A stretch of DNA of 64,000 nt from Methylopila sp. 73B (lineage in GTDB: Bacteria; Pseudomonadota; Alphaproteobacteria; Rhizobiales; Methylopilaceae), in NCBI RefSeq assembly GCF_000526315.1, contig NZ_JAFV01000001.1, positions 2,480,001-2,544,000 of the forward strand. The letters run 5' to 3'. The notes beneath the pieces were generated by a model. The model did not search any database. It worked only from the letters and a program-made list of their open reading frames with translations, and was not told the origin of the DNA. The position numbers and the translations under genes are program-made. Below, piece after piece: positions 1 through 64,000 of the stretch (its first letter is position 1; each line of letters starts with the position of its first letter).

Positions 1-343
1 CGTAGGAGGCCTGAAGCTCGACCGCTTCGCTCAGCGACTTGGCGGCGACGAGCGACGACAGGAAGTCGAAATGCGCGTTCACATTGCTGCGCGTCGCTTC
101 GACCGACTTCTTGCCGAGCTCCTTGTAGTTCTTGGACAGCGTGGCGTAGACGTCCTCAAGCGCGTCCGTCGCCTCTTCCGAAGCGCTCTTCAGACGGCTG
201 TAGTTCTGCTTGGCCTGCTGCACGCCCTTCTCGGCCAGATCGCGCACCTGCGCGGGGGTCTCGAAGGTCTTGTTCGCCGCCGCAGCGACGTCGTCGATCA
301 CGTCATCCGCCTTGGCGGCGGCGGCCTTGGGAGAGGTTACCAT
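1..343 (-). CDS. Phasin family protein, C-terminus cut by window edge
   Basis: Reading leftwards from an ATG at 343 gives an open frame of 114 codons that runs off the window. It begins MVTSPKAAAAKADDVID and continues with an alanine/lysine-rich amphipathic helix containing VRDLAEKGVQQAKQNY and a later segment NVNAHFDFLSSLVAAKSLSE, both typical of phasin_2 proteins. Phasins coat polyhydroxyalkanoate granules, controlling their number and size. A second phasin lies immediately upstream on the same strand, so the two probably serve the same granules. The C-terminus and the stop cannot be seen. The family call rests on the helix pattern and the conserved FDF/AKS block. Confidence 0.8.
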   Translation of the reverse strand, partial: MVTSPKAAAAKADDVIDDVAAAANKTFETPAQVRDLAEKGVQQAKQNYSRLKSASEEATDALEDVYATLSKNYKELGKKSVEATRSNVNAHFDFLSSLVAAKSLSEAVELQASY

Positions 344-503
344 AGTCGTAGTCCTCAGCTCGTGCGGCGGAATCCGTCAACACGAAAGCCGCGCGATCCG
401 CCGTGCCGCGCCGACCCGCAACCCGTCGAACGACAGGTCTTGTGTGCAGCGCAACATAAGCGGGCGATGGTGACGCATCAACCCCTTCGCCGGCCGTAAA
501 CCG

Positions 504-872
504 TTATTTTGTTTCCGGACGACGCCCTGAGAACTGTCCCTTTTCGTTTATCTGCTTCGTAAGTGTTTCGACTTGCGATTTTGCGAACTCTGTCTGGATC
601 GCCACCATCTCGTGGAGGTCGCGCGCGCGCACGAGTTTTTGCGCATATGCGAAGGTGGCCGCGATGTTCGCTTCGGCGTAGGCGACCGCGGAGGCGTTCG
701 CCTGGCGCGCCCGCTCGCCGACCTCTTCCTGCTGGCTTTCCAACGCCGTCGAGGCCTTCTGGGCGGCGTCCATGAAGCTGTCGAACGCCTTGCGGGCCTG
801 CTCGACGCTCTTCTCCGCAAAATCGCGCATTTCGTTCGGTATCTCGAACTTGGGGTTCGCGTCGTTCGCCAT
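504..872 (-). CDS. Phasin family protein
   Basis: A 122-residue protein starting MANDANPKFEIPNEMRDFAEKS. The ATG at 872 was chosen because AAGGAG lies seven bases upstream; the frame stays open further upstream, but that extension is low-complexity and overlaps the promoter side of the next gene. The phasin hallmarks are the helix with VEQARKAFDSFMDAA, the central alanine-rich helix, and LVRARDLHEMVAIQTEFAKSQVE, the usual phasin_2 block. Expected role: surface protein of polyhydroxybutyrate granules. It is followed 160 bases later by a second phasin on the same strand. The gap 344-503 shows no other gene. Confidence 0.88.
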   Translation of the reverse strand: MANDANPKFEIPNEMRDFAEKSVEQARKAFDSFMDAAQKASTALESQQEEVGERARQANASAVAYAEANIAATFAYAQKLVRARDLHEMVAIQTEFAKSQVETLTKQINEKGQFSGRRPETK

Positions 873-1131
873 CGGTCGCTCCTTGAGTTGGCGCTTGATC
901 CCGAAGCCCTCGACGCGCGACGCCTCGTCGCGGACGAGCCCTCGCCTCCGTGGTAGCAGCGGCCCCAGAGCCGCGCAAACGTCCATTCGGCGAGCCGCGT
1001 TAACCCTCCCGCCCGATGCCGTTGGACTAGGGGCTAGGGCGGATGGACGGCGTTCCGCCCGATCGATATTTAAGTGTTTGTTAACGCACGCCGCCGCGCT
1101 CCCGTCGGGCCGGCGCGCCGGAGTGGCCCCA

Positions 1132-3858
1132 ATGACCGAGAACGCCCCCCTCGACGCGATCGCAGCCGACCCTCGGCTGGCGTCGCTCGACGGCGTCCTT
1201 GGTCCAGTCATGGCGCTGCGCGCCGACGGGGCGCTCGTCTGGGCGAACAAGGCGGCCCGCGCGCTGGAGCCTGCGGCGCGTTTCGATCCATCCACCATGC
1301 GGGCGGCGGCGGCCGCCGCGCGCGGCGGGCTCGCCCGGCTGCGGGTCGGCGCCGCAGGGGCGTTCGCCCCCCAGCTGTTCAAGGCGCAGTCGGTCGTGGT
1401 CGCAGGCGAGCCGCTCGTGGTGCTGGCCTCGCCCGAGGTCGCGCTCGCGGCGCTTGACGCATCGTCTGAGCCCGCGGTCGCCGCCCTTCATGAGCCGACC
1501 GCCGCGCCGACGCTGGCGGACGGCGCCGTCTTGAGGCCCGACGCTTCCCACGCCGTCGATGACGCCGACGCGCCGGCGGCGGAACCCTCCGCGGACACCC
1601 CGGAGAACGAAAAGGCCTCCACTTCGGAGCAGGCGCCCGCCGCTCCCCTCGCCGACCCCGCGGCGCTTCGTTTCGTGTTCGAGATCGACGCCGACGGCCG
1701 CATCGCCTTCGTCTCGCCGGACCTCGCCGACGTGGTCGGCGCGCCCGGGCGCGACCTCGTCGGGCGGGGCTGGACCGAGGCGTCGGAGACGCTCGGGCTC
1801 GACCCGGACGACGCCGTCGCGCGCGCGCTGTCGCAGCGAAGCGGCTGGAACGGGTTGGTGGTCTCCTGGCCGATCGAGGGCGGCCGCCGCCTGCCCCTTA
1901 CGCTCTCGGCGCTGCCGATGTTCGACCGCGGCCGCACCTTCATCGGCTTCCGCGGCCTCGGGCTCGCCGTCGCCGAACCCGCGTCCGAGGTTCCGGCCGA
2001 GGAGATCGACGCCTTGGCGCCGGAGGCCGACGTCGCGCCGGACGTCCACATGGCGGCGGACGCCGAAGCCGAGCCTGAGCCTGAGGCGGAGGCGGAGATG
2101 TCGTTCGCCCTGCCCGACCCCGGGCCCGCGTTGGAACTGCGCGAGCCCGGGGCGCGGCGGGAGCCGCCGGCGATCTTCGCCGCGGCGCCGCCGCCGCCCT
2201 TCCCCGCGAACGTGGTGCATCTCCGCGAGACATCAGCCCCGCGCGCCGTGCTGACCCCGATCGAGGAAAACGCGTTCGACGAGATCGCCCGGCGGCTGCG
2301 GGGTCTTGGCGGGGCGGACGGACCCGCGGCGGCCCGCGCGGTCTGGGAGGACATCGCCGCCGATGCGGAGATGTCGCTCGGCTCCGACGCGCCGCCGCTC
2401 CCGTCGGCGCCTGCGAGCCCCGCCTCCGCCGACGACTTCGCCCGGATGCTGGACCGCCTTCCTCTCGGAGCGATCGTGCTGTCGGGCGGACGCATCGCCT
2501 ACGCGAACAAGGCCGCGCTCGACCTGACCGGCGACGGCGACCTCGCGAGCCTCGCCGCCCGCCCGCCCGAGCGGCTGTTCGCGGAGGCCGCCGACCCCGC
2601 CGAAAGCGCCCCGTCGACCTTGCGGCTGCTCACGGCGGACGGCTCGGCGGTCGAGGTCGAAGCGACCCTCGCCGCGATCGCCTGGAACGAGACGGCCTCG
2701 ACGCTCGTGGCTCTTCGGCGGCCGAGCCTTGGCATGGAGGCGGCCCGGCGGCGCGAGCAGGAGCTCGCGGCGATCCTCGACACCGCGACCGACGGCGTGC
2801 TGACGCTCGATTCCGCCGGTCGGATCCTCTCCATGAACCGCAGCGCCGAGGCGCTGCTCGGCTACGAATCCCGCGAGATCGTCGGCAGCCTGTTCTCGCT
2901 GGCGCTTGCGCCGGAAAGCCGCCGGACGGCGTTCGAGTATCTCGACAGCCTCCGCGACAACGCCGTCGCCTCGCTGCTGAACGACGGTCGCGAGGTTCTG
3001 GGACTTGTGCGCCAGGGCGGCGCCGTGCCGCTCTACCTCACTCTCGGCCGCATCGGCCAGGACGAGGACGCGCGCTTCTGCGCCGTTCTGCGCGACGTCA
3101 CGCACTGGAAGCGGGCGGAGGAGGAGCTGATCGCCGCCAAGCGCCAGGCGGAGCGCGCCAACGCGCAGAAATCGGACTTCCTCGCCAAGATCAGCCACGA
3201 GATCCGCACCCCGCTCAACGCCATCGTCGGCTTCGCCGAGGTGATGATGGAGGAGCGCTTCGGGGCGATCGGCAACGAGCGCTACAAGGACTACCTCAAG
3301 GACATCCACCTCTCCGGCCGCCACCTCGTCAGCCTGGTCAACGACCTGCTGGACCTCGCCAAGATCGAGGCCGGCAAGCTCGAGCTCGAGTTCCAGGAGG
3401 TCGATCTCAACGAAATCGCGGCCGAAGCGGTGGCGCAGCTTCAGCCGGAGGCGAACCGCGGGCGGATCATCATCCGCACATCGCTCGCCCGCAGCCTGCC
3501 GCCGGTGCGCGCCGATCTGCGCTCCGCCCGCCAGATCGTGCTCAACCTCGCCATGAACGCGGTGAAGCTGACGCCCGGCGGCGGCCAGGTGATCGTCGCG
3601 ACAGCGATCAACGACCTCGGGGAGCCAGTGGTGCGGGTCCGCGACGCGGGCGCCGGCATGTCGAAGAAGGAGCTGGCGCTGGCGTTGGAGCCGTTCCGCC
3701 CGCTGACGACCTCCGGTCCGGAAGGCGCGGGCGTCGGGCTACCACTCACGAAGGCGCTGGTCGAAGCCAACAACGCCAAGTTCGCCATGCAGAGCACGGT
3801 CGGCGCCGGCACGCTGATCGAAGTGACGTTCCAGGCCTTCGCCAAGGCGCGCCGGTGA
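1132..3858 (+). CDS. PAS-domain sensor histidine kinase, PdhS-like
   Basis: A 908-residue soluble histidine kinase with no clear membrane segment. PAS-like folds can be traced near residues 20-60, 180-275, 437-520 and 544-655, separated by Ala/Pro/Glu-rich linkers. HisKA carries KISHEIRTPLN with the phospho-acceptor His689; the ATPase domain has an N box around Asn809 (NLAMNAVKLTP) and a G1 box DAGAG at 838-842. The catalytic half closely resembles PdhS/PleC-type cell-cycle kinases of Hyphomicrobiales, including the stretch MMEERFGAIGNERYKDYLKD. In that family the partner is the response regulator DivK, acting on CtrA and cell polarity. ATG 1132 was chosen because the open frame upstream overlaps the phasin gene. 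The PdhS assignment is by recalled similarity; family membership as a kinase is certain. Confidence 0.8.
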   Translation: MTENAPLDAIAADPRLASLDGVLGPVMALRADGALVWANKAARALEPAARFDPSTMRAAAAAARGGLARLRVGAAGAFAPQLFKAQSVVVAGEPLVVLASPEVALAALDASSEPAVAALHEPTAAPTLADGAVLRPDASHAVDDADAPAAEPSADTPENEKASTSEQAPAAPLADPAALRFVFEIDADGRIAFVSPDLADVVGAPGRDLVGRGWTEASETLGLDPDDAVARALSQRSGWNGLVVSWPIEGGRRLPLTLSALPMFDRGRTFIGFRGLGLAVAEPASEVPAEEIDALAPEADVAPDVHMAADAEAEPEPEAEAEMSFALPDPGPALELREPGARREPPAIFAAAPPPPFPANVVHLRETSAPRAVLTPIEENAFDEIARRLRGLGGADGPAAARAVWEDIAADAEMSLGSDAPPLPSAPASPASADDFARMLDRLPLGAIVLSGGRIAYANKAALDLTGDGDLASLAARPPERLFAEAADPAESAPSTLRLLTADGSAVEVEATLAAIAWNETASTLVALRRPSLGMEAARRREQELAAILDTATDGVLTLDSAGRILSMNRSAEALLGYESREIVGSLFSLALAPESRRTAFEYLDSLRDNAVASLLNDGREVLGLVRQGGAVPLYLTLGRIGQDEDARFCAVLRDVTHWKRAEEELIAAKRQAERANAQKSDFLAKISHEIRTPLNAIVGFAEVMMEERFGAIGNERYKDYLKDIHLSGRHLVSLVNDLLDLAKIEAGKLELEFQEVDLNEIAAEAVAQLQPEANRGRIIIRTSLARSLPPVRADLRSARQIVLNLAMNAVKLTPGGGQVIVATAINDLGEPVVRVRDAGAGMSKKELALALEPFRPLTTSGPEGAGVGLPLTKALVEANNAKFAMQSTVGAGTLIEVTFQAFAKARR

Positions 3859-4030
3859 GGCGGCAGCGGTAACGTCCAACAGACGCGCCTCTCCTCCTCC
3901 AAAAACGCCGGGTCCGCCCGAGCTGATTTAACGACAATCCGAACGATTCCGCGTGGGACGGCGTCCGGGCTCGAATCCACGTTGACGGCGGCGCGCTGAG
4001 TCCCTACTTAAAATCGCGAGCAAGACCAAT

Positions 4031-4051
4031 AGTTTAGATGAATTCCAAACT
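4031..4051. promoter_or_regulatory. Irr-box-like palindrome (ICE) upstream of bfd
   Basis: TTTAGATGAATTCCAAA at 4033-4049, flanked by AG and CT, is an imperfect palindrome. It matches the rhizobial iron control element TTTAGAA-N3-TTCTAAA as I recall it at 12 of 14 defined positions. It ends 45 bases before the bfd start. Irr represses iron-storage genes under iron limitation in this order, so the position fits. Binding is inferred. Confidence 0.55.
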
Positions 4052-4094
4052 GTAATCTTCCTGCAATCCGCCCTCGGGACTCGACGGACGCCTC

Positions 4095-4400
4095 ATGATC
4101 GTCTGCTCCTGCAACGTGCTGAGCGACACGCAGATTCGGACGACCATCGGCGACGAGACCGCGAATCCGCGGACGCCGGGTCAGGTCTACCGTTGTCTCG
4201 GCTGCAGCCCCCAGTGCGGCCGCTGCGCGCGCACCATCAAAGCCATGCTCGACGACATCAAGGGCCTGAAGGCGCCGGAACCGTCGGCGTGCGGCGCGTG
4301 CCCGGCGGCGTGCCCCGCGGTGACTCACGGCCATGGCGAGGTCGTCGATTTCATCGGCGACGTGGTCGGCGTCGCGACCATCGAGCGCGCGCGCCGCTGA
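4095..4400 (+). CDS. bfd: Bacterioferritin-associated ferredoxin (Bfd-like), extended
   Basis: A 101-residue [2Fe-2S] protein beginning MIVCSCN. Bfd reduces the heme of bacterioferritin so that stored iron is released. The cluster cysteines are Cys4 and Cys6 plus Cys41 and Cys44 (QCGRC). Two more cysteines at 34 and 37 and a C-terminal cluster at 66, 69 and 73 (SACGACPAAC) are extra, and the protein is about 35 residues longer than the usual ~64-residue Bfd. bfr follows 119 bases downstream on the same strand. Both genes have their own Irr-box-like site, so they are probably co-regulated rather than strictly one transcript. The role of the additional cysteines is unknown. Confidence 0.85.
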   Translation: MIVCSCNVLSDTQIRTTIGDETANPRTPGQVYRCLGCSPQCGRCARTIKAMLDDIKGLKAPEPSACGACPAACPAVTHGHGEVVDFIGDVVGVATIERARR

Positions 4401-4466
4401 GCCATTTTTCTCCGTTTAGGCGTCAAATCGCGCATGCAAGGGCGCTTGCACGGCTCTGCGCCGTAG

Positions 4467-4483
4467 TTTAGAACTCCTCCAAT
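4467..4483. promoter_or_regulatory. Irr-box-like site upstream of bfr
   Basis: TTTAGAACTCCTCCAAT matches the recalled ICE consensus TTTAGAA-N3-TTCTAAA perfectly in its left half and at four of seven positions in the right half. It lies 36 bases before the bfr start. Its occurrence together with the bfd site supports control by Irr. Confidence 0.4.
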
Positions 4484-4519
4484 ATTCGGACGGGCGGCTC
4501 TGCCGCGGAGGAGGACGCC

Positions 4520-4999
4520 ATGAAGGGCGACGCAAAGGTCATCGACTATCTCAATCGCGGGCTTCGGTCCGAGATGACGGCGATCAACCAGTACTGGCTG
4601 CACTACCGCCTGCTGGACGATTGGGGCTACGCCGCGCTCGCCAAGAAGTGGCGCGCCGAGTCGATCGAGGAGATGCAGCACGCGGACAAGTTCGTCACGC
4701 GCATCATCTTCCTCGAGGGCTTCCCCAACATGCAGGTCCTCGATCCGCTGCGGATCGGCCAGACCGTCAAGGAAGTTCTGGAGTGCGACCTCGCCGCCGA
4801 GAACGAGGCCCGTGCGTTGTACCGCGAAGCCGCGCTCTACTGTCAGCAGGTGGGCGATCTCCCGAGCAAGAACCTGTTCGAGGAGTTGATGGGCGACGAG
4901 GAAGGTCACATCGACTTCCTCGAGACGCAGCTCGACCTCGTCGCCAAACTCGGCGAGCAGCTTTACGCCCAGCACCACATCGGCGAACTCGAAGACTGA
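4520..4999 (+). CDS. bfr: Bacterioferritin
   Basis: A 159-residue heme-containing ferritin that forms a 24-subunit shell, oxidises Fe(II) and stores it as a mineral core in the cytoplasm. It begins [12 protein letters not shown]. All di-iron ferroxidase ligands are present: Glu18, Glu51, His54, Glu94, Glu127 and His130. The inter-subunit heme ligand Met52 is present (IEEMQH). Length matches the E. coli protein (158). GGAGGA precedes the ATG. An Irr-box-like site lies just upstream and a strong terminator just downstream. Confidence 0.97.
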
Positions 5000-5024
5000 G
5001 TGCGGCGACGCCGAGGAGTTGATC

Positions 5025-5054
5025 AAAGGGCTCCGCCGTGGCGGGGCCCTTTTT
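5025..5054 (+). terminator. Rho-independent terminator after bfr
   Basis: AAAGGGCTCCGCC-GT-GGCGGGGCCCTTT forms a 13-pair stem with one internal mismatch, followed by a T run, 25 bases after the bfr stop. It may also serve modC from the other side, since the left arm begins with A residues. Confidence 0.85.
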
Positions 5055-5164
5055 CGTTCGGGGCCGTGCCGATCCATCGCCTTGCCAAGCGTCGGCCTCG
5101 CGCCGGACCTGCGTGAGGAGCGTCCATCGCTCCCCTCCTCGCCCATGCGGTCCGTGCGCCCGCG

Positions 5165-6238
5165 TTACGCGCGCGCGGTCGCGACGCTCTTCACCAGCGC
5201 ATGCACCACACGCCCCGGCGCGAGCTTCAGCTCGTCGGCGGAGCGCCGGGTGATCTCGGCCTTGAGCACCGCGCCGCCGACGTCGACGGATGCGAGCACA
5301 TAGGGTCCGCCGGTCCGCTTCAGCGTGCGCACCACGCCCGGCAGGACGTTGCGGGTCGAAATCCGCCCCGGCGAATCAAGCGCGAGCGCGACGTCCCGAG
5401 CGAGCAGGCGGAGCCGCACCGCCTCGCCGACCGATCCCAGCAGCCCCGGGACCCAGACGAGATGCGCGCCGAGCGCCACGCCCGTCAGCTCGTAGGCCTC
5501 GTCGAGCTGCGCGATGCGGGCGTCGACCGTGACGCCTTCGGCGAAGCGGTCTCCGGCGGTCGCGAGCCCGGCCTGCGCGATCGCCGCCTCCACTCCGCCC
5601 TCGGCGACGACGACGCCCGCCTCCAGCACCACGAGCCTGTCGGCGAGGCGGCGCGCCTCCTCCAGCGCATGGGTGACGTAGAGAACGGGCAACGCCGTCG
5701 CGCGCGTCAGAGCTTCGAGGAACGGCAGAACTTCCGCCTTGCGCTCGGCGTCGAGCGCGGCCAGCGGCTCATCGAACAGCAACGCGCGGGGGCCGGACAG
5801 CAACGCGCGGCCGATCGCGATCCGCTGGCGCTCGCCGCCGGAGAGCGAGCGTGGGCGGCGGTCGAGCAGATGGCCGACGCCCAGCGTCTCCACCACCTCG
5901 TCGAAGGCCGGCGCCGCGGCCTCGCGCCGCCGCTTGCGGCCGAACAGAAGGTTGGAGCGCACAGAGAGATGCGGGAACAGCCGGCTTTCCTGGAACACCA
6001 CGCCGATCCGGCGCTTGGCGGCAGCGAGGTTCACCCGGGCCGACGAGTCGAACAAAGCCTCGCCGCCGAGCGCAATGCGGCCGGCGTCGGGGCGCGTCAG
6101 CCCCGCCACCGCCGCCACGACGGTCGACTTGCCCGCGCCGGAGCGGCCCAGCACGGCCGTCACGCCCGCAGGCGCCGAAAACTCCACGTCGAGCATGAAG
6201 GCGCCGACCGTCCGGCGGATGTCGACCTCGAGCGTCAT
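5165..6238 (-). CDS. modC: Molybdate ABC transporter ATP-binding protein ModC
   Basis: A 357-residue ATPase that powers molybdate import. The Walker A motif GRSGAGKST lies near residue 32, the signature LSGGERQRIAIGRALL follows, and Walker B with D-loop is LLFDEPLAALD. The C-terminal ~80 residues (LLARDVALAL through APGRVVHALVKSV) are the TOBE/Mop molybdate-binding domain typical of ModC. Its ATG overlaps the last codons of modB by four bases, so the two are translationally coupled. It is the last gene of the modABC operon. Confidence 0.96.
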   Translation of the reverse strand: MTLEVDIRRTVGAFMLDVEFSAPAGVTAVLGRSGAGKSTVVAAVAGLTRPDAGRIALGGEALFDSSARVNLAAAKRRIGVVFQESRLFPHLSVRSNLLFGRKRRREAAAPAFDEVVETLGVGHLLDRRPRSLSGGERQRIAIGRALLSGPRALLFDEPLAALDAERKAEVLPFLEALTRATALPVLYVTHALEEARRLADRLVVLEAGVVVAEGGVEAAIAQAGLATAGDRFAEGVTVDARIAQLDEAYELTGVALGAHLVWVPGLLGSVGEAVRLRLLARDVALALDSPGRISTRNVLPGVVRTLKRTGGPYVLASVDVGGAVLKAEITRRSADELKLAPGRVVHALVKSVATARA

Positions 6239-6924
6239 CCGACGATCCGTGCTGAAAGCCGGCGGGCGAACAGCTCGGACAGGATCAGCGCGCCGAGCGA
6301 CAGCGCAATCGCGACCAGCACCAAGCGCCCCGCCGCGGCGTCGCCGCCGGGAGTCTGGGTCAGGGTGTAGATCGCGGCCGGCAGGGTGCGGGTCTCGCCG
6401 GGGATGTTGGAGACGAAGGTGATGGTGGCCCCGAACTCGCCGAGCGCCTTGGCGAAGGCGAGCACGCCGCCCGCCAGCACGCCCGGCAGGCTGAGCGGCA
6501 GGGTGACCGCGAAGAACGCCCCGATGCGGCTCGCGCCGAGCGTCTCCGCCGCCGCCTCCAGCCGCCGGTCGACCGCCTCGATCGAGAGCCGGATCGCCCG
6601 CACCATCAGCGGAAAGCCCATGATGCCGGCCGCGAGCGCAGCCCCCGTCCAGCGGAACGAGAACACCAGCCCGCAGCAGCTTTCGAGCGCGGGGCCGAGG
6701 ATCCCGCGGCGGCCGAAGGCGATCAGCAGGAGGTAGCCGGTGACGACCGGCGGCAGCACCAGCGGCAGGTGGACGAGCCCGTCGAGCAGGATCTTGCCGG
6801 GAAAACGGCCGCGCGCGAGCGCGACCGCAACCAGCACCGCTAACGGCAGGGTCGCGAGCGTACCGACCGAGGCGACGAGCAGGCTCAGGCGGATGGCGTC
6901 GGCGTCGCCGGTCTCAAGCCCCAG
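6235..6924 (-). CDS. modB: Molybdate ABC transporter permease ModB, non-canonical start
   Basis: The membrane subunit of the molybdate importer, which forms the channel with ModC. The EAA loop region MVRAIRLSIEAVDRRLEAAAETLGAS and the ending FVSNIPGETRTLPAAIYTLTQTPGG are diagnostic of ModB. The first ATG/GTG/TTG in frame is GTG 6837, which would remove much of the first membrane helix; the conserved ModB N-terminus (AIRLSLLVASVGTLATLPLA) continues upstream of it. No ATG, GTG or TTG exists in frame back to a stop inside modA. I therefore set the start provisionally at CTG 6924, which gives the usual N-terminal length and has GGAGGGG 12 bases upstream. A sequencing error that destroyed the start is the alternative. 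Confidence 0.85.
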   Translation of the reverse strand: MGLETGDADAIRLSLLVASVGTLATLPLAVLVAVALARGRFPGKILLDGLVHLPLVLPPVVTGYLLLIAFGRRGILGPALESCCGLVFSFRWTGAALAAGIMGFPLMVRAIRLSIEAVDRRLEAAAETLGASRIGAFFAVTLPLSLPGVLAGGVLAFAKALGEFGATITFVSNIPGETRTLPAAIYTLTQTPGGDAAAGRLVLVAIALSLGALILSELFARRLSARIVG

Positions 6925-6949
6925 CGCGTGCTCGATCCCCTCCAGCGAC

Positions 6950-7753
6950 TCAGCTCCCCGAAACGGGCGGCAGCACCGCGAAACCGGCGGTCTCGAAGGC
7001 CGAGCGGGCGGGCGCCGCGGTGAGGCGCTTCAGCAGGGCGTCCGCGTTGCCGCTCTTCGAATCCTTGAGCTTGGCGACGGGGTAGACGATCGGCGGGTGG
7101 CTGTCGGCGGGGAAGGTCCCGACGATCTTGACCTTCGGATCGGCCGCGGCGTCGGTTTTGTAGACGACGCCGAGCGGCGCCTCGCCGCGGGAGACCAGAG
7201 CCAGCGCCGCGCGCACGCTCTCGGCGCCCGCGACCTTGGCCGACACGCCGTCCCAGGCGCCGAGCTTCTCAAGCGCGGCTTTGCCGTACTTGCCGGCGGG
7301 AACGGAGGCGACCTCGCCCATGGCGAGACGGCCGTCGCCGAGAACGGCGGCGAGATCGACGCCGGGCTTGAGGTCCACGTCGCCCTTCGACCAGTCGCTC
7401 GCAGCCACCAGCACGAGGCGGTTGCCCAGCAGGTTCTGGCGCGTGTCGGCGACGATCAGATCCTTCTTGGCGACGTAGTCCATCCAGTCGAGGTCGGCGG
7501 AGATGAACAGGTCGGCGGGCGCGCCCTGCTCGATCTGCTTGGCGAGCGCGGAGGACGCGGCGTAGCTCACCTTGACTTCGACGCCGGTCTCCTTGGTCCA
7601 GTCCGCGCCGATCTTGTCGAGCGCGTTCTTAAGCGAGGCGGCGGCGAACACAATGACGGGCGCCTTGGCCTCGTCGGCGAAGGCGAGGCCTGCGGGCGCG
7701 GCGATGAGGGCGACGGCGAGCGCGAGGCGCCCAAGGACGGTGCGGCGGAACAT
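6950..7753 (-). CDS. modA: Molybdate-binding periplasmic protein ModA
   Basis: A 267-residue substrate-binding protein that captures molybdate/tungstate in the periplasm. Signal peptide MFRRTVLGRLALAVALIAAPAGLAFA is cleaved before DEAKAP. The mature start VIVFAAASLKNALDKIG contains the conserved AAASL oxyanion-binding loop, and SALAKQIEQGAPADLFISAD is the second family signature. ATG 7753 was chosen because it begins the signal peptide; the frame stays open further upstream without signal-peptide character. First gene of modABC. I found no obvious ModE palindrome or molybdenum-cofactor riboswitch in the 285 bases upstream. Confidence 0.96.
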   Translation of the reverse strand: MFRRTVLGRLALAVALIAAPAGLAFADEAKAPVIVFAAASLKNALDKIGADWTKETGVEVKVSYAASSALAKQIEQGAPADLFISADLDWMDYVAKKDLIVADTRQNLLGNRLVLVAASDWSKGDVDLKPGVDLAAVLGDGRLAMGEVASVPAGKYGKAALEKLGAWDGVSAKVAGAESVRAALALVSRGEAPLGVVYKTDAAADPKVKIVGTFPADSHPPIVYPVAKLKDSKSGNADALLKRLTAAPARSAFETAGFAVLPPVSGS

Positions 7754-7992
7754 GTGCGGTCTCCACGCCGCAGCGCTTTGGGCCACGGCGTCACGATCGG
7801 TGGGGACGCGAATCGGCGCCCTCTCCATCGGGAGGGCTGAAGACCCGCGCGGAAACCGCCGTCAGCGGCGGATGCGTCGTGCGCGAAAATGCCTGAGGGA
7901 GGCCGGCGGAGCAAGCGGGGACGACGAGACCGGGGCGAGACAGGCGCGCGCCCAGACGGGTGCATCTTCGGAGGGTACACACGCTTGCATTT

Positions 7993-8013
7993 TTGTATCG
8001 TCAGGCGATACAA
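7993..8013. promoter_or_regulatory. Palindromic operator of the higBA locus
   Basis: TTGTATCG-TCAGG-CGATACAA is a perfect eight-base inverted repeat with a five-base spacer, ending 25 bases before the higB start. Such GTATC/GATAC dyads are typical HigA autorepression sites. It also lies on the upstream side of divergent modA, about 240 bases away. Confidence 0.6.
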
Positions 8014-8038
8014 TCAAAAGTGTGCGCCGAGGCCCGCA

Positions 8039-8318
8039 ATGATTGTCTCGTTCCGCGACAGGAAAACGGAAGCCGCGTTCGACGGACGGGCTCCGAAGGG
8101 CTTTCCGCCCCCAATACTGCGCGTCGCACGTCGGAAGCTCGAAATGCTCCACGCGGCGGTCAGCTTGAACGACCTACGGTCACCGCCGGGAAATCGGCTC
8201 GAGCCGCTGGTGGGCGATCGCGCAGGTCAGCACTCGATCCGTGTCAACGACCAGTGGCGTCTGCTTCGTGTGGACCGCCGCCGGCGCAGAGAACGTCGAA
8301 ATTGCGGATTACCACTGA
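8039..8318 (+). pseudogene. higB: HigB-type mRNA interferase toxin, frameshifted near its C-terminus
   Basis: From ATG 8039 the frame encodes a RelE/HigB fold: MIVSFRDRKTEAAFDG, then RKLEMLHAAVSLNDLRSPPGNRLE and HSIRVNDQWRL, the usual HigB blocks. HigB normally ends QWR-x-CFVWT...VEIADYH. Here that ending (FVWTAAGAENVEIADYH, stop TGA 8316-8318) lies in another frame from 8265 on. Compared with family members, a TG dinucleotide seems to be missing at about 8262-8264 (CTG-CTT instead of CTG-TGC-TTC). Without the shift the protein would be about 93 residues. As written, the toxin frame misses the C-terminal catalytic strand and reads on, without a stop, into higA. The toxin is thus probably inactive, unless this is a sequencing error. 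Confidence 0.75.
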
Positions 8319-8350
8319 CGGCCCCAGGCCAGGCGAGACGGAGGCGCTCG

Positions 8351-8677
8351 ATGACGCGCACGAACGACGACATGGACGAAGCCGAGGCTCTGCCGCCGAT
8401 GCACCCCGGCGAGGTGCTGAGGGAGGAGTTCCTCATTCCGTTCGCAGTCTCGGCCGGCAAGGTCGCCCGGGCCTGCGGCGTTCCGCGGACGCGAATCGAA
8501 CGGGTCGCGAAGGAGGAACTGGGGATCACCCCCGACACCGCCGTCCGGCTCGGGCTCTATTTCGGCACCAGCACGGAGTTCTGGCTCAATCTTCAGGCTC
8601 GCTACGACGCACAGACGGCAGCGGCCACGCGCGAGGCGTTGGCGAAGGCGATCGAACCGATCCATCGGGCGGCATGA
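8351..8677 (+). CDS. higA: HigA-type antitoxin, XRE family
   Basis: A 108-residue DNA-binding antitoxin starting MTRTNDDMDEAEA. The helix-turn-helix runs from about residue 22 (HPGEVLREEFLIPFAVSAGKVARACGVPRTRIERV) and the family ending GTSTEFWLNLQARYD is present, as in VapI/HigA proteins. It would neutralise HigB and repress its own operon at the palindrome 7993-8013. It lies 32 bases after the expected toxin stop, the usual higB-higA order. Because of the shift in higB, its frame is continuous with the toxin frame, so a toxin-antitoxin fusion of 212 residues could be made. Confidence 0.9.
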   Translation: MTRTNDDMDEAEALPPMHPGEVLREEFLIPFAVSAGKVARACGVPRTRIERVAKEELGITPDTAVRLGLYFGTSTEFWLNLQARYDAQTAAATREALAKAIEPIHRAA

Positions 8678-8679
8678 GC

Positions 8680-8714
8680 GACACGCCCCCGCCGGCATCC
8701 GGCGCGGGCGTGTC
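8680..8714. terminator. Long hairpin between convergent higA and acetyltransferase genes
   Basis: GACACGCCC-c-CGCCGG-cat-CCGGCG-c-GGGCGTGTC forms a 15-pair stem with a C-C mismatch. It sits between two gene ends that face each other, so it probably stops transcription both ways, though there is no long T run on either side. Confidence 0.6.
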
Positions 8715-8729
8715 GAAGAGTTTAGATGA

Positions 8730-9272
8730 TCAGGCCGCGCGCTTCGGAGCGGCCGCCGGGATCTCGCGCGTCGGCAGGGCGACGGCGCCGGTCGCGCGGA
8801 CGAGGCCGGCGGCGTCGGCGAGCGCGCCGGGGACGAGTTCGAGGCCGAGGAAACGCGCGCGCTCGACCGGGCCGGGCATGGTGAGGCCCTCGACCGTGCC
8901 GGCGTCGAAGCCGAACCGGGCGTAATAGGGCGCGTCGCCGACGAGGATCACGGCCTGATGGCCGAGCGCCGCCGCGCGGGCCAGGCCCTCGCGCATCAAC
9001 GCGGCGCCGACGCCGCTTTCGCGCACGTCCGCCTCGACCGCGAGCGGCCCGAGCATCAGCGCGGCGCGGCCGCCCGCGGCCACGTGCCAGAAGCGCAGCG
9101 TGCCCACCAGGCGCCCGCCGATCTCGGCCTTGAGCGCAAGGCCGCGGGCGGCCAGACGGCCGGCGCGCAGGCGCTCGCAGGTCTTGGCGAAGCGGGCGGA
9201 ACCGAACGCGCGGTCGAGCAGCGCCTCGCGGGCCCCGGCGTCGGCCGGGGCCTCGTCACGAATGACGGCCAT
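8730..9272 (-). CDS. GNAT family N-acetyltransferase
   Basis: A 180-residue acetyl-CoA-dependent acetyltransferase. The GNAT core is visible: strand LVGTLRFWHV, then LMLGPLAVEADVRESGVGAALMREGLARAAALGHQAVILVGDAPYYARFGF, with the acetyl-CoA loop RESGVGAAL and the terminal YYARFGF block found in the YhbS-like branch. It lies 44 bases downstream of the ornithine decarboxylase gene on the same strand, so a polyamine acetylation role is possible but unproven. The substrate cannot be read from the sequence. Confidence 0.85.
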   Translation of the reverse strand: MAVIRDEAPADAGAREALLDRAFGSARFAKTCERLRAGRLAARGLALKAEIGGRLVGTLRFWHVAAGGRAALMLGPLAVEADVRESGVGAALMREGLARAAALGHQAVILVGDAPYYARFGFDAGTVEGLTMPGPVERARFLGLELVPGALADAAGLVRATGAVALPTREIPAAAPKRAA

Positions 9273-9316
9273 GAAACCCTCCTGAAGGGGTTAGATGACG
9301 ACGTATGAGGTCGGGA

Positions 9317-10474
9317 TCAGATGACGACGGAGGCGAGCGGCGCGAAGCCGTTGAACGCCACCGCGGCGTAGGTCGTGGTGTAGGCGCCGGTCGCCTCGAT
9401 CAGCACCTTGTCGCCGATCTCGAGGCTCACGGGCAGCGCGTAGGGCGCCTTCTCGTACATTACGTCCGCCGAGTCGCAGGTCGGACCGGCGAGCACGCAG
9501 GGAGACATCGCGTCCTGGTCCCGTCCGGTGCGGATCGGGTAGCGGATCGCCTCGTCCATGGTCTCGGCAAGGCCGCCGAACTTGCCGATGTCAAGATAGA
9601 CCCAGCGGATCTCGTCCGCCGCGTCCGACTTCTTCGACACCAGCACCACCTCGGCCTCGATCACGCCGGCGTTGCCCACCATGCCGCGGCCCGGTTCGAT
9701 GATCGTCTCGGGGATACGATTGCCGAAGTGCGCGCGCAGGCCCTCGAAGATCGCCTCGCCATAGGCTTCGACCGCCGGGATGTCCTTGAGGTAGCGGGTC
9801 GGGAACCCGCCGCCGAGGTTCACCATCGAAAGCGTGATGCCGCGCTCCGCGCAGTCGCGGAAGATCTGCGCGGCCGAGCCGAGGGCTGCGTCCCATGCGC
9901 CGGTGTTGTTCTGCTGCGAGCCGACGTGGAACGACACGCCGTAGGCCTGCAGGCCGAGACGATGGGCGTGGTCGAGCACGTCCGCAGCCATCTCGGGCGC
10001 GCAGCCGAACTTGCGCGACAGCGGCCATTCGGCGCCGGCGCCGTCCGCCAGGATGCGGCAGAACACGCGCGCGCCGGGGGCCGAACGCGCGATCTTCTCC
10101 ACCTCGGCGCGGCAGTCGACCGCGAACAGGCGCACGCCGCGGGCGTATGCTGCGGCGACGTCGCGCTCCTTCTTGATGGTGTTGCCGAAGGAGATGCGGT
10201 CGGGGCCCACGCCGGTCGCGAGCGCCATGTCGATCTCGACCACGGAGGCGCAGTCGAAGCACGAGCCCATCTCGGCCAGCAGGTTCAGGATCTCCGGCGC
10301 CGGGTTCGCCTTCACCGCGTAGAACACGCGGGTGTCGGGCAGCGCATGGGCGATCTTGGTGTAGTTGTCGCGCACGATCTCGCTGTCGACGACCAGAATC
10401 GGCTCGTCGGACTGCTTCTCGGCGAGGAAGCGTCGGATGCGGTCGTTGTCGAGGGCGGAGAGGTGCGAGGCCAT
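9317..10474 (-). CDS. Ornithine/lysine decarboxylase, PLP fold type III
   Basis: A 385-residue alanine-racemase-fold decarboxylase that makes putrescine (or cadaverine), the first step of polyamine synthesis. PLP is bound by Lys55 (YAVKANP). Other family marks are HVGSQQ, the glycine-rich phosphate loop LGGGFP, IIEPGRGMV and the active-site cysteine block GPTCDSADV near residue 330. Short, eukaryote-like decarboxylases of this type are usual in Alphaproteobacteria and often act on both ornithine and lysine. A long structured leader precedes it (10475-10935). An acetyltransferase follows in the same direction. Confidence 0.93.
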   Translation of the reverse strand: MASHLSALDNDRIRRFLAEKQSDEPILVVDSEIVRDNYTKIAHALPDTRVFYAVKANPAPEILNLLAEMGSCFDCASVVEIDMALATGVGPDRISFGNTIKKERDVAAAYARGVRLFAVDCRAEVEKIARSAPGARVFCRILADGAGAEWPLSRKFGCAPEMAADVLDHAHRLGLQAYGVSFHVGSQQNNTGAWDAALGSAAQIFRDCAERGITLSMVNLGGGFPTRYLKDIPAVEAYGEAIFEGLRAHFGNRIPETIIEPGRGMVGNAGVIEAEVVLVSKKSDAADEIRWVYLDIGKFGGLAETMDEAIRYPIRTGRDQDAMSPCVLAGPTCDSADVMYEKAPYALPVSLEIGDKVLIEATGAYTTTYAAVAFNGFAPLASVVI

Positions 10475-10935
10475 GGCGGTGTCCCAACGGAAGTCAGAGT
10501 GACGGTTGAGGGACGCCGATCGCCCGGAGCGCGCGTTGGAGACGCGCTTCGGTCGTCGTCAGCATCCCGCGGCCGAATCCGACTGGACCCGACCGTTCGA
10601 TCACGCCGTAGTCACGACGACCTCTCGCGACGGAACGAACCGTCTCGGACAAGGTCGGCGCCACGTTTGGGACTTGGGGAACACCCGGAGACCCGCACGC
10701 CCGGCAAGGAAGTAGTCGCCTCTTCAGTGACCCCGGCGTTTGGACAGCCGGCAGAGACCAAAAAAGCCCTCTACGTCGTTGCTTCACGTCGCGTCCGCCG
10801 TCGGAGAGACGACTTAGAGCCGGTTGGGATTTCCGGCCATCGGGTTGCCCGGCGGGGAGTTCCCGCCAACCCGACACACGACACAGGCACGCGTTCATTG
10901 GGCAAGCGACGAGATAGGGACGTTCGCTGTCGCAT
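10475..10935 (-). promoter_or_regulatory. Structured leader of the ornithine decarboxylase gene, candidate speF-type RNA
   Basis: About 460 bases upstream of the decarboxylase hold no convincing gene on either strand but carry strong RNA folds on the minus strand. One is a long hairpin at 10840-10874, with outer arms TCGGGTTG/CAACCCGA and inner arms GGCGGG/CCCGCC. The next is GCCGG/CCGGC at 10819-10837, then GGGCTTTTTT at 10762-10771. The speF RNA motif is known upstream of ornithine decarboxylase genes in Alphaproteobacteria, which fits the setting. I cannot verify the motif consensus from memory. The rest of the gap to 11118 holds only the promoter side of the next gene. Confidence 0.4.
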
Positions 10936-11118
10936 GCAACAGAAACTTTGAATTGTGACGGTGTTTTTTGTCGAGCGAGTCCAGAAGGTTCAGGCCGGCC
11001 GGCGGCTTGCCCGCGCGAGGTCCGCCCGTTACGACTTAAGCCTCGTGCGGGCGGCCCGCGCGTCCGAGCTTTCCGATGCGCCTCCGGCGGGGGACGGCGC
11101 GCTCCCATCAGAGTTTCG

Positions 11119-12699
11119 ATGAGCGATTTTTCGATCAGCCCACTCACGCGCCGCGACGCGCTCAAGCTCGGCGCGGCCGGCGCGGTCGCAGCCGCTTCCG
11201 TGCCCGCCTTCGCCCAGCAGCCGACGCCGCAACCGGCCTTCGGCTACGAAGACGTGGTCCGCCGCGCGCGCGACCTCGCGAAGCAGCCCTACGACCCGGC
11301 CGCGCGGGAGCTGCCGGAGGAGCTGCGCAACCTGAGCTTCGACCGGTACCGCGACATCCGCTTCCGGCCGGACCGCTCGCTCCTCGCCGCCGGCGGCGGC
11401 CCCTTCCGCATGCAGATGTTCCACCCCGGCTTTCTCTACCGCCGCCCGGTCGTGGTGAACGTCGTGCGCGACGGCATCGCCACCCCCGCCCCCTACTCCG
11501 GCGCGCTGTTCGACTACGGGGCCAACAAGTTCGAACGCCCGCTTCCGGTGGACCTCGGCTTCGCCGGGTTCCGCCTGCACTACCCGCTGAACGATCCGCG
11601 GGTGTTCGACGAACTGATTTCTTTCGTGGGCGCGAGCTACTTCCGGGTGCTCGGCCGCAACCAGGTCTACGGACTCTCCGCGCGCGGCGTCGCGATCGAC
11701 TGCGGCGGCCCGAACCCGGAGGAGTTTCCGGATTTCCGCGAGTTCTGGGTCGAAATGCCCGGGCCGGGCTCCGACCGCGCCACGATCTACGCCTTGCTCG
11801 ACGGGCCCTCGCTCGCAGGCGCCTATCGCTTCGTGGTCTACCCCGACGTCGAGACCGTCGTGGACGTCACGGCGACGCTCTGCATCCGCAAGCCGATCGC
11901 CAAGCTCGGCGTCGCGCCGCTGACGTCGATGTTCTTCTACGGCGAGAACCAGCGCCGCCACTACTCCGACTTCCGGCCCGAACTGCACGATTCGGACGGC
12001 CTGCTGGTCCAGACCGGCGGCGGCGAATGGGTGTGGCGGCCGCTCCGGAACCCGAAGACGCTGCAGTCCTCGTCGTTCTGGGACACGAACCCGCGCGGCT
12101 TTGGCCTGATGCAGCGCGACCGGCTGTTCGAGCACTACCAGGACCTCGATCTCTCCTACCAGCTTCGGCCGAGCTACTGGATCGAGCCGCGCGAGGGTTG
12201 GGGCCAGGGCCGCGTCGAACTGATCGAGATTCCGACCGACGACGAGACCAACGACAACATCGTGGCCTTCTGGGTCCCGGCGGGTCCGGTCGAGGTGGGC
12301 CAGGAGCGGGTTTTCGGCTACCGGCTGAAATCGCTGTCGTCGGACGGGCGTATGCACCCCGGCGGACGCGCGCTCAACACCTTCCCGACCCGCGCCGCGG
12401 CGCTCGGCTCCGCCGAGCCCGTGCCCGCCGGCACCCAGCGCTTCATCATCGACTTCGCGGGCGGCGACCTGCCCTATTATCTGGGCGACCCGTCGCGGGT
12501 GGAGGTGGTGCCCTCGTCGTCCTCCGGCCGCATCAGCCGCACCTTCGTGACGCCGAACCCGAAAATCGGCGGCTTCCGCGTCGGCGTCGACGTGCAGGCC
12601 GACACGGGCCAGACGATGGAGCTCCGCGCCTTCCTGAAGGCGGGCGAGCGGGCGCTGACCGAGACCTGGACCTTCCCCTACGCGCCGGAGAATGGCTGA
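11119..12699 (+). CDS. Periplasmic glucan biosynthesis protein, OpgG/OpgD (MdoG) family
   Basis: A 526-residue exported protein needed for osmoregulated periplasmic glucan backbone synthesis. The N-terminus MSDFSISPLTRRDALKLGAAGAVAAASVPAFAQQ carries a twin-arginine motif (TRRDALKLG) and a signal peptidase site after AFA. MdoG family blocks follow: FGYEDVVRRARDLA, then YRDIRFRPDRSLL, YPLNDPRVFDELISFVGASYFR, MFFYGENQRR and GRISRTFVTPNPKIGGFRVGVDV. A Tat signal is typical of the OpgD branch, while OpgG usually uses Sec, so the symbol is left open. ATG 11119 begins the signal peptide. Confidence 0.92.
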   Translation: MSDFSISPLTRRDALKLGAAGAVAAASVPAFAQQPTPQPAFGYEDVVRRARDLAKQPYDPAARELPEELRNLSFDRYRDIRFRPDRSLLAAGGGPFRMQMFHPGFLYRRPVVVNVVRDGIATPAPYSGALFDYGANKFERPLPVDLGFAGFRLHYPLNDPRVFDELISFVGASYFRVLGRNQVYGLSARGVAIDCGGPNPEEFPDFREFWVEMPGPGSDRATIYALLDGPSLAGAYRFVVYPDVETVVDVTATLCIRKPIAKLGVAPLTSMFFYGENQRRHYSDFRPELHDSDGLLVQTGGGEWVWRPLRNPKTLQSSSFWDTNPRGFGLMQRDRLFEHYQDLDLSYQLRPSYWIEPREGWGQGRVELIEIPTDDETNDNIVAFWVPAGPVEVGQERVFGYRLKSLSSDGRMHPGGRALNTFPTRAAALGSAEPVPAGTQRFIIDFAGGDLPYYLGDPSRVEVVPSSSSGRISRTFVTPNPKIGGFRVGVDVQADTGQTMELRAFLKAGERALTETWTFPYAPENG

Positions 12700-12702
12700 C
12701 CG

Positions 12703-12978
12703 CTAGCGATCCAGCCGCCAGCGCTGGGCGTCGCGGGGGCTCGGGGCCCGATGGACTTTGGGCGAACGCTCGCCGCAGCGGCGGCACACCAACGCCCGTG
12801 CGAGCCGCTCCGGCGGCTGCGCGGTCGGCGGGCTCCCCGCCTCGAACACACAACGATGGCCGCAGCGGCGACACTCCACGCACAGCCAGCCGATAAACCG
12901 CGCGAGATCCTCGTGCCGGGCAGGCGGGAGCGTCGGCTGCGCTCTGACCTCCGGCGGCGGTTCGATCTTGGCCATCAT
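12703..12978 (-). CDS. Small zinc-ribbon-like protein, function unknown
   Basis: A 91-residue protein starting MMAKIEPPPEVRAQPTLPP, with AAGGGAG a few bases before the tandem ATGs. It has two cysteine pairs, CVECRRCGHRC near residues 34-44 and CRRCGE near 65-70, which could bind one zinc, plus a basic C-terminus (RDAQRWRLDR). It converges with the glucan gene, with four bases between the two stops. I do not recognise the family. The cysteine pattern suggests a nucleic-acid-binding or structural zinc protein. Confidence 0.55.
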   Translation of the reverse strand: MMAKIEPPPEVRAQPTLPPARHEDLARFIGWLCVECRRCGHRCVFEAGSPPTAQPPERLARALVCRRCGERSPKVHRAPSPRDAQRWRLDR

Positions 12979-13188
12979 CCATCTCCCTTGAAGGGAGAAA
13001 TTCCATAAGAACAAATAAAGAACAAGAGCCGATCGCCGCGTGTCCATGATCGCGTGGCCATAGAGCGCGACGTGGCGCATCGCGCGCTGGGCATGGCCGC
13101 GGGATTCAACGCGCATCAGCTCGAAGAGCCATCCGCCGTGAGCGCCATGCCGCCACGACGCTCGGCGCGGCCCGAGACTATCAGGGGA

Positions 13189-13500
13189 TCAGTTCAGGCG
13201 GGACTGCGCCATGGCGGCGACCGAGCGCAGCACGGCGGCGATCTGGCCCGCGGTCGCGAGCCTCAGATCGGCCAAGTACTGCGTGAAGACGGCCTCATCG
13301 TCGCTTGTCCAGCTGGCGGAGCCGCGCCGATGGTGCCGGCTTCGCCCTGCGCGCAAGACGGTCATGGCCTCCGCCTGCTCGGCGATGCGGGTCTCGATGG
13401 CGGCGAAACGTATGCGGGCGGCCAACGCCCCCGCCGCCCCGCACGCCCGCGTCGACTGCGACGCCGCCCCCTCGGTCTCCATGAACGCGACATTAATCAT
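13189..13500 (-). CDS. Small hypothetical protein
   Basis: An open frame of 103 codons from ATG 13500 (MINVAFMETEG), with an alternative ATG at 13482. The sequence is helical: LAARIRFAAIETRIAEQAEAM, then DDEAVFTQYLADLRLATAGQIAAVLRSVAAMAQSRLN. The arginine/histidine-rich middle and acidic C-terminal helix look protein-like rather than like a shadow frame. No family was recognised, and coding status is moderate. It is divergent from mucR, about 270 bases away. Confidence 0.35.
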   Translation of the reverse strand: MINVAFMETEGAASQSTRACGAAGALAARIRFAAIETRIAEQAEAMTVLRAGRSRHHRRGSASWTSDDEAVFTQYLADLRLATAGQIAAVLRSVAAMAQSRLN

Positions 13501-13769
13501 GACGCCCCGCCGCGCAACGGCGTCCGCGCGGCTGTGCACAGGCGATCCGGCGCCGTTGCGCGGCCCAGACGCGCGTGCGACCGGAGCCTTCGTCCCTTGT
13601 GCAGATCGCATATCTGCAGACGACGAGGCCTCCGGAAATGCGGATGCTGATCTCGGTGCGAGCGGCCAACAACAACGGTAGAAACGGATCAGAGTTTTCG
13701 TAAATTCACCTTGCATGATCTGCCAAAATCAGAACATGAATATGAAATGAAAGATCACTGGAGATTGAC

Positions 13770-14231
13770 ATGAGCTATGCGCAGGACCCTATCACGCTAG
13801 CCGGCGACATCGTCGCAGCCTATGTCAGCAACAACTCCGTCCCCTCCGCCGATCTTCCGGAGCTGATCGCGAGCGTGCACGGCGCGCTGGTCAAAGTGGC
13901 GACGGGCGCCGTCGAAGAACCGACGGTCGAACTCAAGCCCGCGATCGCCATCAAGAAATCGATCGGGCCCGACTACATCATCTGCCTGGAGGACGGAAAG
14001 AAGTTCAAGTCGCTCAAGCGCCATCTTCGCACGCGCTACGACCTGAGCCCCGAGGATTACCGCGCCAAGTGGGGGCTACCGCTGGACTATCCCATGGTCG
14101 CCCCGAACTACGCGGCGGCCCGGTCCGAACTCGCCAAGAAGATGGGCCTTGGCCAACAGCGCGCCAAACCGGTCGCAGCGCCCGCGCCGGCCCCGGCGAA
14201 GCGCGGCCGTAAGCGCGCCGCAGCGGAGTAG
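13770..14231 (+). CDS. mucR: MucR/Ros family transcriptional regulator
   Basis: A 153-residue regulator of the MucR/Ros family, which binds AT-rich sites and controls exopolysaccharide, motility and cell-cycle genes in Hyphomicrobiales. The fold begins near IKKSIGPDYIICLEDGKKF and ends with AKWGLPLDYPMVAPNYAAARSELAKKMGLG, diagnostic of the family. In Ros the zinc ligands are Cys, Cys, His, His. Here the positions read Cys72, Asp75, His85 and Arg89/Tyr90, so at most three ligands remain. The C-terminal tail is Ala/Pro/Lys/Arg-rich. The AT-rich region before the ATG (13725-13769) could be an autoregulatory site. Confidence 0.93.
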   Translation: MSYAQDPITLAGDIVAAYVSNNSVPSADLPELIASVHGALVKVATGAVEEPTVELKPAIAIKKSIGPDYIICLEDGKKFKSLKRHLRTRYDLSPEDYRAKWGLPLDYPMVAPNYAAARSELAKKMGLGQQRAKPVAAPAPAPAKRGRKRAAAE

Positions 14232-14295
14232 GCGTTGGCGTTGGCCTCGGCTCTCGCGCCGCGCTGCGAAGCCTGGCCGGAACAAACCTGATATG

Positions 14296-14332
14296 AGTAA
14301 GCCCGGCCAATCCCCATCGGCCGGGCTTACTT
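14296..14332. terminator. Terminator hairpin between mucR and the PQQ dehydrogenase gene
   Basis: AGTAAGCCCGGCC-aatccccatc-GGCCGGGCTTACTT gives a perfect stem of at least 13 pairs. It stands between two genes that converge (mucR ends at 14231, the dehydrogenase at 14506) and can act in both directions. The T run is short. Confidence 0.75.
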
Positions 14333-14505
14333 CGCTGGTTCGTGACGGAGAGGGGCGGGAGACCGTCACGACGCCGTTCAGGGCGGGGGATCCAAATGCG
14401 AAGCTTCCGTCCTTGTAGACCGAAGTCCCTGAACGCTTTCCCGCCGTCGCGTTCATCAGGCGTTCATTGACGCGACGAGGACCGGAGACGATCGGCGCCT
14501 TCCCC

Positions 14506-16308
14506 TCAGTCCGGCAGGCCGAACACGATCACGGCGCCGCCCTGCCGGAAGCCCCAGATCTGGCTGCCGCCGGCCGCCACCGCGACGTACTGCTTGCCGT
14601 CGACCGCGAAGCTGATCGGCGGCGCGTTGACGCCGGCGCCGCAGTTGAAGCTCCAGAGCTTTTGGCCGGTCGTCGCGTCGAAGGCCGAGAAATCGCCGAC
14701 GCCCTCCCCCGTGAAGACCAGCCCTCCCGCCGTCGCCAGCGCCCCGCCGATCAGCGGCTGCGGCAGCTTCGTGCTCCAGGCGATCCTGCCGCCCGCCTTC
14801 AGGTCGATCGCCGCCAGAATTCCATAGGTGCCTTCCGATACGGGCTCGATCGAGAAGTAGCGGACTTCGGGCTTGCCGTCGGCCGCGGGGATCACCTGCG
14901 AGCGGTAGGCAGCCGGCCAGTGCATGGCGGCGACGAACGCGGTCTGGCTGGTGGGGTCGACGGCGGCCGGCGACCAGTTCACTCCGCCCCCGACGCCGGG
15001 CGCGACCACGACGCCGTCCGGCGTCGGCGCATGAAACAGGTTCGACTGCGGCGAATAGGGCTCGGACTTGAACAGCAGCGCGCCCGTCGCGCGATCATGG
15101 ACGAAGTACCAGCCGAGCTTGCTCGCCTGCCCCACCGCCGCGACTGTCCGCCCGCCGACATCGACGTCGAACAGCGAGGGCGGGCTTGCGACGTCGTAGC
15201 CCCAGAGGTCGTGCGGCGTCTGCTGGTAGCTCCAGACGAGGCGTCCGGTCTTGGCTTCGAGGGCGACGAGCGACGAGGTGTAGAGATTGTCCCCAGGCCG
15301 GCTTTCGCCCGCGGCCTGCGGCGACGGATTGCCGACCCCGAAGTAGATCAGCCCCGTCTTCGTATCGAGCGCCGGCGCATGCCAGATCGAACCGCCGCCG
15401 AAGCGCCAGGAATCCTGGTGGTCGGGAGCGGCCGCCTTCTCCGCCGCGGCGTCGCGCGGCAGCGTCTCGCCATAGGCGGTCTTTTCCAAAAACGCGCCTT
15501 CCCACCCCTCTTTGGTGGTATCGAACCGCCAGACCTCCTTGCCGGTCGCGGCGTCGTAGGCCGCGAGGAATCCCGGCCGGCCGTAGCGCCCAGCGACGCC
15601 GACCACCGCGCCCAGCGGCGCGCCCGGACGGTCGCTGTCGAGGTGGAGGCCGTAACCTACCCCGGTGATGCCGATGATGATCTTGCCGTCGTAGACCAGC
15701 GGCGCGGCGTTGGCGCCGACGCCGGTGGCCCCGGAGACGGCGCCCTTCAGCGTCGCGTCGCCGGGACTGATCGCGCCGCGGTCCTCGCTCGGGCCGTCGG
15801 TCGCCGCCGGATCGAGCGCGACGTCCCAGACGACCTTGCCGGTGGACTGGTCGAGCGCGACGAGGCGCGCGTCCACCGTCGCCACGTAGACCCGGTCGTA
15901 GCCCAGCGCGGCTCCCCGGTTCGCCGGGCCGCAACACAGTTTCTTCGTCGCCGCCTTGTGCTCGTAGCGCCAGATCTCGCGCCCCGTCCGGGCGTCGACC
16001 GCCATGACGTGGGAGAACGGGGCGGTGACGTACATCACCCCGTCGGCCACCAGCGGGGTGGTCTGGAAGGTCGCGGCGGTCCCGGTCTGGTAGATCCACT
16101 TTGGAACCAGACGCTTGACCGTCTCCCGGCTGATGTCCTTCAGCGGCGAGAACCGGCGGTCGCCGTAGTCGCGGCCGGGTAGGATCCAGTTCGCGGCGTC
16201 CCCATCCGCCGCCTGCAGCCGGGCGTCGTCGATCGCCGCCGCGACGGCGGGCGGCCCACCGAGGAGGCAGAGGGCCGTCGCGACGATCAGGCGGCGAATG
16301 AGGGTCAT
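14506..16308 (-). CDS. PQQ-dependent alcohol dehydrogenase-type quinoprotein
   Basis: A 600-residue periplasmic eight-bladed propeller enzyme of the methanol/ethanol dehydrogenase family, which oxidises an alcohol or aldehyde with pyrroloquinoline quinone. The signal peptide ends near AVAAA (residue 25). The start ANWILPGRDYGDRRFSPL is the family N-terminus and the vicinal disulfide is Cys125-Cys126 (LCCGPANRG). Tryptophan-docking repeats such as DAATGKEVWRFDT and EAKTGRLVWSY recur. At the catalytic site the usual W-D-Y is W369-G370-Y371-D372: the Asp normally used as base is Gly, while the next Asp, used by lanthanide enzymes, is kept. No cytochrome domain is fused. The substrate cannot be named. 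Confidence 0.85.
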   Translation of the reverse strand: MTLIRRLIVATALCLLGGPPAVAAAIDDARLQAADGDAANWILPGRDYGDRRFSPLKDISRETVKRLVPKWIYQTGTAATFQTTPLVADGVMYVTAPFSHVMAVDARTGREIWRYEHKAATKKLCCGPANRGAALGYDRVYVATVDARLVALDQSTGKVVWDVALDPAATDGPSEDRGAISPGDATLKGAVSGATGVGANAAPLVYDGKIIIGITGVGYGLHLDSDRPGAPLGAVVGVAGRYGRPGFLAAYDAATGKEVWRFDTTKEGWEGAFLEKTAYGETLPRDAAAEKAAAPDHQDSWRFGGGSIWHAPALDTKTGLIYFGVGNPSPQAAGESRPGDNLYTSSLVALEAKTGRLVWSYQQTPHDLWGYDVASPPSLFDVDVGGRTVAAVGQASKLGWYFVHDRATGALLFKSEPYSPQSNLFHAPTPDGVVVAPGVGGGVNWSPAAVDPTSQTAFVAAMHWPAAYRSQVIPAADGKPEVRYFSIEPVSEGTYGILAAIDLKAGGRIAWSTKLPQPLIGGALATAGGLVFTGEGVGDFSAFDATTGQKLWSFNCGAGVNAPPISFAVDGKQYVAVAAGGSQIWGFRQGGAVIVFGLPD

Positions 16309-16598
16309 GGGGAGATCCTGACGCTTGAGATGGACGGCACGGTCGGCGGGACGACAATCCGCCGCCAGACGACTTAAGGTCTACGCGCGAAGCGCCGTCG
16401 CGGCTCAGGCGCTTCGTTGTCATCGGGCTGTTATCGCGCTCCGCCAGGGGTTGAGCAGGCGTCGAGGGGTGAAGCAGCCGCGACCGCGCGCCGGATGCTG
16501 GGCGTCGCCAGCGCCCATGACTGTTCCCGCCGCCCCCGACGTGATAACCGGGCCGCATCCGGGCGCCCGCCCTCCCTCGAGAACGGACACTAACGCCT

Positions 16599-17909
16599 TT
16601 GCGTATCGTGATGATCGGCGCCGGCTATGTCGGCTTGGTCTCCGGGGTCTGCTTCGCGGACTTCGGCCATGACGTGACCTGCGTGGACACCGACGCCGGC
16701 AAGATCGCCGCCCTCGAGGCGGGGCGCATCCCGATCTACGAGCCGGGCCTCGAGGACCTCGTCGCAAGCAACGTGCGCGGCGGCCGGCTGACCTTCTCGA
16801 CCGACGTCGCCTCCGCGGTCGCGGGCGCGGACGCGGTCTTCATCGCCGTCGGCACGCCCTCGCGCCGCGGCGACGGCCATGCGGACCTGTCCTACGTCTA
16901 TGCGGCCGCCCGAGACATCGCCAAGGCCGTGACCGGCTTCACCGTCGTCGTCACCAAGTCGACCGTGCCGGTCGGGACCGGCGACGAGGTCGAGCGCATC
17001 ATCCGCGCCGCCAATCCGGACGCCGACGTCGCGGTGGCTTCGAACCCGGAGTTCCTGCGCGAGGGCGCCGCGATCTCCGACTTCAAGCGGCCGGACCGGG
17101 TGGTGATCGGAACCGTCGACGAGCGCGCCCGCGCCGTAATGAGCGAGATCTACCGCCCGCTGTCGCTCAACGCCTCGCCGCTGATGTTCACCGAGCGCCG
17201 CACGGCGGAGCTGATCAAATACGCGGCCAACGCCTTCCTCGCGATGAAGATCACCTTCATCAACGAGATCGCCGACCTCTGCGAGAAGGTCGGCGCGAAC
17301 GTGCAGGAGGTCGCCCGCGGCATCGGCTCGGACAACCGGATCGGCTCGAAGTTCCTGAACGCGGGTCCGGGCTACGGCGGCTCGTGCTTCCCGAAGGACA
17401 CGGTCGCGCTGGTGAAGACCGCCCAGGACCACGACAGCCCGGTCCGGCTGATCGAGACCACCGTCGCGGTCAACGACACGCGCAAGCGCGCCATGGCCCG
17501 CAAGATCGTCGCCGCCATGGGAGGCGACGTCCGCGGCAAGACGATCGCGGTATTGGGCCTGACCTTCAAGCCGAACACCGACGACATGCGCGAGGCGCCG
17601 TCGCTGTCGATCATCACGGCGCTGCAGGACGCCGGGGCGACGGTCCGCGCCTACGACCCCGAGGGCATGGAGCAGGCGAAGCCCCTGCTCGAAGGCGTCG
17701 TCTTCTGCCCGGACGCCTACGCGGCCGCCGAGGGCGCGAGCGCCGTCGCGCTGGTGACGGAATGGGACCAGTTCCGCGCGCTTGATCTCCCCCGATTGAA
17801 GGCCGCCATGCGCGAGGCGGTGATGGTCGACCTGCGAAACGTCTACCCCCCGGCCGAGGTCGTCCGGCACGGTTTTGCTTATGCAAGCGTCGGCCGCAAC
17901 GCCGGCTGA
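16599..17909 (+). CDS. ugd: UDP-glucose 6-dehydrogenase
   Basis: A 436-residue NAD-dependent enzyme that oxidises UDP-glucose to UDP-glucuronate, a precursor of exopolysaccharide and lipid decorations. The Rossmann motif GAGYVGL is at residues 7-13, KSTVPVGTG at 120-128, the catalytic Cys263 sits in GPGYGGSCFPKD, and LGLTFKPNTDDMREAPS is in the C-terminal domain. The start is a TTG at 16599, since MRIVMIGAGYVGL is the standard N-terminus of the family and no ATG precedes it in frame. The 290 bases upstream contain no recognised gene. Confidence 0.95.
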   Translation: MRIVMIGAGYVGLVSGVCFADFGHDVTCVDTDAGKIAALEAGRIPIYEPGLEDLVASNVRGGRLTFSTDVASAVAGADAVFIAVGTPSRRGDGHADLSYVYAAARDIAKAVTGFTVVVTKSTVPVGTGDEVERIIRAANPDADVAVASNPEFLREGAAISDFKRPDRVVIGTVDERARAVMSEIYRPLSLNASPLMFTERRTAELIKYAANAFLAMKITFINEIADLCEKVGANVQEVARGIGSDNRIGSKFLNAGPGYGGSCFPKDTVALVKTAQDHDSPVRLIETTVAVNDTRKRAMARKIVAAMGGDVRGKTIAVLGLTFKPNTDDMREAPSLSIITALQDAGATVRAYDPEGMEQAKPLLEGVVFCPDAYAAAEGASAVALVTEWDQFRALDLPRLKAAMREAVMVDLRNVYPPAEVVRHGFAYASVGRNAG

Positions 17910-17921
17910 GACAGCGTCGCG

Positions 17922-18656
17922 TCAGACGCTGAGGTGACGAAGGATGCGTTCGCGCGCGTCGGGGCCCGTCGCGCCCTCGTCGTCGATCTCGCCGAGCTTC
18001 AGCACCGCCCAGCGGTCGGCGACGCGCAGGGCGAAATCGAGGTTCTGCTCGACGATCAGCATCGTGGCGCCGCTCGCCGCCCGCTCGGCCGAAAGGGCGG
18101 CGGCGATGCGGTCGACGACCGAGGGCTGCAGGCCCTCCGAAATCTCGTCGATCAGCAGCAGCCTTGGCTTCAGCATCAGCGCGCGGGCGAGGATCAGCAT
18201 CTTCTGTTCGCCGCCCGAGAGCGTGCCCGCGCGTTGCGCGAGCCGGTCCTTCAGGAACGGGAAGTGGCCGAACACGCGCTCCAGCGCCGCGGGCAGCAGA
18301 CGGTCGCTCGCGACCGCGAGCCGCAGGTTGTCGCGGATCGAAAGATCCTGGAACAGCGGCTGCTCCTGCGGCGCGTAGCCGACGCCGAGCGCGACGAGCT
18401 TCGCGGGAGACAGCCCTGCGACCGAAACCCCGTCGACCGCGATCGCGCCGCCGCGCAGGCCGACCATGCCGAGGATGGTCTTGAGCAGGGTGGTCTTGCC
18501 CATGCCGTTCTTGCCGAGCAGCGCCACGATCTCGCCCGAGGCGACCGTGAGCGAGACGCCCTTCACGATCGAGACGGCGCCGTAGCCGCTCGTCACGCCA
18601 TCGAGCGCGAGCGCGCCGCCCGTCGCGTCCTCCGCCCGCCGCGCCGCGTCAGACAT
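17922..18656 (-). CDS. Branched-chain/urea-type ABC transporter ATP-binding protein (LivF-like)
   Basis: A 244-residue ATPase of the LivF/UrtE branch. Walker A is GKNGMGKTT, the signature is LSGGEQKMLILARALM, and Walker B is LLLIDEISEGLQP, with the E-S-E-G-L-Q form typical of LivF. It is the last gene of the amide operon and overlaps the fused permease-ATPase gene by eight bases. With that protein and LivH it should form a transporter for short amides or urea-like compounds. ATG 18656 (MSDAARRAED) was chosen because it gives the usual length and the overlap. Confidence 0.92.
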   Translation of the reverse strand: MSDAARRAEDATGGALALDGVTSGYGAVSIVKGVSLTVASGEIVALLGKNGMGKTTLLKTILGMVGLRGGAIAVDGVSVAGLSPAKLVALGVGYAPQEQPLFQDLSIRDNLRLAVASDRLLPAALERVFGHFPFLKDRLAQRAGTLSGGEQKMLILARALMLKPRLLLIDEISEGLQPSVVDRIAAALSAERAASGATMLIVEQNLDFALRVADRWAVLKLGEIDDEGATGPDARERILRHLSV

Positions 18657-20457
18657 GCGCCCCTCCCGAATAGATGGTCCGGACAAGCTCGGAATTGACG
18701 ACCTCGTCCACGGTCCCGTCGAGCACCAGCCGTCCCTGGTGCAGGACCACGATGCGCGAGGAGATCTGCCGCACGAAGTCGAGGTCGTGCTCCACCAGCA
18801 CCGCCGCGATGCCAAGCTCGGCGGTGAGGGTCTTCAGCACGGCGCCGATGGTCGTGCGTTCGGCTTTGGTGAGGCCCGCGGTCGGCTCGTCGAGCAGGAT
18901 CACCCGCGGCTCCAGCGCCACCACCATCGCGAGCTCGAGCGCCTGCTTCTGGCCATGCGAGAGCAGCCGCGTCGGCTCCGCCAACATGCGGTCGAGGCCG
19001 GTCATCCGGAGCACGTCGAGCGCGGCCTGCGGCAGGGTCAGGGTCTCGGCGCGGCCGAGGGCGCTCAACCCGTCGTGGGGCGCGCGGGCGAGCAGCAGGC
19101 AGTCCGCCACCGTCAAGCTTTCGAACACGCTCGCGACCTGGAACTTGCGGCCGACGCCGAGCGCCACGATGCGGTTGGGCGTCAGGCCGGCGGTCGAAGC
19201 GCCCGCGATCGAGACCGCGCCCTTGAAGGGCTCCGTGCCGTCGCTCAGGCAGCGCATCAGCGTGGTCTTTCCCGCGCCATTCGGGCCGACGAGGCTGACC
19301 AGTTCGCCGGCGCGGATCTCGAGGTCGATGTTCTCGAGCACGGTCAGGCTGCCGTAGGACTTGGCGAGGCCGTCGATCTTGAGCAGCGGCGCGTCGGACG
19401 CCTCCGCCTCCGCGCGCGGCGGGCTGGCGGCCAGCCGCGGGGCGAAGCCCGGCCGGCGTCCGACCGGCAGCGCGCCCCAGGCCCGGCGAGCGAGTTCCGC
19501 CAAGCCGCCCGGCAGCAGGATGATGACGGCGACGAAGGCCGTGCCGAGCAGCAGTTGCCACAGGAACGGCAGGTCGCCGGAAAGGTTCGCCGCAAGATAG
19601 TCAATCGCGATCGTGCCGAGGACCGGTCCGAGCAGCGTGCCGCGGCCGCCGAGCGCGACCCAGATCACGAGCTCGGTGCCGAACAGGAAGCCGGCGTTCT
19701 CCGGCGCGACCACCGACGAAGCGTTGGCGAAGACGAAGCCGGCGAGGCCCGCGACGCCCGCGAGCACGGTGGTGAGCGCGATCTGCAGCCGCTTGGGGCT
19801 GAGCCCCAGATAGGCGCAGCGCGCGTCGTTGTCGCGGACCGCGACCAGCGCGCGGCCGGCGTCGGAGCGCACGAACACCCAGGCCGCAAGCGTCACCGCG
19901 ATCAGCACCAACGCCGCCAGCCGGAAGAAGCCTTCGAGCTCGAGCGGCAGCACGTCGAAGCCGACGAGGCCGCTCGAGGAGCCGGTCCACTCGCCACCGG
20001 AATAGATCAGCTGCGTCACCACGATGGGCGTGACCAGCGAGATGACGGAGGCGTAGAGCGCGGTGGAGCGGTGGTAGAACGACAGCCAGCCGACCGCGAG
20101 GCCGAGCGCCATCGGCGCGACGACGGCGAGCGCGAGGGCGACAGCGATCCACGCCGGGGTCGCCCCGAGATAGGTCAGCGCCATCGCGGTCGCGTAGGCG
20201 CCCACCCCGAAGAACGCCGCCTGCCCGAAGGTGAGGATGCCGGCGAAGCCCCACAGCAGGTCCACCGTCACCGCGAGCACGGCGTAGATCATCGACCGGG
20301 TGAGGACGTTGACGGCGAAGGTGTCGAGAACGAGCGGGGCGATCCAAAGCGCGACGGCTGCGAGACCCGCGACCACGAAGGGCGCGGCCCGCGACAGCCG
20401 CGCGCGGCCCCGCTCGGGCCGCGCGGCGAGCCCGAGGGCGGAGACGTCGTCAGGCAC
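18649..20457 (-). CDS. Fused ABC permease and ATP-binding protein (LivM-LivG type)
   Basis: A 602-residue fusion. Residues 1 to about 330 form a LivM/UrtC permease (MIYAVLAVTVDLLWGFAGILTFGQAAFFGVGAYA is the family start). After an Ala/Pro/Arg-rich linker, residues from about 355 form a LivG/UrtD ATPase with Walker A GPNGAGKTT near 391, signature LSHGQKQALELAM and Walker B VILLDEPTAGLTK. In most bacteria these are two genes. The ATG overlaps the livH-type gene by eight bases. The fusion fixes a one-to-one ratio of this permease and ATPase; the second ATPase is the downstream LivF-like protein. Confidence 0.92.
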   Translation of the reverse strand: MPDDVSALGLAARPERGRARLSRAAPFVVAGLAAVALWIAPLVLDTFAVNVLTRSMIYAVLAVTVDLLWGFAGILTFGQAAFFGVGAYATAMALTYLGATPAWIAVALALAVVAPMALGLAVGWLSFYHRSTALYASVISLVTPIVVTQLIYSGGEWTGSSSGLVGFDVLPLELEGFFRLAALVLIAVTLAAWVFVRSDAGRALVAVRDNDARCAYLGLSPKRLQIALTTVLAGVAGLAGFVFANASSVVAPENAGFLFGTELVIWVALGGRGTLLGPVLGTIAIDYLAANLSGDLPFLWQLLLGTAFVAVIILLPGGLAELARRAWGALPVGRRPGFAPRLAASPPRAEAEASDAPLLKIDGLAKSYGSLTVLENIDLEIRAGELVSLVGPNGAGKTTLMRCLSDGTEPFKGAVSIAGASTAGLTPNRIVALGVGRKFQVASVFESLTVADCLLLARAPHDGLSALGRAETLTLPQAALDVLRMTGLDRMLAEPTRLLSHGQKQALELAMVVALEPRVILLDEPTAGLTKAERTTIGAVLKTLTAELGIAAVLVEHDLDFVRQISSRIVVLHQGRLVLDGTVDEVVNSELVRTIYSGGAHV

Positions 20458-21283
20458 GGGAGAAACCTTTCGGGCTGATGCGCAGCACGAGCGCCGCCAA
20501 CACGGCGATCGCGATGCTTCCCAGGATCGGGCTGACGAAGGTGCTGATCAGCACCTGCGCCGCGCCGAACACGAGGCAGGCGACGCCAAGCGCGAGGAAG
20601 GACGCGTCCGCCACCATCACCAGCATGAAGGCGCCGATCAGCCAGCTGACGCCCATGTTCGGATCGACGCTGGTGAGCGGGGTGAGCAGCACGCCCGCGA
20701 GCGAAGCGAGGCCGGCGCCGATCATGAAGGTGAAGAACCGCACGCGGGCGGTGTCGATGCCGAGGCCGCGCGCCAGGGTCTCGTTCATGATGACGGCGCG
20801 CGCCGACAGCCCGAGCCGCGTGCCCTCGATGGTGAGCGCGAAGGCGACGCCGATGACGACGGCCGCTCCGAGCGCCACCAGACGGTAGGCGGAGTAGTCC
20901 GCGCCGAAGACCTCGACGGTGCCGGAGAACAGGTTCGGGGTCATCTGCACGTCGCGGCCGAAGCCAAGCGTGATCAGCTGGCCGATGACGATGCCGAGCC
21001 CCCAGGTCGCGAGGATCGCGTCCAGCGGCCGGCGGTAGAGCGGTCGGATGATGAAGAGCTCGGCCAGCCCGCCGAGGGCGCCGCCGATCACGAAGGCGAG
21101 CGGCAGCGCGGCCCAGGGGTTAAGGCCGAGCTTGGCGGCGACCACGGCGCAATAGGCCCCGATGGTCAGCCAGGCCCCGTGGGCGAAGTTGATGATCTTC
21201 AGCACGCCGAACACCGCCAGCAGCCCGATCGAGACCACGAACAGGATGCCGGCGGTGGTCAGGACGTCGAGGATGAGCAGCAT
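20450..21283 (-). CDS. Branched-chain/urea-type ABC permease (LivH-like)
   Basis: A 277-residue integral membrane protein with about eight helices. LLAVFGVLKIINFAHGAWLTIGAYCA is the LivH/UrtB signature (INFAHG), and IRPLYRRPLDAILATWGLGIVIGQ follows. It pairs with the LivM part of the downstream fusion to make the channel. In the operon it lies 215 bases after the binding-protein gene, a gap that holds two GC-rich hairpins. Confidence 0.93.
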   Translation of the reverse strand: MLLILDVLTTAGILFVVSIGLLAVFGVLKIINFAHGAWLTIGAYCAVVAAKLGLNPWAALPLAFVIGGALGGLAELFIIRPLYRRPLDAILATWGLGIVIGQLITLGFGRDVQMTPNLFSGTVEVFGADYSAYRLVALGAAVVIGVAFALTIEGTRLGLSARAVIMNETLARGLGIDTARVRFFTFMIGAGLASLAGVLLTPLTSVDPNMGVSWLIGAFMLVMVADASFLALGVACLVFGAAQVLISTFVSPILGSIAIAVLAALVLRISPKGFSRA

Positions 21284-21336
21284 CTTCGGCCTTTCCTTGA
21301 GGCGTCATCGCAACGCGTGGAAGCGCGGTCTTCGGT

Positions 21337-21361
21337 CCCCCTCCCCCTTGCGGGGAGGGGG
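21337..21361. repeat. GC-rich inverted repeat in the gap before the LivH-like gene
   Basis: CCCCCTCCCC-cttgc-GGGGAGGGGG is a perfect ten-base inverted repeat. A close relative lies 102 bases away at 21463-21485. Both stand in the 215-base gap between the binding-protein and permease genes. C/G-run hairpins of this kind are common dispersed intergenic elements in Alphaproteobacteria. Confidence 0.7.
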
Positions 21362-21462
21362 TAGGGGTTGGGGGTCGGGCAGAACCAAGCTCGTCAGGGG
21401 AGAGAGGCGCCGGCGGCCAAGCGCCGCCGTACGAACTCAGCCTGAACCACACCCACCCTCGG

Positions 21463-21485
21463 CCCCTCCCCCCAAGGGGGAGGGG
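21463..21485. repeat. Second GC-rich inverted repeat after the binding-protein gene
   Basis: CCCCTCCCCC-caa-GGGGGAGGGG is a perfect ten-base inverted repeat, 13 bases beyond the stop of the binding-protein gene. It may protect that message or reduce read-through into the permease genes, giving more binding protein than permease. Confidence 0.7.
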
Positions 21486-21498
21486 AGAAGGACTGGAG

Positions 21499-22656
21499 TC
21501 AGTTCAGCTTGGGGCATTGCTCGCCGGGATCGACGTCCTTGAACGAGCTGACGACCTTGACCGAGCCGTCGCCCTGCACCTGGCCGAGGTACATGGTCAG
21601 CGGCGCGTGGTGCTGCTTCGACATGCTGATCGAGCCGCGCGGGCCGGTGAAGCTTACCGTCGGCAGCGCCTCGAGCACCTTCGCGGTCTCCGTGCCGCCC
21701 GCCTTCTCGACGGCGGCCTTGTAGAGGTAGATCGCCTCGTACTGCGGCACCGAAAGGTCATTCGGGGTTTTCAGCCCGGCGCCGAACTTCTTGCTCATCG
21801 CGGCGAGGAAGGTCTTGTTCTCGGGGCTCTCGATGCCGGTGACATAGGAGGCGGAGAGGTAGATCCCCTCGGCGTCCGCGCCCATGCTCTTCGCCGTGCC
21901 TTCGTCGACCGCGAGGTTGGCGTAGGGCAGCGCGACGCCCGCGCCGCGCAGCTGCTTGGTCAGCGTCACGTTCGGCGCGCCGCCGGCGGTCGAGGTGATC
22001 AGCGCGTCCGGCTTGGCGTCCTTCAGCTTGGAGATGATCGCGGTCCAGTCGCTGCCGTCCATCGGCAGGTACTCTTCGCCCACGACCTTGCCGCCGATCT
22101 TCTCGATGTAGCTCTTGGTGAAGGCCAGCATGCCGCGGCCGAAAGCGTAGTCGCTGCCGATCAGGAAGTAGGTCTTGGCGGCCTTGTCCTTGGCGAAGGC
22201 GTCGACGATCGGCGGCACCTGCTGCTCGGGCACCCAGGCGTTCACGAACAGGTTCTTGTTGCAGGACCGGCCCTCGTAGAACGAGGTGTAGATGTACGGC
22301 ACCTTGCCCTTGGTGACGGCCGGCAGGCCGGCGTTGCGGGCGGCGCTGGTCTCCATCGAGATCAGCACGTCGACCTTCTTCTGGTAGATCAGGGAGTCGA
22401 AGGCCTTCTGCGCGCCCGCGGCGCCGGAGGCGTCGTCGGCGACCTCGAGCTTGAGCGGACGGCCGAGCACGCCGCCGGCGGCGTTGATCTCCTCAACGGC
22501 GAGTTCGGCCGACTGCACGACGGACGGGGCGACGACGCTGTTCGCGCCGGAGAGGCCGACCGGCACGCCGATCACGATCGGTTTGTCGGCCGCGAAGGCG
22601 GGCGACGCCGCGAGCGCGAGGGCGGCTGCGACGCCGGCGAAGTGACGCTTGAGCAT
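21499..22656 (-). CDS. ABC transporter substrate-binding protein, amide/urea type
   Basis: A 385-residue periplasmic binding protein with signal peptide MLKRHFAGVAAALALAASPAFA. It starts PIVIGVPVGLSGANSVVAPS and contains EINAAGGVLGRPLKLEV and SFYEGRSCNKNLF, features of the Peripla_BP_6 family around AmiC, UrtA and LivJ. It is related to the cytosolic sensor AmiC of the same operon, sharing the AGGVLGR block. It lies 46 bases after the amidase gene, which suggests that it binds the amidase substrate. Confidence 0.92.
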   Translation of the reverse strand: MLKRHFAGVAAALALAASPAFAADKPIVIGVPVGLSGANSVVAPSVVQSAELAVEEINAAGGVLGRPLKLEVADDASGAAGAQKAFDSLIYQKKVDVLISMETSAARNAGLPAVTKGKVPYIYTSFYEGRSCNKNLFVNAWVPEQQVPPIVDAFAKDKAAKTYFLIGSDYAFGRGMLAFTKSYIEKIGGKVVGEEYLPMDGSDWTAIISKLKDAKPDALITSTAGGAPNVTLTKQLRGAGVALPYANLAVDEGTAKSMGADAEGIYLSASYVTGIESPENKTFLAAMSKKFGAGLKTPNDLSVPQYEAIYLYKAAVEKAGGTETAKVLEALPTVSFTGPRGSISMSKQHHAPLTMYLGQVQGDGSVKVVSSFKDVDPGEQCPKLN

Positions 22657-22702
22657 GGATCTTGGCTCCTCGGAGACAGGGTGAGACGGCGAGGCCTGGG
22701 CT

Positions 22703-23548
22703 TCAGCCGTAGACGTCGCTGCGCCTGTCGCGCAGGACGGAATTGAACTCGTTGAGGTCCTTGGCGGAGGCCTCGTCCAGGTCGATGATCGCGGTGAGCG
22801 TCTCGGGCTGGTCGCGGCTCGCCGGGCCGGCGATCGTCCAGCCCTTCGGCCCGATGATCAGGCTCTGGCCCTCGAACGGCTGGCCGCGCTCGACGCCGAC
22901 GCGGTCGGCGCAGGCGATGAAGATCCCGTTGGAATGCGCCGCCGCCCGGTGCAGCGTGTTGGCCATCGCCGCCTCGCCCTCGGGCTGGCTCGGCATCGGC
23001 ACCCAGTTCGTCGGAATGCAGACGATCTCCGCGCCGGCGAGAGCGAGCTGGCGGAACGTCTCCGGGAACCAGCCGTCGTAGCAGATGGCGACGCCGATGG
23101 TCCCGATCGCCGTCTCGAACACGGGAAAGCCGAGATCGCCCTTTCGGAAGAATATGTTCTCCCGATACCAGAGATGCGACTTGCGGTAGACGCCGATGAA
23201 GCCTTCCGGGCCGAGGATCATCGCGGAGTTGTAGAGCGCGTCGCCGTCGCGTTCGGCGAAGCCGGCGACGAGGTAGACGCCGAGCTCCTTGGCGAGCGCG
23301 CCCCAGGCGAGCGCGGTCGGCCCGTCCTTGGCGGGTTCGGAGAGCGCCGTCGCCTCCTCCATGCTTTCGAAGACGTAGCCGCTGTTGGCGAGCTCCGGCA
23401 GCACGATGAGCCGGCTTCCCGAAGCCGCCGCCGCGCGGATGAGCTCGGACGCCCGCGCCACGTTGTCGGCGACGGCGCCCATCTTCGGCTCGAACTGAAT
23501 GCACGACACCTGCAACGGCGGACGCGCGGGATCATTCGCTTGGATCAT
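22703..23548 (-). CDS. Nitrilase-superfamily amidase (carbon-nitrogen hydrolase)
   Basis: A 281-residue cytoplasmic hydrolase. The nitrilase catalytic triad is visible: Glu52 (LPELANSGY), Lys123 (YRKSHLW) and Cys156 (AICYDGWFPE). Length and the CYDGWFPE motif fit amidases of this superfamily better than true nitrilases, which usually have CWEN. Probable reaction: hydrolysis of a short amide or carbamoyl compound to acid and ammonia. ATG 23548 follows a leader with a terminator, and upstream are the sensor amiC and antiterminator amiR, so expression should need the amide inducer. This is the first structural gene of the operon. Confidence 0.9.
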   Translation of the reverse strand: MIQANDPARPPLQVSCIQFEPKMGAVADNVARASELIRAAAASGSRLIVLPELANSGYVFESMEEATALSEPAKDGPTALAWGALAKELGVYLVAGFAERDGDALYNSAMILGPEGFIGVYRKSHLWYRENIFFRKGDLGFPVFETAIGTIGVAICYDGWFPETFRQLALAGAEIVCIPTNWVPMPSQPEGEAAMANTLHRAAAHSNGIFIACADRVGVERGQPFEGQSLIIGPKGWTIAGPASRDQPETLTAIIDLDEASAKDLNEFNSVLRDRRSDVYG

Positions 23549-23564
23549 GTAAGCTCCAAAACGC

Positions 23565-23606
23565 AAAAAGCCCCTGGACGCGGAAGTCATCCGCAGACCA
23601 GAGGCT
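23565..23606 (-). terminator. Leader terminator in front of the amidase gene
   Basis: On the minus strand AGCCTCTGG (23606-23598) pairs with CCAGGGGCT (23577-23569), one pair being G-U. An inner stem GCGGA/TCCGC lies within it, and a run of five T follows. It sits only 16 bases before the amidase ATG, inside the 5' leader, where it must be overcome for the operon to be expressed. Confidence 0.8.
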
Positions 23607-23624
23607 CCATAGCCGAGATGTGAT

Positions 23625-23655
23625 GCAGCAATCCTGCTGCGGGGCAATCTTGCCC
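23625..23655 (-). promoter_or_regulatory. Paired six-base-loop hairpins, candidate ANTAR (AmiR) antitermination target
   Basis: Two adjacent hairpins are read on the minus strand: GGGC-AAGATT-GCCC (23655-23642) and GCAGC-AGGATT-GCTGC (23640-23625), one base apart. Their six-base loops are nearly identical (A-R-GATT). ANTAR proteins such as AmiR and NasR bind RNA with two small stems carrying six-base loops just before a terminator. Here the terminator begins 18 bases later and the amiR gene ends 66 bases upstream. Confidence 0.7.
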
Positions 23656-23721
23656 GACGCCGTTACGATAGACTCGATGACGCCGTGATCAAGGCGATAA
23701 ATGCAGCAAGACCTGCCGTGA

Positions 23722-24348
23722 TCATGACCTTTCGGCCAACGAGATGTGCAGTCCCAGGCCGCTCATCGCCTCGTGCGCGGCCACCACGCTTTCGGCCACG
23801 CTCGCCAGCGGCACGCGGGCGGCGGTGGCGCGGTCCCGAAGCAGCTTGTAGGCCGCGTCCTCGTCGATCCGGTTGAGGTCGGTGAGGAGCCGCACCGCCT
23901 TCTCGACCATCCGGCGACCCTTCATCGTCTCTTCGAGCTTGACGATCTTGGCCGTCAGCCGGCCCTCGTAGCCGCGCCGGTAGCGGGCCAGCGCGAACTG
24001 GGTGAGCACGCCCCGCGGCCTCAGCGGCTTGCTCAGCACCCCGTGGGCGTTGAAGTCCACGATCGCCTTCAGCGAGGTCGGGCTTTCGTAGGCGACGATC
24101 GCGATCACCGCGGGCTCCGTCTCCTCGATCGAGGGCAGCAGATGTCCGACCTCGGCGTCGTCGAGCTGGATGAACAGCGTGTCGATGTCGGGCGGCAGGA
24201 CCGCGGGCGGCGGCCAGGCGATCGAGACCTCACAGCCCAGACGGCGCAGCTGGTCGACCAGCGAGGCGCCCTCCTCGTCGCGCGGATGCACCACGAGCGC
24301 CCGGGCGCGGCGGAGATCCTCGAGAATCCGGCGGGCCGGACCGCTCAC
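23722..24348 (-). CDS. amiR: ANTAR-domain transcription antiterminator, AmiR-like
   Basis: A 208-residue RNA-binding antiterminator. Residues 10-120 form a receiver-like fold lacking a clear phospho-acceptor pattern, as in AmiR; 122-145 are a likely coiled coil; 137-195 are the ANTAR domain (LEETMKGRRMVEKAVRLLTDLNRIDEDAAYKLLRDRATAARVPLASVAESVV holds its conserved Ala, Leu and Arg). In Pseudomonas AmiR is held inactive by AmiC until an amide binds. The start is GTG 24348, overlapping the amiC stop as GTGA. Its probable target is the hairpin pair at 23625-23655 directly downstream. Confidence 0.88.
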   Translation of the reverse strand: MSGPARRILEDLRRARALVVHPRDEEGASLVDQLRRLGCEVSIAWPPPAVLPPDIDTLFIQLDDAEVGHLLPSIEETEPAVIAIVAYESPTSLKAIVDFNAHGVLSKPLRPRGVLTQFALARYRRGYEGRLTAKIVKLEETMKGRRMVEKAVRLLTDLNRIDEDAAYKLLRDRATAARVPLASVAESVVAAHEAMSGLGLHISLAERS

Positions 24349-25499
24349 GAGGCGAGCCCTTCCTCGAGCCAGTTCGATTCGAACCGCGACGCCGCAAGGT
24401 AGGGATCCGGACGCACGGGACGCCTCGACCGCCAGACCACGTCGAACTGCCCGTCCGCGCGTGCGACGCCGATGCCGGGCGTCAGCCAGATGTGGCGGGT
24501 CTCGCCGTCGAAGGCGAGGTCGCCCTCGGGCGCCGCGAAGCTCTGGCGCAGGGCGGCGGCGCTCAGGCGCTCCGCGTCCAGCGTGCCGGCCTCGGCGAGC
24601 GCCTTGGCGAAGAGATGCACCTGCGCGTAGGCCGTCTCCGACCACATGCTCGTCGGCCGGCCCTCGCCGAAGCGCGCCTTGAAGGCCTGGACGAACCGGC
24701 GGTTCTCGTCGCTGTCGAGCTGCTCGAAATAATGCGCGGCCAGCACATGGCCGGAACATCGCTCGGCGCCGATCGCCTGGATCTGGCCCTCCGACATGGT
24801 GAGGCTCGCGATCGGCCGGCGCGCCCGGTCGATCCCGGCGTCGGCGTAAGCGCGGTAGAGCCGCTCGGCGCCGCGTCCCACCACGGTCGAGAACACCGCG
24901 TCGGGCGCGGCGCGCAGGATTTCCGCCACCATCGCCTTGTGGGCGTCTTCGTCGGCGTCGAGCGGCGCATAGAGTTCGCCGACAATGGTCCCGCCCTTGG
25001 CCTCGATCAGGTCGCGCATGACCCGGTTGGACTCGCGCGGGTAGATGTAGTCCGAGCCGACGATGAAGATGCGCGGCCCATATTCCTGCAGCAGGAAGTC
25101 CGCCAGGGCGAACACGTTCTGGTTCAGCGTGGCGCCGGTGTAGATGACGTTTTCGGAGTACTCGAACCCCTCGTAGATCGACGGGTACCAGAGCAGTCCG
25201 TTGTGCCGCTCGATGGTCGAAAGCACTGACTTGCGGCTCGCCGACAGCGAACAGCCGAAAATCACCTCGACGCCGTCGTCGGCCAGCAGCCGCCGCGCAA
25301 GAGCGCGATAGGCGTCGTTGTCGGCGGCAGGGTCGTAGCAGATCGGCTCGATCTGCCGGCCGAGCACGCCGCCTGCGGTGTTGATCTCTTCGATCGCGAG
25401 CGCCGTGCCGAGGAAATGCTCAGTCTCGGTGACGCCGCTCACGCCGCTGCGCGAGAACAGCACGCCCACGCGCCACGTCGCGTCGTCCTCCTTCGCCAT
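24345..25499 (-). CDS. amiC: Amide sensor protein AmiC-like (cytosolic binding protein)
   Basis: A 384-residue periplasmic-binding-protein fold without a signal peptide (MAKEDDATWRVGVLFSRSG), as in Pseudomonas AmiC, which stays in the cytoplasm and sequesters AmiR. The AmiC features are SGVTETEHFLGTALAIEEIN, then EPICYDPAADNDAYRALA and LWYPSIYEGFEYSENVIYTGA (the SIYEG ligand-pocket block), and HYFEQLDSDENRRFVQAFKARFG. It is the first gene of the operon and overlaps amiR. The promoter should lie in 25500-25850. The inducing amide is unknown. Confidence 0.9.
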   Translation of the reverse strand: MAKEDDATWRVGVLFSRSGVSGVTETEHFLGTALAIEEINTAGGVLGRQIEPICYDPAADNDAYRALARRLLADDGVEVIFGCSLSASRKSVLSTIERHNGLLWYPSIYEGFEYSENVIYTGATLNQNVFALADFLLQEYGPRIFIVGSDYIYPRESNRVMRDLIEAKGGTIVGELYAPLDADEDAHKAMVAEILRAAPDAVFSTVVGRGAERLYRAYADAGIDRARRPIASLTMSEGQIQAIGAERCSGHVLAAHYFEQLDSDENRRFVQAFKARFGEGRPTSMWSETAYAQVHLFAKALAEAGTLDAERLSAAALRQSFAAPEGDLAFDGETRHIWLTPGIGVARADGQFDVVWRSRRPVRPDPYLAASRFESNWLEEGLAS

Positions 25500-25851
25500 C
25501 CCTGCCCCGTCTCATCCGTGTTCGTCGTGCGAAACATGCCGAAAGCCCCGCGCAATCGACAGCCTCCGCCCGTTCCCGGTCAATCCTCGGCGTCCGTTGA
25601 CCCCCGATTCATCGTCCGGCGCCATAGTGTCCGGAGCGAGGACGCGCGTCATTGGCGCGGGGATCAATGACATATCTGAGCAAAACCGAGGCATGAACAT
25701 ACTTTCAAGGTCGAAGCGCCCGCTCCAACCCAGGCGTTAATGATCGATCACCGAAGCTTTTGACTCTTTTTTCTAAAAATTGAATCAGTTGAGCGTGGGG
25801 GACGGTGATCGGCGGGGGCCGATTTATCGGCCGATCACATCGGGGACTGAC
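25500..25851. other. Divergent intergenic region between amiC and the copper oxidase gene
   Basis: 352 bases with no convincing gene. They must hold the promoters of the amide operon (leftward) and of the copper radical oxidase operon (rightward). The stretch 25735-25790 is AT-rich compared with its surroundings (TTTTGACTCTTTTTTCTAAAAATTG), a likely promoter for the rightward operon. A hairpin next to the ATG is listed separately. Confidence 0.6.
25805..25838 (+). promoter_or_regulatory. Nested inverted repeats just before the copper oxidase start
   Basis: GTGATCGGC (25805-25813) and GCCGATCAC (25830-25838) are perfect inverted arms. A second perfect palindrome, GGCCGAT-TT-ATCGGCC (25817-25832), overlaps the right arm, so two mutually exclusive hairpins can form. 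They end 13 bases before the ATG and could be a protein-binding site or control ribosome access. Confidence 0.5.
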
Positions 25852-28800
25852 ATGAAACTCAGCATCGCGGCCGCCGCCGTCGCGGCGTTGACGGCGTGCG
25901 CCGCCGCGCCGGCGTTCGCGGCGGACGAAAACCTGTCCGGCGCATGGTCGGGCGTGATCACGCTCCCGCTGATCCCGTCCTCGGGCGCCGTGCTGCCGGA
26001 CGGAAAGACCCTGCTGTGGTCCGCGGACGACGAGTTCACCTTCGGCACGCTCGGCAAGGTCAAGGCGCTGCTGTTCGATCCGGCGACGCTGACCCATGTG
26101 CGGCAGGACGCCGAGGTCGGCCACAACATGTTCTGCACCGGCACCACCATGCTGGCCGACGGCCGCGTCCTCGCCAACGGCGGCTCGAACGCCGCGGTGA
26201 CCAGCATCTACGACCCGAAGACCAAGAGTTACGCGCGCGCGCAGGACATGAACATCCCGCGCGGCTACAGCGGCAACACGATCCTGGCGGACGGCTCGGT
26301 GCTGACGCTCGGCGGCTCATGGTCCGGCGAATGGGCGGACCGCAAGGACGGAGAGATCTGGACGCCGGACGCGGGCTGGCGCGTGCTTCCGGGCGTCGCC
26401 ACGAGCGGCATGACGACCCCGGACGAGACCTCCGGCTACGCTTACGACAGCCATTACTGGCTGATCCCCGCGGGCAACGGCAAGGTGCTGTTCGCCGGTC
26501 CTTCGCCGGCGATGAAGTGGATCGACTCGACGGGCGGGGGCTCGGTCAGCGAGGCTGGCCTGCGCGGGGACGACGCCTTCGCGATCAACGGCACCGCCTC
26601 GATGTACGACGCCGGCAAGGTGCTCAAGGCCGGCGGCTCGATCTCCTACAACGGTAACCCGGCGCGCGCGGGCGCCTACGTCATCGACGTTTCGAGCGGC
26701 GACGCGGCGGTGACCAAGGTCGCGCCGATGGCCTACGCCCGCACCTACCACAACGCGGTCGTGCTGCCCGACGGCGACGTGATGATGATCGGCGGCCAGA
26801 CCTACGGCCAGAGCTTTTCGGACTCGAACGCCGTTCTGGCGGCGGAGATCTGGAACTCCAAGACCGGCGTCTTCCGGATGGTCGCGGCCGCCGCGCGCCC
26901 CCGCAACTACCACAGCATCGCCCTGCTGCTGCCGGACGGGCGGGTGCTGTCTGGCGGCGGCGGCCTGTGCGGGTGCTCCGCGGATCATCCCGATGTCCAG
27001 ATCTACTCGCCCGGCTATCTCTTCGACGCGAACGGGGCGCTCGCCTCGCGCCCGAAGATCGTGTCGGCGCCGGACGAATTCCGCTTCGGCGCGGAAGCGG
27101 CCGTCGTCACCGACCGCGAGGTCGTCGCATTCTCGCTGGTGCGGATGTCGGCGGCGACGCATTCGGTCAACAACGACCAGCGCCGGCTGTCGCTCAGCTT
27201 CCGCCCGACCGGAACGAACGCCTACGCGCTGAGCGCGCCGTCCAATCCCGGCTATCTGCTGCCCGGCAACTGGATGCTGTTCGGCCTCGACGCGGCCGGC
27301 ACGCCGTCTGTCGCCAAGATCGTGCACGTCAGCCCGAACGCGGTGGCGTCGCTGGTGAGCCCCGGAACCATCGTCACGAGCCTCGGCGCGGGTCTGCTGG
27401 TGGAGCCGAACGTCGTTCCGCTGTCGCGAGAGACGATCTTCAGCGCGGTCGGCCTGCCCGCGGGAATGACGATCGACCGCACCACCGGCGCCATCTCCGG
27501 CGCGCCCTCCGTCGCCGGCACGTTCCAGGCGCAACTCATCGCCACCGCCGGCGGCCAGACGGTCTCGACCGACTTCAAGGTCGCGGTGGACGGCGCCCTC
27601 GCCGCCGGCGACGGGTTGCTCGGCGAGTACTACTCCTCCATGGACCTCACCGGGCCGATCGCCATGCTCCGCCGCGAGGCGCCCTATTTCTCGTTCCCGG
27701 AGACCGGGCCGGGCGGGAACGTGCCGGGCGCCTTCTCGGCGCGCTGGAGCGGCGAGATCACCGCGCAGCGCAGCGGCGTCACCCAGTTCCGGGTCGAATC
27801 CGACGACGGCGTGCGGCTGTGGATCGGCGGCAAGCAGATCGCGGACGACTGGGTCGCCCATGCGCCCGCCGTCAAGGAAGGCCAGCTCGATCTCGTCGCC
27901 GGGCAGAAGGTCCCGGTCTTCATGGAGTATTACAACAGCCTGTTCGGCGGCACGCTGCGCCTGAGCTGGCTCCGCCCCGGCGACGTCGACTTCATCCCGA
28001 TCCCCCTTTCGCAGCTCGGCGGTTCGTCCGCGCCGCTGTCGACGGCCAATCTCGCGCGCGGAAAGGTCGCGACCCAGTCGAGCGTGCAGAGCGGAGGAAC
28101 GCCCGACCGCGCCGTCGACGGGGTCGTCAACGGCCAATGGTCGGCAGGTTCGGTCACGTTGACTCCCACCCAGGCCAATCCCTGGTGGCAGGTGGACCTC
28201 GGCGGCCGCGCCGCGCTCGACTACGTCCGGCTGTGGAGGCGGACGGACTGCTGCGAAGCGCGCACGAAAAACCTCTATGTCTTCGTCTCGGTCGAGGATC
28301 CGACCGGCCGCAGCTTCGCGGAGCTGATGGCGGATCCGGCGGTCGTCAAGCGCTACGTCTCGGCGGACGTCACGATCACCAACTTCATCGACGTGCCGAT
28401 CGGCGCGATCGGCCGGTTCGTCCGGGTGCAGGGAGCGGCCGCCTCCGCGCTTCAGCTCGCGGAGGCGCAGGCGTTCGGCGTCTTCACCAACAAGCCGCCC
28501 ACGCTCACCGTTCCAGCCGCGCAATCGTCGCCGGCGGGCGCCGCGGCCGCGCTCGCCGTCAAGGCGACCGATCCGGAGGGCGACGCCATCACCTTCAGCG
28601 CGAGCGGCCTTCCCGACGGGCTGTCGATCAACGCCACGAGCGGGCGGATCTCCGGCACGCCGACCACGCCGGGGTCCTACGCCGTCGCCGTGACGGCCGC
28701 AGACGCGCTGGCGGCGACGGCGGGACAGTTTTCCTGGACCGTCACCGAGGCCACGCCCACCGTACGGTCTCTGCTCGTGAAGCCGACGGTGGTCAATCGG

Positions 28801-30897
28801 ACGGTCACCTACTCGCCCACCATCCTGAACGGCGAGGGAGTGACCTACCGCTGGAGCTTCGGCGACGGCACGGCGGACACCGCCTTTTCGACCAGCCCCG
28901 TCGCGACGCACGTCTTCAAGGCCGCCGGCAGCTTCGACGTCACCCTGACGATGCGGACGGCGAGCGGGCGGCAGACGACCTACGGCTTCGACCAGGCGAT
29001 TTACGTGAAGCCGGCCTCCGACGCGCGCGGCGCGACCAGCGGCGCGGCGGGCTACGAAGCGCGATCCGGAGCGTCGCCGCGGCTATGGATCGCGAACCCC
29101 GACAACGACAGCGTCGCCGTGCTCGACCTCGGAACCAACACGCGGGTCGCGGAGATTCCGGTCGGCGTCTCGCCCCAGAGCCTCGCGATCGCGCCGAACG
29201 GCGGAGTGTGGGTCGTCAACCGCGACAGCTCCACGGTCAGCGTCGTCGATCCGGCGTCGCTGACCGTAGTCCGCACCATCGCCCTCCCCGCGGCGTCCCG
29301 CCCGTTCGGCATCGCGTTCGTGAATGGAAACGGCGCCGCGGTGGTCACGCTCGAAGGGCTCGGCGAGGCGGCCATGATCTCCCCCGCCGGCGTCTACGGC
29401 GGATCCGTGCCTGTCGGGCCCTCGCCGCGGTTCATCGCCGCGAACCAGGCGCAGGACCGGGTCTTCATCTCCCGCTTCGTGACCGGCCCGCAGCCCGGCG
29501 AGGGCACGGCCGTCGTCAAAAGCGTGGACGCCGCCGGCCAGCCGACGGGCGGCGAGGTCCGCGTCATGAAGCTGGACGGCGTCGTCGAGAGAACGATCGT
29601 CCTTCGTCACTCGACCGCGCCGGACAGCGAGGCTGGCGGGCGCGGCGTGCCGAACTACGTCGGCGCCCTCGCCCTGTCGCCCGACGGCAAGACCGCCTGG
29701 GCGCCCTCCAAGCAGGACAACATCGCCCGGGGGACGCTGCGGGACGGCCAGAATCTGACCTTCCAGAACACGGTGCGCGCGATCGTCTCCAAGATCGACC
29801 TCGCCACCGGCCAGGAGGACCTGAGCGCGCGGATCGATCTCGACAATTCCGGCGTGGCCAGCGCCGCCGTGATGCATCCGACGGGCGCCTATCTCTTCGT
29901 CGCGTTGCAGACAACGCGCCAAGTGGCGGTCGTGGACCCGGTCGGGCGGCGCGAGCTGTTCCGTTTCAAAGTGGGTCGCGCGCCGTCGTCGCTCACCCTG
30001 TCGCCGGACGGAGACACGCTCTACGTCGGCAACTTCATGGACCGCACGGTGACGGTCGCCTCGCTGGCCTATGTGCTGCGCTACGGCCAGATGAAGGAGC
30101 GCATTCTCGCGACCATCCCGACGGTCGCGCAGGACAAGCTGTCGCCGACCGTGCTGAAGGGGAAGCAGTTCTTCTACGACGCCGCGGACCTCCGGCTCGC
30201 CCGCGACGGCTATCTCAGCTGCGCCGCCTGCCACGACCGCGGCGAGGACGACGGCCGCACCTGGGACTTCACCGGCTTCGGCGAAGGCCTGCGGAACACC
30301 ATCTCGCTCGTGGGCCGCGCCGGTCTCGGCAACGGCTTCATGCACTGGAGCGCGAATTTCAACGAAGTGCAGGACTTCGAAGGCCAGATTCGCAGCTTCG
30401 CCGGAGGCCGCGGCCTGATGTCGGACGCGGCCTTTGCGCTCGGCACCCGGTCCGACCCGCTGGGGAAGGCCAAGGCGCGCGCGAGCGCCGACCTCGACGC
30501 GCTCGCCGCCTTCGTGCAATCGCTCGACGCGTTCCCGCCGAGCCCCTACGCCAAGGCCGACGGAGCGCTGACCCCGGCGGGCGTGACCGGCAAGGCGGCC
30601 TTCGACCGCCTGCGCTGCGGCTCCTGCCACGCCGGCGACGCGATGACGATCAGCGGCAACGCGCGCCGGATGAAAGACGTCGGCACCATCAAGCCCTCGT
30701 CCGGCAGCCGCCTCGGCGGGCCGCTCCCCGGCATCGACGTGCCGACGCTGCGCGGGGTCTGGGCCACGGCGCCCTATCTCCATGACGGTTCGGCCGCGAC
30801 CCTCGCCGATGCGGTGAAGGCCCACACGAACGTCACGGCGTCCGCCGCGGACCTCAGCGCCCTCGCCGACTACCTCAAGCAGATCGGCCCGCCATGA
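25852..30897 (+). CDS. Giant exported copper radical oxidase (galactose-oxidase-like) fused to a di-heme cytochrome domain
   Basis: A 1681-residue secreted protein. The signal peptide (1-23) also contains a possible lipobox, LTAC at 13-16. Residues 40-500 are a galactose-oxidase/glyoxal-oxidase kelch propeller with early-set domain. Every copper-site residue aligns with fungal galactose oxidase: Cys95 (NMFCTG) and Tyr139 (RGYSG) for the thioether cofactor, Trp157 (GGSWSG), Tyr353-His354 (RNYHS) and His437 (ATHSVNNDQRR). Then come an Ig-like segment, PA14 (586-722), an F5/8 discoidin domain (734-877), a putative-Ig domain (880-966), PKD (973-1053), a YVTN propeller (1077-1410) and a di-heme c-type domain with CAACH at 1457-1461 and CGSCH at 1589-1593. 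That domain ends TLRGVWATAPYLHDGSAATL, as in cytochrome c peroxidase/MauG relatives. Expected: alcohol or glycan oxidation yielding H2O2. Cytochrome and Sco genes follow, overlapped. Confidence 0.92.
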   Translation: MKLSIAAAAVAALTACAAAPAFAADENLSGAWSGVITLPLIPSSGAVLPDGKTLLWSADDEFTFGTLGKVKALLFDPATLTHVRQDAEVGHNMFCTGTTMLADGRVLANGGSNAAVTSIYDPKTKSYARAQDMNIPRGYSGNTILADGSVLTLGGSWSGEWADRKDGEIWTPDAGWRVLPGVATSGMTTPDETSGYAYDSHYWLIPAGNGKVLFAGPSPAMKWIDSTGGGSVSEAGLRGDDAFAINGTASMYDAGKVLKAGGSISYNGNPARAGAYVIDVSSGDAAVTKVAPMAYARTYHNAVVLPDGDVMMIGGQTYGQSFSDSNAVLAAEIWNSKTGVFRMVAAAARPRNYHSIALLLPDGRVLSGGGGLCGCSADHPDVQIYSPGYLFDANGALASRPKIVSAPDEFRFGAEAAVVTDREVVAFSLVRMSAATHSVNNDQRRLSLSFRPTGTNAYALSAPSNPGYLLPGNWMLFGLDAAGTPSVAKIVHVSPNAVASLVSPGTIVTSLGAGLLVEPNVVPLSRETIFSAVGLPAGMTIDRTTGAISGAPSVAGTFQAQLIATAGGQTVSTDFKVAVDGALAAGDGLLGEYYSSMDLTGPIAMLRREAPYFSFPETGPGGNVPGAFSARWSGEITAQRSGVTQFRVESDDGVRLWIGGKQIADDWVAHAPAVKEGQLDLVAGQKVPVFMEYYNSLFGGTLRLSWLRPGDVDFIPIPLSQLGGSSAPLSTANLARGKVATQSSVQSGGTPDRAVDGVVNGQWSAGSVTLTPTQANPWWQVDLGGRAALDYVRLWRRTDCCEARTKNLYVFVSVEDPTGRSFAELMADPAVVKRYVSADVTITNFIDVPIGAIGRFVRVQGAAASALQLAEAQAFGVFTNKPPTLTVPAAQSSPAGAAAALAVKATDPEGDAITFSASGLPDGLSINATSGRISGTPTTPGSYAVAVTAADALAATAGQFSWTVTEATPTVRSLLVKPTVVNRTVTYSPTILNGEGVTYRWSFGDGTADTAFSTSPVATHVFKAAGSFDVTLTMRTASGRQTTYGFDQAIYVKPASDARGATSGAAGYEARSGASPRLWIANPDNDSVAVLDLGTNTRVAEIPVGVSPQSLAIAPNGGVWVVNRDSSTVSVVDPASLTVVRTIALPAASRPFGIAFVNGNGAAVVTLEGLGEAAMISPAGVYGGSVPVGPSPRFIAANQAQDRVFISRFVTGPQPGEGTAVVKSVDAAGQPTGGEVRVMKLDGVVERTIVLRHSTAPDSEAGGRGVPNYVGALALSPDGKTAWAPSKQDNIARGTLRDGQNLTFQNTVRAIVSKIDLATGQEDLSARIDLDNSGVASAAVMHPTGAYLFVALQTTRQVAVVDPVGRRELFRFKVGRAPSSLTLSPDGDTLYVGNFMDRTVTVASLAYVLRYGQMKERILATIPTVAQDKLSPTVLKGKQFFYDAADLRLARDGYLSCAACHDRGEDDGRTWDFTGFGEGLRNTISLVGRAGLGNGFMHWSANFNEVQDFEGQIRSFAGGRGLMSDAAFALGTRSDPLGKAKARASADLDALAAFVQSLDAFPPSPYAKADGALTPAGVTGKAAFDRLRCGSCHAGDAMTISGNARRMKDVGTIKPSSGSRLGGPLPGIDVPTLRGVWATAPYLHDGSAATLADAVKAHTNVTASAADLSALADYLKQIGPP

Positions 30898-31322
30898 GAT
30901 GGCGGCCGCGAGGCGCCGCGGCGACGGCGGCGCTGGCGCTCGGAGGCGTCGGCGCCGCCTCGGCTGCGGCGTTCCTGCCGGACGTTCGAGGCTATGCGCT
31001 GTACCACGGCTACGCCGGACTGCAGGCCTCCGTCGCGGCCACCGAGGTGCCGCTGCCGACATCCGCCTCGCGCTGCGCGAACTGCCATGACGCCCGGCCC
31101 TCGGCTGCGCCGCGGCGGGTCGTCGCCCTCGACCGGGCGAGCCTGACACAGGCCACCCCCCGGCGCGGCGGCCCCGCCTCGGTCTATGACGCGGCGGCGT
31201 TCTGCACGGCCTTGCGGGACGGGCTCGACCCGTCCTCGGTCCTCCTCGACCGGACGATGCCGCGCTTCGTGCTCCCGGACGACGACTGCCAAGCGCTGTG
31301 GCGCTATGTGAGCGGCCGGTGA
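30894..31322 (+). CDS. Small exported c-type cytochrome
   Basis: A 142-residue protein with signal peptide to about residue 25 (GAASA), one heme site CANCH at residues 61-65, and a probable Met ligand in RTMPRFVLPDDDCQALWRYV, the typical class I ending. Its ATG overlaps the stop of the giant oxidase gene (ATGA), so the two are coupled. Probable role: electron acceptor or donor for the di-heme domain of that protein. Two further cysteines, in FCTAL and DDDC, could form a disulfide. Confidence 0.85.
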   Translation: MRWRPRGAAATAALALGGVGAASAAAFLPDVRGYALYHGYAGLQASVAATEVPLPTSASRCANCHDARPSAAPRRVVALDRASLTQATPRRGGPASVYDAAAFCTALRDGLDPSSVLLDRTMPRFVLPDDDCQALWRYVSGR

Positions 31323-31975
31323 GCGGCCGGCGCGCTGCCCTCGTAGGGGCGCTCCTCGGGTGCGCGCTCACGGCCGTCGGCGTCGGCGCGGGCCTTTTCC
31401 TGTCCGCGCGGAGCGGCGCGCCGCCGACGCTCCCCGCCGTCGTCTCCGCGCCGCAGGAGACGCACCTGCCGTTCGGACCGATCCGGCCGCCGCGCGCCAT
31501 GCCGGCGGTCGCGTTAACCGGCGACGACGGCGTGGCCACGACGCTCGCCGCGCTCACGCACGGCCGCTACACGCTGCTGCAACTGATGTTCACCGGATGC
31601 TCGGTCACCTGCCCGATCCAGGGCGCGATCTTCAAGGCTGTCCAGGCGGCGCTGGCGGCGGAAGGCGTCGAGGCGCAGTTGCTTTCGGTCAGCATCGACG
31701 CCGTGGGCGACACGCCGGACGCGCTGGCGCGCTGGCTGAGCGGCTTCGACGCCCGAACGGGCTGGCGCGCCGTGGTCCCCTCCCCTGAAGGCGTCGGACC
31801 GCTCGTCGACGCGCTCAACGGCCGCGGCTCCGGCCCGGACGTGCACGACGCCCGGGTCTATCTCCTAGCGCCCTCGGGCAAGCTGATCTTCGTCACCGAA
31901 GAGATGCCGAGCCCACGCTACCTCGTGAAGCTGCTGCGCGACGCCGCCGCCTTCGAGGCGCGTGCGCCACGTTAG
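31319..31975 (+). CDS. Sco1/SenC-type copper chaperone
   Basis: A 218-residue membrane-anchored thioredoxin-fold protein. The N-terminal helix ALVGALLGCALTAVGVGAGLFLS anchors it. The copper site is Cys94-x3-Cys98 (FTGCSVTCPIQ) with His176 (DVHDARVYLL), the three Sco ligands. Start GTG 31319 overlaps the cytochrome stop as GTGA. Sco proteins usually load CuA of cytochrome oxidase, but in Streptomyces a Sco protein supplies the galactose-oxidase-like GlxA. Here the operon position points to the upstream copper radical oxidase as client. Confidence 0.9.
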   Translation: MSGRRAALVGALLGCALTAVGVGAGLFLSARSGAPPTLPAVVSAPQETHLPFGPIRPPRAMPAVALTGDDGVATTLAALTHGRYTLLQLMFTGCSVTCPIQGAIFKAVQAALAAEGVEAQLLSVSIDAVGDTPDALARWLSGFDARTGWRAVVPSPEGVGPLVDALNGRGSGPDVHDARVYLLAPSGKLIFVTEEMPSPRYLVKLLRDAAAFEARAPR

Positions 31976-32002
31976 GACCGCGATCGCCTGTGACGGAGGC
32001 GG

Positions 32003-32062
32003 CGTCATGCCCGGCGAAGCCGGGTAAGTCGTGGACGCCCGCGTGAAGACGCGGGCGTGACG
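32003..32062. repeat. Compound palindromic intergenic element between convergent genes
   Basis: CGTCA...TGACG outer arms enclose two perfect hairpins, CCCGGC-gaa-GCCGGG (32010-32024) and GCCCGCGT-gaag-ACGCGGGC (32037-32056). This resembles the dispersed palindromic elements of Hyphomicrobiales that begin with CGTCATGCCCGGC. It lies between the sco and tetR gene ends and may act as a terminator. Confidence 0.7.
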
Positions 32063-32082
32063 GTGTGGTCAATCCGAGACGA

Positions 32083-32772
32083 TCAGGCTTTCGATCGCGC
32101 GCTCTCCCGGGCGGTTTCGCCGCGGTCTCGCGCGCGCACGCCGTTGAGGAACACGGCGATGCAGAAGCGCTGATGCGCCGCGCGCGAGGCGAGATCGGGC
32201 CACGGGTCGTGCGGAACCGACCGCGACGCGGCCGACGTGAAGACCAGATCCATCAGCACGTGCGCCGTCTGTTCGGCGTCATCAAACACGAGCCGTCCTT
32301 CCCGTCGCCGTTCGTCCAACCACGCCGCGAGCGCGCGTTGCGAAGGCTCGACGCCCTTGGCGACGATGAGATCCTGGACCTCGGGGAAGGCGTCGCCGTC
32401 CTTGAGCGCCGCGCGGATGAAGGCGTTCCGGATGCGATCGCTGTCCTCGTCGATGTCGAGGCGGAAAATCTCCGCCAGCGCGTCTTCGAGCGGCGCCTCA
32501 TCGTCGGGACGCGGCAGCCGAAGCATCTCCGGGCGATGCGCGTCGACAATCGCGCCGAATAGCTCGGCCTTGTTGGCGAACTGTTCGTAGATCGTGCGCT
32601 TCGAGACCTGACAGCGCGCGGCGACCGCGTTGGTGGTCATCGCGCCGTAGCCCGCGTCGACGAAGATCGCGCGCGCCGCGGCGACGATGCGCGCCCGCCG
32701 CTCGCCGGACGGCGTGCGCGGCCGGCCGCGCGCGGTGCGGACGGCGGTCGGATCTGACGCTGTCTCGGACAT
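32083..32772 (-). CDS. TetR family repressor of the RND efflux operon
   Basis: A 229-residue repressor. The helix-turn-helix is in IVAAARAIFVDAGYGAMTTNAVAARCQVSKRTIYEQFANKAELFGAIV (residues about 29-76), a standard TetR N-terminus. The C-terminal ligand domain is of the AefR/AcrR kind. It is divergent from the efflux genes with 96 bases between starts, where a palindrome lies. It probably represses the pump and is released by a pump substrate. ATG 32772 (MSETASDPTAV) gives the usual length. Confidence 0.9.
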   Translation of the reverse strand: MSETASDPTAVRTARGRPRTPSGERRARIVAAARAIFVDAGYGAMTTNAVAARCQVSKRTIYEQFANKAELFGAIVDAHRPEMLRLPRPDDEAPLEDALAEIFRLDIDEDSDRIRNAFIRAALKDGDAFPEVQDLIVAKGVEPSQRALAAWLDERRREGRLVFDDAEQTAHVLMDLVFTSAASRSVPHDPWPDLASRAAHQRFCIAVFLNGVRARDRGETARESARSKA

Positions 32773-32830
32773 GCTCAGCAACCTTTCGAAACCTATCCCG
32801 CGTTGACAGCGAGACGCCCCGCACAATACT

Positions 32831-32847
32831 GGTACCGATAAGTACCG
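32831..32847. promoter_or_regulatory. Probable TetR operator between tetR and the efflux genes
   Basis: GGTAC-CGATAA-GTACC is a perfect five-base inverted repeat; GTACCG also recurs directly with a ten-base step (32832 and 32842). It is centred between the divergent starts, where it could block both promoters. Confidence 0.55.
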
Positions 32848-32868
32848 TAAATAGCGCAGGCGACGAGC

Positions 32869-34077
32869 ATGACGATCGTACAGCGGACCGCAGGCACCCG
32901 GCGCAGCCTCGCGGCTGCGGCTTTGGGGGCTGCGATGTCTTTCTTGCTCTCGGCGTGCGAGCGGGACGACGCCGGCGGCCCTCCGGCTCAGGCCACGCAA
33001 CGTCCTTCGGTCAGCGTCGTCGTGGTCGACGGCCGCTCAGTCGCGGTCACCGCGGAGCTGCCGGGGCGGGTGAGCGCCTCGCTGGTCGCCGAGGTCCGGC
33101 CGCAGGTCGGCGGAATCATCCAGACGCGGCTGTTCAAGGAAGGCAGCGAGGTCAGGCAGGGCGACCCGCTCTACCAGATCGACCCCGCCTCCTATAAGGC
33201 GGCCTACGACAGCGCCGTCGCGGCCCGGCAGAAGGCGGAGGCCGCCGTGCCGAGCGCGCAGGCCAAGGTCGAGCGGTACCAAGGGCTCGCCAAGGGCTCC
33301 GCCGTCTCGAAACAGGACCTCGACGACGCCGAGGCGACCCTCGCCCAGGCGATCGCGGACGTCGCCTCCGCCAAGGCCGAGGTCGACACCGCGAGGATCA
33401 ATCTCGACTACACGACGATCCGCGCGCCGATCGGCGGCCGCGTCGACGCGTCGTCGCTGACGCCGGGCGCGCTGGTGACAGCGAGCCAGGACACGGCGCT
33501 GACGACCGTGCGCACGCTCGACCCGATCAACGTCGACGTCACCCAGTCGAGCACCAACCTGCTGCGCTTCAAGGACGCGGTGAAGACCGGCCGCCTCAAG
33601 TTCCGCGGACCGGAGGTGGCCGTGAAGCTCCATCTTGAGAACGGCGCCACCTATGGCGAGAACGGCGCGCTGCAGTTCGCCGAAGCCAACGTCGACGAGA
33701 CGACGGGCACCTTCACGGTCCGCGCCTCGTTTCCGAACCCCGATCGGCTGCTGCTGCCGGGCATGTATGTGCGGGCCGTGATCGAAGAGGGCGTGGCGCC
33801 GAACAGCGTGCTCGTCACCCAGCAGGCGGTCGGCCGCAACACGAAGGGCGAGGCCACCGTCAAGATCGTCGGAGCTGACGGCAAAGTCGAAGAGCGCGTG
33901 ATCGTGGTCGGCCGCCAGATCGGCAATTCATGGCTCGTCGACCAGGGACTGAAGGCCGGCGACAGGGTCGTCGTCGAGGGCGGCCAGAACATTCGCGCGG
34001 GCCAGGAGGTGACGGCGACCGAAGTCTCGGTGGACGACGCCACGGGCGATGTTCGCGACGCGGCTCACAAGGACTGA
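32869..34077 (+). CDS. RND efflux membrane fusion (adaptor) lipoprotein, AcrA/MexA family
   Basis: A 402-residue periplasmic adaptor. The lipobox LLSAC places the lipid-bearing Cys at residue 30. It contains LPGRVSASLVAEVRPQVGGIIQTRLFKEGSEVRQGDPLYQIDP (lipoyl half), a hairpin of about 90 residues, TTIRAPIGGRVDASSLTPGALV (second lipoyl half) and the barrel and membrane-proximal domains. It links the inner membrane pump to the outer membrane channel. It is six bases upstream of the pump gene, in one operon. Confidence 0.96.
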   Translation: MTIVQRTAGTRRSLAAAALGAAMSFLLSACERDDAGGPPAQATQRPSVSVVVVDGRSVAVTAELPGRVSASLVAEVRPQVGGIIQTRLFKEGSEVRQGDPLYQIDPASYKAAYDSAVAARQKAEAAVPSAQAKVERYQGLAKGSAVSKQDLDDAEATLAQAIADVASAKAEVDTARINLDYTTIRAPIGGRVDASSLTPGALVTASQDTALTTVRTLDPINVDVTQSSTNLLRFKDAVKTGRLKFRGPEVAVKLHLENGATYGENGALQFAEANVDETTGTFTVRASFPNPDRLLLPGMYVRAVIEEGVAPNSVLVTQQAVGRNTKGEATVKIVGADGKVEERVIVVGRQIGNSWLVDQGLKAGDRVVVEGGQNIRAGQEVTATEVSVDDATGDVRDAAHKD

Positions 34078-34083
34078 TCGCCC

Positions 34084-37000
34084 ATGTCCCGCTTCTTCAT
34101 CGATCGCCCGATCTTCGCCTGGGTGCTGGCGATCGCTGTGATGCTCGGCGGCGCGCTCGCCATCCTGAACCTCCCGATCTCGCAGTATCCCGAGATCGCG
34201 CCGACGACCGTCAACATCTCCGCGACCTACTCCGGCGCGGACGCGCAGACCATCGAGAACTCGGTGACCAAGGTCATCGAGCAGGGCATGACCGGGCTCG
34301 ACAACCTGGACTACATGACCTCGACCTCGACCTGGTCCGGCTCGGCGGAGATCAAGATCACCTTCACCAACGCGGCCGATCCGGACGTCGCGCAGATGCA
34401 GGTGCAGAACAAGCTGAACCTCATCGAGGCGCAGCTCCCTCAGACCGTCCGCGACGTCGGGTTGACGGTGACGAAGTCGACCGGCGGCTTCCTTCTGGTC
34501 GCGGCCTTCACCTCGGAAGACGGGCGGCTGAACTCGACGGACCTCGCCGACTACGTCGACTCCACGCTCAACGACACGCTGAAGCGCATCGAAGGCGTCG
34601 GCCAGACCCAGCTGTTCGGCTCCGGCTACGCCATGCGGATCTGGCTCGATCCGGCGAAGCTCCAGAAATACGCTCTGATGCCGAGCGACGTGACCTCCGC
34701 GATCGAGGCGCAGAACACGCAGGTCTCCGCCGGCCAGCTCGGCGGCCTGCCATCGGTCAGGGGCCAGAAGCTCAACGCGACGATCACCGCGAAAAGCCGG
34801 CTGCAGACGCCGCAGCAGTTCGAGAACATCATCCTCAAGAGCGCCGAGGGCGGCTCGATCGTCCGCCTCAACGACGTCGCGACCGTGGAGCTTGGCGCGG
34901 AGGACTACACCACAAACGCGTCCTACAACGGCAAGAACACCGCCGGCCTCGCCATCAGCCTGGCCACCGGCGCCAACGCGCTCGACACCGCGTCCGCCGT
35001 GAAGGCCGCGATCGAGCGCCTGAAGGCGACCTTCCCCGACGGCGTCGAGGTCTATTACCCCTACGACACCACGCCCTTCGTCCGGCTCTCGATCGAGGAG
35101 GTGGTGAAGACCCTGCTCGAGGCGATCGTGCTCGTCTTCGTGGTGATGCTGGTCTTCCTGCAGAATCTGCGTGCGACCCTGATCCCAACGCTCGCCGTGC
35201 CCGTCGTGCTGCTCGGGACCTTCGGCGTGCTGGCGCTCGCCGGCTACACCATCAACACTCTAACCATGTTCGCGATGGTGCTCGCCATCGGTCTGCTCGT
35301 CGACGACGCCATCGTGGTGGTCGAGAACGTCGAGCGGGTGATGGAGGAGGAGAAGCTCCCGCCGAAGGAGGCCACCATCAAGTCGATGCACGAGATCACG
35401 GGCGCGCTGGTCGGCATCGCCCTGGTGCTCTCGGCGGTGTTCGTGCCGATGGCGTTCTTCTCGGGCTCGGTCGGCGTCATCTACCGGCAGTTCTCGGTCA
35501 CGATCGTCAGCGCGATGGCTCTCTCCGCCCTCGTGGCGCTGATCCTGACGCCTGCGCTCTGCGCCACGCTGCTGAAGCCGAAAAAGCATGGCCCCCGGCG
35601 CGGCTTTCCAGGCTGGTTCAACCGAACGTTCGACAGCCTCGCGACGGGCTATCGCAACGCCGTGGGCGGACTGGTCCGGCGCTCGATCCGAGCGCTCCTG
35701 GTGTTTGTGGTGATCTGCGGCGCGACGGCGTGGCTGTTCGCCAAGCTGCCGAGTTCGTTCCTCCCCGAGGAGGACCAGGGCATGCTCATCACGGCGGTGC
35801 AGATGCCGGTCGGCGCGACCGCCGACCGGACGCTGAAGGCGCTGGCGCAGGTCCGCGAATACTACCTGACCAAGGAGAAGGACGCTGTCGAAGGCGTGTT
35901 CTCAAGCGTCGGCTTCGGCTTCGGCGGTTCGGGCCAGAACGTCGGCATCGCCTTCATCAAGCTGAAGGATTTCGACCATCGCAAGGACGCGACCCTCTCG
36001 GCGCAGGCGGTCGCGCGCCGCGCCCAGGCGGCGTTCGCCTCCATCCGCGACGGCCAGGTCTTCGCGCTCGCGCCGCCTGCGATCCAGGGCTTCGGCAACA
36101 ACAGCGGCTTCAGCTTCTACCTGCAGGACATCAACGGCGCAGGCCACGCGGCGCTGATGGCGACCCGGGACAAGCTACTCGGCGACGCCGCGAAGACCGC
36201 CAGCCTCGCCGCCGTCCGCCCGAACGGCATGGAGGACACCCCGCAGTACTCGGTCGAGATCGACCAGGAGAAGGCGAGCGCCTACGACCTCGACCTGTCC
36301 GACGTCGACACGACGCTCTCCACCGCCTGGGGCGGCGCCTACGTCAACGACTTCATCGACCGCGGCCGCGTGAAAACCGTCTACGTGCAGGCCGACGCCG
36401 CGTTCCGCATGCAGCCGGACCACCTCGACCTCTGGTACGTCCGCAATTCGAACAGCGAGATGGTGCCGTTCTCCGCCTTCGCGACGGGCGACTGGACCTA
36501 CGGCTCGCCGCGGCTCGAACGCTACAACGGCTCCTCCGCCGTCGAGATCCAGGGCATGGCCGCGCCCGGCGTCAGCTCCGGCGACGCCATGGACGAGATC
36601 GATCGCATGATCGCGGCGCTGCCGCCGGGCTACGCCCACGAGTGGACCGGCCTGTCGCATCAGGAGAAGCTCTCGGGAAGCCAGGCGACCGCGCTGTATG
36701 CGATCTCGATCCTCGTCGTCTTCCTGTGCCTCGCCGCGCTCTACGAGAGCTGGTCGGTCCCGTTCGCCGTCATGCTCGCCGTGCCGATCGGCGTGTTCGG
36801 GGCGGTCGCCGCCGCCACGCTCTTCGGCCAGACCAACGACGTCTACTTCAAGGTCGGCCTGCTCACGACGATCGGCCTTGCGGCGAAGAACGCGATCCTG
36901 ATCGTCGAGTTCGCGATCGAGCGGCAGGCGGCGGGCCAGAGCCTGGTGGAGGCGACGCTCGAAGCGTCGCGCCAGCGGCTGCGGCCGATCCTGATGACCT

Positions 37001-37209
37001 CCTTCGCCTTCATCCTCGGCGTGACGCCGCTCGCGATCGCCAGCGGCGCGGGCTCGGGCGCGCAGAACTCGATCGGCATCGGCGTCATGGGCGGCATGAT
37101 CGCGGCCACGATGCTCGGGGTGTTCTTCGCGCCGGTGCTTTACGTGCTGATCCGAAGGCTCTTCCCGGGCCGACCTGCGGCCACGGCCGCCACGCCGTCG
37201 GAGGCCTGA
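34084..37209 (+). CDS. RND multidrug efflux pump, AcrB/MexB family (HAE1)
   Basis: A 1041-residue inner membrane proton-drug antiporter. It begins [23 protein letters not shown]. The proton-relay Asp pair is in [16 protein letters not shown], the relay Lys in [16 protein letters not shown]. Twelve membrane helices and two large periplasmic loops are as expected for the family, and length is standard. It should export lipophilic drugs or solvents. Three bases separate it from the outer membrane factor gene. Confidence 0.97.
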
Positions 37210-37212
37210 GCA

Positions 37213-38700
37213 ATGACGACCGTTTCAATCGGCGCCACCGCGCGCCGCCTCGCAGCGGCGTCGATGGCGGCCCTGCTGGCCGGCTGCGCCGTCGGTCCCG
37301 ACTACCGCACGCCGTCGCTGTCGCTCCCCGCCCGCTGGGGCGCGGAGCCCAAGGCGACCAAGCCGGCCCAGCCCCAGCTCGTCGAGTGGTGGCGCAACCT
37401 CAATGACCCGCTGCTGAACGCGCTGATCGCCGAGGCGGTGGCCGGCAACCTCGACGTCGCGACCGCCAAGGCCGCGATCCGGGAAGCGCGGGCCTCCCGG
37501 CGCGAGGCCGCCGGCGGCCTGTTCCCGACCCTCGACGGCCTCGGCGCGGGCGACCGCACCAAGACCGCCGCCACCCAGACGGGGACGGGAAAGTCGGCGC
37601 TCGCCAGCACCTTCCAGGCCGGCTTCGACGCCAGCTGGGAGCTCGACCTGTTCGGGGCCACGCGCCGCGAGGTCGAGGCCGCGACCTACGGCGTCGACGC
37701 CGCCGAGGAGGATCTGCGCTCCACCCTGCTGACGCTGATCGGCGACGTCGCGCAGAACTATGTCGAGGCGCGCGGCTACCAGGCCCGGATCGCCCTCGCC
37801 CGCCGCACAGCCGCGTCCCAGCGCGAGACCGCGAGCCTGACCCAGCAGAAGCTCGAGGCGGGCTCCGCCTCGGGCGTGGACGTCGCGAACGCCAGGGGAC
37901 TCGCCGCCTCCACCGAGGCCGAGATCCCGACGCTTGAAACCTCGTTCGCGCAATCGGTCCACCGGCTGGGCGTGCTCACCGGGCGTGCGCCGAGCGCGCT
38001 TGGCCCGCGCCTCGCCGCAGCCCGGTCGATCCCCGCTCCGAAAGGCATGCCGGCGGCGGGCGTTCCGGCCGACGTGCTGCGCGCGCGGCCCGACGTCCGG
38101 CTCGCCGAGCGCCAGCTCGCCCAGTACACCGCCAAGATCGGTCAGGCCGAGGCCGCACGTTATCCAAGCGTCAGCCTGACCGGGTCGATCTCCACCACCA
38201 GCGCCAAGATCGGCGACCTGGCGAAGCGCTCCACCATCGGCTGGTCCTACGGACCTTCCGTCAACGTGCCGCTGTTCGAACGCGGCTCGCTCGTCGCCGC
38301 GGTGGACGTGGCGCGCGCCCAGCGGGACCAGTACTTCGTCGCTTTCAAGGCCTCCGTGCTGACTGCGCTCGAGGATGTCGAGAACGCCCTCGTCGCCCTG
38401 CGCAAGGAGCGTGAGCGGACCGCGAAGCTCGGCGCTTCGGCCTCCGCCTACCGGGATTCAGCCCGGCTGTCCCGCGAGCTCTACCGGGCCGGCAGCTCCG
38501 CCTTCCTCGACGTGCTCGACGCGGAGCGCTCGCTCTACGACGCCGAGGACGCGCTGCTCGCCAGCCGCGTGCTGGCCGCCACCAATTACGTCGCGCTCCA
38601 GAAGGCGCTCGGCGGCGGCTGGGGCAAGCCGGTCGAGGTGTCGACGCCGGAAGTGGTCGACGTCGCGACGGGACCTCGGCTCGCCGCCCGGGCGCGCTGA
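37213..38700 (+). CDS. Outer membrane efflux lipoprotein, NodT/OprM family
   Basis: A 495-residue TolC-like channel. Lipobox LLAGC gives lipidated Cys25, followed by AVGPDYRTPS, the NodT signature. Two OEP repeats follow, with the helical pattern AEAVAGNLDVATAKAAIREARA and SRELYRAGSSAFLDVLDAERSLYDAEDALLASR. It completes the tripartite pump with the two upstream proteins. Third gene of the operon. Confidence 0.96.
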   Translation: MTTVSIGATARRLAAASMAALLAGCAVGPDYRTPSLSLPARWGAEPKATKPAQPQLVEWWRNLNDPLLNALIAEAVAGNLDVATAKAAIREARASRREAAGGLFPTLDGLGAGDRTKTAATQTGTGKSALASTFQAGFDASWELDLFGATRREVEAATYGVDAAEEDLRSTLLTLIGDVAQNYVEARGYQARIALARRTAASQRETASLTQQKLEAGSASGVDVANARGLAASTEAEIPTLETSFAQSVHRLGVLTGRAPSALGPRLAAARSIPAPKGMPAAGVPADVLRARPDVRLAERQLAQYTAKIGQAEAARYPSVSLTGSISTTSAKIGDLAKRSTIGWSYGPSVNVPLFERGSLVAAVDVARAQRDQYFVAFKASVLTALEDVENALVALRKERERTAKLGASASAYRDSARLSRELYRAGSSAFLDVLDAERSLYDAEDALLASRVLAATNYVALQKALGGGWGKPVEVSTPEVVDVATGPRLAARAR

Positions 38701-38779
38701 TCGCGAGCGGTCCCGCGCTTGCCGCGACGACCATCGCTGGTTACGTCTCGCTGCGTTCAATTTCGAGAGGAACCGCAAA

Positions 38780-39046
38780 GTGGCGCTGAAGGACTGGAAA
38801 CGGCATCCGGGCGGCGGCCTCGCCATTAATCCGATCGTCGGCTACGAGACCGCCGCGATGACCGACGGGATGGCGGGCATGCTTCGGATCGAGTTCGCCC
38901 TGGATCCGACCATGCGCAACAGCGAGGCGGTCCAGCTCGTGGCGACCGCCAAGCAACTGGAAGACCTGATCCTGGCGCTGCGGGATCTGGCGGACAACCT
39001 CGCCGTCGACGTCTCGTCCGACAAGCCGGCGGGACGACTGAGCTGA
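38780..39046 (+). CDS. Small hypothetical protein
   Basis: An 88-residue frame from GTG 38780, with GAGAGGA nine bases upstream. It reads MALKDWKRHPGGGLAINPIVGYETAAMTDGMAGMLRIEFA, then an amphipathic helix AVQLVATAKQLEDLILALRDLADNLAVD. The composition looks coding. No family was recognised. It lies 80 bases after the efflux operon and may be a separate unit. Confidence 0.5.
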   Translation: MALKDWKRHPGGGLAINPIVGYETAAMTDGMAGMLRIEFALDPTMRNSEAVQLVATAKQLEDLILALRDLADNLAVDVSSDKPAGRLS

Positions 39047-39160
39047 TCGAAGGGGCCGGACGCGGAACAGACCGCGACGTCCGGATTCGGTCCGCGTGAT
39101 CGGACAGGGAACGCTTTCCCCGCACCACATCCTACCCGACCGTTAAGCACGACTTCGCCG

Positions 39161-39370
39161 TCAGTGCGCGGCGCGGGACGCCGGCGCGTCCTTGTCGTGC
39201 ACGCCGAAGCGCTCGACCATTGTGGCGCTGGCCTCGTTCAGGCCGACGATCTGGACCTCGCGTCCGAGCGCCCGCGCCTTCAGGACCACCCGGTCCAGCG
39301 CCGCGATCGCCGAGATGTCCCAGAAGTGCGCTGCGGCGACATCGATGACGAGGCGAACGGCGCCGCCGCG
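39161..39370 (-). pseudogene. C-terminal stump of a SulP-type anion transporter (STAS domain end)
   Basis: The frame reads AVRLVIDVAAAHFWDISAIAALDRVVLKARALGREVQIVGLNEASATMVERFGVHDKD, a near-perfect match to the end of the STAS domain of SulP sulfate/bicarbonate transporters as I know them. About 500 residues of membrane domain that should precede it are missing; beyond about 39370 similarity ends and the ars promoter begins. The gene was thus truncated, perhaps when the ars operon arrived. Confidence 0.75.
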
Positions 39371-39429
39371 ACGATGGAAGGAACGGCGCAAGAGAAGCGA
39401 GCGTCCCTCGACACCCCAGCTCGAATATT

Positions 39430-39459
39430 CATATCGACATTTTTCGATCTATCGATATG
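39430..39459. promoter_or_regulatory. ArsR operator candidate
   Basis: CATATCGA (39430-39437) and TCGATATG (39452-39459) are perfect inverted arms with 14 bases between them, and a further TCGAT lies inside. It stands 27 bases before the arsR start, in an AT-rich promoter stretch. ArsR family sites usually contain such TCGATAT arms. Confidence 0.6.
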
Positions 39460-39486
39460 ATCGGGACTAACCGCACGGAGCCGCGC

Positions 39487-39879
39487 ATGCCAACCCTTGC
39501 TTCCCCGGGCCCTCGCCTCCTCGAACAGGCGGCGCTCGACGCGCTGTTCGCGCTGGGCCAGCCCACGCGGCTCCGGGTGTTCCGGCACCTTGTGACGATT
39601 GCTCCGGAGTCCCTTCCTGCAGGCGGCATCGCCGACGCCCTCGGCTGCCTCCAGAACACCCTTTCGACGCACCTCGCGATCCTGGCGCGCGCGGGCCTGA
39701 TCACCGGCGTCCGCGACGGGCGGTCGATCCTCTACGCCGCGAACTTCGACGGCATGCGCGGCCTCGTGAACTACCTGCTCGAGGACTGCTGCGCCGGGCG
39801 GCCCGAGGTGTGCGCCCCCGTTTTCAAACAGCTCGAGCGGAGCTGCGGCTGCGCCCCCGCGCCTGTTGCACAGGCCTGA
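39487..39879 (+). CDS. arsR: ArsR family arsenic-responsive repressor
   Basis: A 130-residue winged-helix repressor (ALFALGQPTRLRVFRHLV, then GCLQNTLSTHLAILARAGLI as recognition helix). The arsenic site is probably the C-terminal cysteine pair in EDCCAGRPEVC, as in the alphaproteobacterial ArsR type, with further cysteines in SCGCAP. An upstream in-frame ATG at 39457 falls inside the operator, so ATG 39487 with GGAG before it was preferred. It is four bases upstream of the arsenite exporter gene. Confidence 0.9.
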   Translation: MPTLASPGPRLLEQAALDALFALGQPTRLRVFRHLVTIAPESLPAGGIADALGCLQNTLSTHLAILARAGLITGVRDGRSILYAANFDGMRGLVNYLLEDCCAGRPEVCAPVFKQLERSCGCAPAPVAQA

Positions 39880-39882
39880 CCG

Positions 39883-40950
39883 ATGTCCCTGTTCGAGCGC
39901 TACCTGACCGTTTGGGTCTTCCTGTGCATCGTCGTAGGGGTCGCGCTGGGTTACGCCGCGCCGAGCCTGTTCCAGGGGATCGCCGCGGTCGAAGTCGCGC
40001 GGGTCAACCTGCCGGTCGCGGCGCTCATCTGGCTTATGATCGTTCCGATGCTGGCGAAGGTCGACTTCGCCGCCATGCGAGAGGTCGGCGCGCACTGGCG
40101 CGGGATCTCGGTGACGTTGTTTATCAACTGGGCGGTGAAGCCGTTTTCGATGGCGCTGTTGGGCTGGCTTTTCATCGGCTGGCTGTTCCGTCCCTGGCTC
40201 CCCGCCGAGCAGATCGACAGCTACATCGCGGGGCTGATCCTGCTGGCCGCGGCGCCCTGCACCGCGATGGTGTTCGTGTGGTCGAACCTGACGAAGGGCG
40301 ACCCGCTGTTCACGCTCAGCCAGGTCGCGGTCAACGACGCGATCATGATCGTCGCCTTCGCGCCGCTGGTCGGCTTGTTGCTCGGCCTTTCGGCGATCCT
40401 GGTGCCCTGGGACACGCTGACCCTGTCGGTCGCGCTCTACATCGTCGCGCCGGTGATCGTGGCCCAGGCGCTGCGGCGGCTGGCTCTCGCTTCGGGCGAG
40501 CCGGCTGCGCTCCCCCGCCTGCTCGCGTGGATCCAGCCGCTGTCGCTCGTCGCCCTGCTCGCGACGCTGGTCCTGCTGTTCGCTTTCCAGGGCGAGCAGA
40601 TCGTCGCCCAGCCGGTCGTCATCGCGCTGCTGGCGATCCCGATCCTGATCCAGGTCTACTTCACCTCCGGCGTCGCATATCTGCTGAACCGCGCCGCCGG
40701 CGAGGCGCACTGCGTCGCCGGCCCGTCGGCTCTCATCGGCGCTTCGAACTTCTTCGAGCTGGCGGTCGCAGCCGCCATCAGCCTGTTCGGCTTCAAATCC
40801 GGCGCGGCGCTTGCGACGGTCGTCGGCGTGCTGATCGAAGTTCCGGCGATGCTCTCGGTCGTCTGGATCGTGAACCGCTCGAAGCCCTGGTACGAGGCCC
40901 CCGGCGTGCGCGCCGCCTCTCCCGAACCGACCCCCAGGAGGCTGCTGTGA
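39883..40950 (+). CDS. arsB: Arsenite efflux permease Acr3
   Basis: A 355-residue membrane transporter with about ten helices that expels As(III). The essential cysteine block [14 protein letters not shown] and the later [11 protein letters not shown] are diagnostic of ACR3 rather than the unrelated ArsB family; many annotations still use arsB. It begins [19 protein letters not shown], standard for the family. Its stop overlaps the arsC start. Confidence 0.95.
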
Positions 40951-41369
40951 GCGAGACCGTCACCATCTGGCACAATCCCGCCTGCGGGACGTCGCGCAAC
41001 ACGCTGGCGATGATCCGGGCAGCGGGCGTCGAGCCCACCGTCGTCGAGTACCTGAAGACGCCGCCGGGCCGGGCCGAACTCGCCAAGGCCATCGCCGACT
41101 CCGGGCTTACCGTCCGCGAGGCCGCCCGGACGAAAGGCTCGCCCTTCGAGGACCTCGGCCTCAACGATCCGTCCGTCTCCGACGACGCCATCCTCGACGC
41201 GATGCTCGAACGCCCGATGCTGATCAACCGCCCGTTCGTGTTCACGGCGCGGGGCGTCCGCCTGTGCCGCCCCTCCGAGGTGGTGCTGGAGATCCTGCCG
41301 AAGCCGCTCGAACACGCGTTCGTCAAGGAGGACGGCGAGGTCGTGGCGAGCGGCCGGGGCGCGGGATGA
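40947..41369 (+). CDS. arsC: Arsenate reductase, glutaredoxin-dependent
   Basis: A 140-residue enzyme reducing arsenate to arsenite for export by Acr3. The N-terminal [14 protein letters not shown] contains catalytic Cys12 (residue numbering from the GTG start). [13 protein letters not shown] holds the conserved arginine. The GTG start at 40947 overlaps the acr3 stop as GTGA. Size and motifs match plasmid R773-type ArsC. Confidence 0.95.
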
Positions 41370-42076
41370 CCGACCTGCCGAACGTGACGGACGCCCTGCT
41401 CCCGACGCCGGACCTCGCGCGTCTCCACGGACCGCGGTCGACCCATGCGCCGCGCGTGCTGCTGCTCTACGGCTCGCTGCGGCCCGTTTCCTACAGCCGC
41501 CTGCTGACCCTCGAAGCCGAGCGCCTGCTGACGCGCCTCGGGTGCGACACGAAGGTGTTCGACCCCAGGGGCCTTCCTCTGCCGGACGGGGCGCCCGTCG
41601 ATCATCCCAAGGTGCGGGAGCTGCGCGAGCTGTCGCTGTGGTCGGAGGCGCAGGTCTGGACCAGCCCCGAGCGGCACGGCGCGATGACCGGGGTCATGAA
41701 ATCCCAGATCGACTGGATCCCGCTGTCGGTCGGCTCGGTTCGGCCGACACAGGGCCGGACGCTCGCGGTCATGCAGGTCTCGGGCGGCTCGCAGTCGTTC
41801 AACGCCGTGAACCAGATGCGCATCCTCGGCCGTTGGATGCGGATGATCACGATCCCGAACCAGTCCTCGGTCGCGAAAGCCTTCCAGGAGTTCGGCGAGG
41901 ACGGACGCATGAAGCCCTCCGCCTATTACGACCGCGTGGTCGACGTCATGGAGGAGCTGGTGAAGTTCACGCGTCTCACCCGGGACGTCTCCGACCACCT
42001 GACCGACCGCTACAGCGAACGTAAGGAGAGCGCGGCGGCGCTCGAGGCGCGAGTCTCGCTTGGGGCCGCGACCTAA
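41366..42076 (+). CDS. arsH: ArsH, NADPH-dependent flavin reductase of the ars operon
   Basis: A 236-residue flavodoxin-fold FMN protein. [24 protein letters not shown] is the FMN-binding start, and [24 protein letters not shown] is the ArsH signature. It oxidises trivalent organoarsenicals in some species. Its ATG overlaps the arsC stop (ATGA). Last gene of arsR-acr3-arsC-arsH. Confidence 0.95.
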
Positions 42077-42157
42077 GTCTTGGTGGCGGGGATCCGCTCG
42101 GAGCGTTCGGCTGAGACACCCTGCGTCTCACGACTTGGACGCGGCCGTCCAGACGCG

Positions 42158-42194
42158 AAAAAGCCGCCCGACGAGATATCGCCGGACGGCTTTT
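42158..42194. terminator. Bidirectional terminator between arsH and the RMF-like gene
   Basis: AAAAGCCG-c-CCG-acgagatatcg-CGG-a-CGGCTTTT forms a stem of about 11 pairs with A and T runs at its outer ends, so it can act for arsH rightward and for the leftward RMF-like gene. Confidence 0.8.
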
Positions 42195-42208
42195 GAGGCA
42201 GACGATTG

Positions 42209-42352
42209 TCAGTCCGGCGCGCGAGAGGTCTGACGGGCCTCGACCCAACCCTTCAGCCAGGCGTCCCGCCGGCTGGAATCCTTGTAGGGGCAACGCCGCA
42301 TTTCAACGCCGGCGACAAAGGCCTCACGGCCCTCCTGAATGACCTGATCCAA
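42209..42352 (-). CDS. Ribosome modulation factor-like small protein
   Basis: A 47-codon gene from TTG 42352 to TGA 42209, with AAGGAG seven bases before the start. The product reads MDQVIQEGREAFVAGVE, then MRRCPYKDSSRRDAWLKGWVEARQ. The pattern G-x(5)-CPY-x(7)-W-x2-GW is the RMF family core; RMF dimerises 70S ribosomes into 100S in stationary phase. Alphaproteobacterial members are short like this one. It terminates at the hairpin 42158-42194. Confidence 0.7.
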   Translation of the reverse strand: MDQVIQEGREAFVAGVEMRRCPYKDSSRRDAWLKGWVEARQTSRAPD

Positions 42353-42482
42353 AAGCAAACTCCTTATGCAAGTTCGCCATCATATAGGAAGCGCGGCCGA
42401 TCCGCGACATTCCCAACGTAAATCGGCGACAGCTGCGCTCCGACGGACCTACGGACGCCAGTTGCAGGCGTAGAACAGCGTA

Positions 42483-42695
42483 TCAGCCAGCCTTGTCGGC
42501 GGCGGCGTTGGCGATCTTCGCGACCTTGCGATCGAGGCGCCTCGCCTTCTTGATGGCCTCCTTGTCAGCAAGCTTCTGCGCCTTCGCGGCGGCCTTCGGA
42601 TCTGACGCGCCCGTCTTGGCCTGAGCCTTCGCCAGCTGCCGTTCGGCGCGCTTCTTCGCCTGAGCTTCGCTCGACATCTTGATGCCTTCAGACAC
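42483..42695 (-). CDS. Small lysine/alanine-rich hypothetical protein
   Basis: A 70-residue basic protein: MSEGIKMSSEAQAKKRAERQLAKAQAKTG, then AAAKAQKLADKEAIKKARRLDRKVAKIANAAADKAG. It is predicted to be one long helix and could bind nucleic acid. GAGGAG precedes the ATG. Function unknown. It stands among other small genes (RMF-like, disordered protein), a setting typical of stress or stationary-phase genes. Confidence 0.6.
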   Translation of the reverse strand: MSEGIKMSSEAQAKKRAERQLAKAQAKTGASDPKAAAKAQKLADKEAIKKARRLDRKVAKIANAAADKAG

Positions 42696-42855
42696 GGAGA
42701 ACTCCTCATTGTGTAGCTGCGCCAGTCAGCATCAGCTGCAGCAAGGGTCAAGCGGCGGCGCGACGGTCCCCCGTCGCCGCAATGAACAGCCTTCGTCGCG
42801 AGAAACGCCGCCATGCCCGGAAGGGCATGACGGCTTGTTCAGATCATACGTCCTG

Positions 42856-43062
42856 TCAGGTCGAGCTGTCCTTCGGCGCGTCCCGGTGATCCGTCACCGG
42901 GCGACGCGGCGCGGAGTGATCGTCCGGCTTGCGGGTGGCGTCTCTGTCGCCGCCCGGCTTGGCGCTGTGCACGCCGTTGTTCCGGCTGTCGCCCTGCGAC
43001 GGCGCCATGGCGCCCTTCGCGTCGTTCTTGACCGTCGATTTCGAGGATGGGCTCTCGGCCAT
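42856..43062 (-). CDS. Small hydrophilic, probably disordered protein
   Basis: A 68-residue protein rich in Ser, Asp, Lys, Arg, Pro and Asn (MAESPSSKSTVKNDAKGAM, ending PVTDHRDAPKDSST) without hydrophobic core. AAGGAG lies before the ATG. It follows the zinc alcohol dehydrogenase gene by 11 bases, so it is probably in its operon. No family recognised. Confidence 0.55.
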   Translation of the reverse strand: MAESPSSKSTVKNDAKGAMAPSQGDSRNNGVHSAKPGGDRDATRKPDDHSAPRRPVTDHRDAPKDSST

Positions 43063-43073
43063 GACGTGCTCCT

Positions 43074-44252
43074 TCAGCCGTGCGGCTTGAAAACGACTTT
43101 GGTGCAGCCGTCGGTCTTGTCCCTGAAGCTGTCGTACAGCGCAGGGCCGTCTTCGAGCGAACTTGAGCGGTGACTGATGATGAACGACGGATCGATCTCG
43201 CCGCGTTCGATCCGCTCGAGCAGCGGCTGCATGTAGCGCAGCATGTGGGTCTGCCCGGTCTTCAGCGTCAGTCCCTTGTTCATGAACGCGCCGAGCGCGA
43301 CCGGACCGACCTGGCCGGCGTAGACGCCCGGCATCGACACCACGCCGCCGGGGCGGCAGGCGAGGATCGCCTGATTGAGCGCGAACGGCCGGTCCATGCT
43401 GATCGTCGACGACATCACCAACGACGACACCTTCTGGGCGAGCGTGTCCGCGCCATGCCCCTCCATCCCGACCGCCTCGATCACGGCGTCCGGACCCTTT
43501 CCGCCGGTCAGGGCCATGATCTCCTCCTGAACGTTCTGATTGCCGAAATCGATGGTCTCCGCTCCAGCCTGCCGCGCCAGCGCCAGCCGCTCCGGCACCG
43601 CGTCGACCGCGATCACGCGCTCCGCGCCCAGCAGGAAGCAGCACTTCACGGCCAGAACGCCGATCGGCCCGCAGCCCCAGACGGCGACGGTCTCGCCGCC
43701 CTCGATCCCGCACTGCTCCGCCGCCTGATAAGCGGTGGGGAAGATGTCGGACAGGAACAGCACCTGTTCGTCGCTCAGCCCGTCGGGAACGACCAGCGGT
43801 CCAACGTCGGCGTAGGGCACCCGCAGGTACTCCGCCTGACCGCCGGCGAAGCCGCCGGTGAGGTGCGAGTAGCCGAACAGGCCCGCAAGCGGATAGCCGA
43901 ACTGCTCGGCCTGCATCTTGCCGTTGGGATTGGTCCGCTCGCAGCAGCTCCAGTTGCCCCACTTGCACTGCCGGCACTCGCCGCAGGACATCGTGAAGGG
44001 AACGACCACCCGGTCGCCGACCTTGAGCCGCGTGGCCGCCCGGCCCACCTCCATCACCTCGCCCATCGTCTCATGACCGAGGATGTCGCCGCTTTCCATG
44101 GTGGGCACATAGCCCCCCATGAGATGAAGGTCGGAACCGCAGATAGCGCAGGCCGTCACCTTGATGATGATGTCCCGGTCGTTCTGGATCTGGGGATCCG
44201 GGACGGAGTCGCAGCGGATGTCGCCCTTGCCGTGCCAGGTCAGCGCTTTCAT
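43074..44252 (-). CDS. Zinc-dependent alcohol dehydrogenase, formaldehyde dehydrogenase-like branch
   Basis: A 392-residue medium-chain dehydrogenase. The catalytic zinc region is ACAICGSDLHLMGGY and GHETMGEV; the structural zinc cysteines are in SCGECRQCKWGNWSCC; the cofactor motif is GCGPIG near residue 192. The long insert and ILGHETMGEVMEVG place it with glutathione-independent formaldehyde dehydrogenase-like enzymes. The substrate is not certain. AAGGGAG precedes ATG 44252. Confidence 0.92.
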   Translation of the reverse strand: MKALTWHGKGDIRCDSVPDPQIQNDRDIIIKVTACAICGSDLHLMGGYVPTMESGDILGHETMGEVMEVGRAATRLKVGDRVVVPFTMSCGECRQCKWGNWSCCERTNPNGKMQAEQFGYPLAGLFGYSHLTGGFAGGQAEYLRVPYADVGPLVVPDGLSDEQVLFLSDIFPTAYQAAEQCGIEGGETVAVWGCGPIGVLAVKCCFLLGAERVIAVDAVPERLALARQAGAETIDFGNQNVQEEIMALTGGKGPDAVIEAVGMEGHGADTLAQKVSSLVMSSTISMDRPFALNQAILACRPGGVVSMPGVYAGQVGPVALGAFMNKGLTLKTGQTHMLRYMQPLLERIERGEIDPSFIISHRSSSLEDGPALYDSFRDKTDGCTKVVFKPHG

Positions 44253-44475
44253 TGATCTCTCCCTTTGAAGGGTTAAGACCACGCCGCTCCCGTTGGTTCC
44301 TCGCGATCCGAGACGCGCCGATCGGCGCCCTGCAATCGCCGGAGGAACCTGCGGCTGACGTTATAGGCGTATAACTTGGCGTCGTTGCGGGAGCCCGCAT
44401 CTCAGGCGCGCAGGCCCGGCGGCGCCGACGACGGAGGTCAAACGCCGATGCGTGCGCGGCTCCGAGTGGTGGAGG

Positions 44476-44766
44476 CTAGGTCGACCGCGCCTCGGCCCAC
44501 TGATCGCGCCATTCGAACAGAAGGGGCGCCTCCCGAAAGGCGAAGCGATCGAGATGCGTCGTGACGACCGCCTTGAGCTCGATGAGGCGCGCGTCGCCGG
44601 CGGCTACGACCTCGACGGCCATCGCCCCCGCGCTGACGGCGATCTCGACGACCGCCCCCGTCGTCATGACGATCGTCGCGCCGTCCTCGCGTTCGGCGAT
44701 CTGGAACTTGCGCCCCCAGTGGCTGCAGAGCTGCGCGACATACCGCGCCCCTTGCGACGTGGGCAC
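44476..44766 (-). CDS. DUF2218 family protein
   Basis: A 96-residue protein with the DUF2218 core RYVAQLCSHWGRKFQIAEREDGATIVMTTG and HLDRFAFREAPLLFEWRDQW. Family similarity (ATSSC) seems to run upstream of GTG 44766, the first ordinary start, so the real start may lie nearer the end of the TonB receptor gene. DUF2218 genes often sit next to TonB-dependent iron receptors, as here. Function unknown. Confidence 0.8.
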   Translation of the reverse strand: MPTSQGARYVAQLCSHWGRKFQIAEREDGATIVMTTGAVVEIAVSAGAMAVEVVAAGDARLIELKAVVTTHLDRFAFREAPLLFEWRDQWAEARST

Positions 44767-44804
44767 GACGCAGGAGGACGTGGCGCGCAGGTCCGCCGGG
44801 GCGG

Positions 44805-47126
44805 TCAGAACTTCACCGTAGCGGTCGCGAGGACCGACCGGCCGGGTTCGAACAGCGGCGTGACGCTCGGGAAATCCTGACCATAGCTTGCGCGGCTGGA
44901 ATATTTTTCGTCGAACAGGTTCTTCAAATCGAGGCGTAAGGTGGTCTCGTATTTGAGCTTCGGCTTGTACTCCGCGAAGACATTGACGATCTCGTAAGCT
45001 CCGAAAGGTTTAAGGCGCTCTCCCGTAAGGGAATCGCGGCCAACGCGATCGAATTCGGGCGCGAGTTCGATGTCGCCGCCGATCGTGACATTCCAGTCGA
45101 CGAAGGTGTGCACGGCTGAAATCGTGACGATGTCCCCTACCGGCGTGGCGATGTAGTTGCCCACGTCGGAGTCGGCGGTGCGTCCGTTGATGTCGACGTC
45201 GATATGCGCGTATTTCACGCGAACGAAACCAGTCTCCCACTCGTAGCCGGCCCCGATCTCAAACCCCTTCGTGTCGAGATCCGGCGCCCAGGTCGCGCCG
45301 GGGACGGAGCCCGGCTCGAAAGGACCGAAATAGGCGTCGCGGAACTTAGCGTTACGGGCGTTCTCGATCTGGGTCTTGAAGAGCGAACCTTCCACCATGA
45401 AGCCGCTGTGCTTCAGAACAAGCCCTGCGGAATAGTTGTCGGCGGTCGTGGCGCGAAGCTTGCCGGTGTCGTTCCGGTAGGTCCAATCGGGATTCAGAAT
45501 GAAGTTCTCGGCCAGGGGAATACCGGCCCAGACGTGCGAATATCCAGCTTTCGCCGTCAGCAGGTTCTCGATGAGGTCATACTCGCCCGAGACGTTTGCG
45601 CTGACGCCTGTGTGGTTCTTTTCTGACCCTTCGTTGTCGTTGACGCCATCGAACCGCTGATGGTCGACACGTCCGCCGAAGGAGAGGCGCGCGCGTTCGA
45701 TCGGCTCGAGACGAGCCTGCGTGTAGAAGCCGACGTTGGTCATCTTCTCAATGGCGTGGTAGTTCGGGTCCGCATACCGGGCGCGGTCGTGGCGGAAGTC
45801 GACGCCGGCCGTGACGTCACCGAGGGAAAAGGCGAATTTGTTTTGAACCTTGCCATTAAGGCTGCTTGTCCGTCCGGCGGAGTTGTAGTCCGGGAAGTAG
45901 ACGCCTCCTACGACGCCGAAGGTCGGCACCTTGATCTTGGTGGCGCTATAGGCGACCACAACCTTTGGATCCCACCAGCCGCCCGGCGACGTGTCGGTGT
46001 AATTGAATACGGTGTTCTGACGGTCCAGCTTGAAGTCGCGCGTGGGCGGTTCGCCGGGTCGCCCGACTGAGCCGAGGTTGGGCCGGAACGGCCGGATAGC
46101 GTCGTCGTGGACGCGCTCGTGGTTCAGTTCAAACCGGTGGCCCTCCCCGCTCTCGTAGGCGAGTTTGCCGAGGCCGCTCAACAGTTCGGTCGCGGTGCCG
46201 GCCACCTTGTCGCCGGATCCATTCTTGTACCGCCCGCCGTCGGCCCAGTTGAAATAGCCCAGCGCCTCGAACCCGTTCTGCTTGCCGTAGGTCGTGACCG
46301 AGTCGCCGAACACGCCGCCGTTGGAGTTGAACCAGCCCTTAACGATGCCGCCATAGCCGTCGCGATCGTGGCCGAGAAGGTCGGCGACGTCCTTGGTCTC
46401 GTAGGCGATCGAGCCCGCCAGCGCGCCGAAGCCGGCGTCGGCCGGCGCCACGCCGGGATCGACGCGCACCTGCTTGAGCAGGCCGGGATCGATGTAGGTG
46501 GTCGCGTTATGGTGGAAGACCTTGTTGTTCTGCGCCGAGCCGTCGATCGTGACCGCGAGGTTGGTCTCCTCGACGCCGCGGACATAGACCTTCTGCGACA
46601 GCGGGATGGAGCTGCCGACCTGCACGCCCGGCTCGCCGCCGAACAGGTCTCTCACGTCCTGCGGGTTTTTGCGCGCGATGTCGGCCGAGGTCACCACGAA
46701 CGATCCCGGCGCGCCGCCGGGCGCGCCGGCGCCGCTCTCGCCCGTCACCTGCAGCTCGTCGAGCGCTTCCGCCTCCCCCGCAAGCTGGACAGGCATCACG
46801 CCGCCGATGGGGTAGAGCGCCGCGGTGCGCGGGCCCGTGAACTGGTAGATCAGGCCGGACCCCGCCAGCATCGCCTTCAGGCCCTCCTCGGCGCCGAAGC
46901 GGCCGGACACGGCGCGGGAGCGACCGGCGATCCTGTCGCCGCCCGTCCGCACCAGCTGCACGCCGGTCGCGGCGGCGTAGTCGGCGAGCGCGGCGAGCAG
47001 CGGTTTCGAGGGGATGTCGAGCGTGAAGCGCCGGCCGTCGTCGGCCAGCGCCGGGCTCGTGAGGGACAGGGCGACCGCCAGAGCGGACACGCCGCCGAAG
47101 CGGGCGACGTTGGCGATGACTGACAT
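44805..47126 (-). CDS. TonB-dependent outer membrane receptor with N-terminal signalling (STN) domain
   Basis: A 773-residue receptor. The signal peptide ends at ALA (residue about 28). The STN domain is FTLDIPSKPLLAALADYAAATGVQLV to residue about 110, used to contact FecR. The plug contains SFVVTSADIARKNPQDVRDLFGGEPGVQV, and the barrel ends LATATVKF with terminal Phe. The plug and barrel resemble the heme/hemoglobin receptor group (KVYVRGVEETNLAVTIDG, then FHHNATTYIDPGLLKQV). Ligand: heme or a siderophore. Its STN domain and the upstream FecR and sigma factor make a surface-signalling system. Confidence 0.93.
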   Translation of the reverse strand: MSVIANVARFGGVSALAVALSLTSPALADDGRRFTLDIPSKPLLAALADYAAATGVQLVRTGGDRIAGRSRAVSGRFGAEEGLKAMLAGSGLIYQFTGPRTAALYPIGGVMPVQLAGEAEALDELQVTGESGAGAPGGAPGSFVVTSADIARKNPQDVRDLFGGEPGVQVGSSIPLSQKVYVRGVEETNLAVTIDGSAQNNKVFHHNATTYIDPGLLKQVRVDPGVAPADAGFGALAGSIAYETKDVADLLGHDRDGYGGIVKGWFNSNGGVFGDSVTTYGKQNGFEALGYFNWADGGRYKNGSGDKVAGTATELLSGLGKLAYESGEGHRFELNHERVHDDAIRPFRPNLGSVGRPGEPPTRDFKLDRQNTVFNYTDTSPGGWWDPKVVVAYSATKIKVPTFGVVGGVYFPDYNSAGRTSSLNGKVQNKFAFSLGDVTAGVDFRHDRARYADPNYHAIEKMTNVGFYTQARLEPIERARLSFGGRVDHQRFDGVNDNEGSEKNHTGVSANVSGEYDLIENLLTAKAGYSHVWAGIPLAENFILNPDWTYRNDTGKLRATTADNYSAGLVLKHSGFMVEGSLFKTQIENARNAKFRDAYFGPFEPGSVPGATWAPDLDTKGFEIGAGYEWETGFVRVKYAHIDVDINGRTADSDVGNYIATPVGDIVTISAVHTFVDWNVTIGGDIELAPEFDRVGRDSLTGERLKPFGAYEIVNVFAEYKPKLKYETTLRLDLKNLFDEKYSSRASYGQDFPSVTPLFEPGRSVLATATVKF

Positions 47127-47220
47127 GACGACGAAGCCCCGCGCACGCAAACGCCGCGTCCCTGTGCGGCCCCCATTGCGTGAACGGGCGGCGCTCGCCG
47201 ACCCCGTAACTTTTTCCGCA

Positions 47221-48174
47221 TCAGCGGTAGACGACGACGGCGAGGCCCGGGATCGCCAGGGTCCTCAGACCCAGAGCGGTGCGCATCGCCTCCAGCACGG
47301 CGTCCGGGTCGTCGGCCCGGAACACGCCTGAGAACCGCAGCGCCCTGAGCGACGGATCCGGGATGACGACGCGGCCCGGCGCGCGGCGGGCGAGCTCGTC
47401 CGCGACGGCGCCGAGCGGCGCGGCGTCGAGCACGATCAGGCCTCGCCTCCAGGCGAGAGCCGTCTCGAGCGACACGTCCTTCGGCGCCCCGAGCGTCCCG
47501 TCCGCGGCGAGCGCCACTTCGCGGCCAAGCCCGAGCGTCACGGTCCGTCCGGCCCCTGAGACCTCGACCACCCCATGGTCCACGGTCACCGACTGAGCCA
47601 GGCCATCGACGGCGAAGGCCGTGCCCACCGCCCGCGCGGCGATCGCGTCCGCGTGCACCGTGAACGGCCTGTCAGGGTCCGGCGCCACCTCGAACCATGC
47701 CCGGCCCCGCACCACTGTCACCTCGCGCGCGGTGCCCGCGAAGGCGACGTCGAGCGCGCTGTCGCCGTCGAGCGTCACCGTCGTCCCATCGGCTAAGGCG
47801 ATGTCGCGGCGTTGGCCGGGCGGCGCGGCGTAGTCGGCCAAGGCGCGATCGATCAGCCCGGCGTCGCGCCACAACGCGCCGGCGGCGAGCGTCGCTGCGA
47901 CCGCCGCCGCGGCCGCAAGCCGGCCCAGATGGCGGCGCGAAGCGTCCCGCCGCCGCGTCACGGCGCGAAGCCGCTGCGCCGGCGCCTCGAGATCGCGCCA
48001 GAGGTCGTCGGTCTCCGCGAAAGCGCTGCGGTGGGCCGGATCCGCGTCGAGCCATGCGCGGAAGGCGCTTCTGTCGGCGTCGGTCGCCAGCGGGTTGTTC
48101 AAGCGCACGAACCACGTCGTCGCTTCACGCGCCGCGCGCTCGACGGCGTCGTCCTGTCCACCCTGATCCGCCAT
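47221..48174 (-). CDS. fecR: FecR family anti-sigma/sigma-regulator protein
   Basis: A 317-residue inner membrane protein. The cytoplasmic N-terminus holds EATTWFVRLNNPLATDADRSAFRAWLDADPAHRSAFAE (the FecR_N DUF4880 block), then comes one membrane helix (LGRLAAAAAVAATLAAGALW), and a periplasmic FecR domain with LADGTTVTLDGDSALDVAF. It relays ligand binding from the TonB receptor to the sigma factor encoded upstream. ATG 48174 was chosen for the family N-terminus. Confidence 0.93.
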   Translation of the reverse strand: MADQGGQDDAVERAAREATTWFVRLNNPLATDADRSAFRAWLDADPAHRSAFAETDDLWRDLEAPAQRLRAVTRRRDASRRHLGRLAAAAAVAATLAAGALWRDAGLIDRALADYAAPPGQRRDIALADGTTVTLDGDSALDVAFAGTAREVTVVRGRAWFEVAPDPDRPFTVHADAIAARAVGTAFAVDGLAQSVTVDHGVVEVSGAGRTVTLGLGREVALAADGTLGAPKDVSLETALAWRRGLIVLDAAPLGAVADELARRAPGRVVIPDPSLRALRFSGVFRADDPDAVLEAMRTALGLRTLAIPGLAVVVYR

Positions 48175-48258
48175 GCCGCGAATGTCGCCCCTCAACCTGT
48201 CCGCCGCCTATACAGCGAAACGGCCGGCGAGGCATCGGCCCTCACATTCGTCGCGGGT

Positions 48259-48750
48259 TCAGGCGCGGCGCTTGCGCCAGAGCCGGCAGAATTCGAGAGC
48301 GGAGACCATCTCCTTCTCGACCGTGGAGAGGGAGAGGTCGAGGGTTCGGGCGATCTGCGGGTAGGTCATCTCGTCGAGCTTGCTCATGAGAAACACCCGC
48401 CGGGTCCGGGGAGGAAGCCTCTCGAGCGCCGCGAACAGATCGGCCAGCTCCTGCCGGCCTGACGCCACGGCGTCCGGCGCAGGGCTCTCGGCGCCGAGCT
48501 GCTCCGGCGTCATGCGCTTGACATAGGCGGACCGGACGCGGTCCGCGCGGCGGGCGTCGCGCGCGGCGTTCTGCGCCGTGCGCACCAGCAACCCGACGTC
48601 GTCCGGGCCGAGCGGACGGTTCCCAAGCTTCACGAAGGCGTCGTGGACGAGGTCCTCGGCCGCTTCCGCGGACCCCACGATGCGCCGGACGAGACGGCGT
48701 AGCCGGCCGCCTTCGGCGGCATAAAGCTCGGCCAGTCCGCCAGCGGTCAT
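48259..48750 (-). CDS. fecI: ECF sigma factor, FecI-like
   Basis: A 163-residue sigma factor. Region 2 is LAELYAAEGGRLRRLVRRIVGSAEAAEDLVHDAFVKL and region 4 is ALERLPPRTRRVFLMSKLDEMTYPQIARTLDLSLSTVEKEM. It should transcribe the receptor gene and be controlled by FecR. An upstream in-frame GTG at 48795 is possible; ATG 48750 gives the usual length. The 294-base gap to the next gene upstream holds its promoter and no other recognisable gene. Confidence 0.93.
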   Translation of the reverse strand: MTAGGLAELYAAEGGRLRRLVRRIVGSAEAAEDLVHDAFVKLGNRPLGPDDVGLLVRTAQNAARDARRADRVRSAYVKRMTPEQLGAESPAPDAVASGRQELADLFAALERLPPRTRRVFLMSKLDEMTYPQIARTLDLSLSTVEKEMVSALEFCRLWRKRRA

Positions 48751-49044
48751 CGCCGCGCGTCCGCGCACGAAGCGCAGCCCAACCGCTCCGGCCACGCCCG
48801 CCTATGAAGTTCGCACCTGTAGGTCATTGGAAATGCTCAAAAAACCAGTTGCCTCGCACATCTCTACAAAAGAAGGAGCGGCTCCACTGTCAAATGGTTT
48901 GAGCTTGAGGATGTTTGTCTTGTTCTAAACTAGGAAAGCTGCGCCCCAGGCGTCGCATCCGTGCAACCGCGCCGCGTCGGGTGACACTGGCCGTCGTTCG
49001 GCGGATAGACGTCCAAAACCGAAGGCTTGAACAAGAACGGAATG

Positions 49045-50268
49045 TCAGGCGGAAACCTCCGTCAGAAAGAGCTGCGCGCTCAGTTCGAGCGCGTCGACGA
49101 GGCGCCGGAGCTCGTCCAGGCCGACATGCTCGTCCGCCGCGCCCATGTTGTTCGGCGTCAGCCCGCAGGTCACCGTCGGAACGCCCGCGTAGCGATAATG
49201 ACGCGCGTCCGAGGCTCCGACCCGCATGGTCCGGACGGGCCGTTCGCCGAGCACGGTCTCGCAGGCGGCGCTCACGGCCGCGACGATCGGGTGGTCGGGC
49301 GGGGTCCAGTTCGGCTCATAGCGCCGCGTGATCTCGACTGAAACGCCGGGGATCGCCTCCGTTCGACGGCGGATCTCGGCCTCGACGCCGGCCACCGTCA
49401 CGCCGACCGGCAGCCGGACGTCGGCGGTCGCCTCGGCCTCGTCGGCGATCAGGTTGCTGAGGCGGCCGCCCCGAATGGTGCCGAAGGTCACGGTGACATG
49501 GCCGAGCGTGTGGCTCTCGCCGACGCCCGACAGCGCCTCGGAAACCGGCGCGCTCGCGGCGATCTCGCGTGTGACCTCCTCCGGCGCCTGAACGGCCGTG
49601 TCGCGCAACGCCTTGAGGCTCTCGATCGCGTCAACCAGTTTTTCGATCGCGCTGTCGCCGCGGTGGACATGGGCGGCGTGGGCGGCCTTTCCGGTCGCCT
49701 TAAGGGTCAACCAGATCATGCCTTTTTCGCCGAACCGCAGCACGCCGGGCGAGCCCACGTCGGCCGAGATCATCGCGTCGCCCTGCGCGTAAGGAACCGT
49801 GTCGATCAGCAGCTTCGTGCCGAGCACGCCCATGGTCTCCTCGTCGCCCGCGAAGGTCGCGACCACCTCTCCGGACAGCGTCTCGCGCTTCGCCGCAAGC
49901 CGGACGAGCGCGACCACGATCGCCGCGACGCCGCCCTTCATGTCGGAGACGCCGAGCCCATAGAGCTTGCCGTCGCGCTCCTCGCCGTCCGGGTCCGTGG
50001 TCCAGCCGGAGCCAAGGGGATAGGTGTCGAGATGGCCGTTGTAGACGAGTCGCTTGCCTCGCCGCCCGCCGCGCACGCGCAGCACGACGTTCGCGACGTG
50101 ATCCGCGCTCTGGACGCGCTCCGCCTCGATCCCGTCGACGCCCCAGACCGCGGCGAGGATGACGTCCGCCGGGCCGTTGGTGTCGCCGGGAGGCGTCTCG
50201 CTACGCGCGCGCAGCAGGCGCTTGGTCAGGTCGACGACGTCGATCCTGTCCACGACGGCGGCGTGCAT
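49045..50268 (-). CDS. M20 family zinc amidohydrolase (ArgE/DapE type)
   Basis: A 407-residue di-zinc hydrolase. Metal ligands include His79 (YNGHLDTYP), Asp109 (GVSDMKGG) and the Glu pair in AGDEET; the lid domain has KAAHAAHVHRGDSAIE. Members deacylate N-acyl or N-carbamoyl amino acids. It lies directly behind hyuB (ATG two bases after its stop; a GTG overlapping the stop is an alternative start), so it may cleave the product of the hydantoinase/oxoprolinase step. Confidence 0.9.
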   Translation of the reverse strand: MHAAVVDRIDVVDLTKRLLRARSETPPGDTNGPADVILAAVWGVDGIEAERVQSADHVANVVLRVRGGRRGKRLVYNGHLDTYPLGSGWTTDPDGEERDGKLYGLGVSDMKGGVAAIVVALVRLAAKRETLSGEVVATFAGDEETMGVLGTKLLIDTVPYAQGDAMISADVGSPGVLRFGEKGMIWLTLKATGKAAHAAHVHRGDSAIEKLVDAIESLKALRDTAVQAPEEVTREIAASAPVSEALSGVGESHTLGHVTVTFGTIRGGRLSNLIADEAEATADVRLPVGVTVAGVEAEIRRRTEAIPGVSVEITRRYEPNWTPPDHPIVAAVSAACETVLGERPVRTMRVGASDARHYRYAGVPTVTCGLTPNNMGAADEHVGLDELRRLVDALELSAQLFLTEVSA

Positions 50269-50270
50269 CG

Positions 50271-52043
50271 TCACGCGGCCCTCAGCGCGGCCGTCGCCGC
50301 CACATCGACCGAAAACTCCGCCGTCAGCGCGACCTTGTAGACCGCCTCGGCGCGCTCGCGGCTGACCAGTCCCTCGACGACGTCGACGCGCACGCGTTCG
50401 GGATCGCGAGTCGCAGGGTCGCCATAGCCGCCGCCGCCGTTCGAGATCGACACGACCTTCTGGTCCGCGCGGACCACGACCTGCTCGGCGGTGCCCAGCA
50501 TGACGACCGCCCCCTCGTCGGATTCGAGGTACTGTCTGGCCGAAAGCGACGGCAGGCCGCCGCAGGCGCCCTGCGCCGGATTGACGGTGCCGTCGCTGAC
50601 GAAGCCGAGCTCGAAGTCGCAGTCCACCGGCCGGAACTCCGTGCGGATGCCCGGCGCGCCCCGGAAGGCGCCCGCGCCTTCGCTGTCAGGCGCGATCGAG
50701 CGGCGCTCGACCATCATCGGATGGAGCATCTCGTCGATTTCGATGCTGTCATAGAACGGCATGCCGGCGTTCCCCATGCAGAACAGCGACAGCCAGCCGT
50801 CCTGCACCGGCGTCCCCGGCCCGCCGCCGGCCGCGAGGATCACCTCGTTGATGAAGGCGTGCCCGTTCCGCGGATCCTTTCCGGAAATGACGCCGGCGGC
50901 CGGCGGCAGCCCCGCGCCGCCCTCCGCCATGCCCACGTTCGGGTCGATCTGCGCAAGCGCGCGCTGGACCGCGTTGGTGACGCGATCGCCGAGGTTGGTG
51001 GTTGCGACCGAGGTCGAGACCGGATGGCGCGGAATGCCCACGCAGCAATTCTCGCGCAGGGTCACGTCGATGCGGCGCAGCGTCCCGGCGTTTGGGATCA
51101 CCGGGATCGGCAGACTGTTCAGCACGCCGACGAGGGCCGCGGTGCGGGCGCAGGCATGGCTGAGGTTCACGCCGACCGGCACGCAGTCGATGTTGTCGGT
51201 CATGTCGACGAAGATGCGACCGCCTTGCGCGTCCACCACCACGTCGGCCGTCGCCGGGATGCCGCCTTCGGGCGTGCCCGGAAGCGGGTCGTGCACGCAG
51301 GTCGCGCGGGCGCCGCCCGAATTCATCTGCCCGATGACCTCGATCATCCGGCGCTCCGACAGATCGAACCAATCGCGGGCGTGGGCGGTGAGCGCCTCCC
51401 AACCGAGTTCGCGCGCCATCTTGGTGATTTCGCGCTCGCCGATGCGCGCCGCGCCGACCATGGCGAGGTAGTCGCCGCGCCACTGGTCGGGGACGCGGAT
51501 GCGCATCAGGCACATGTTGATGATGTCGGCGACGTCCTTGTAGCCGGTCTGGACCTTGACCGCCGGGAAGATCAGCGCGCCCTCTGCATAGACGTCGCGG
51601 GCGAGGCCCATATAGGTCGTGGGCAGCGCGTTGCCGCAGTCCGCCTGGTGCGCCTTGGCGAGCACCGTGAAACGGTGGACGCCGTCGTCGTCAAACACCG
51701 GCACGAGGATCGTGTGGTCCGCGGCGTGGCTGTTGCCGTGATAAGGCGAGTTGTGGAGGAAGGCGTCGCCGGGCTTCAGGTCCGGGTGGATGTCGAGCAT
51801 CGCGCGCGCCATCAGGTCGGCGCCTCCGATGACGTGGATGGGGTAGCTATCGGCCGCGGTCAGCAGTTCGCACTCGGCGGTAACGAGCGCGCAGGAGAAG
51901 TCGCGCGCGGTGTTGATGACGCCGGAGCGCGCGGTGCGCAGCAGGGTGTTGGCCATCTTGCGCGTCACGCCGTCGAAGCGCTTTTGCATGATGGCGAGCT
52001 TGACGCCGTCGAAGCCGGCGGCAGGGGCGACGGAAGCGGTCAC
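50271..52043 (-). CDS. hyuB: Hydantoinase B/oxoprolinase subunit
   Basis: A 590-residue subunit of an ATP-dependent cyclic-amide hydrolase (N-methylhydantoinase, 5-oxoprolinase or acetophenone-carboxylase-like). Family blocks are RDFSCALVTAECELLTAADSYPIHVI, then HNSPYHGNSHAADHTILVPVF and the glycine-rich ending SISNGGGGYGDPATRDPERV. Its ATG overlaps the hyuA stop by four bases. It should work with HyuA to open a lactam or hydantoin ring at the cost of ATP. Confidence 0.93.
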   Translation of the reverse strand: MTASVAPAAGFDGVKLAIMQKRFDGVTRKMANTLLRTARSGVINTARDFSCALVTAECELLTAADSYPIHVIGGADLMARAMLDIHPDLKPGDAFLHNSPYHGNSHAADHTILVPVFDDDGVHRFTVLAKAHQADCGNALPTTYMGLARDVYAEGALIFPAVKVQTGYKDVADIINMCLMRIRVPDQWRGDYLAMVGAARIGEREITKMARELGWEALTAHARDWFDLSERRMIEVIGQMNSGGARATCVHDPLPGTPEGGIPATADVVVDAQGGRIFVDMTDNIDCVPVGVNLSHACARTAALVGVLNSLPIPVIPNAGTLRRIDVTLRENCCVGIPRHPVSTSVATTNLGDRVTNAVQRALAQIDPNVGMAEGGAGLPPAAGVISGKDPRNGHAFINEVILAAGGGPGTPVQDGWLSLFCMGNAGMPFYDSIEIDEMLHPMMVERRSIAPDSEGAGAFRGAPGIRTEFRPVDCDFELGFVSDGTVNPAQGACGGLPSLSARQYLESDEGAVVMLGTAEQVVVRADQKVVSISNGGGGYGDPATRDPERVRVDVVEGLVSRERAEAVYKVALTAEFSVDVAATAALRAA

Positions 52044-54133
52044 GCGGCGAACTCCCGGATGCGGGCGACGGACTGGACGAGCGGCTCGACCATGAGCCCG
52101 CCGTCGGCGGTCTTTCGGGCGCGCGAGCCCGGCGCGAGCACCACGGTGGTGAAGTTGCTCTCGACGACGGCCGGCCCGCTGACCGTCGTCGCGGGGTCCA
52201 GCGTCTCAAGCCGGTAGGCGGGCGCGTCGACCCTGCCGGTCTCTCGGAACGTCATCGGGCGCGAGGCGGCGCCCGATGACCCGGCGCCCGCGGACAGGCG
52301 GATCGCGCTCTCGTCGGCGAGGCGGCAGCGGGCGAGCGCCCGCCAGCCCATGATCTCGACGTCGTCGCCGTCGTCGCGGAAGCTGAACAGCTCCTCGTGG
52401 CGCGCGTGGAAGGCCGCGACGAGCCGCGCGGCCGCGTCCTCGGCCCCAAGCATCTCTTCGTCGAACGCCACGTCGATCTCCCAGACCTGACTGGGATAGC
52501 GCGCCTCGATCGCGAGATCGACGCGACGCTCGCGCGCTCGGTCGCCGGCGGAGACGAAGAAGGCGTCGGCGCGGCGCTTCAGCGCCGCAACGATCTCCTG
52601 CGCCGCCGCGGCGTCGAAGGCCGAGGCCTTCATGAACACGACCTGCGAGAACTCGGAGGTGAGCTCCGACATCATGGCGCCGGCGGCGCTCAGCGCGGCG
52701 CCGACGTCGGGGAAGATAATCGAGCGGCAGCCGAGCCGGCGCGCGATCAGCACCGCGTTGATGCCGGCCGCGCCGCCGCCGCCGATCATCACAGCGTCCT
52801 CAGGGTCGACGCCCTGCTTGACCGTGATGTCCTCGATCGCGTGGACCATGCTTTCCGTCGCAAGGTCGACGATCGCGAGGGCGGCGTCCTCGACGCTCAA
52901 TCCCAGCGGCGTCGCGACCTCACGCTCGATCGCCGACCGGGCCGCGTCCACGGCGAGGCCCATCTGGCCGCCGAGGAAGAAGTCGGGGTCGATATAGCCG
53001 AGCGCGACGGCCGCGTCGGTGACGGTCGGGCGCGTCCCGCCGCGGCCGTAGCAGACGGGCCCGGGATCGGAGCGCGCGCTCTCGGGGCCGACGCGAAGCA
53101 GCCCGCCCTCCACGATCGCGATCGAGCCGCCGCCCGCGCCGACGCTCTTCACGTCGACCGAGGGGAAGCCAGTGAGGTGGCCCTGATAGATCGGCCCGAG
53201 CCATGTCTCGCGGGTCCGCGGCAGCGTCCCGTCACGCACGAGGCTGACGTCGTAGGTGGTGCCGCCGGCGTCGGTGACGATCGCGGTCGTCGCTCCCTCC
53301 AGCGCGGCGAAATAACGGCCCGCCACTGGGGCCATCGAGGGGCCGGAGTTGAGCGCGAGGATCGGTCGCTCGGCCAGCTCCTCGACGTCCACGAGCCCCC
53401 CCTGAGAGGTGACCGCGAAGATCTGGCCGGCCATCCCACGCTCCGCGAGCCGCTGCTTCAGGGCCCGCAGATAGGCGCTCATGATGGGTTTAAGCGAGGC
53501 GTCGATCGCGCAGGACGAGGTGCGGCGATATTCGCGCACCGTCGGGTTCAGCTGATGCGCGAGCGTGAAGGGCACACCGGGCAGATGTTCGGACAGAAGC
53601 TCGCCGACGCGCAGCTCATGCGCCGGGTTCACGATCGACCACAGCAGCGAGACCGCCACCGCCTCGACTTTCTCGTCCCTGAGCCGCTGGATGACCGCAC
53701 GAACGGCGGCCTCGTCGAGCGCGGCGCGCTCGCGGGCGTCGGCGAGGATGCGGCCGGGGATCTCGAAGGTGAGCGCGCGCGGGATATAGGGGGCGGGATA
53801 ACCAATCCGGTAGTTGAACGGGTCTGTGCGGCCGCCCTCGCGGATCAGCAGGATGTCGGGGTGCCCCTCGGTCGCGAGCAGCGCCGTGCGCGCCGCCTGT
53901 CCGGTGATCACCGCGTTAATGGCGCGGGTCGTGGAGTGGAACAGCACCTCGACCCCTGCGAGGAACGCCTCGACGCTGGCGCCCTGGGCCTCCGCGGCCA
54001 AGGCCACCGCGGCGATGATGCCGTCGATCGGGTCGGGGTAGGTTGTCGGGGCCTTGAATATCTCGGCCGCTCCCGTGGAGCGGTCGACGACGAGGTCGGT
54101 AAAGGTGCCGCCGACGTCAATGGACAAGCGCAT
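52040..54133 (-). CDS. hyuA: Hydantoinase A/oxoprolinase subunit
   Basis: A 697-residue ATP-binding subunit. It starts MRLSIDVGGTFTDLVVDRSTG, the actin-like phosphate motif of the Hydant_A_N domain. Further blocks are EYRRTSSCAIDASLKPIMSAYL, then VTDAGGTTYDVSLV and AVGAGGGSI-type GAGGGSIA. ATG 54133 was chosen for this N-terminus. The promoter region 54134-54239 contains a three-part motif shared with the transporter gene at 57515. Confidence 0.94.
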   Translation of the reverse strand: MRLSIDVGGTFTDLVVDRSTGAAEIFKAPTTYPDPIDGIIAAVALAAEAQGASVEAFLAGVEVLFHSTTRAINAVITGQAARTALLATEGHPDILLIREGGRTDPFNYRIGYPAPYIPRALTFEIPGRILADARERAALDEAAVRAVIQRLRDEKVEAVAVSLLWSIVNPAHELRVGELLSEHLPGVPFTLAHQLNPTVREYRRTSSCAIDASLKPIMSAYLRALKQRLAERGMAGQIFAVTSQGGLVDVEELAERPILALNSGPSMAPVAGRYFAALEGATTAIVTDAGGTTYDVSLVRDGTLPRTRETWLGPIYQGHLTGFPSVDVKSVGAGGGSIAIVEGGLLRVGPESARSDPGPVCYGRGGTRPTVTDAAVALGYIDPDFFLGGQMGLAVDAARSAIEREVATPLGLSVEDAALAIVDLATESMVHAIEDITVKQGVDPEDAVMIGGGGAAGINAVLIARRLGCRSIIFPDVGAALSAAGAMMSELTSEFSQVVFMKASAFDAAAAQEIVAALKRRADAFFVSAGDRARERRVDLAIEARYPSQVWEIDVAFDEEMLGAEDAAARLVAAFHARHEELFSFRDDGDDVEIMGWRALARCRLADESAIRLSAGAGSSGAASRPMTFRETGRVDAPAYRLETLDPATTVSGPAVVESNFTTVVLAPGSRARKTADGGLMVEPLVQSVARIREFAA

Positions 54134-54164
54134 GCGGGTCCGCCCTTCGCATCCTGGGGTCGAT

Positions 54165-54189
54165 GCAAGCCGCTTGCGCCACGCGCAAG
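54165..54189. promoter_or_regulatory. GCAAG-N3-CTTGC-N7-GCAAG motif before hyuA
   Basis: GCAAG (54165-54169), CTTGC (54173-54177) and GCAAG (54185-54189) lie between the divergent hyuA and XRE-cupin genes. The same three blocks with identical spacing occur at 57597-57621. Probably the operator of the XRE-cupin regulator. Confidence 0.65.
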
Positions 54190-54239
54190 CCGGCTGGTTT
54201 AAGTGGTTGGTCGTCGAATCTGAGGAGAACGGAAGCCGC

Positions 54240-54848
54240 ATGGCCGGAACGAGCGTCGAGCGCAGCGCGTCGGGTCCTTCCCAGGAGAAGCCGATCCCGA
54301 TCGGCCCCCGGGTGCGACACCTGCGCCAGCTTCAGGGTCTGCGGCTGAAGGATCTCGCGGGCCTCGCCGGCTGCTCCGAGAGCCTGGTGTCGCGGATCGA
54401 GAACGATCTCGTCACCCCTTCGCTCAGCACCATCCACAGGATCTGCAAGGCGCTCGGGGTGAACGTCTCGGCGCTGGTCGATCCGGTCGAGCAGCGCGTG
54501 TGCACCACCTACGGTCCCCACGACCGGCCGCGCACTTCGCACGGGCCGGCCGGCGAAGGCGACGGCAGCCTCTGCGAGACGCTGACGCCCTTCGGCGCGG
54601 AGCGGATGCTCGAGGGACTGCTGCTTGACCTGCCCGGCGGGGGGCCGCTTTGCGGACCGTTCGAGCACGCGGGCGAAGAAGTCGGTTACGTGCTCGAAGG
54701 CGAGCTCGAGCTGATCGTCGAGGGCGAGCGGCACCAATTGCCGGTCGGGCATAGCTTCTTCTTCAGCTCGTCGCGCCTGCACAGCTATCGGGCCTTCGGA
54801 GCGAAAAACTGCCGCGTGCTCTGGATCAACACGCCGCCGACGTTCTGA
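54240..54848 (+). CDS. XRE family regulator with C-terminal cupin domain
   Basis: A 202-residue regulator. The helix-turn-helix spans residues about 22-80 (RVRHLRQLQGLRLKDLAGLAGCSESLVSRIENDLVTPSLSTIHRICKALGV), and the cupin about 120-200 (GEEVGYVLEGELELIVEGERHQLPVGHSFFFSSSRLHSYRAFG), which should bind a small effector. Such proteins control amino acid and polyamine catabolism. It is divergent from hyuA and convergent with the transporter gene. ATG 54240 was chosen because it matches the usual N-terminal length. Confidence 0.92.
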   Translation: MAGTSVERSASGPSQEKPIPIGPRVRHLRQLQGLRLKDLAGLAGCSESLVSRIENDLVTPSLSTIHRICKALGVNVSALVDPVEQRVCTTYGPHDRPRTSHGPAGEGDGSLCETLTPFGAERMLEGLLLDLPGGGPLCGPFEHAGEEVGYVLEGELELIVEGERHQLPVGHSFFFSSSRLHSYRAFGAKNCRVLWINTPPTF

Positions 54849-54865
54849 GAGCGCGGGAACACGAT

Positions 54866-56623
54866 TCACGACGCCGTCTCCGAACGTTCGACGACGCGCA
54901 GGAACCGCTTCGTGCGCTCGTGGCTCGGGTTGTCGATCACGTCGGAGGGCGGCCCCTGCTCGACAACCACGCCCTCGTCCATGAAGACGACGCGATCGGC
55001 GACCTCGCGCGCGAAGCGGATCTCGTGGGTCACGACGATCATGGTCATGCCGGCGTCGGCGAGCTTGCGCATGACCTGCAGCACTTCGCCGACGAGTTCG
55101 GGATCGAGCGCCGAGGTCGGCTCGTCGAACAGCATCAGCTTCGGCGAGATCGCGAGCGCGCGGGCGATGGCGACGCGCTGCTGCTGGCCGCCCGAAAGCC
55201 GGTGCGGAAGGTGGTCGGCGTGCCGCGCGAGGCCGACCTCGGCGAGCAGCCTGAGGCCGAGGTCGCGCGCCGCTTCCGGCTTCATGCCGAACACGCGGAT
55301 CGGCGCCTCGATGACGTTTTCGAGGGCGCTCAAGTGGCTGAACAGGTTGAAGTGCTGGAACACCATGCCGATGCGCGCATCCGCCCGCGCCTTGGCGAGG
55401 CGGCCCGTCGGCCTCATCCCTCCCCCAGGACCGCGTTCGTAGCCGACATGAGCGCCGTCGACGGTGATCTCGCCCCAGTCGACGGGCTCGAGATGATTGA
55501 TGGCGCGCAGGAACGTGCTCTTGCCGGAGCCGCTCGGGCCCAGAAGCACCACCACCTCGCCGCGCGCGACCGTTACGTCGATGCCGTTGAGCACGACGCG
55601 CCCGCCATAGGACTTCTGGACGTTGCGGCAGACCACGAAGGGCTCGCCGCGTTGCGCCGTCCCTCCCGCGGAGGTCGCGAGGCTGCGGAAGACGTCGTCG
55701 CTGGGCGCCTCCGCCTCGGCGGTTGCGGAGACGGCGGGAGCGGCCGATGGAGCCGTCTCCGACGGCTTTTCGTTCAGCCGGAACCCTAGCATGCGCCGCA
55801 GCGTCTCGCCGCGCGGGCGCCGCTCGCGCTCGAGGTCGAAGCGCGCCTCGGCCCAACCCTGGGCGATCGAGATCGCGCTCGTCAGGATGAGGTAGATGAG
55901 GCCGGCGGCGGCGAAGACGGTGAAGAACTTGAAGTTTTGGCCGACGATCTGCTGAGCTTTGAACGTCAGCTCGTTGACGAAGATGATCGAGGCGATCGAC
56001 GTCAGCTTGAGCATGCTGATCGTGTCGTTGCCGACCCCCGGCAGGATCGCCCGCATCGACTGAGGCAACACGATCCGGCGCAACGTCAGCACCGGCCCCA
56101 TGCCTAGCGCGGTGGCGGCCGTTGACTGAGACTTGTTCACCGACAGGATGCCGCCGCGGATGATCTCCGCGCTGAACGCCGCCTGGTTGAGCGAGAAACC
56201 GATCACTGCGGTGGTGAAGCTGTCGAACTTCAGGCCGATATAGGGAAGCGCGTCATAGATGAAGACGAGCTGCAGCAGTTGCGGTGTCCCGCGCACGATC
56301 CAAATGTAAAACCAGGCGAGCGCGCGCACGGCGAAGAAGTTGGAGAGCCGCATCAGTGCAAGGCCGAGCCCGAGGATCAGGCCGATGGTCATCGCGAGCG
56401 CGGTGATCTTCACCGCGGTCCAGGCGCCGGACCATAGAAACTCCGACGCCGCGTAGGAGAAGAACTCCCATATCCAGTGCTGCTCGGCCGCCACGGGGGC
56501 GTCGTCGGCGAACAGGGACTGCCCGGCGGTCGTCGCCGGGGCCTGGGCCCAAGCGGCGACCGCCATGAAGGCGCTCGCGGCGACGAATGTCGCCGCGGCG
56601 CGCAGAGCGATGCCGATCCTCAT
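54866..56623 (-). CDS. Fused amino-acid-type ABC permease and ATP-binding protein
   Basis: A 585-residue fusion. A signal-like N-terminus (to AWAQA, residue 26) precedes a His/Glu/Gln-type permease (60-265; EAA-like loop [31 protein letters not shown]), a linker rich in Ala, Pro and Glu, and an ATPase (330-585) with Walker [10 protein letters not shown] at 361-369, signature [15 protein letters not shown] and Walker [14 protein letters not shown]. Normally these are separate genes. It is 28 bases downstream of the binding-protein gene. It should import the substrate of the surrounding catabolic enzymes. Confidence 0.93.
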
Positions 56624-56651
56624 GCGGGCGCGCCTGTCCGACCTCGCCCGA

Positions 56652-57515
56652 TCAGTCGCGCTTCACTTCGGCCGCAACCTCAAGCGAGGGATCGACGCCG
56701 TACTTCTTGAAGATGGCGGCCTGCTCGCCCTTGGCCTGCAGCACCTTCAGGCCGTCATCGATCGCCTTGATGAGGTCGGCGTTGCCCTTGGCGGTCGCCG
56801 CTCCCATCGTGAAGCCGCTGATGATCGCGAAGGCGCGGGCGTACTTTTCCGGCGCGTCCTTCACGGTGGCGTCGGCGAAACCGAGGTCCCACAACAGGAT
56901 GTCCGACCGGCCGCTGTCGAGCTGACGCATGCCGGCCGCAAGATCCTGGAACGGCATCATCGTGACCGCGTCCTTGCCGCCGGCCTTGCAGGCCTCGTCC
57001 TGCTTCTTGGTCGCCTGCTCCTCGACGCTGCCGAGGCCGAACGCGACGGTCTTGCCGCAGAAGTCCTCTATGGCCGAGACCTTCTTGGGGTTGCCCGCTG
57101 GCACGAGCGCGCCGGTCCCGGCCTTCATGTAGAGCACGAAGTCGACGGTCTTGGCGCGGGCGGGCTTGTAGTAGAGGTTGTCCCACATGACGTCGATCTG
57201 CCCCGCCATCACGGCCGGCAGGAGGCCCGACCAGCCGCCGAGAACGAACTCGGTCTTCAGGCCGGCGCAGTCGAAGACGGCGCGCGCAAGATCGGCGTCG
57301 ACGCCTACAACCTTGTCGAAGCCCGCCTTGTCGCGCATGACGTAAGGCGGCGTCTGCGGGTCAGCCCCGATCTTGATCATCTTGCCTGCGAGCGAGGGAT
57401 ACTTCTGCGCAACCTTCGCGGGCTCGCAGGCAGCCTCAGCGCTGGCGAGGCTGGTAAGCGCGACAAGCGCTCCGAGGGAGCCCACCGCGATCGCCATGCT
57501 CTTGATGAATGCCAC
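56652..57515 (-). CDS. Amino-acid-type ABC substrate-binding protein
   Basis: A 287-residue periplasmic binding protein (SBP_bac_3). The signal peptide is [26 protein letters not shown]. It contains [34 protein letters not shown], the family's first lobe, and [28 protein letters not shown]. The usual Arg that binds the amino acid carboxylate is near [10 protein letters not shown]. Its promoter region carries the motif shared with hyuA, so both are probably one regulon. Confidence 0.93.
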
Positions 57516-57596
57516 AGTCTGAACTCCCCGTTGCGTCAGTGGTTGAGGGGCCGTCGACAGAGCGCCGTCAGGGCGTCACAGGCGAAAACCATCTAT

Positions 57597-57621
57597 GCAA
57601 GTGACTTGCATGATACGCAAG
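57597..57621. promoter_or_regulatory. GCAAG-N3-CTTGC-N7-GCAAG motif before the binding-protein gene
   Basis: GCAAG (57597-57601), CTTGC (57605-57609) and GCAAG (57617-57621), within the larger palindrome TGCAAG-TGA-CTTGCA. Spacing equals that at 54165-54189. It lies 82 bases before the start and also just beyond the end of the flavin reductase gene. Confidence 0.65.
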
Positions 57622-58272
57622 TCAAGCAAGCGGCGTGCCAAGCCGGATTCTGGTCGGTTTCCCCAGGATTTCCTTGGCGGCGCGCAGTGTTGCGAGCCCT
57701 TCGTCGCCGCTTTCCGCGGCGCCTGCTCTTGCGCTAGGCGCCGACGAGCGCGGGGGCGCAGCCGATGGCGCGCCCAGCGTCGCGAAGCCCCCGCCGTGGA
57801 AGAGCAGCGGTCGGCGCGCGGGGGCCCAGGTCAGCTCCAGCACGCGCCCGATCAGGATGTGATGGTCGCCCCCGTCATGCATGGCATAGCGCGCGCATTC
57901 GAAGGTCGCGATCGCGTCCTCGATCAGAGGCGCGCCGCAGACCCCGGCAGCGCTTGGCGTCCCGGCCCACTTGTCCGCGCCGCGCGAGGCGAAGCGCGTC
58001 GCGACATGCGCATGCTCCTCGCCGAGCACGCTGACGGCGAAGTGGCTCGCGCGCTCGAACACCGGCATGCTGGAGAGCGACCGGGCAAGCGCCACAGAGA
58101 TGAGCGGCGGGTCGAGCGAGACCGAGACGAAGGAGTTGACCGTGACGCCGACCTTCCGGCCCGACTCGTCCTCCGCCGCGACGATCGACACGCCGGTGGC
58201 GAAGCATCCCGCCGCGCGGCGGAACGCCATCGGGTCGAACCGGCCGAGCAGAGTCGCGCCGGCCTCGCTCAC
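57622..58272 (-). CDS. Flavin reductase, HpaC-like
   Basis: A 216-residue FMN/FAD reductase. RRAAGCFATGVSIVAAEDESGRKVGVTVNSFVSVSLDPPLISVALAR and GDHHILIGRVLELTWA are the Flavin_Reduct domain blocks. It should supply reduced flavin to the HpaB-type monooxygenase of the same operon. Start GTG 58272 overlaps the upstream stop as GTGA. The C-terminal ~45 residues (Ala/Pro/Arg-rich, then LRAAKEILGKPTRIRLG) extend beyond the domain. Confidence 0.9.
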   Translation of the reverse strand: MSEAGATLLGRFDPMAFRRAAGCFATGVSIVAAEDESGRKVGVTVNSFVSVSLDPPLISVALARSLSSMPVFERASHFAVSVLGEEHAHVATRFASRGADKWAGTPSAAGVCGAPLIEDAIATFECARYAMHDGGDHHILIGRVLELTWAPARRPLLFHGGGFATLGAPSAAPPRSSAPSARAGAAESGDEGLATLRAAKEILGKPTRIRLGTPLA

Positions 58273-59267
58273 AGCAGCCCGAGCGTCGCGACGCGCTCTC
58301 CCTTGGAGACGCTGCCGAGCGTGGTGGTGCGGACCAGCAACCCGTCCTCCGGCGCGGCCACGACCTCGACCTCGTCGCCATAGACGTTGAAGATGCGGCA
58401 GAGCACGTCGCCGGCCTTCACCGCCTCGCCGAGCGCGCGCTCGGTGATCAGCAGGCCGCCGCGATTTGCGCGCAGGCCTACGAAATCGCGCATGACATGA
58501 GCGGTCGCTGGCGGAACCGGTTCCCCCTCGATCATTCCGAGACCGATCAGCAGGTTGGTGACGCATTGCGCGCCGATCGCCACCTGGTCCTCTTCGAGCC
58601 GGCCGCCCTCGCCGATTTCGAAGGTGAAGCAGGGCACCCCGGCCTTCGTCGCTTCGACGCACAGGATGCCGTCTGAGACATACATCCCCTTGTCGCCGCG
58701 CATGATCCAGCCGGTGCCCAGCAGCTGCGCCATGCGCTCCGCTTCGCGCGCGGGCTCGCCGAGGTTCATGTGCGGCAGGATCGCGATCGGCACGTAGCGG
58801 CCGCCGCGGGTCGGAGTGTGGACGTCGAGCGCCGCGTCGCACTGGCTGATGAGGCGGAACAGCGTCGCGGCCATGACCTGCGCGATGTTGCCTTGGGGGT
58901 CGCCCGGGAAGCAGGTCCAGGCGTCGGTCGGCGCCTGATCGAGCGGCGACTTGAGATATTGCGAGATCGGCAGGCGATGGTCGGCCAGCAGCGCCAGCGG
59001 CTGCTGCACCGGGCAGCAGACGATCGAGCCGGATAGCGTCTTCGGGTCGATCGCCGCGAGCGCCCGGTTGACCAGCGCGATGCCGTTCACCTCGTCGCCG
59101 TGGATGCCGGCGCCGATATAGATCCGTGGCCCGGACTTCGCGCCGTTGATCAGCACGAGCGGCAGCTGGACGCTGGAGCCGTCCGCGAGCTCGAGCGCGG
59201 AAATCTGCCCGCGCGCTCGCTCGCCGGGGGGAACGGAAAAACCTTCGATCGTCAGGTCTTGCATCAT
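58269..59267 (-). CDS. Succinylglutamate desuccinylase/aspartoacylase family hydrolase
   Basis: A 332-residue zinc hydrolase of the M14-like AstE/ASPA family. Zinc ligands are His56 and Glu59 (GIHGDEVNG) and His150 (ALDVHTPTRGG). The family cleaves N-acyl amino acids or works on ectoine-like compounds. It sits nine bases after the monooxygenase gene and overlaps the flavin reductase gene, so it belongs to the same pathway. The substrate is not known. Confidence 0.9.
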   Translation of the reverse strand: MMQDLTIEGFSVPPGERARGQISALELADGSSVQLPLVLINGAKSGPRIYIGAGIHGDEVNGIALVNRALAAIDPKTLSGSIVCCPVQQPLALLADHRLPISQYLKSPLDQAPTDAWTCFPGDPQGNIAQVMAATLFRLISQCDAALDVHTPTRGGRYVPIAILPHMNLGEPAREAERMAQLLGTGWIMRGDKGMYVSDGILCVEATKAGVPCFTFEIGEGGRLEEDQVAIGAQCVTNLLIGLGMIEGEPVPPATAHVMRDFVGLRANRGGLLITERALGEAVKAGDVLCRIFNVYGDEVEVVAAPEDGLLVRTTTLGSVSKGERVATLGLL

Positions 59268-59276
59268 GCGCTCGTA

Positions 59277-60761
59277 TCAGCCGGCGACCGCCATGAGCGG
59301 CGCGTCGGACGCCGGCTCGGGCAGGCCATAGGAGGTGAAGAGGCCCTCGACCGCGCCCTTGGCGCCGGCCCAGTCGAAGGTGCGATAGGCCATGCCCGCT
59401 ACGACGTGGCGCGGGCCGGAATAGAAAGTCTCGTACTGGACGTGCCGCGAGGCGAACTCCGACCCCATCGCGTCCCAGGCGAGCTTGAACAGCTGCACGC
59501 GCTCTTCCGGCGAGAAGGCCGGCGAATGCTGCGTGCGGCCGATGAGGTCGGCGACTTCGGGGTTGGCGAAATCCTCAACAGAGGACGGCAGCATGATGAC
59601 GCCTCCGCCGGAGAGCTCCCGCAACGTCTGGATCACCCTCGGATAGAGCGCTTGGCCCTTCACCTGCGCGGCGTAGAGCAGGCCGCGGTCTGGAAGGAAG
59701 TAGGAGCCGTAGAACGACCCCTTGGCCTCCATGCCGTAGACGAAGGCCTCGATCATGCCGACGTCGGCTGCGAGTTCTCCGAGCGTCTGACGCACGTTCG
59801 GCATGGTGGAGGTGCCGATGGCGTCCGCGATCTTGTGGGCGAGGCCGACAAGGAAGCGCAGCTTCACCATCAGGCGGATCTCGGCCTGGTAGTTCTGGAA
59901 CGCGTGCACCGGCGCCTCGTGCCACTGGGCGAGCTGCGCCGCGATCCCGCGATGGACGAAGATGCGATCCCACGGGATCTTGACGTCGTCGAAGTAGATC
60001 AGCGCGTCGTTCTCGTCGAAGCGCGAGGACAGCGGGTAATCGAACGGCGAGGTCGCAGCCTGCTCATAGGAGCGACGCGACATTAGCTTCACGCCCTTGG
60101 CGGCGATCGGCAGCATGGCGGTCAGGGCGTAGCGCTCCTCGGTGGGGCCGAGCGGCCGAAGCGTCGTGACCATGACCTCGTCAGACAGCGCCGCGCCCGT
60201 GCCGAGCATCTTGGCGCCGCGGATGGTGACGCCCCCCTCGTCTTCGTCGACGATCCGGGCCGCGACGTCGGCGTTGCCTCCCTCCCCGGCGCCCTTCGAG
60301 CGGTCGCCCTGCGGGTCGATGATCACGTAGGAGAGGTAGAGGTCGCGGTCGCGGGCATAGGCGTAATAGTCCAGCACCGCGTCGGCCCGCCCGCCCTCGA
60401 GCCGGCGGTAGACGTCGGCGCCGGCCGCCATGCAGGCGATGGTCGAGGCGACGTGGTCGGGCGAGCGCCCCATGAAGCCGTGATGCAGCTCCGCCCAGGC
60501 GACCAGCGCCTCCCGGCGACGGACCAGCTCCTCGTAGGAGGTCGGCATCTGCCAGGCGCGGCTGACGCGCACGCCGGTCGGCGTCTCAAAGGTCGATCGC
60601 TCTACGTTCTCGGGGCGGCCCTGAAATTCATAGAGGCCCGCGACCGAGGCGGCCGCGCCTTTGAAGGCCCCATGGCGCCCGACGTCCGGGACGCGCTCGC
60701 CGTTCAGGAAGACGCAGCGGCCATCGTTCAGGCCACGGACGTAGTCGGCTCCGGATCTCAT
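59277..60761 (-). CDS. HpaB-type flavin-dependent monooxygenase (4-hydroxyphenylacetate 3-hydroxylase family)
   Basis: A 494-residue oxygenase component using reduced FAD from a partner reductase. It begins MRSGADYVRGLNDGRCVFLNGERVPDV, the HpaB_N signature, and has MGRSPDHVAS, then YFDDVKIPWDRIFVHR, and MLPSSVEDFANPEVADLI. Known members hydroxylate phenols, and relatives act on N-heteroaromatics such as pyrrole carboxylate. The neighbourhood (HyuAB, amidohydrolases) favours a nitrogen-containing ring here, by inference. First gene of its operon, divergent from a MarR regulator. Confidence 0.92.
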   Translation of the reverse strand: MRSGADYVRGLNDGRCVFLNGERVPDVGRHGAFKGAAASVAGLYEFQGRPENVERSTFETPTGVRVSRAWQMPTSYEELVRRREALVAWAELHHGFMGRSPDHVASTIACMAAGADVYRRLEGGRADAVLDYYAYARDRDLYLSYVIIDPQGDRSKGAGEGGNADVAARIVDEDEGGVTIRGAKMLGTGAALSDEVMVTTLRPLGPTEERYALTAMLPIAAKGVKLMSRRSYEQAATSPFDYPLSSRFDENDALIYFDDVKIPWDRIFVHRGIAAQLAQWHEAPVHAFQNYQAEIRLMVKLRFLVGLAHKIADAIGTSTMPNVRQTLGELAADVGMIEAFVYGMEAKGSFYGSYFLPDRGLLYAAQVKGQALYPRVIQTLRELSGGGVIMLPSSVEDFANPEVADLIGRTQHSPAFSPEERVQLFKLAWDAMGSEFASRHVQYETFYSGPRHVVAGMAYRTFDWAGAKGAVEGLFTSYGLPEPASDAPLMAVAG

Positions 60762-60912
60762 CGCGCCCTCCGCGGCCTCAGCCCCTTAGCAAGCACGATA
60801 TTTCACTTTGCAAGTTAGCTTTGTCAATAAGCGAAAATGGTTTTATCCAAGGGGTCAGGCCGCGGTTGCGGTTCGTCGCCAGCTATGGGCACCTCGCCAG
60901 GCGGAGATCCTC

Positions 60913-61434
60913 GTGGACGTTCCGATGACCTCATTTCCCCCGAAGACCGTCAGCCGCCCTGAACTGCTCGTCGAGGGTTCCGACGCTGCCTTCAGGACGC
61001 TGGTCGACGACCTGTCCCATTTCGCGTCGCGGCTTCAGCAGATCCGGGACGGGCTGGCGCGGCGGATGGGGGTGACGACGCCGCAATACTCCATCCTGAT
61101 GGCGCTCGCCCGTAGACCCGAGGAAGGCGCGATGGGCGTCAAGGCTCTTGCCGAGCGCATGCGGGTCAGCGTGCCCTTCGTGGTCAACGAGACCAAGAAG
61201 CTTGAGCGGCTCGGGTTCATCGGCAAGCTCCCCGTCGCCGAAGACAAGCGGAAGGTCGACCTCGTCCTGACGGAAGAGGGCCGGCGCGCGATCGCCGTGG
61301 TCAGCGCGATCCAAAGAGACGTCAACGACGTGCTCTTCAGCAGCCTGGACAAGGCGTCGTTTCACGAGCTGTCCAGGCTGACCCGCGAACTCCTGGTCTC
61401 CGCCGGCCAAGCCCTGACCCTCTCGGACCCATAG
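60913..61434 (+). CDS. MarR family regulator
   Basis: A 173-residue winged-helix regulator from GTG 60913, which has GGAG six bases upstream; ATG 60925 is an alternative. The DNA-binding part is MGVTTPQYSILMALARRP, then GVKALAERMRVSVPFVVNETKKLERLGFIGKLPVAEDKRKVDLVLTEEGR. It is divergent from the monooxygenase gene across 151 bases and probably represses that operon until an aromatic or heterocyclic effector binds. Confidence 0.9.
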   Translation: MDVPMTSFPPKTVSRPELLVEGSDAAFRTLVDDLSHFASRLQQIRDGLARRMGVTTPQYSILMALARRPEEGAMGVKALAERMRVSVPFVVNETKKLERLGFIGKLPVAEDKRKVDLVLTEEGRRAIAVVSAIQRDVNDVLFSSLDKASFHELSRLTRELLVSAGQALTLSDP

Positions 61435-61527
61435 CCCGCACGAAGCCCTCGCAAGACATTCGTGTGGTGGCGTGGCAAGCATCGCCTCCTGAGAAACGCC
61501 TGCAGACACCAGACCGCTGGAGGTTCG

Positions 61528-61995
61528 ATGAACGTGCCGACTCTTCCCGCGCCTTCGACGGCCCTACCCCGCGCCGTAACCGAAGGAATCGACGAGCGTC
61601 TCATCCGCAGGGTCGTCGACTGCTTCTATGCGCAGGCGCGGGACGACGAGGTCATCGGACCGGTCTTCAAGACCGCCGTGCCAGACGAGCGATGGCGAGC
61701 GCACCTCGACACGATCGTCGACTTCTGGAGCTCGATGCTGCTCGGGACCCGCCGCTACGACGGCCGTCCGCTGCGCAAGCACCTCATGCTCCCGGACCTC
61801 GGGGACGAGCACTTCAGACGCTGGCTCGCGTTGTTCCGGAAGACGGTCGAGGAGCTCTGCGAGCCGGACGTCGCGGCTTTCTGGGCCGACCGCTCCGAGC
61901 GCATCGGCAACTCGTTCCGCATCAACGTTCGGATGCATCGCGGGGACGACGTTCTCGACCTCAAGCCGCTCGAGCGCGAGGTCTTTCCGGACTAG
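61528..61995 (+). CDS. Truncated hemoglobin, group III
   Basis: A 155-residue 2-over-2 globin. RLIRRVVDCFYAQARDDEVIGPVF has the B10 Tyr34, FWSSMLLGTRRYDGRPLRKHLML is the group III signature, and His95 (DEHFRRWLALF) is the proximal heme ligand. It may bind oxygen or nitric oxide. GGAGG precedes ATG 61528. It is a separate unit after the MarR gene. Confidence 0.92.
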   Translation: MNVPTLPAPSTALPRAVTEGIDERLIRRVVDCFYAQARDDEVIGPVFKTAVPDERWRAHLDTIVDFWSSMLLGTRRYDGRPLRKHLMLPDLGDEHFRRWLALFRKTVEELCEPDVAAFWADRSERIGNSFRINVRMHRGDDVLDLKPLEREVFPD

Positions 61996-62039
61996 AGACA
62001 TCCCCGCATCTGCCGGATCGCGCCGCGTCGAACACAGGC

Positions 62040-62951
62040 TTAGGAGGCTGAGGGACGCGCGCGCGTCAGGGCGATGATCCCCGCCATGACCACGATCGTC
62101 GATCCGACGAGGGTGAGAAGGTCGGGTCGCTCGTCGAAGACGACCACTCCGGTGAGCATGGCGAACACCAGCCGCGTGTAGCGGAAGGGCGTCACGGCGC
62201 TGATCTCTCCCGTCCGCATCGCGGTCGTCAGCGATCCGTAGGCGACGATGCCGGCGCAGGACGCGACCACCAAGCTCAGGGCCGCCCCCGCGTCCGGAAG
62301 CTCCGCCGCCGCCCCGAAGGGAAGCGCCACCAGCCCTGCGAACACCAGCGACGCGAAGCCGAGCACGCCGAGTTGGTTGTGGGACAGGCTGGACGGCGCG
62401 GCGCGCGTCGCGAGGTCCCGCCCCGCGAAGCCGAGCGTCGCGACCACGGCGAAGACGGACAGCAGGCTGAAACCATCGGCGCCCGGCCGCAAGATCAACA
62501 ACACGCCGCCAAGGCCGACGACGACCGCGAGCCAGCGGCGAACGCCGACGGTCTCTTTGAAGAACAGCGCGGCGCCTGCGATCACGACGAGGGGCGTCGA
62601 TTGGAGGATCGCGGAGGCTGTCGAGAGCGGCGTCAGCGCAATGGCCAGCATGAAGAACAGCCGCCCTGTCACCTCGAACAGAGACCGGACCAGCACGACG
62701 CGGGACAACGCCGCCCGGGAGACGGGCCGCTCGCCAGCGGCGATCGCCATCGCGGAGAACGCCGCGAGCCCGAAGGCGCCGAACGACACGAGCACCTGGC
62801 CGATCGGCAGCGACTGGGCCGCAAGCTTGAGAAAAGTGTCCTCGACTGCGAACCCCAGCATGGCGAGGACCATGAATGCGGCCCCGCGCGCGTTCCAGGC
62901 CCCATGGCGACGATCAGGACCGAGGTGACTGACGAAACTTTTGACGCTCAT
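62040..62951 (-). CDS. EamA/DMT family transporter
   Basis: A 303-residue membrane protein with ten predicted helices in two EamA repeats (AAFMVLAMLGFAVEDTFLKLAAQSLPIGQVLVSFGAF and the second half starting LLSVFAVVATLGFAGRDLATR). It probably exports or imports small metabolites such as amino acids; the substrate cannot be told. It converges with the hemoglobin gene. Confidence 0.9.
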   Translation of the reverse strand: MSVKSFVSHLGPDRRHGAWNARGAAFMVLAMLGFAVEDTFLKLAAQSLPIGQVLVSFGAFGLAAFSAMAIAAGERPVSRAALSRVVLVRSLFEVTGRLFFMLAIALTPLSTASAILQSTPLVVIAGAALFFKETVGVRRWLAVVVGLGGVLLILRPGADGFSLLSVFAVVATLGFAGRDLATRAAPSSLSHNQLGVLGFASLVFAGLVALPFGAAAELPDAGAALSLVVASCAGIVAYGSLTTAMRTGEISAVTPFRYTRLVFAMLTGVVVFDERPDLLTLVGSTIVVMAGIIALTRARPSAS

Positions 62952-63533
62952 GGCCTCGGCTTATGAGATAGCGCCGTCAAGAGGCTGAAGACGGAGGATG
63001 TCGCGCGTCATCGCGCACGGCGAGAGCTTCCGCGAACGCGCCACACGGGCATACGCCATGACGCCTCACCAAGCGAACCTGATCGGCGTCCGAGAGCGGC
63101 TGGTACCCTCACCAGCGCATCTGCGCCAGTTTCGGCGCGCTCGACCGCAGCCTGATTTCATCCCAGAGCCGGTTGATAAGCACCTGCTGACGCGAGCGAC
63201 CGGACCGTCCCGCGATCAATCTCTTGGCTCCGAGACAACATGAACGGCCGGATCTCGCGCTAGAGGGATTTCAGCCGACGGGGCGACGTGGTCGCGGAAT
63301 GGAACGCTCCGTATCGGAGACGGGCCGTTCCGCCACGCGGCTATGGTGCCTGCGGCCCCGACAGGAATACGGGCTATCTACATCGCATTGAGGGCGCCGA
63401 GCGGTTGGCGTGCTGGCGCTGCGCGCAGGCCATACGTCCGGCGGGCGCTTTGGCCAGCACCACCCAGAATAGCGTATGTTGGGTTTGCGCAGAAGCTCGA
63501 CTTGAGCTTCGTCGAACGCAGAAACTTGCTGCG
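62952..63533. other. Intergenic stretch without a recognised gene
   Basis: About 580 bases between the EamA transporter and the transposase remnant. Open frames exist on both strands (for example 62998-63243 plus), but none shows a recognisable family, strong ribosome site or coding-like composition. It may be debris left next to a degraded insertion sequence. Confidence 0.6.
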
Positions 63534-63932
63534 CTACACACCGCGGACCACCGTCTCGAACGGCTTGCGCAGCAGGTCGCTGTCGCGGAAGCGGCCATGG
63601 CGGTTCTTCGAGAAGGTCGAGTGGTCCGGCACGTCGCCATCGAGGCCAAGCCGGCAGAACCAGCGATAGGCGAGGTTGAGGTGAACCTCCTCGCACAGCC
63701 GTCGCTCCGAGCGGACGCCGAAGCAGTAGCCGACGAGCAGCATCCGGATCAGGAGTTCCGGGTCGATCGAAGGACGACCGGTCGAGCTATAGAACGGGGC
63801 CAGCTCCCGACGCACCTCCGACAGGTCCACGAACCGATCGATCGCCCTTAGCAGGTGGTCCTGCGGCACATGCCGCTCAAGCGAGAACTCATAGAACAGC
63901 GCCGTCTGGTCGACCTGCCGCTCGCCCATCAT
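63534..63932 (-). pseudogene. N-terminal fragment of an IS1182-type transposase
   Basis: The frame reads MMGERQVDQTALFYEFSLERHVPQDHLLRAIDRFVDLSEVRRELAPFYSSTGRPSIDPELLIRMLLVGYCFG, then HLNLAYRWFCRLGLDGDVPDHSTFSKNRHGRF, diagnostic of IS1182/IS5-like transposases of Alphaproteobacteria. After ETVVRG it diverges and stops; about 300 residues with the remaining catalytic region are missing. The left part of the IS is therefore deleted. The upstream end lies near the window edge (AACGACGGAGTTTT at 63987-64000). Confidence 0.85.
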
Positions 63933-64000
63933 CGCCGCAGCCCTCCGCTCATGGAGCTGAGTGAATCAGCGGCCGCGCCTCGCTTCAACGACGGAGTTTT

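Follow-up and report, generated by a model that had tools for sequence, protein, structure and literature searches.

A predicted copper-radical oxidase fused to a di-heme domain and encoded with a small cytochrome c and a Sco protein in Methylopila sp. 73B

A single gene of Methylopila sp. 73B joins an N-terminal domain of the galactose oxidase fold to a C-terminal di-heme domain, and it is followed by overlapping genes for a small cytochrome c and a Sco copper chaperone. The three genes lie in the window, by which we mean the whole 64,000-nucleotide stretch analysed here. The anatomy of the fusion protein, its conserved residues, its gene linkage and the selection on both of its ends among close relatives are established by the comparisons described below. 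We propose that the protein is a copper-radical oxidase whose tethered di-heme domain would re-oxidize the radical site, consume peroxide or do both, and whose copper would be loaded by Sco; we give this proposal an even chance of being correct.

Gene layout and domain anatomy

In the window, the open reading frames form a unit in which the fusion gene (ATG to stop, Table 1) overlaps the cytochrome gene by 4 bp (ATGA) and the cytochrome gene overlaps the Sco gene by 25 bp; the coordinates and lengths that an earlier note had given are correct. The same genes are intact in the related loci L019 and L020, and on this sequence comparison the unit is not a product of chance. The fusion protein is predicted to be exported. 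Besides the signal peptide, its translation carries a lipobox-like LTAC near the N terminus, and lipobox-like N termini occur in the fusion relatives L021, L025, L026 and L109.

Between the two ends we found the PA14, F5/8, PKD and YVTN modules that the earlier note had listed, all above the Pfam cut-offs or, for the YVTN repeats, above that of NCBIfam (70.5 versus 27.85 bits). That note lacked two features that also exceed their Pfam cut-offs, namely He_PIG Ig-like domains and, at residues 1631-1656, a stretch matching the RoxA-like Cyt-c family (34.4 versus 26.7 bits). An AF2 model from a seven-row alignment is mostly confident for the YVTN propeller, for which Foldseek ranked first 1l0q, a surface-layer protein with YVTN and PKD domains, and second 5c2v_B, hydrazine synthase beta (TM_target 0.74, 3.5 A). 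Because the heme end was predicted with a pLDDT of about 30 and gave no usable model, the Foldseek result covers the propeller only.

Table 1. Features of the three-gene unit (window positions)
Feature	Position	Strand	Basis
Fusion gene; predicted exported galactose-oxidase-fold/Ig/PA14/F5-8C/PKD/YVTN/di-heme protein, 1681 aa	25852..30897	+	ORF, Pfam, NCBIfam, full-length relatives
Predicted Sec signal peptide, residues 1-23	25852..25920	+	Translation reading
Predicted copper-radical oxidase domain (kelch propeller and GO-like E-set), residues 25-494	25924..27333	+	
Cys95, expected thioether partner	26134..26136	+	Galactose oxidase alignment; C in 48/49 oxidase domains
Tyr139, expected radical Tyr	26266..26268	+	Galactose oxidase alignment; Y in 49/49
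Trp157, stacking Trp	26320..26322	+	Galactose oxidase alignment
Tyr353-His354, axial Tyr and Cu ligand	26908..26913	+	Galactose oxidase alignment; 49/49
His437, Cu ligand	27160..27162	+	Galactose oxidase alignment; 49/49
PA14 domain, residues 588-710	27613..27981	+	Pfam, 66.3 bits
F5/8 type C domain, residues 740-863	28069..28440	+	Pfam, 47.9 bits
He_PIG Ig-like domain, residues 882-965	28495..28746	+	Pfam; one of two He_PIG stretches reported
PKD domain, residues 980-1041	28789..28974	+	Pfam
YVTN-type propeller, residues about 1065-1400	29044..30051	+	NCBIfam TIGR02276, AF2, Foldseek
Di-heme domain, residues 1434-1660	30151..30831	+	5c2v_C match and alignments
Heme 1 motif CAACH, residues 1457-1461	30220..30234	+	C, C, H in 14/14 rows
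His1498-Trp1499	30343..30348	+	H in 14/14, W in 13/14 rows; Trp aligns with 1iqc Trp
Heme 2 motif CGSCH, residues 1589-1593	30616..30630	+	C, C, H in 14/14 rows
His1658, candidate sixth ligand of heme 2	30823..30825	+	Aligned with Met of CcPs 3o5c and 1iqc; His in 13/14 rows
Small mono-heme cytochrome c (CANCH, MPRF), exported or anchored	30894..31322	+	ORF and family alignment
Sco copper chaperone (CSVTC, distal His)	31298..31975	+	PF02630, 42.1 versus 22.8 bits; alignment

Conserved residues of the redox components

The oxidase end has the kelch-type propeller fold with a C-terminal E-set found in AA5 enzymes, with GO-like_E_set and Kelch_6 both above the Pfam cut-off. All six active-site residues named in advance (C95, Y139, W157, Y353, H354 and H437) align with galactose oxidase, their Fusarium counterparts being C228, Y272, W290, Y495, H496 and H581. 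The copper-site Cys, both Tyr and both His are kept in 13 of 13 rows of fused and unfused proteins, and also in L135. Cu binding, a tyrosyl radical and H2O2 production are predicted for this domain.

The substrate pocket is less well conserved. Q326, R330 and Q406 of galactose oxidase are replaced by T, A and N, and within the clade of Sco-linked oxidases described below the marker Arg (R330) is kept in one of the seven fused rows. The W290/R330 pair is reported as a key indicator of galactose oxidase activity (PMC11267884). The counterpart of W290 is present in the window protein, but the Ala and Asn at R330 and Q406 leave the galactose 6-oxidase signature incomplete. Galactose is thus doubtful as the substrate, which is probably a different compound, and the signature would place the domain among copper-radical alcohol oxidases of the CAZy AA5 type rather than among true galactose oxidases. 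The protein also falls below the cut-off of the GlxA equivalog NF052501 (149 versus 800 bits).

At the other end, the two CXXCH motifs are present as the earlier note had them, together with the conserved Trp of the CcP/MauG superfamily. The Glu of CcPs has a functional role, and its position is matched here by an acid pair, D1508 and E1510, kept in 14 of 14 rows. The 1iqc Trp that aligns with Trp1499 is the inter-heme Trp of the di-heme peroxidase. This residue is reported to be important (PMC12758564). Among proteins of solved structure, the di-heme end is closest in sequence to hydrazine synthase gamma (5c2v_C, 2.3e-14), with CcPs next. With PF03150 (CCP_MauG) the window protein scores 24.9 bits, just below the cut-off of 25.6, and the fused relatives L021, L022, L026 and L109 pass (29.4-38.1 bits); scores are 26.7-38.1 bits across these four together with L024, L135 and L136. 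The equivalogs for MauG (TIGR03791, 24.9 versus 443.85 bits) and hydrazine synthase gamma (NF052341, 54.7 versus 625 bits) are both missed. A PF03150 search of the strain's own genome gave no match at E <= 0.001, a weak result, since the fusion itself was missed by the same search.

Canonical bacterial CcPs are reported to have a Met-His six-coordinate heme 2 (PMC6405878). In the alignment this Met ligand is absent, its place being taken by His1658 and its counterparts (Table 1), and heme 2 looks bis-His. The earlier label 'CcP/MauG-like' is therefore apt for the superfamily and imprecise beyond it, given both this heme and the hydrazine synthase match. Peroxidase activity is not assured, because of the His at the CcP Met position and the proposal that hydrazine synthase gamma reduces NO.

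The small cytochrome scores below the Pfam cut-offs, but CANCH and a Met are present; its relative in L109 passes PF00034 (24.6 versus 21.3), and CxxCH and a Met-Pro pair are invariant in seven of seven rows. The Sco protein passes PF02630, with CxxxC and the distal His aligned.

Distribution, gene neighbourhood and selection

The oxidase-di-heme architecture is rare but recurrent. Fusions occur in Alphaproteobacteria, Burkholderiales and other Proteobacteria, and in every one the oxidase is N-terminal to the propeller and di-heme domain. A search for relatives of G682 at E <= 1e-90 in 249 other genomes found no additional copy. Both the cytochrome and Sco lie alongside the fusion in eight of 13 loci, which are all of those from Alphaproteobacteria or Burkholderiales; neither is found in the visible stretches of L022, L053, L135, L023 and L025, the last two neighbourhoods being cut by contig ends.

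In HMM scans, Sco adjoins eight of the 12 fusion loci scanned (L135 was found later) versus eight of 36 unfused oxidase loci, and the cytochrome adjoins none of these 36; it is present in 8/8 loci that combine Sco with the heme domain, against 0/8 with Sco but not that domain. These counts are not independent, since the fusion loci are small in number and related to one another, and the oxidase tree allows one origin. BLAST with the window Sco had given only two of the unfused loci. The Sco HMM left out an ORF of L050 (wrong reading frame), a marginal match in L068 (3.1e-5) did not pass, and in four of the 36 unfused loci (L111, L112, L119 and L120), where the sequence on one flank of the oxidase is shorter than 1 kb, absence is half tested.

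The oxidase tree unites the Sco-adjacent oxidases in one clade (support 100/99), in which 18 of 19 rows have Sco, compared with none of the 30 rows outside it. L023 (which starts within the oxidase), L070 (oxidase split), L135 (found later) and oxidase matches covering fewer than 380 HMM positions are omitted from this tree. The column of Trp157 follows the same division, with W in 19/19 rows of the clade and 0/30 others, and fusions without Sco and cytochrome have, where readable, another residue or a gap there. Strong matches to the cytochrome family occur in six of the 31 genomes searched, all six fusion-bearing.

Among close relatives, both ends of the fusion are under equal constraint, with pairwise Ka/Ks against L019 of 0.10 for the oxidase and 0.11 for the di-heme domain; the YVTN propeller (0.16), middle domains (0.26), cytochrome (0.32) and Sco (0.25) have higher values. 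Against L020 the values are 0.15 (oxidase), 0.10 (di-heme), 0.19 (YVTN), 0.31 (middle domains), 0.23 (cytochrome) and 0.22 (Sco). A simple estimator applied to the more distant L052 gives 0.51, 0.47 and 0.49 for oxidase, di-heme domain and YVTN and 0.66 for both middle domains and cytochrome, which is far less clear than the close pairs.

Known systems, proposed mechanism and alternatives

No description of an oxidase-di-heme fusion appeared in the titles and opening lines of abstracts among the matches listed, which came mainly from the open literature. The window oxidase shares its fold and six active-site residues with the fungal AA5_2 galactose/alcohol oxidases and with a bacterial galactose oxidase, that of Pseudoarthrobacter siccitolerans (9g43; 45% identity across 463 aligned residues); it differs in beginning directly after the signal peptide and in its fused di-heme domain. 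GlxA of Streptomyces is reported to require both Sco and the heme peroxidase DtpA for its maturation at low copper (PMC4736821), a pathway that likewise brings together a copper-radical oxidase, Sco and a heme protein. This parallel, drawn in the earlier note, is well supported by the Sco neighbour counts, although DtpA is a separate DyP protein whereas the window protein carries a c-type di-heme domain within the oxidase polypeptide, and the oxidases are only 25% identical. A tandem peroxidase of Colletotrichum is reported to activate a copper-radical oxidase by one-electron oxidation (PMC9770985); this pairing, found also in Magnaporthe, differs in comprising two head-to-head fungal genes and a class II peroxidase, and the available portion of that source mentions neither Sco nor a cytochrome.

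Hydrazine synthase beta/gamma (5c2v B/C) resembles the window protein in having a YVTN propeller and a di-heme domain, and its gamma subunit has a bis-His heme for which electron uptake from cytochrome c is proposed (PMC12607021). The window protein lies far under the hydrazine synthase NCBIfam cut-offs (80.6 versus 1250 bits). With the bacterial CcP, MauG and MbnH proteins of PF03150 it shares two CxxCH motifs, the Trp and a PYLHDGS motif. Likeness to RoxA-type rubber oxygenases is limited to the 26 residues of the Cyt-c stretch, and the protein is far below the NCBIfam cut-offs for RoxB and RoxC. The AA5 oxidase fused to an inactive CE3 domain (Mazurkewich 2023, as cited in PMC11267884) is also a bacterial multidomain AA5 protein; unlike here, its partner is reportedly not a redox domain.

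We infer both the chemistry and the direction of electron flow as follows. Sco would put copper in the oxidase domain, where the Cys95-Tyr139 cofactor would form. The oxidase would convert a primary alcohol to an aldehyde and O2 to H2O2, which would react at heme 1 of the di-heme domain. The di-heme domain could then draw one electron from the Cu(II)-tyrosine site in its resting state, which would bring that site back to its active Cu(II)-radical form; alternatively, electrons from the small cytochrome c might arrive via heme 2 and the inter-heme Trp, and peroxide would be removed. The PA14, F5/8, Ig and YVTN modules would tether both ends and probably attach the protein to a surface or to a glycan. 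Glycan cross-linking or trimming, a role suggested in the earlier note, is unsupported in this analysis; its three-gene unit and GlxA likeness stand. A heme domain tied to one substrate is disfavoured, as pocket residues vary among the fused proteins, and the variable pocket Arg and Gln beside invariant heme motifs fit a substrate-independent heme role.

A tentative alternative is a self-maturing enzyme, in which the di-heme domain would be both maturase and re-activase, in cis, of the Cys-Tyr cofactor, run by the enzyme's own H2O2, with Sco and cytochrome as dedicated helpers. A separate MauG/MbnH-like gene, which would be the helper there, adjoins the fusion in L053 and L135, both of which have neither. 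Dehydrogenases with attached cytochrome domains are a model for a heme domain that accepts electrons. It is somewhat unlikely that the protein is such a copper-radical dehydrogenase, passing electrons from the reduced copper site through the di-heme domain to cytochrome c and the respiratory chain, with O2 not the main oxidant. The fused heme domain, the dedicated exported cytochrome and the bis-His pattern of heme 2, typical of electron-transfer hemes, agree with this; the conserved Trp and acid pair at the CcP Trp/Glu positions would be unneeded by a pure relay, the active site retains the residues of O2-using galactose oxidases, and L022, L053 and L135 have no cytochrome in the visible stretch.

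We think it unlikely that the ends are independent enzymes co-localized on one surface scaffold, the di-heme domain acting on NO, hydroxylamine, an aromatic compound or a second protein. The hydrazine synthase gamma match, to a proposed NO reducer (PMC12758564), and di-heme proteins that have no oxidase match (L024 and L136) suit this reading, against which stand the recurrence of the fusion across proteobacterial groups in constant domain order and the retained CcP/MauG Trp, where hydrazine synthase gamma has His144 (PMC12758564). Still less probable is a cytochrome that serves Sco by adjusting the redox state of the copper or of a disulfide while copper is loaded, and leaves the heme domain to act alone. 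Such a role is suggested by four additional weak cytochrome relatives, which are domains of larger proteins and three of which adjoin Sco genes without any oxidase (L082-L084), and by the joint absence of Sco and cytochrome from L022, L053 and L135; the eight unfused oxidase loci with Sco and no cytochrome oppose it. That Sco supplies cytochrome oxidase or copper in general and adjoins the fusion incidentally is very improbable: three Sco matches in the genome would permit role sharing and the Sco gene of L060 lies on the strand opposite to the oxidase, but the confinement of Sco to one oxidase clade and its 25-bp overlap with the cytochrome gene argue otherwise.

To reach their maximum activity in vitro, copper-radical oxidases are reported to need horseradish peroxidase as an activator (PMC9770985). 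These enzymes are used as catalysts, and their activation in bacteria is known only in part, from GlxA. A natural single-chain pairing of oxidase and di-heme domain makes it possible to test directly whether activation driven by heme is physiological, and it might yield a self-activating oxidase. The YVTN and di-heme module that resembles hydrazine synthase beta/gamma is now extended to a predicted copper enzyme.

Organization and rarity of the three-gene unit

The earlier note had proposed that the fusion gene, a small cytochrome c gene and a Sco copper chaperone gene form one overlapping unit, and this holds: the three overlap on the same strand (see table) and stand isolated between flanking genes on the opposite strand. 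Upstream, on that other strand, lie a carbon-nitrogen hydrolase, an AmiR-type regulator and two binding proteins; downstream are a TetR regulator, also on the other strand, and then RND efflux genes. A scan by sequence pattern detected nothing promoter-like and a single terminator-like site, which lies on the opposite strand; neither outcome departs from chance. The window also holds a 607-residue open frame (18655-20475, +) with no Pfam match at E ≤ 0.001, which may be spurious because a 602-residue frame runs across it on the opposite strand.

Coordinates of the three genes and of related genes at the compared loci
Feature	Position	Strand	Remark
Fusion gene	window 25852-30897	+	first of three overlapping genes
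Cytochrome gene	window 30894-31322	+	overlaps fusion gene
Sco gene	window 31298-31975	+	overlaps cytochrome gene
Stand-alone MauG/MbnH-like di-heme gene	L053:11011-12462		directly adjoins fusion
Stand-alone MauG/MbnH-like di-heme gene	L135:14755-15987		directly adjoins fusion; overlapped by YtkA-domain gene
Other Sco and larger cytochrome-domain protein	L082:8485-10801		cytochrome domain distantly related to that of the unit
Other Sco and larger cytochrome-domain protein	L083:4703-7071		as L082
Other Sco and larger cytochrome-domain protein	L084:5868-9419		as L082

The fusion architecture is rare. In counts that take in the window's own genome or the search centre, the oxidase occurred in 8 of 18 genomes of the family sample (E ≤ 1e-20; frames >1600 aa in G000, G013 and G007, and a split oxidase in G009), in 16 of 297 of the order sample (frames >1600 aa in the first three and G495), in 6 of 398 of the phylum sample (E ≤ 1e-30; two such frames, G000 and G087) and in 12 of 300 from the order of G661 (E ≤ 1e-60; two, G661 and G682). 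Matches to the combined YVTN + heme profile numbered 1/337 in the class of G495, 2/185 in that of G087 and 2/159 in the phylum of G663. Among 60 plasmid records with a match, one covered at least 80% of the query. A pattern-based scan, a method that detects close relatives only, returned seven loci from 84,980 species genomes. Very large proteins in a Verrucomicrobia MAG (L024:6486-11537) and in a further genome from that phylum (L136:6024-11597) combine PKD and the same di-heme domain with Big_5/Laminin_G and have no oxidase match.

Relatives of the window fusion in Methylopila sp. Yamaguchi (L019) and M. capsulata (L020) match it over residues 1-1680, and their best segment reaches 86%. Pairwise Ka/Ks against L019 and L020, respectively, was 0.10 and 0.15 for the oxidase, 0.26 and 0.31 for the middle domains, 0.16 and 0.19 for YVTN, 0.11 and 0.10 for the di-heme domain, 0.32 and 0.23 for the cytochrome, and 0.25 and 0.22 for Sco. 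Among these close relatives, the oxidase and di-heme ends are constrained more than the middle domains. Values against L052 (0.51, 0.66, 0.49, 0.47 and 0.66 from oxidase to cytochrome) lie at distances where the simple estimator is poor.

Gene neighbourhoods and a possible history of the fusion

HMMs of the oxidase, the heme domain, the cytochrome and Sco were run over the neighbourhoods of 53 loci. The oxidase was present at 48, at 12 of them as a fusion. Both cytochrome and Sco stand beside 8 of these 12 fusions (8 of 13 with L135, added afterwards): in Alphaproteobacteria the window, L019, L020, L052 and L070, the last with its oxidase part split, and in or near Burkholderiales L021, L026 and L109, the last from the order of the L021 genome. 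Gene order at L021 is cytochrome, gap, Sco, fusion; the record for L026, a Comamonadaceae plasmid, gives discoidin-domain protein, hypothetical protein and SCO family protein. At 36 unfused oxidase loci the scan found Sco at eight (L054-L060 and L071; on the opposite strand at L060) and the cytochrome at none. Strong whole-genome matches to the cytochrome profile (E ≤ 1.4e-60) were present in 6 of 31 genomes, each with a fusion.

Some of these loci have further features. At L070:7468-9320 (G009) the oxidase part is broken across several frames, by sequencing error or decay; the heme end, the cytochrome and Sco keep open reading frames. The L026 unit (L026:1-20521, plasmid CP099607) has genes of aromatic catabolism around it (gallate dioxygenase, pcaGH, CoA transferases), which may hint at an aryl-alcohol substrate. 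Elsewhere in the window's genus (L055, L056 and L071), unfused galactose-oxidase-like genes stand in tandem pairs followed by Sco, and at L056 and L071 the second copy is without the substrate Arg.

Neither Sco nor cytochrome was found by the HMM scan at fusion loci L022 and L053, or beside the L135 fusion. None was seen at L023, where 239 bases follow the gene and none precede it, or at L025, where the contig ends after the propeller and the heme end is out of view. The fusions at L053 (3185 aa) and L135 (2486 aa) come from a single class, which is not that of the window. Adjoining each is a di-heme gene outside the fusion, with E-values of 4.4e-41 or lower for PF03150 and of 6.3e-36 or lower for the models of MauG and MbnH, the latter two scoring below their equivalog cut-offs. 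A MauG-type enzyme next to an oxidase lacking Sco and cytochrome is expected from a role in maturation or activation; two loci are a small sample. L022 has no adjacent di-heme gene in 7.8 and 3.6 kb of flanks.

An oxidase tree of 49 rows groups those linked to Sco in one clade of 19 (support 100/99), made up of 7 fused, 11 unfused with Sco and one other (L061). Outside it, on branches starred in the tree, come unfused L111, then fused L022 and L053, then L025; L025 and L111 are flagged long branches of unsure placement. One change suffices to separate fused from Sco-only rows (support 79/36; 78% of bootstrap trees), a count that leaves out 28 rows in no group. The simplest, unproven, reading is an old fusion whose heme end was lost in some branches.

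Composition of the propeller and di-heme end

Ig, PA14, F5/8 and PKD domains precede the YVTN propeller, and the two-CxxCH domain comes last. By E-value the propeller's top structural match is the surface-layer YVTN protein 1l0q and its second hydrazine synthase beta (5c2v_B; TM_target 0.74, 3.5 Å); TM values as high or higher were also obtained with certain unrelated propellers. Among solved sequences the two-CxxCH domain matched hydrazine synthase gamma best (2.3e-14) and CcPs next. In an alignment of 14 di-heme domains, every row has both CxxCH motifs as well as His1498, D1508 and E1510, and 13 rows, all but L024, also have Trp1499 and His1658. Trp1499 aligns opposite a Trp of 1iqc, and His1658 opposite Met of 3o5c and 1iqc; the heme ligands were inferred from sequence because AF2 left this part unfolded. 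According to PMC12758564, CcP and MauG carry a catalytically important Trp at the place taken by His144 in hydrazine synthase gamma. The domain thus appears to pair a Trp of the CcP/MauG type with a heme 2 resembling that of hydrazine synthase.

Possible roles of the heme domain

The resting state of copper-radical oxidases is an inactive Cu(II)-nonradical form, which one-electron oxidation activates. In Colletotrichum a secreted partner peroxidase performs this activation, with EPR backing, better than HRP despite moderate peroxidase efficiency (PMC9770985). In Streptomyces under low copper, GlxA maturation requires both the peroxidase DtpA and a chaperone of the Sco type (PMC4736821). Every single part of the window unit is already known, and its logic of oxidase, Sco and heme peroxidase is shared with Streptomyces; in the window protein, however, the peroxidase-type di-heme domain lies within the oxidase chain, with Sco still a neighbour. 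The literature searched yielded no description of the single-chain architecture, of the three-gene unit, or of a copper-radical oxidase carrying a heme module like that of hydrazine synthase.

The di-heme domain might instead be an electron acceptor, which we consider unlikely, or it and the oxidase might be two independent enzymes, which seems slightly less probable still. The cytochrome may serve Sco, since three of its four weak profile matches (the four, at E 1.5e-13 to 8.6e-4, lie in G012, in G167 and twice more in G661) are portions of larger proteins adjoining another Sco at L082-L084, stretches with no copper-radical oxidase match; as a rival explanation, a cytochrome directed at Sco is improbable. 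With the di-heme domain in the same chain, Sco alongside and the Colletotrichum and Streptomyces precedents, we favour, at about even odds, a tethered domain that would activate the oxidase and act as a peroxide sink.
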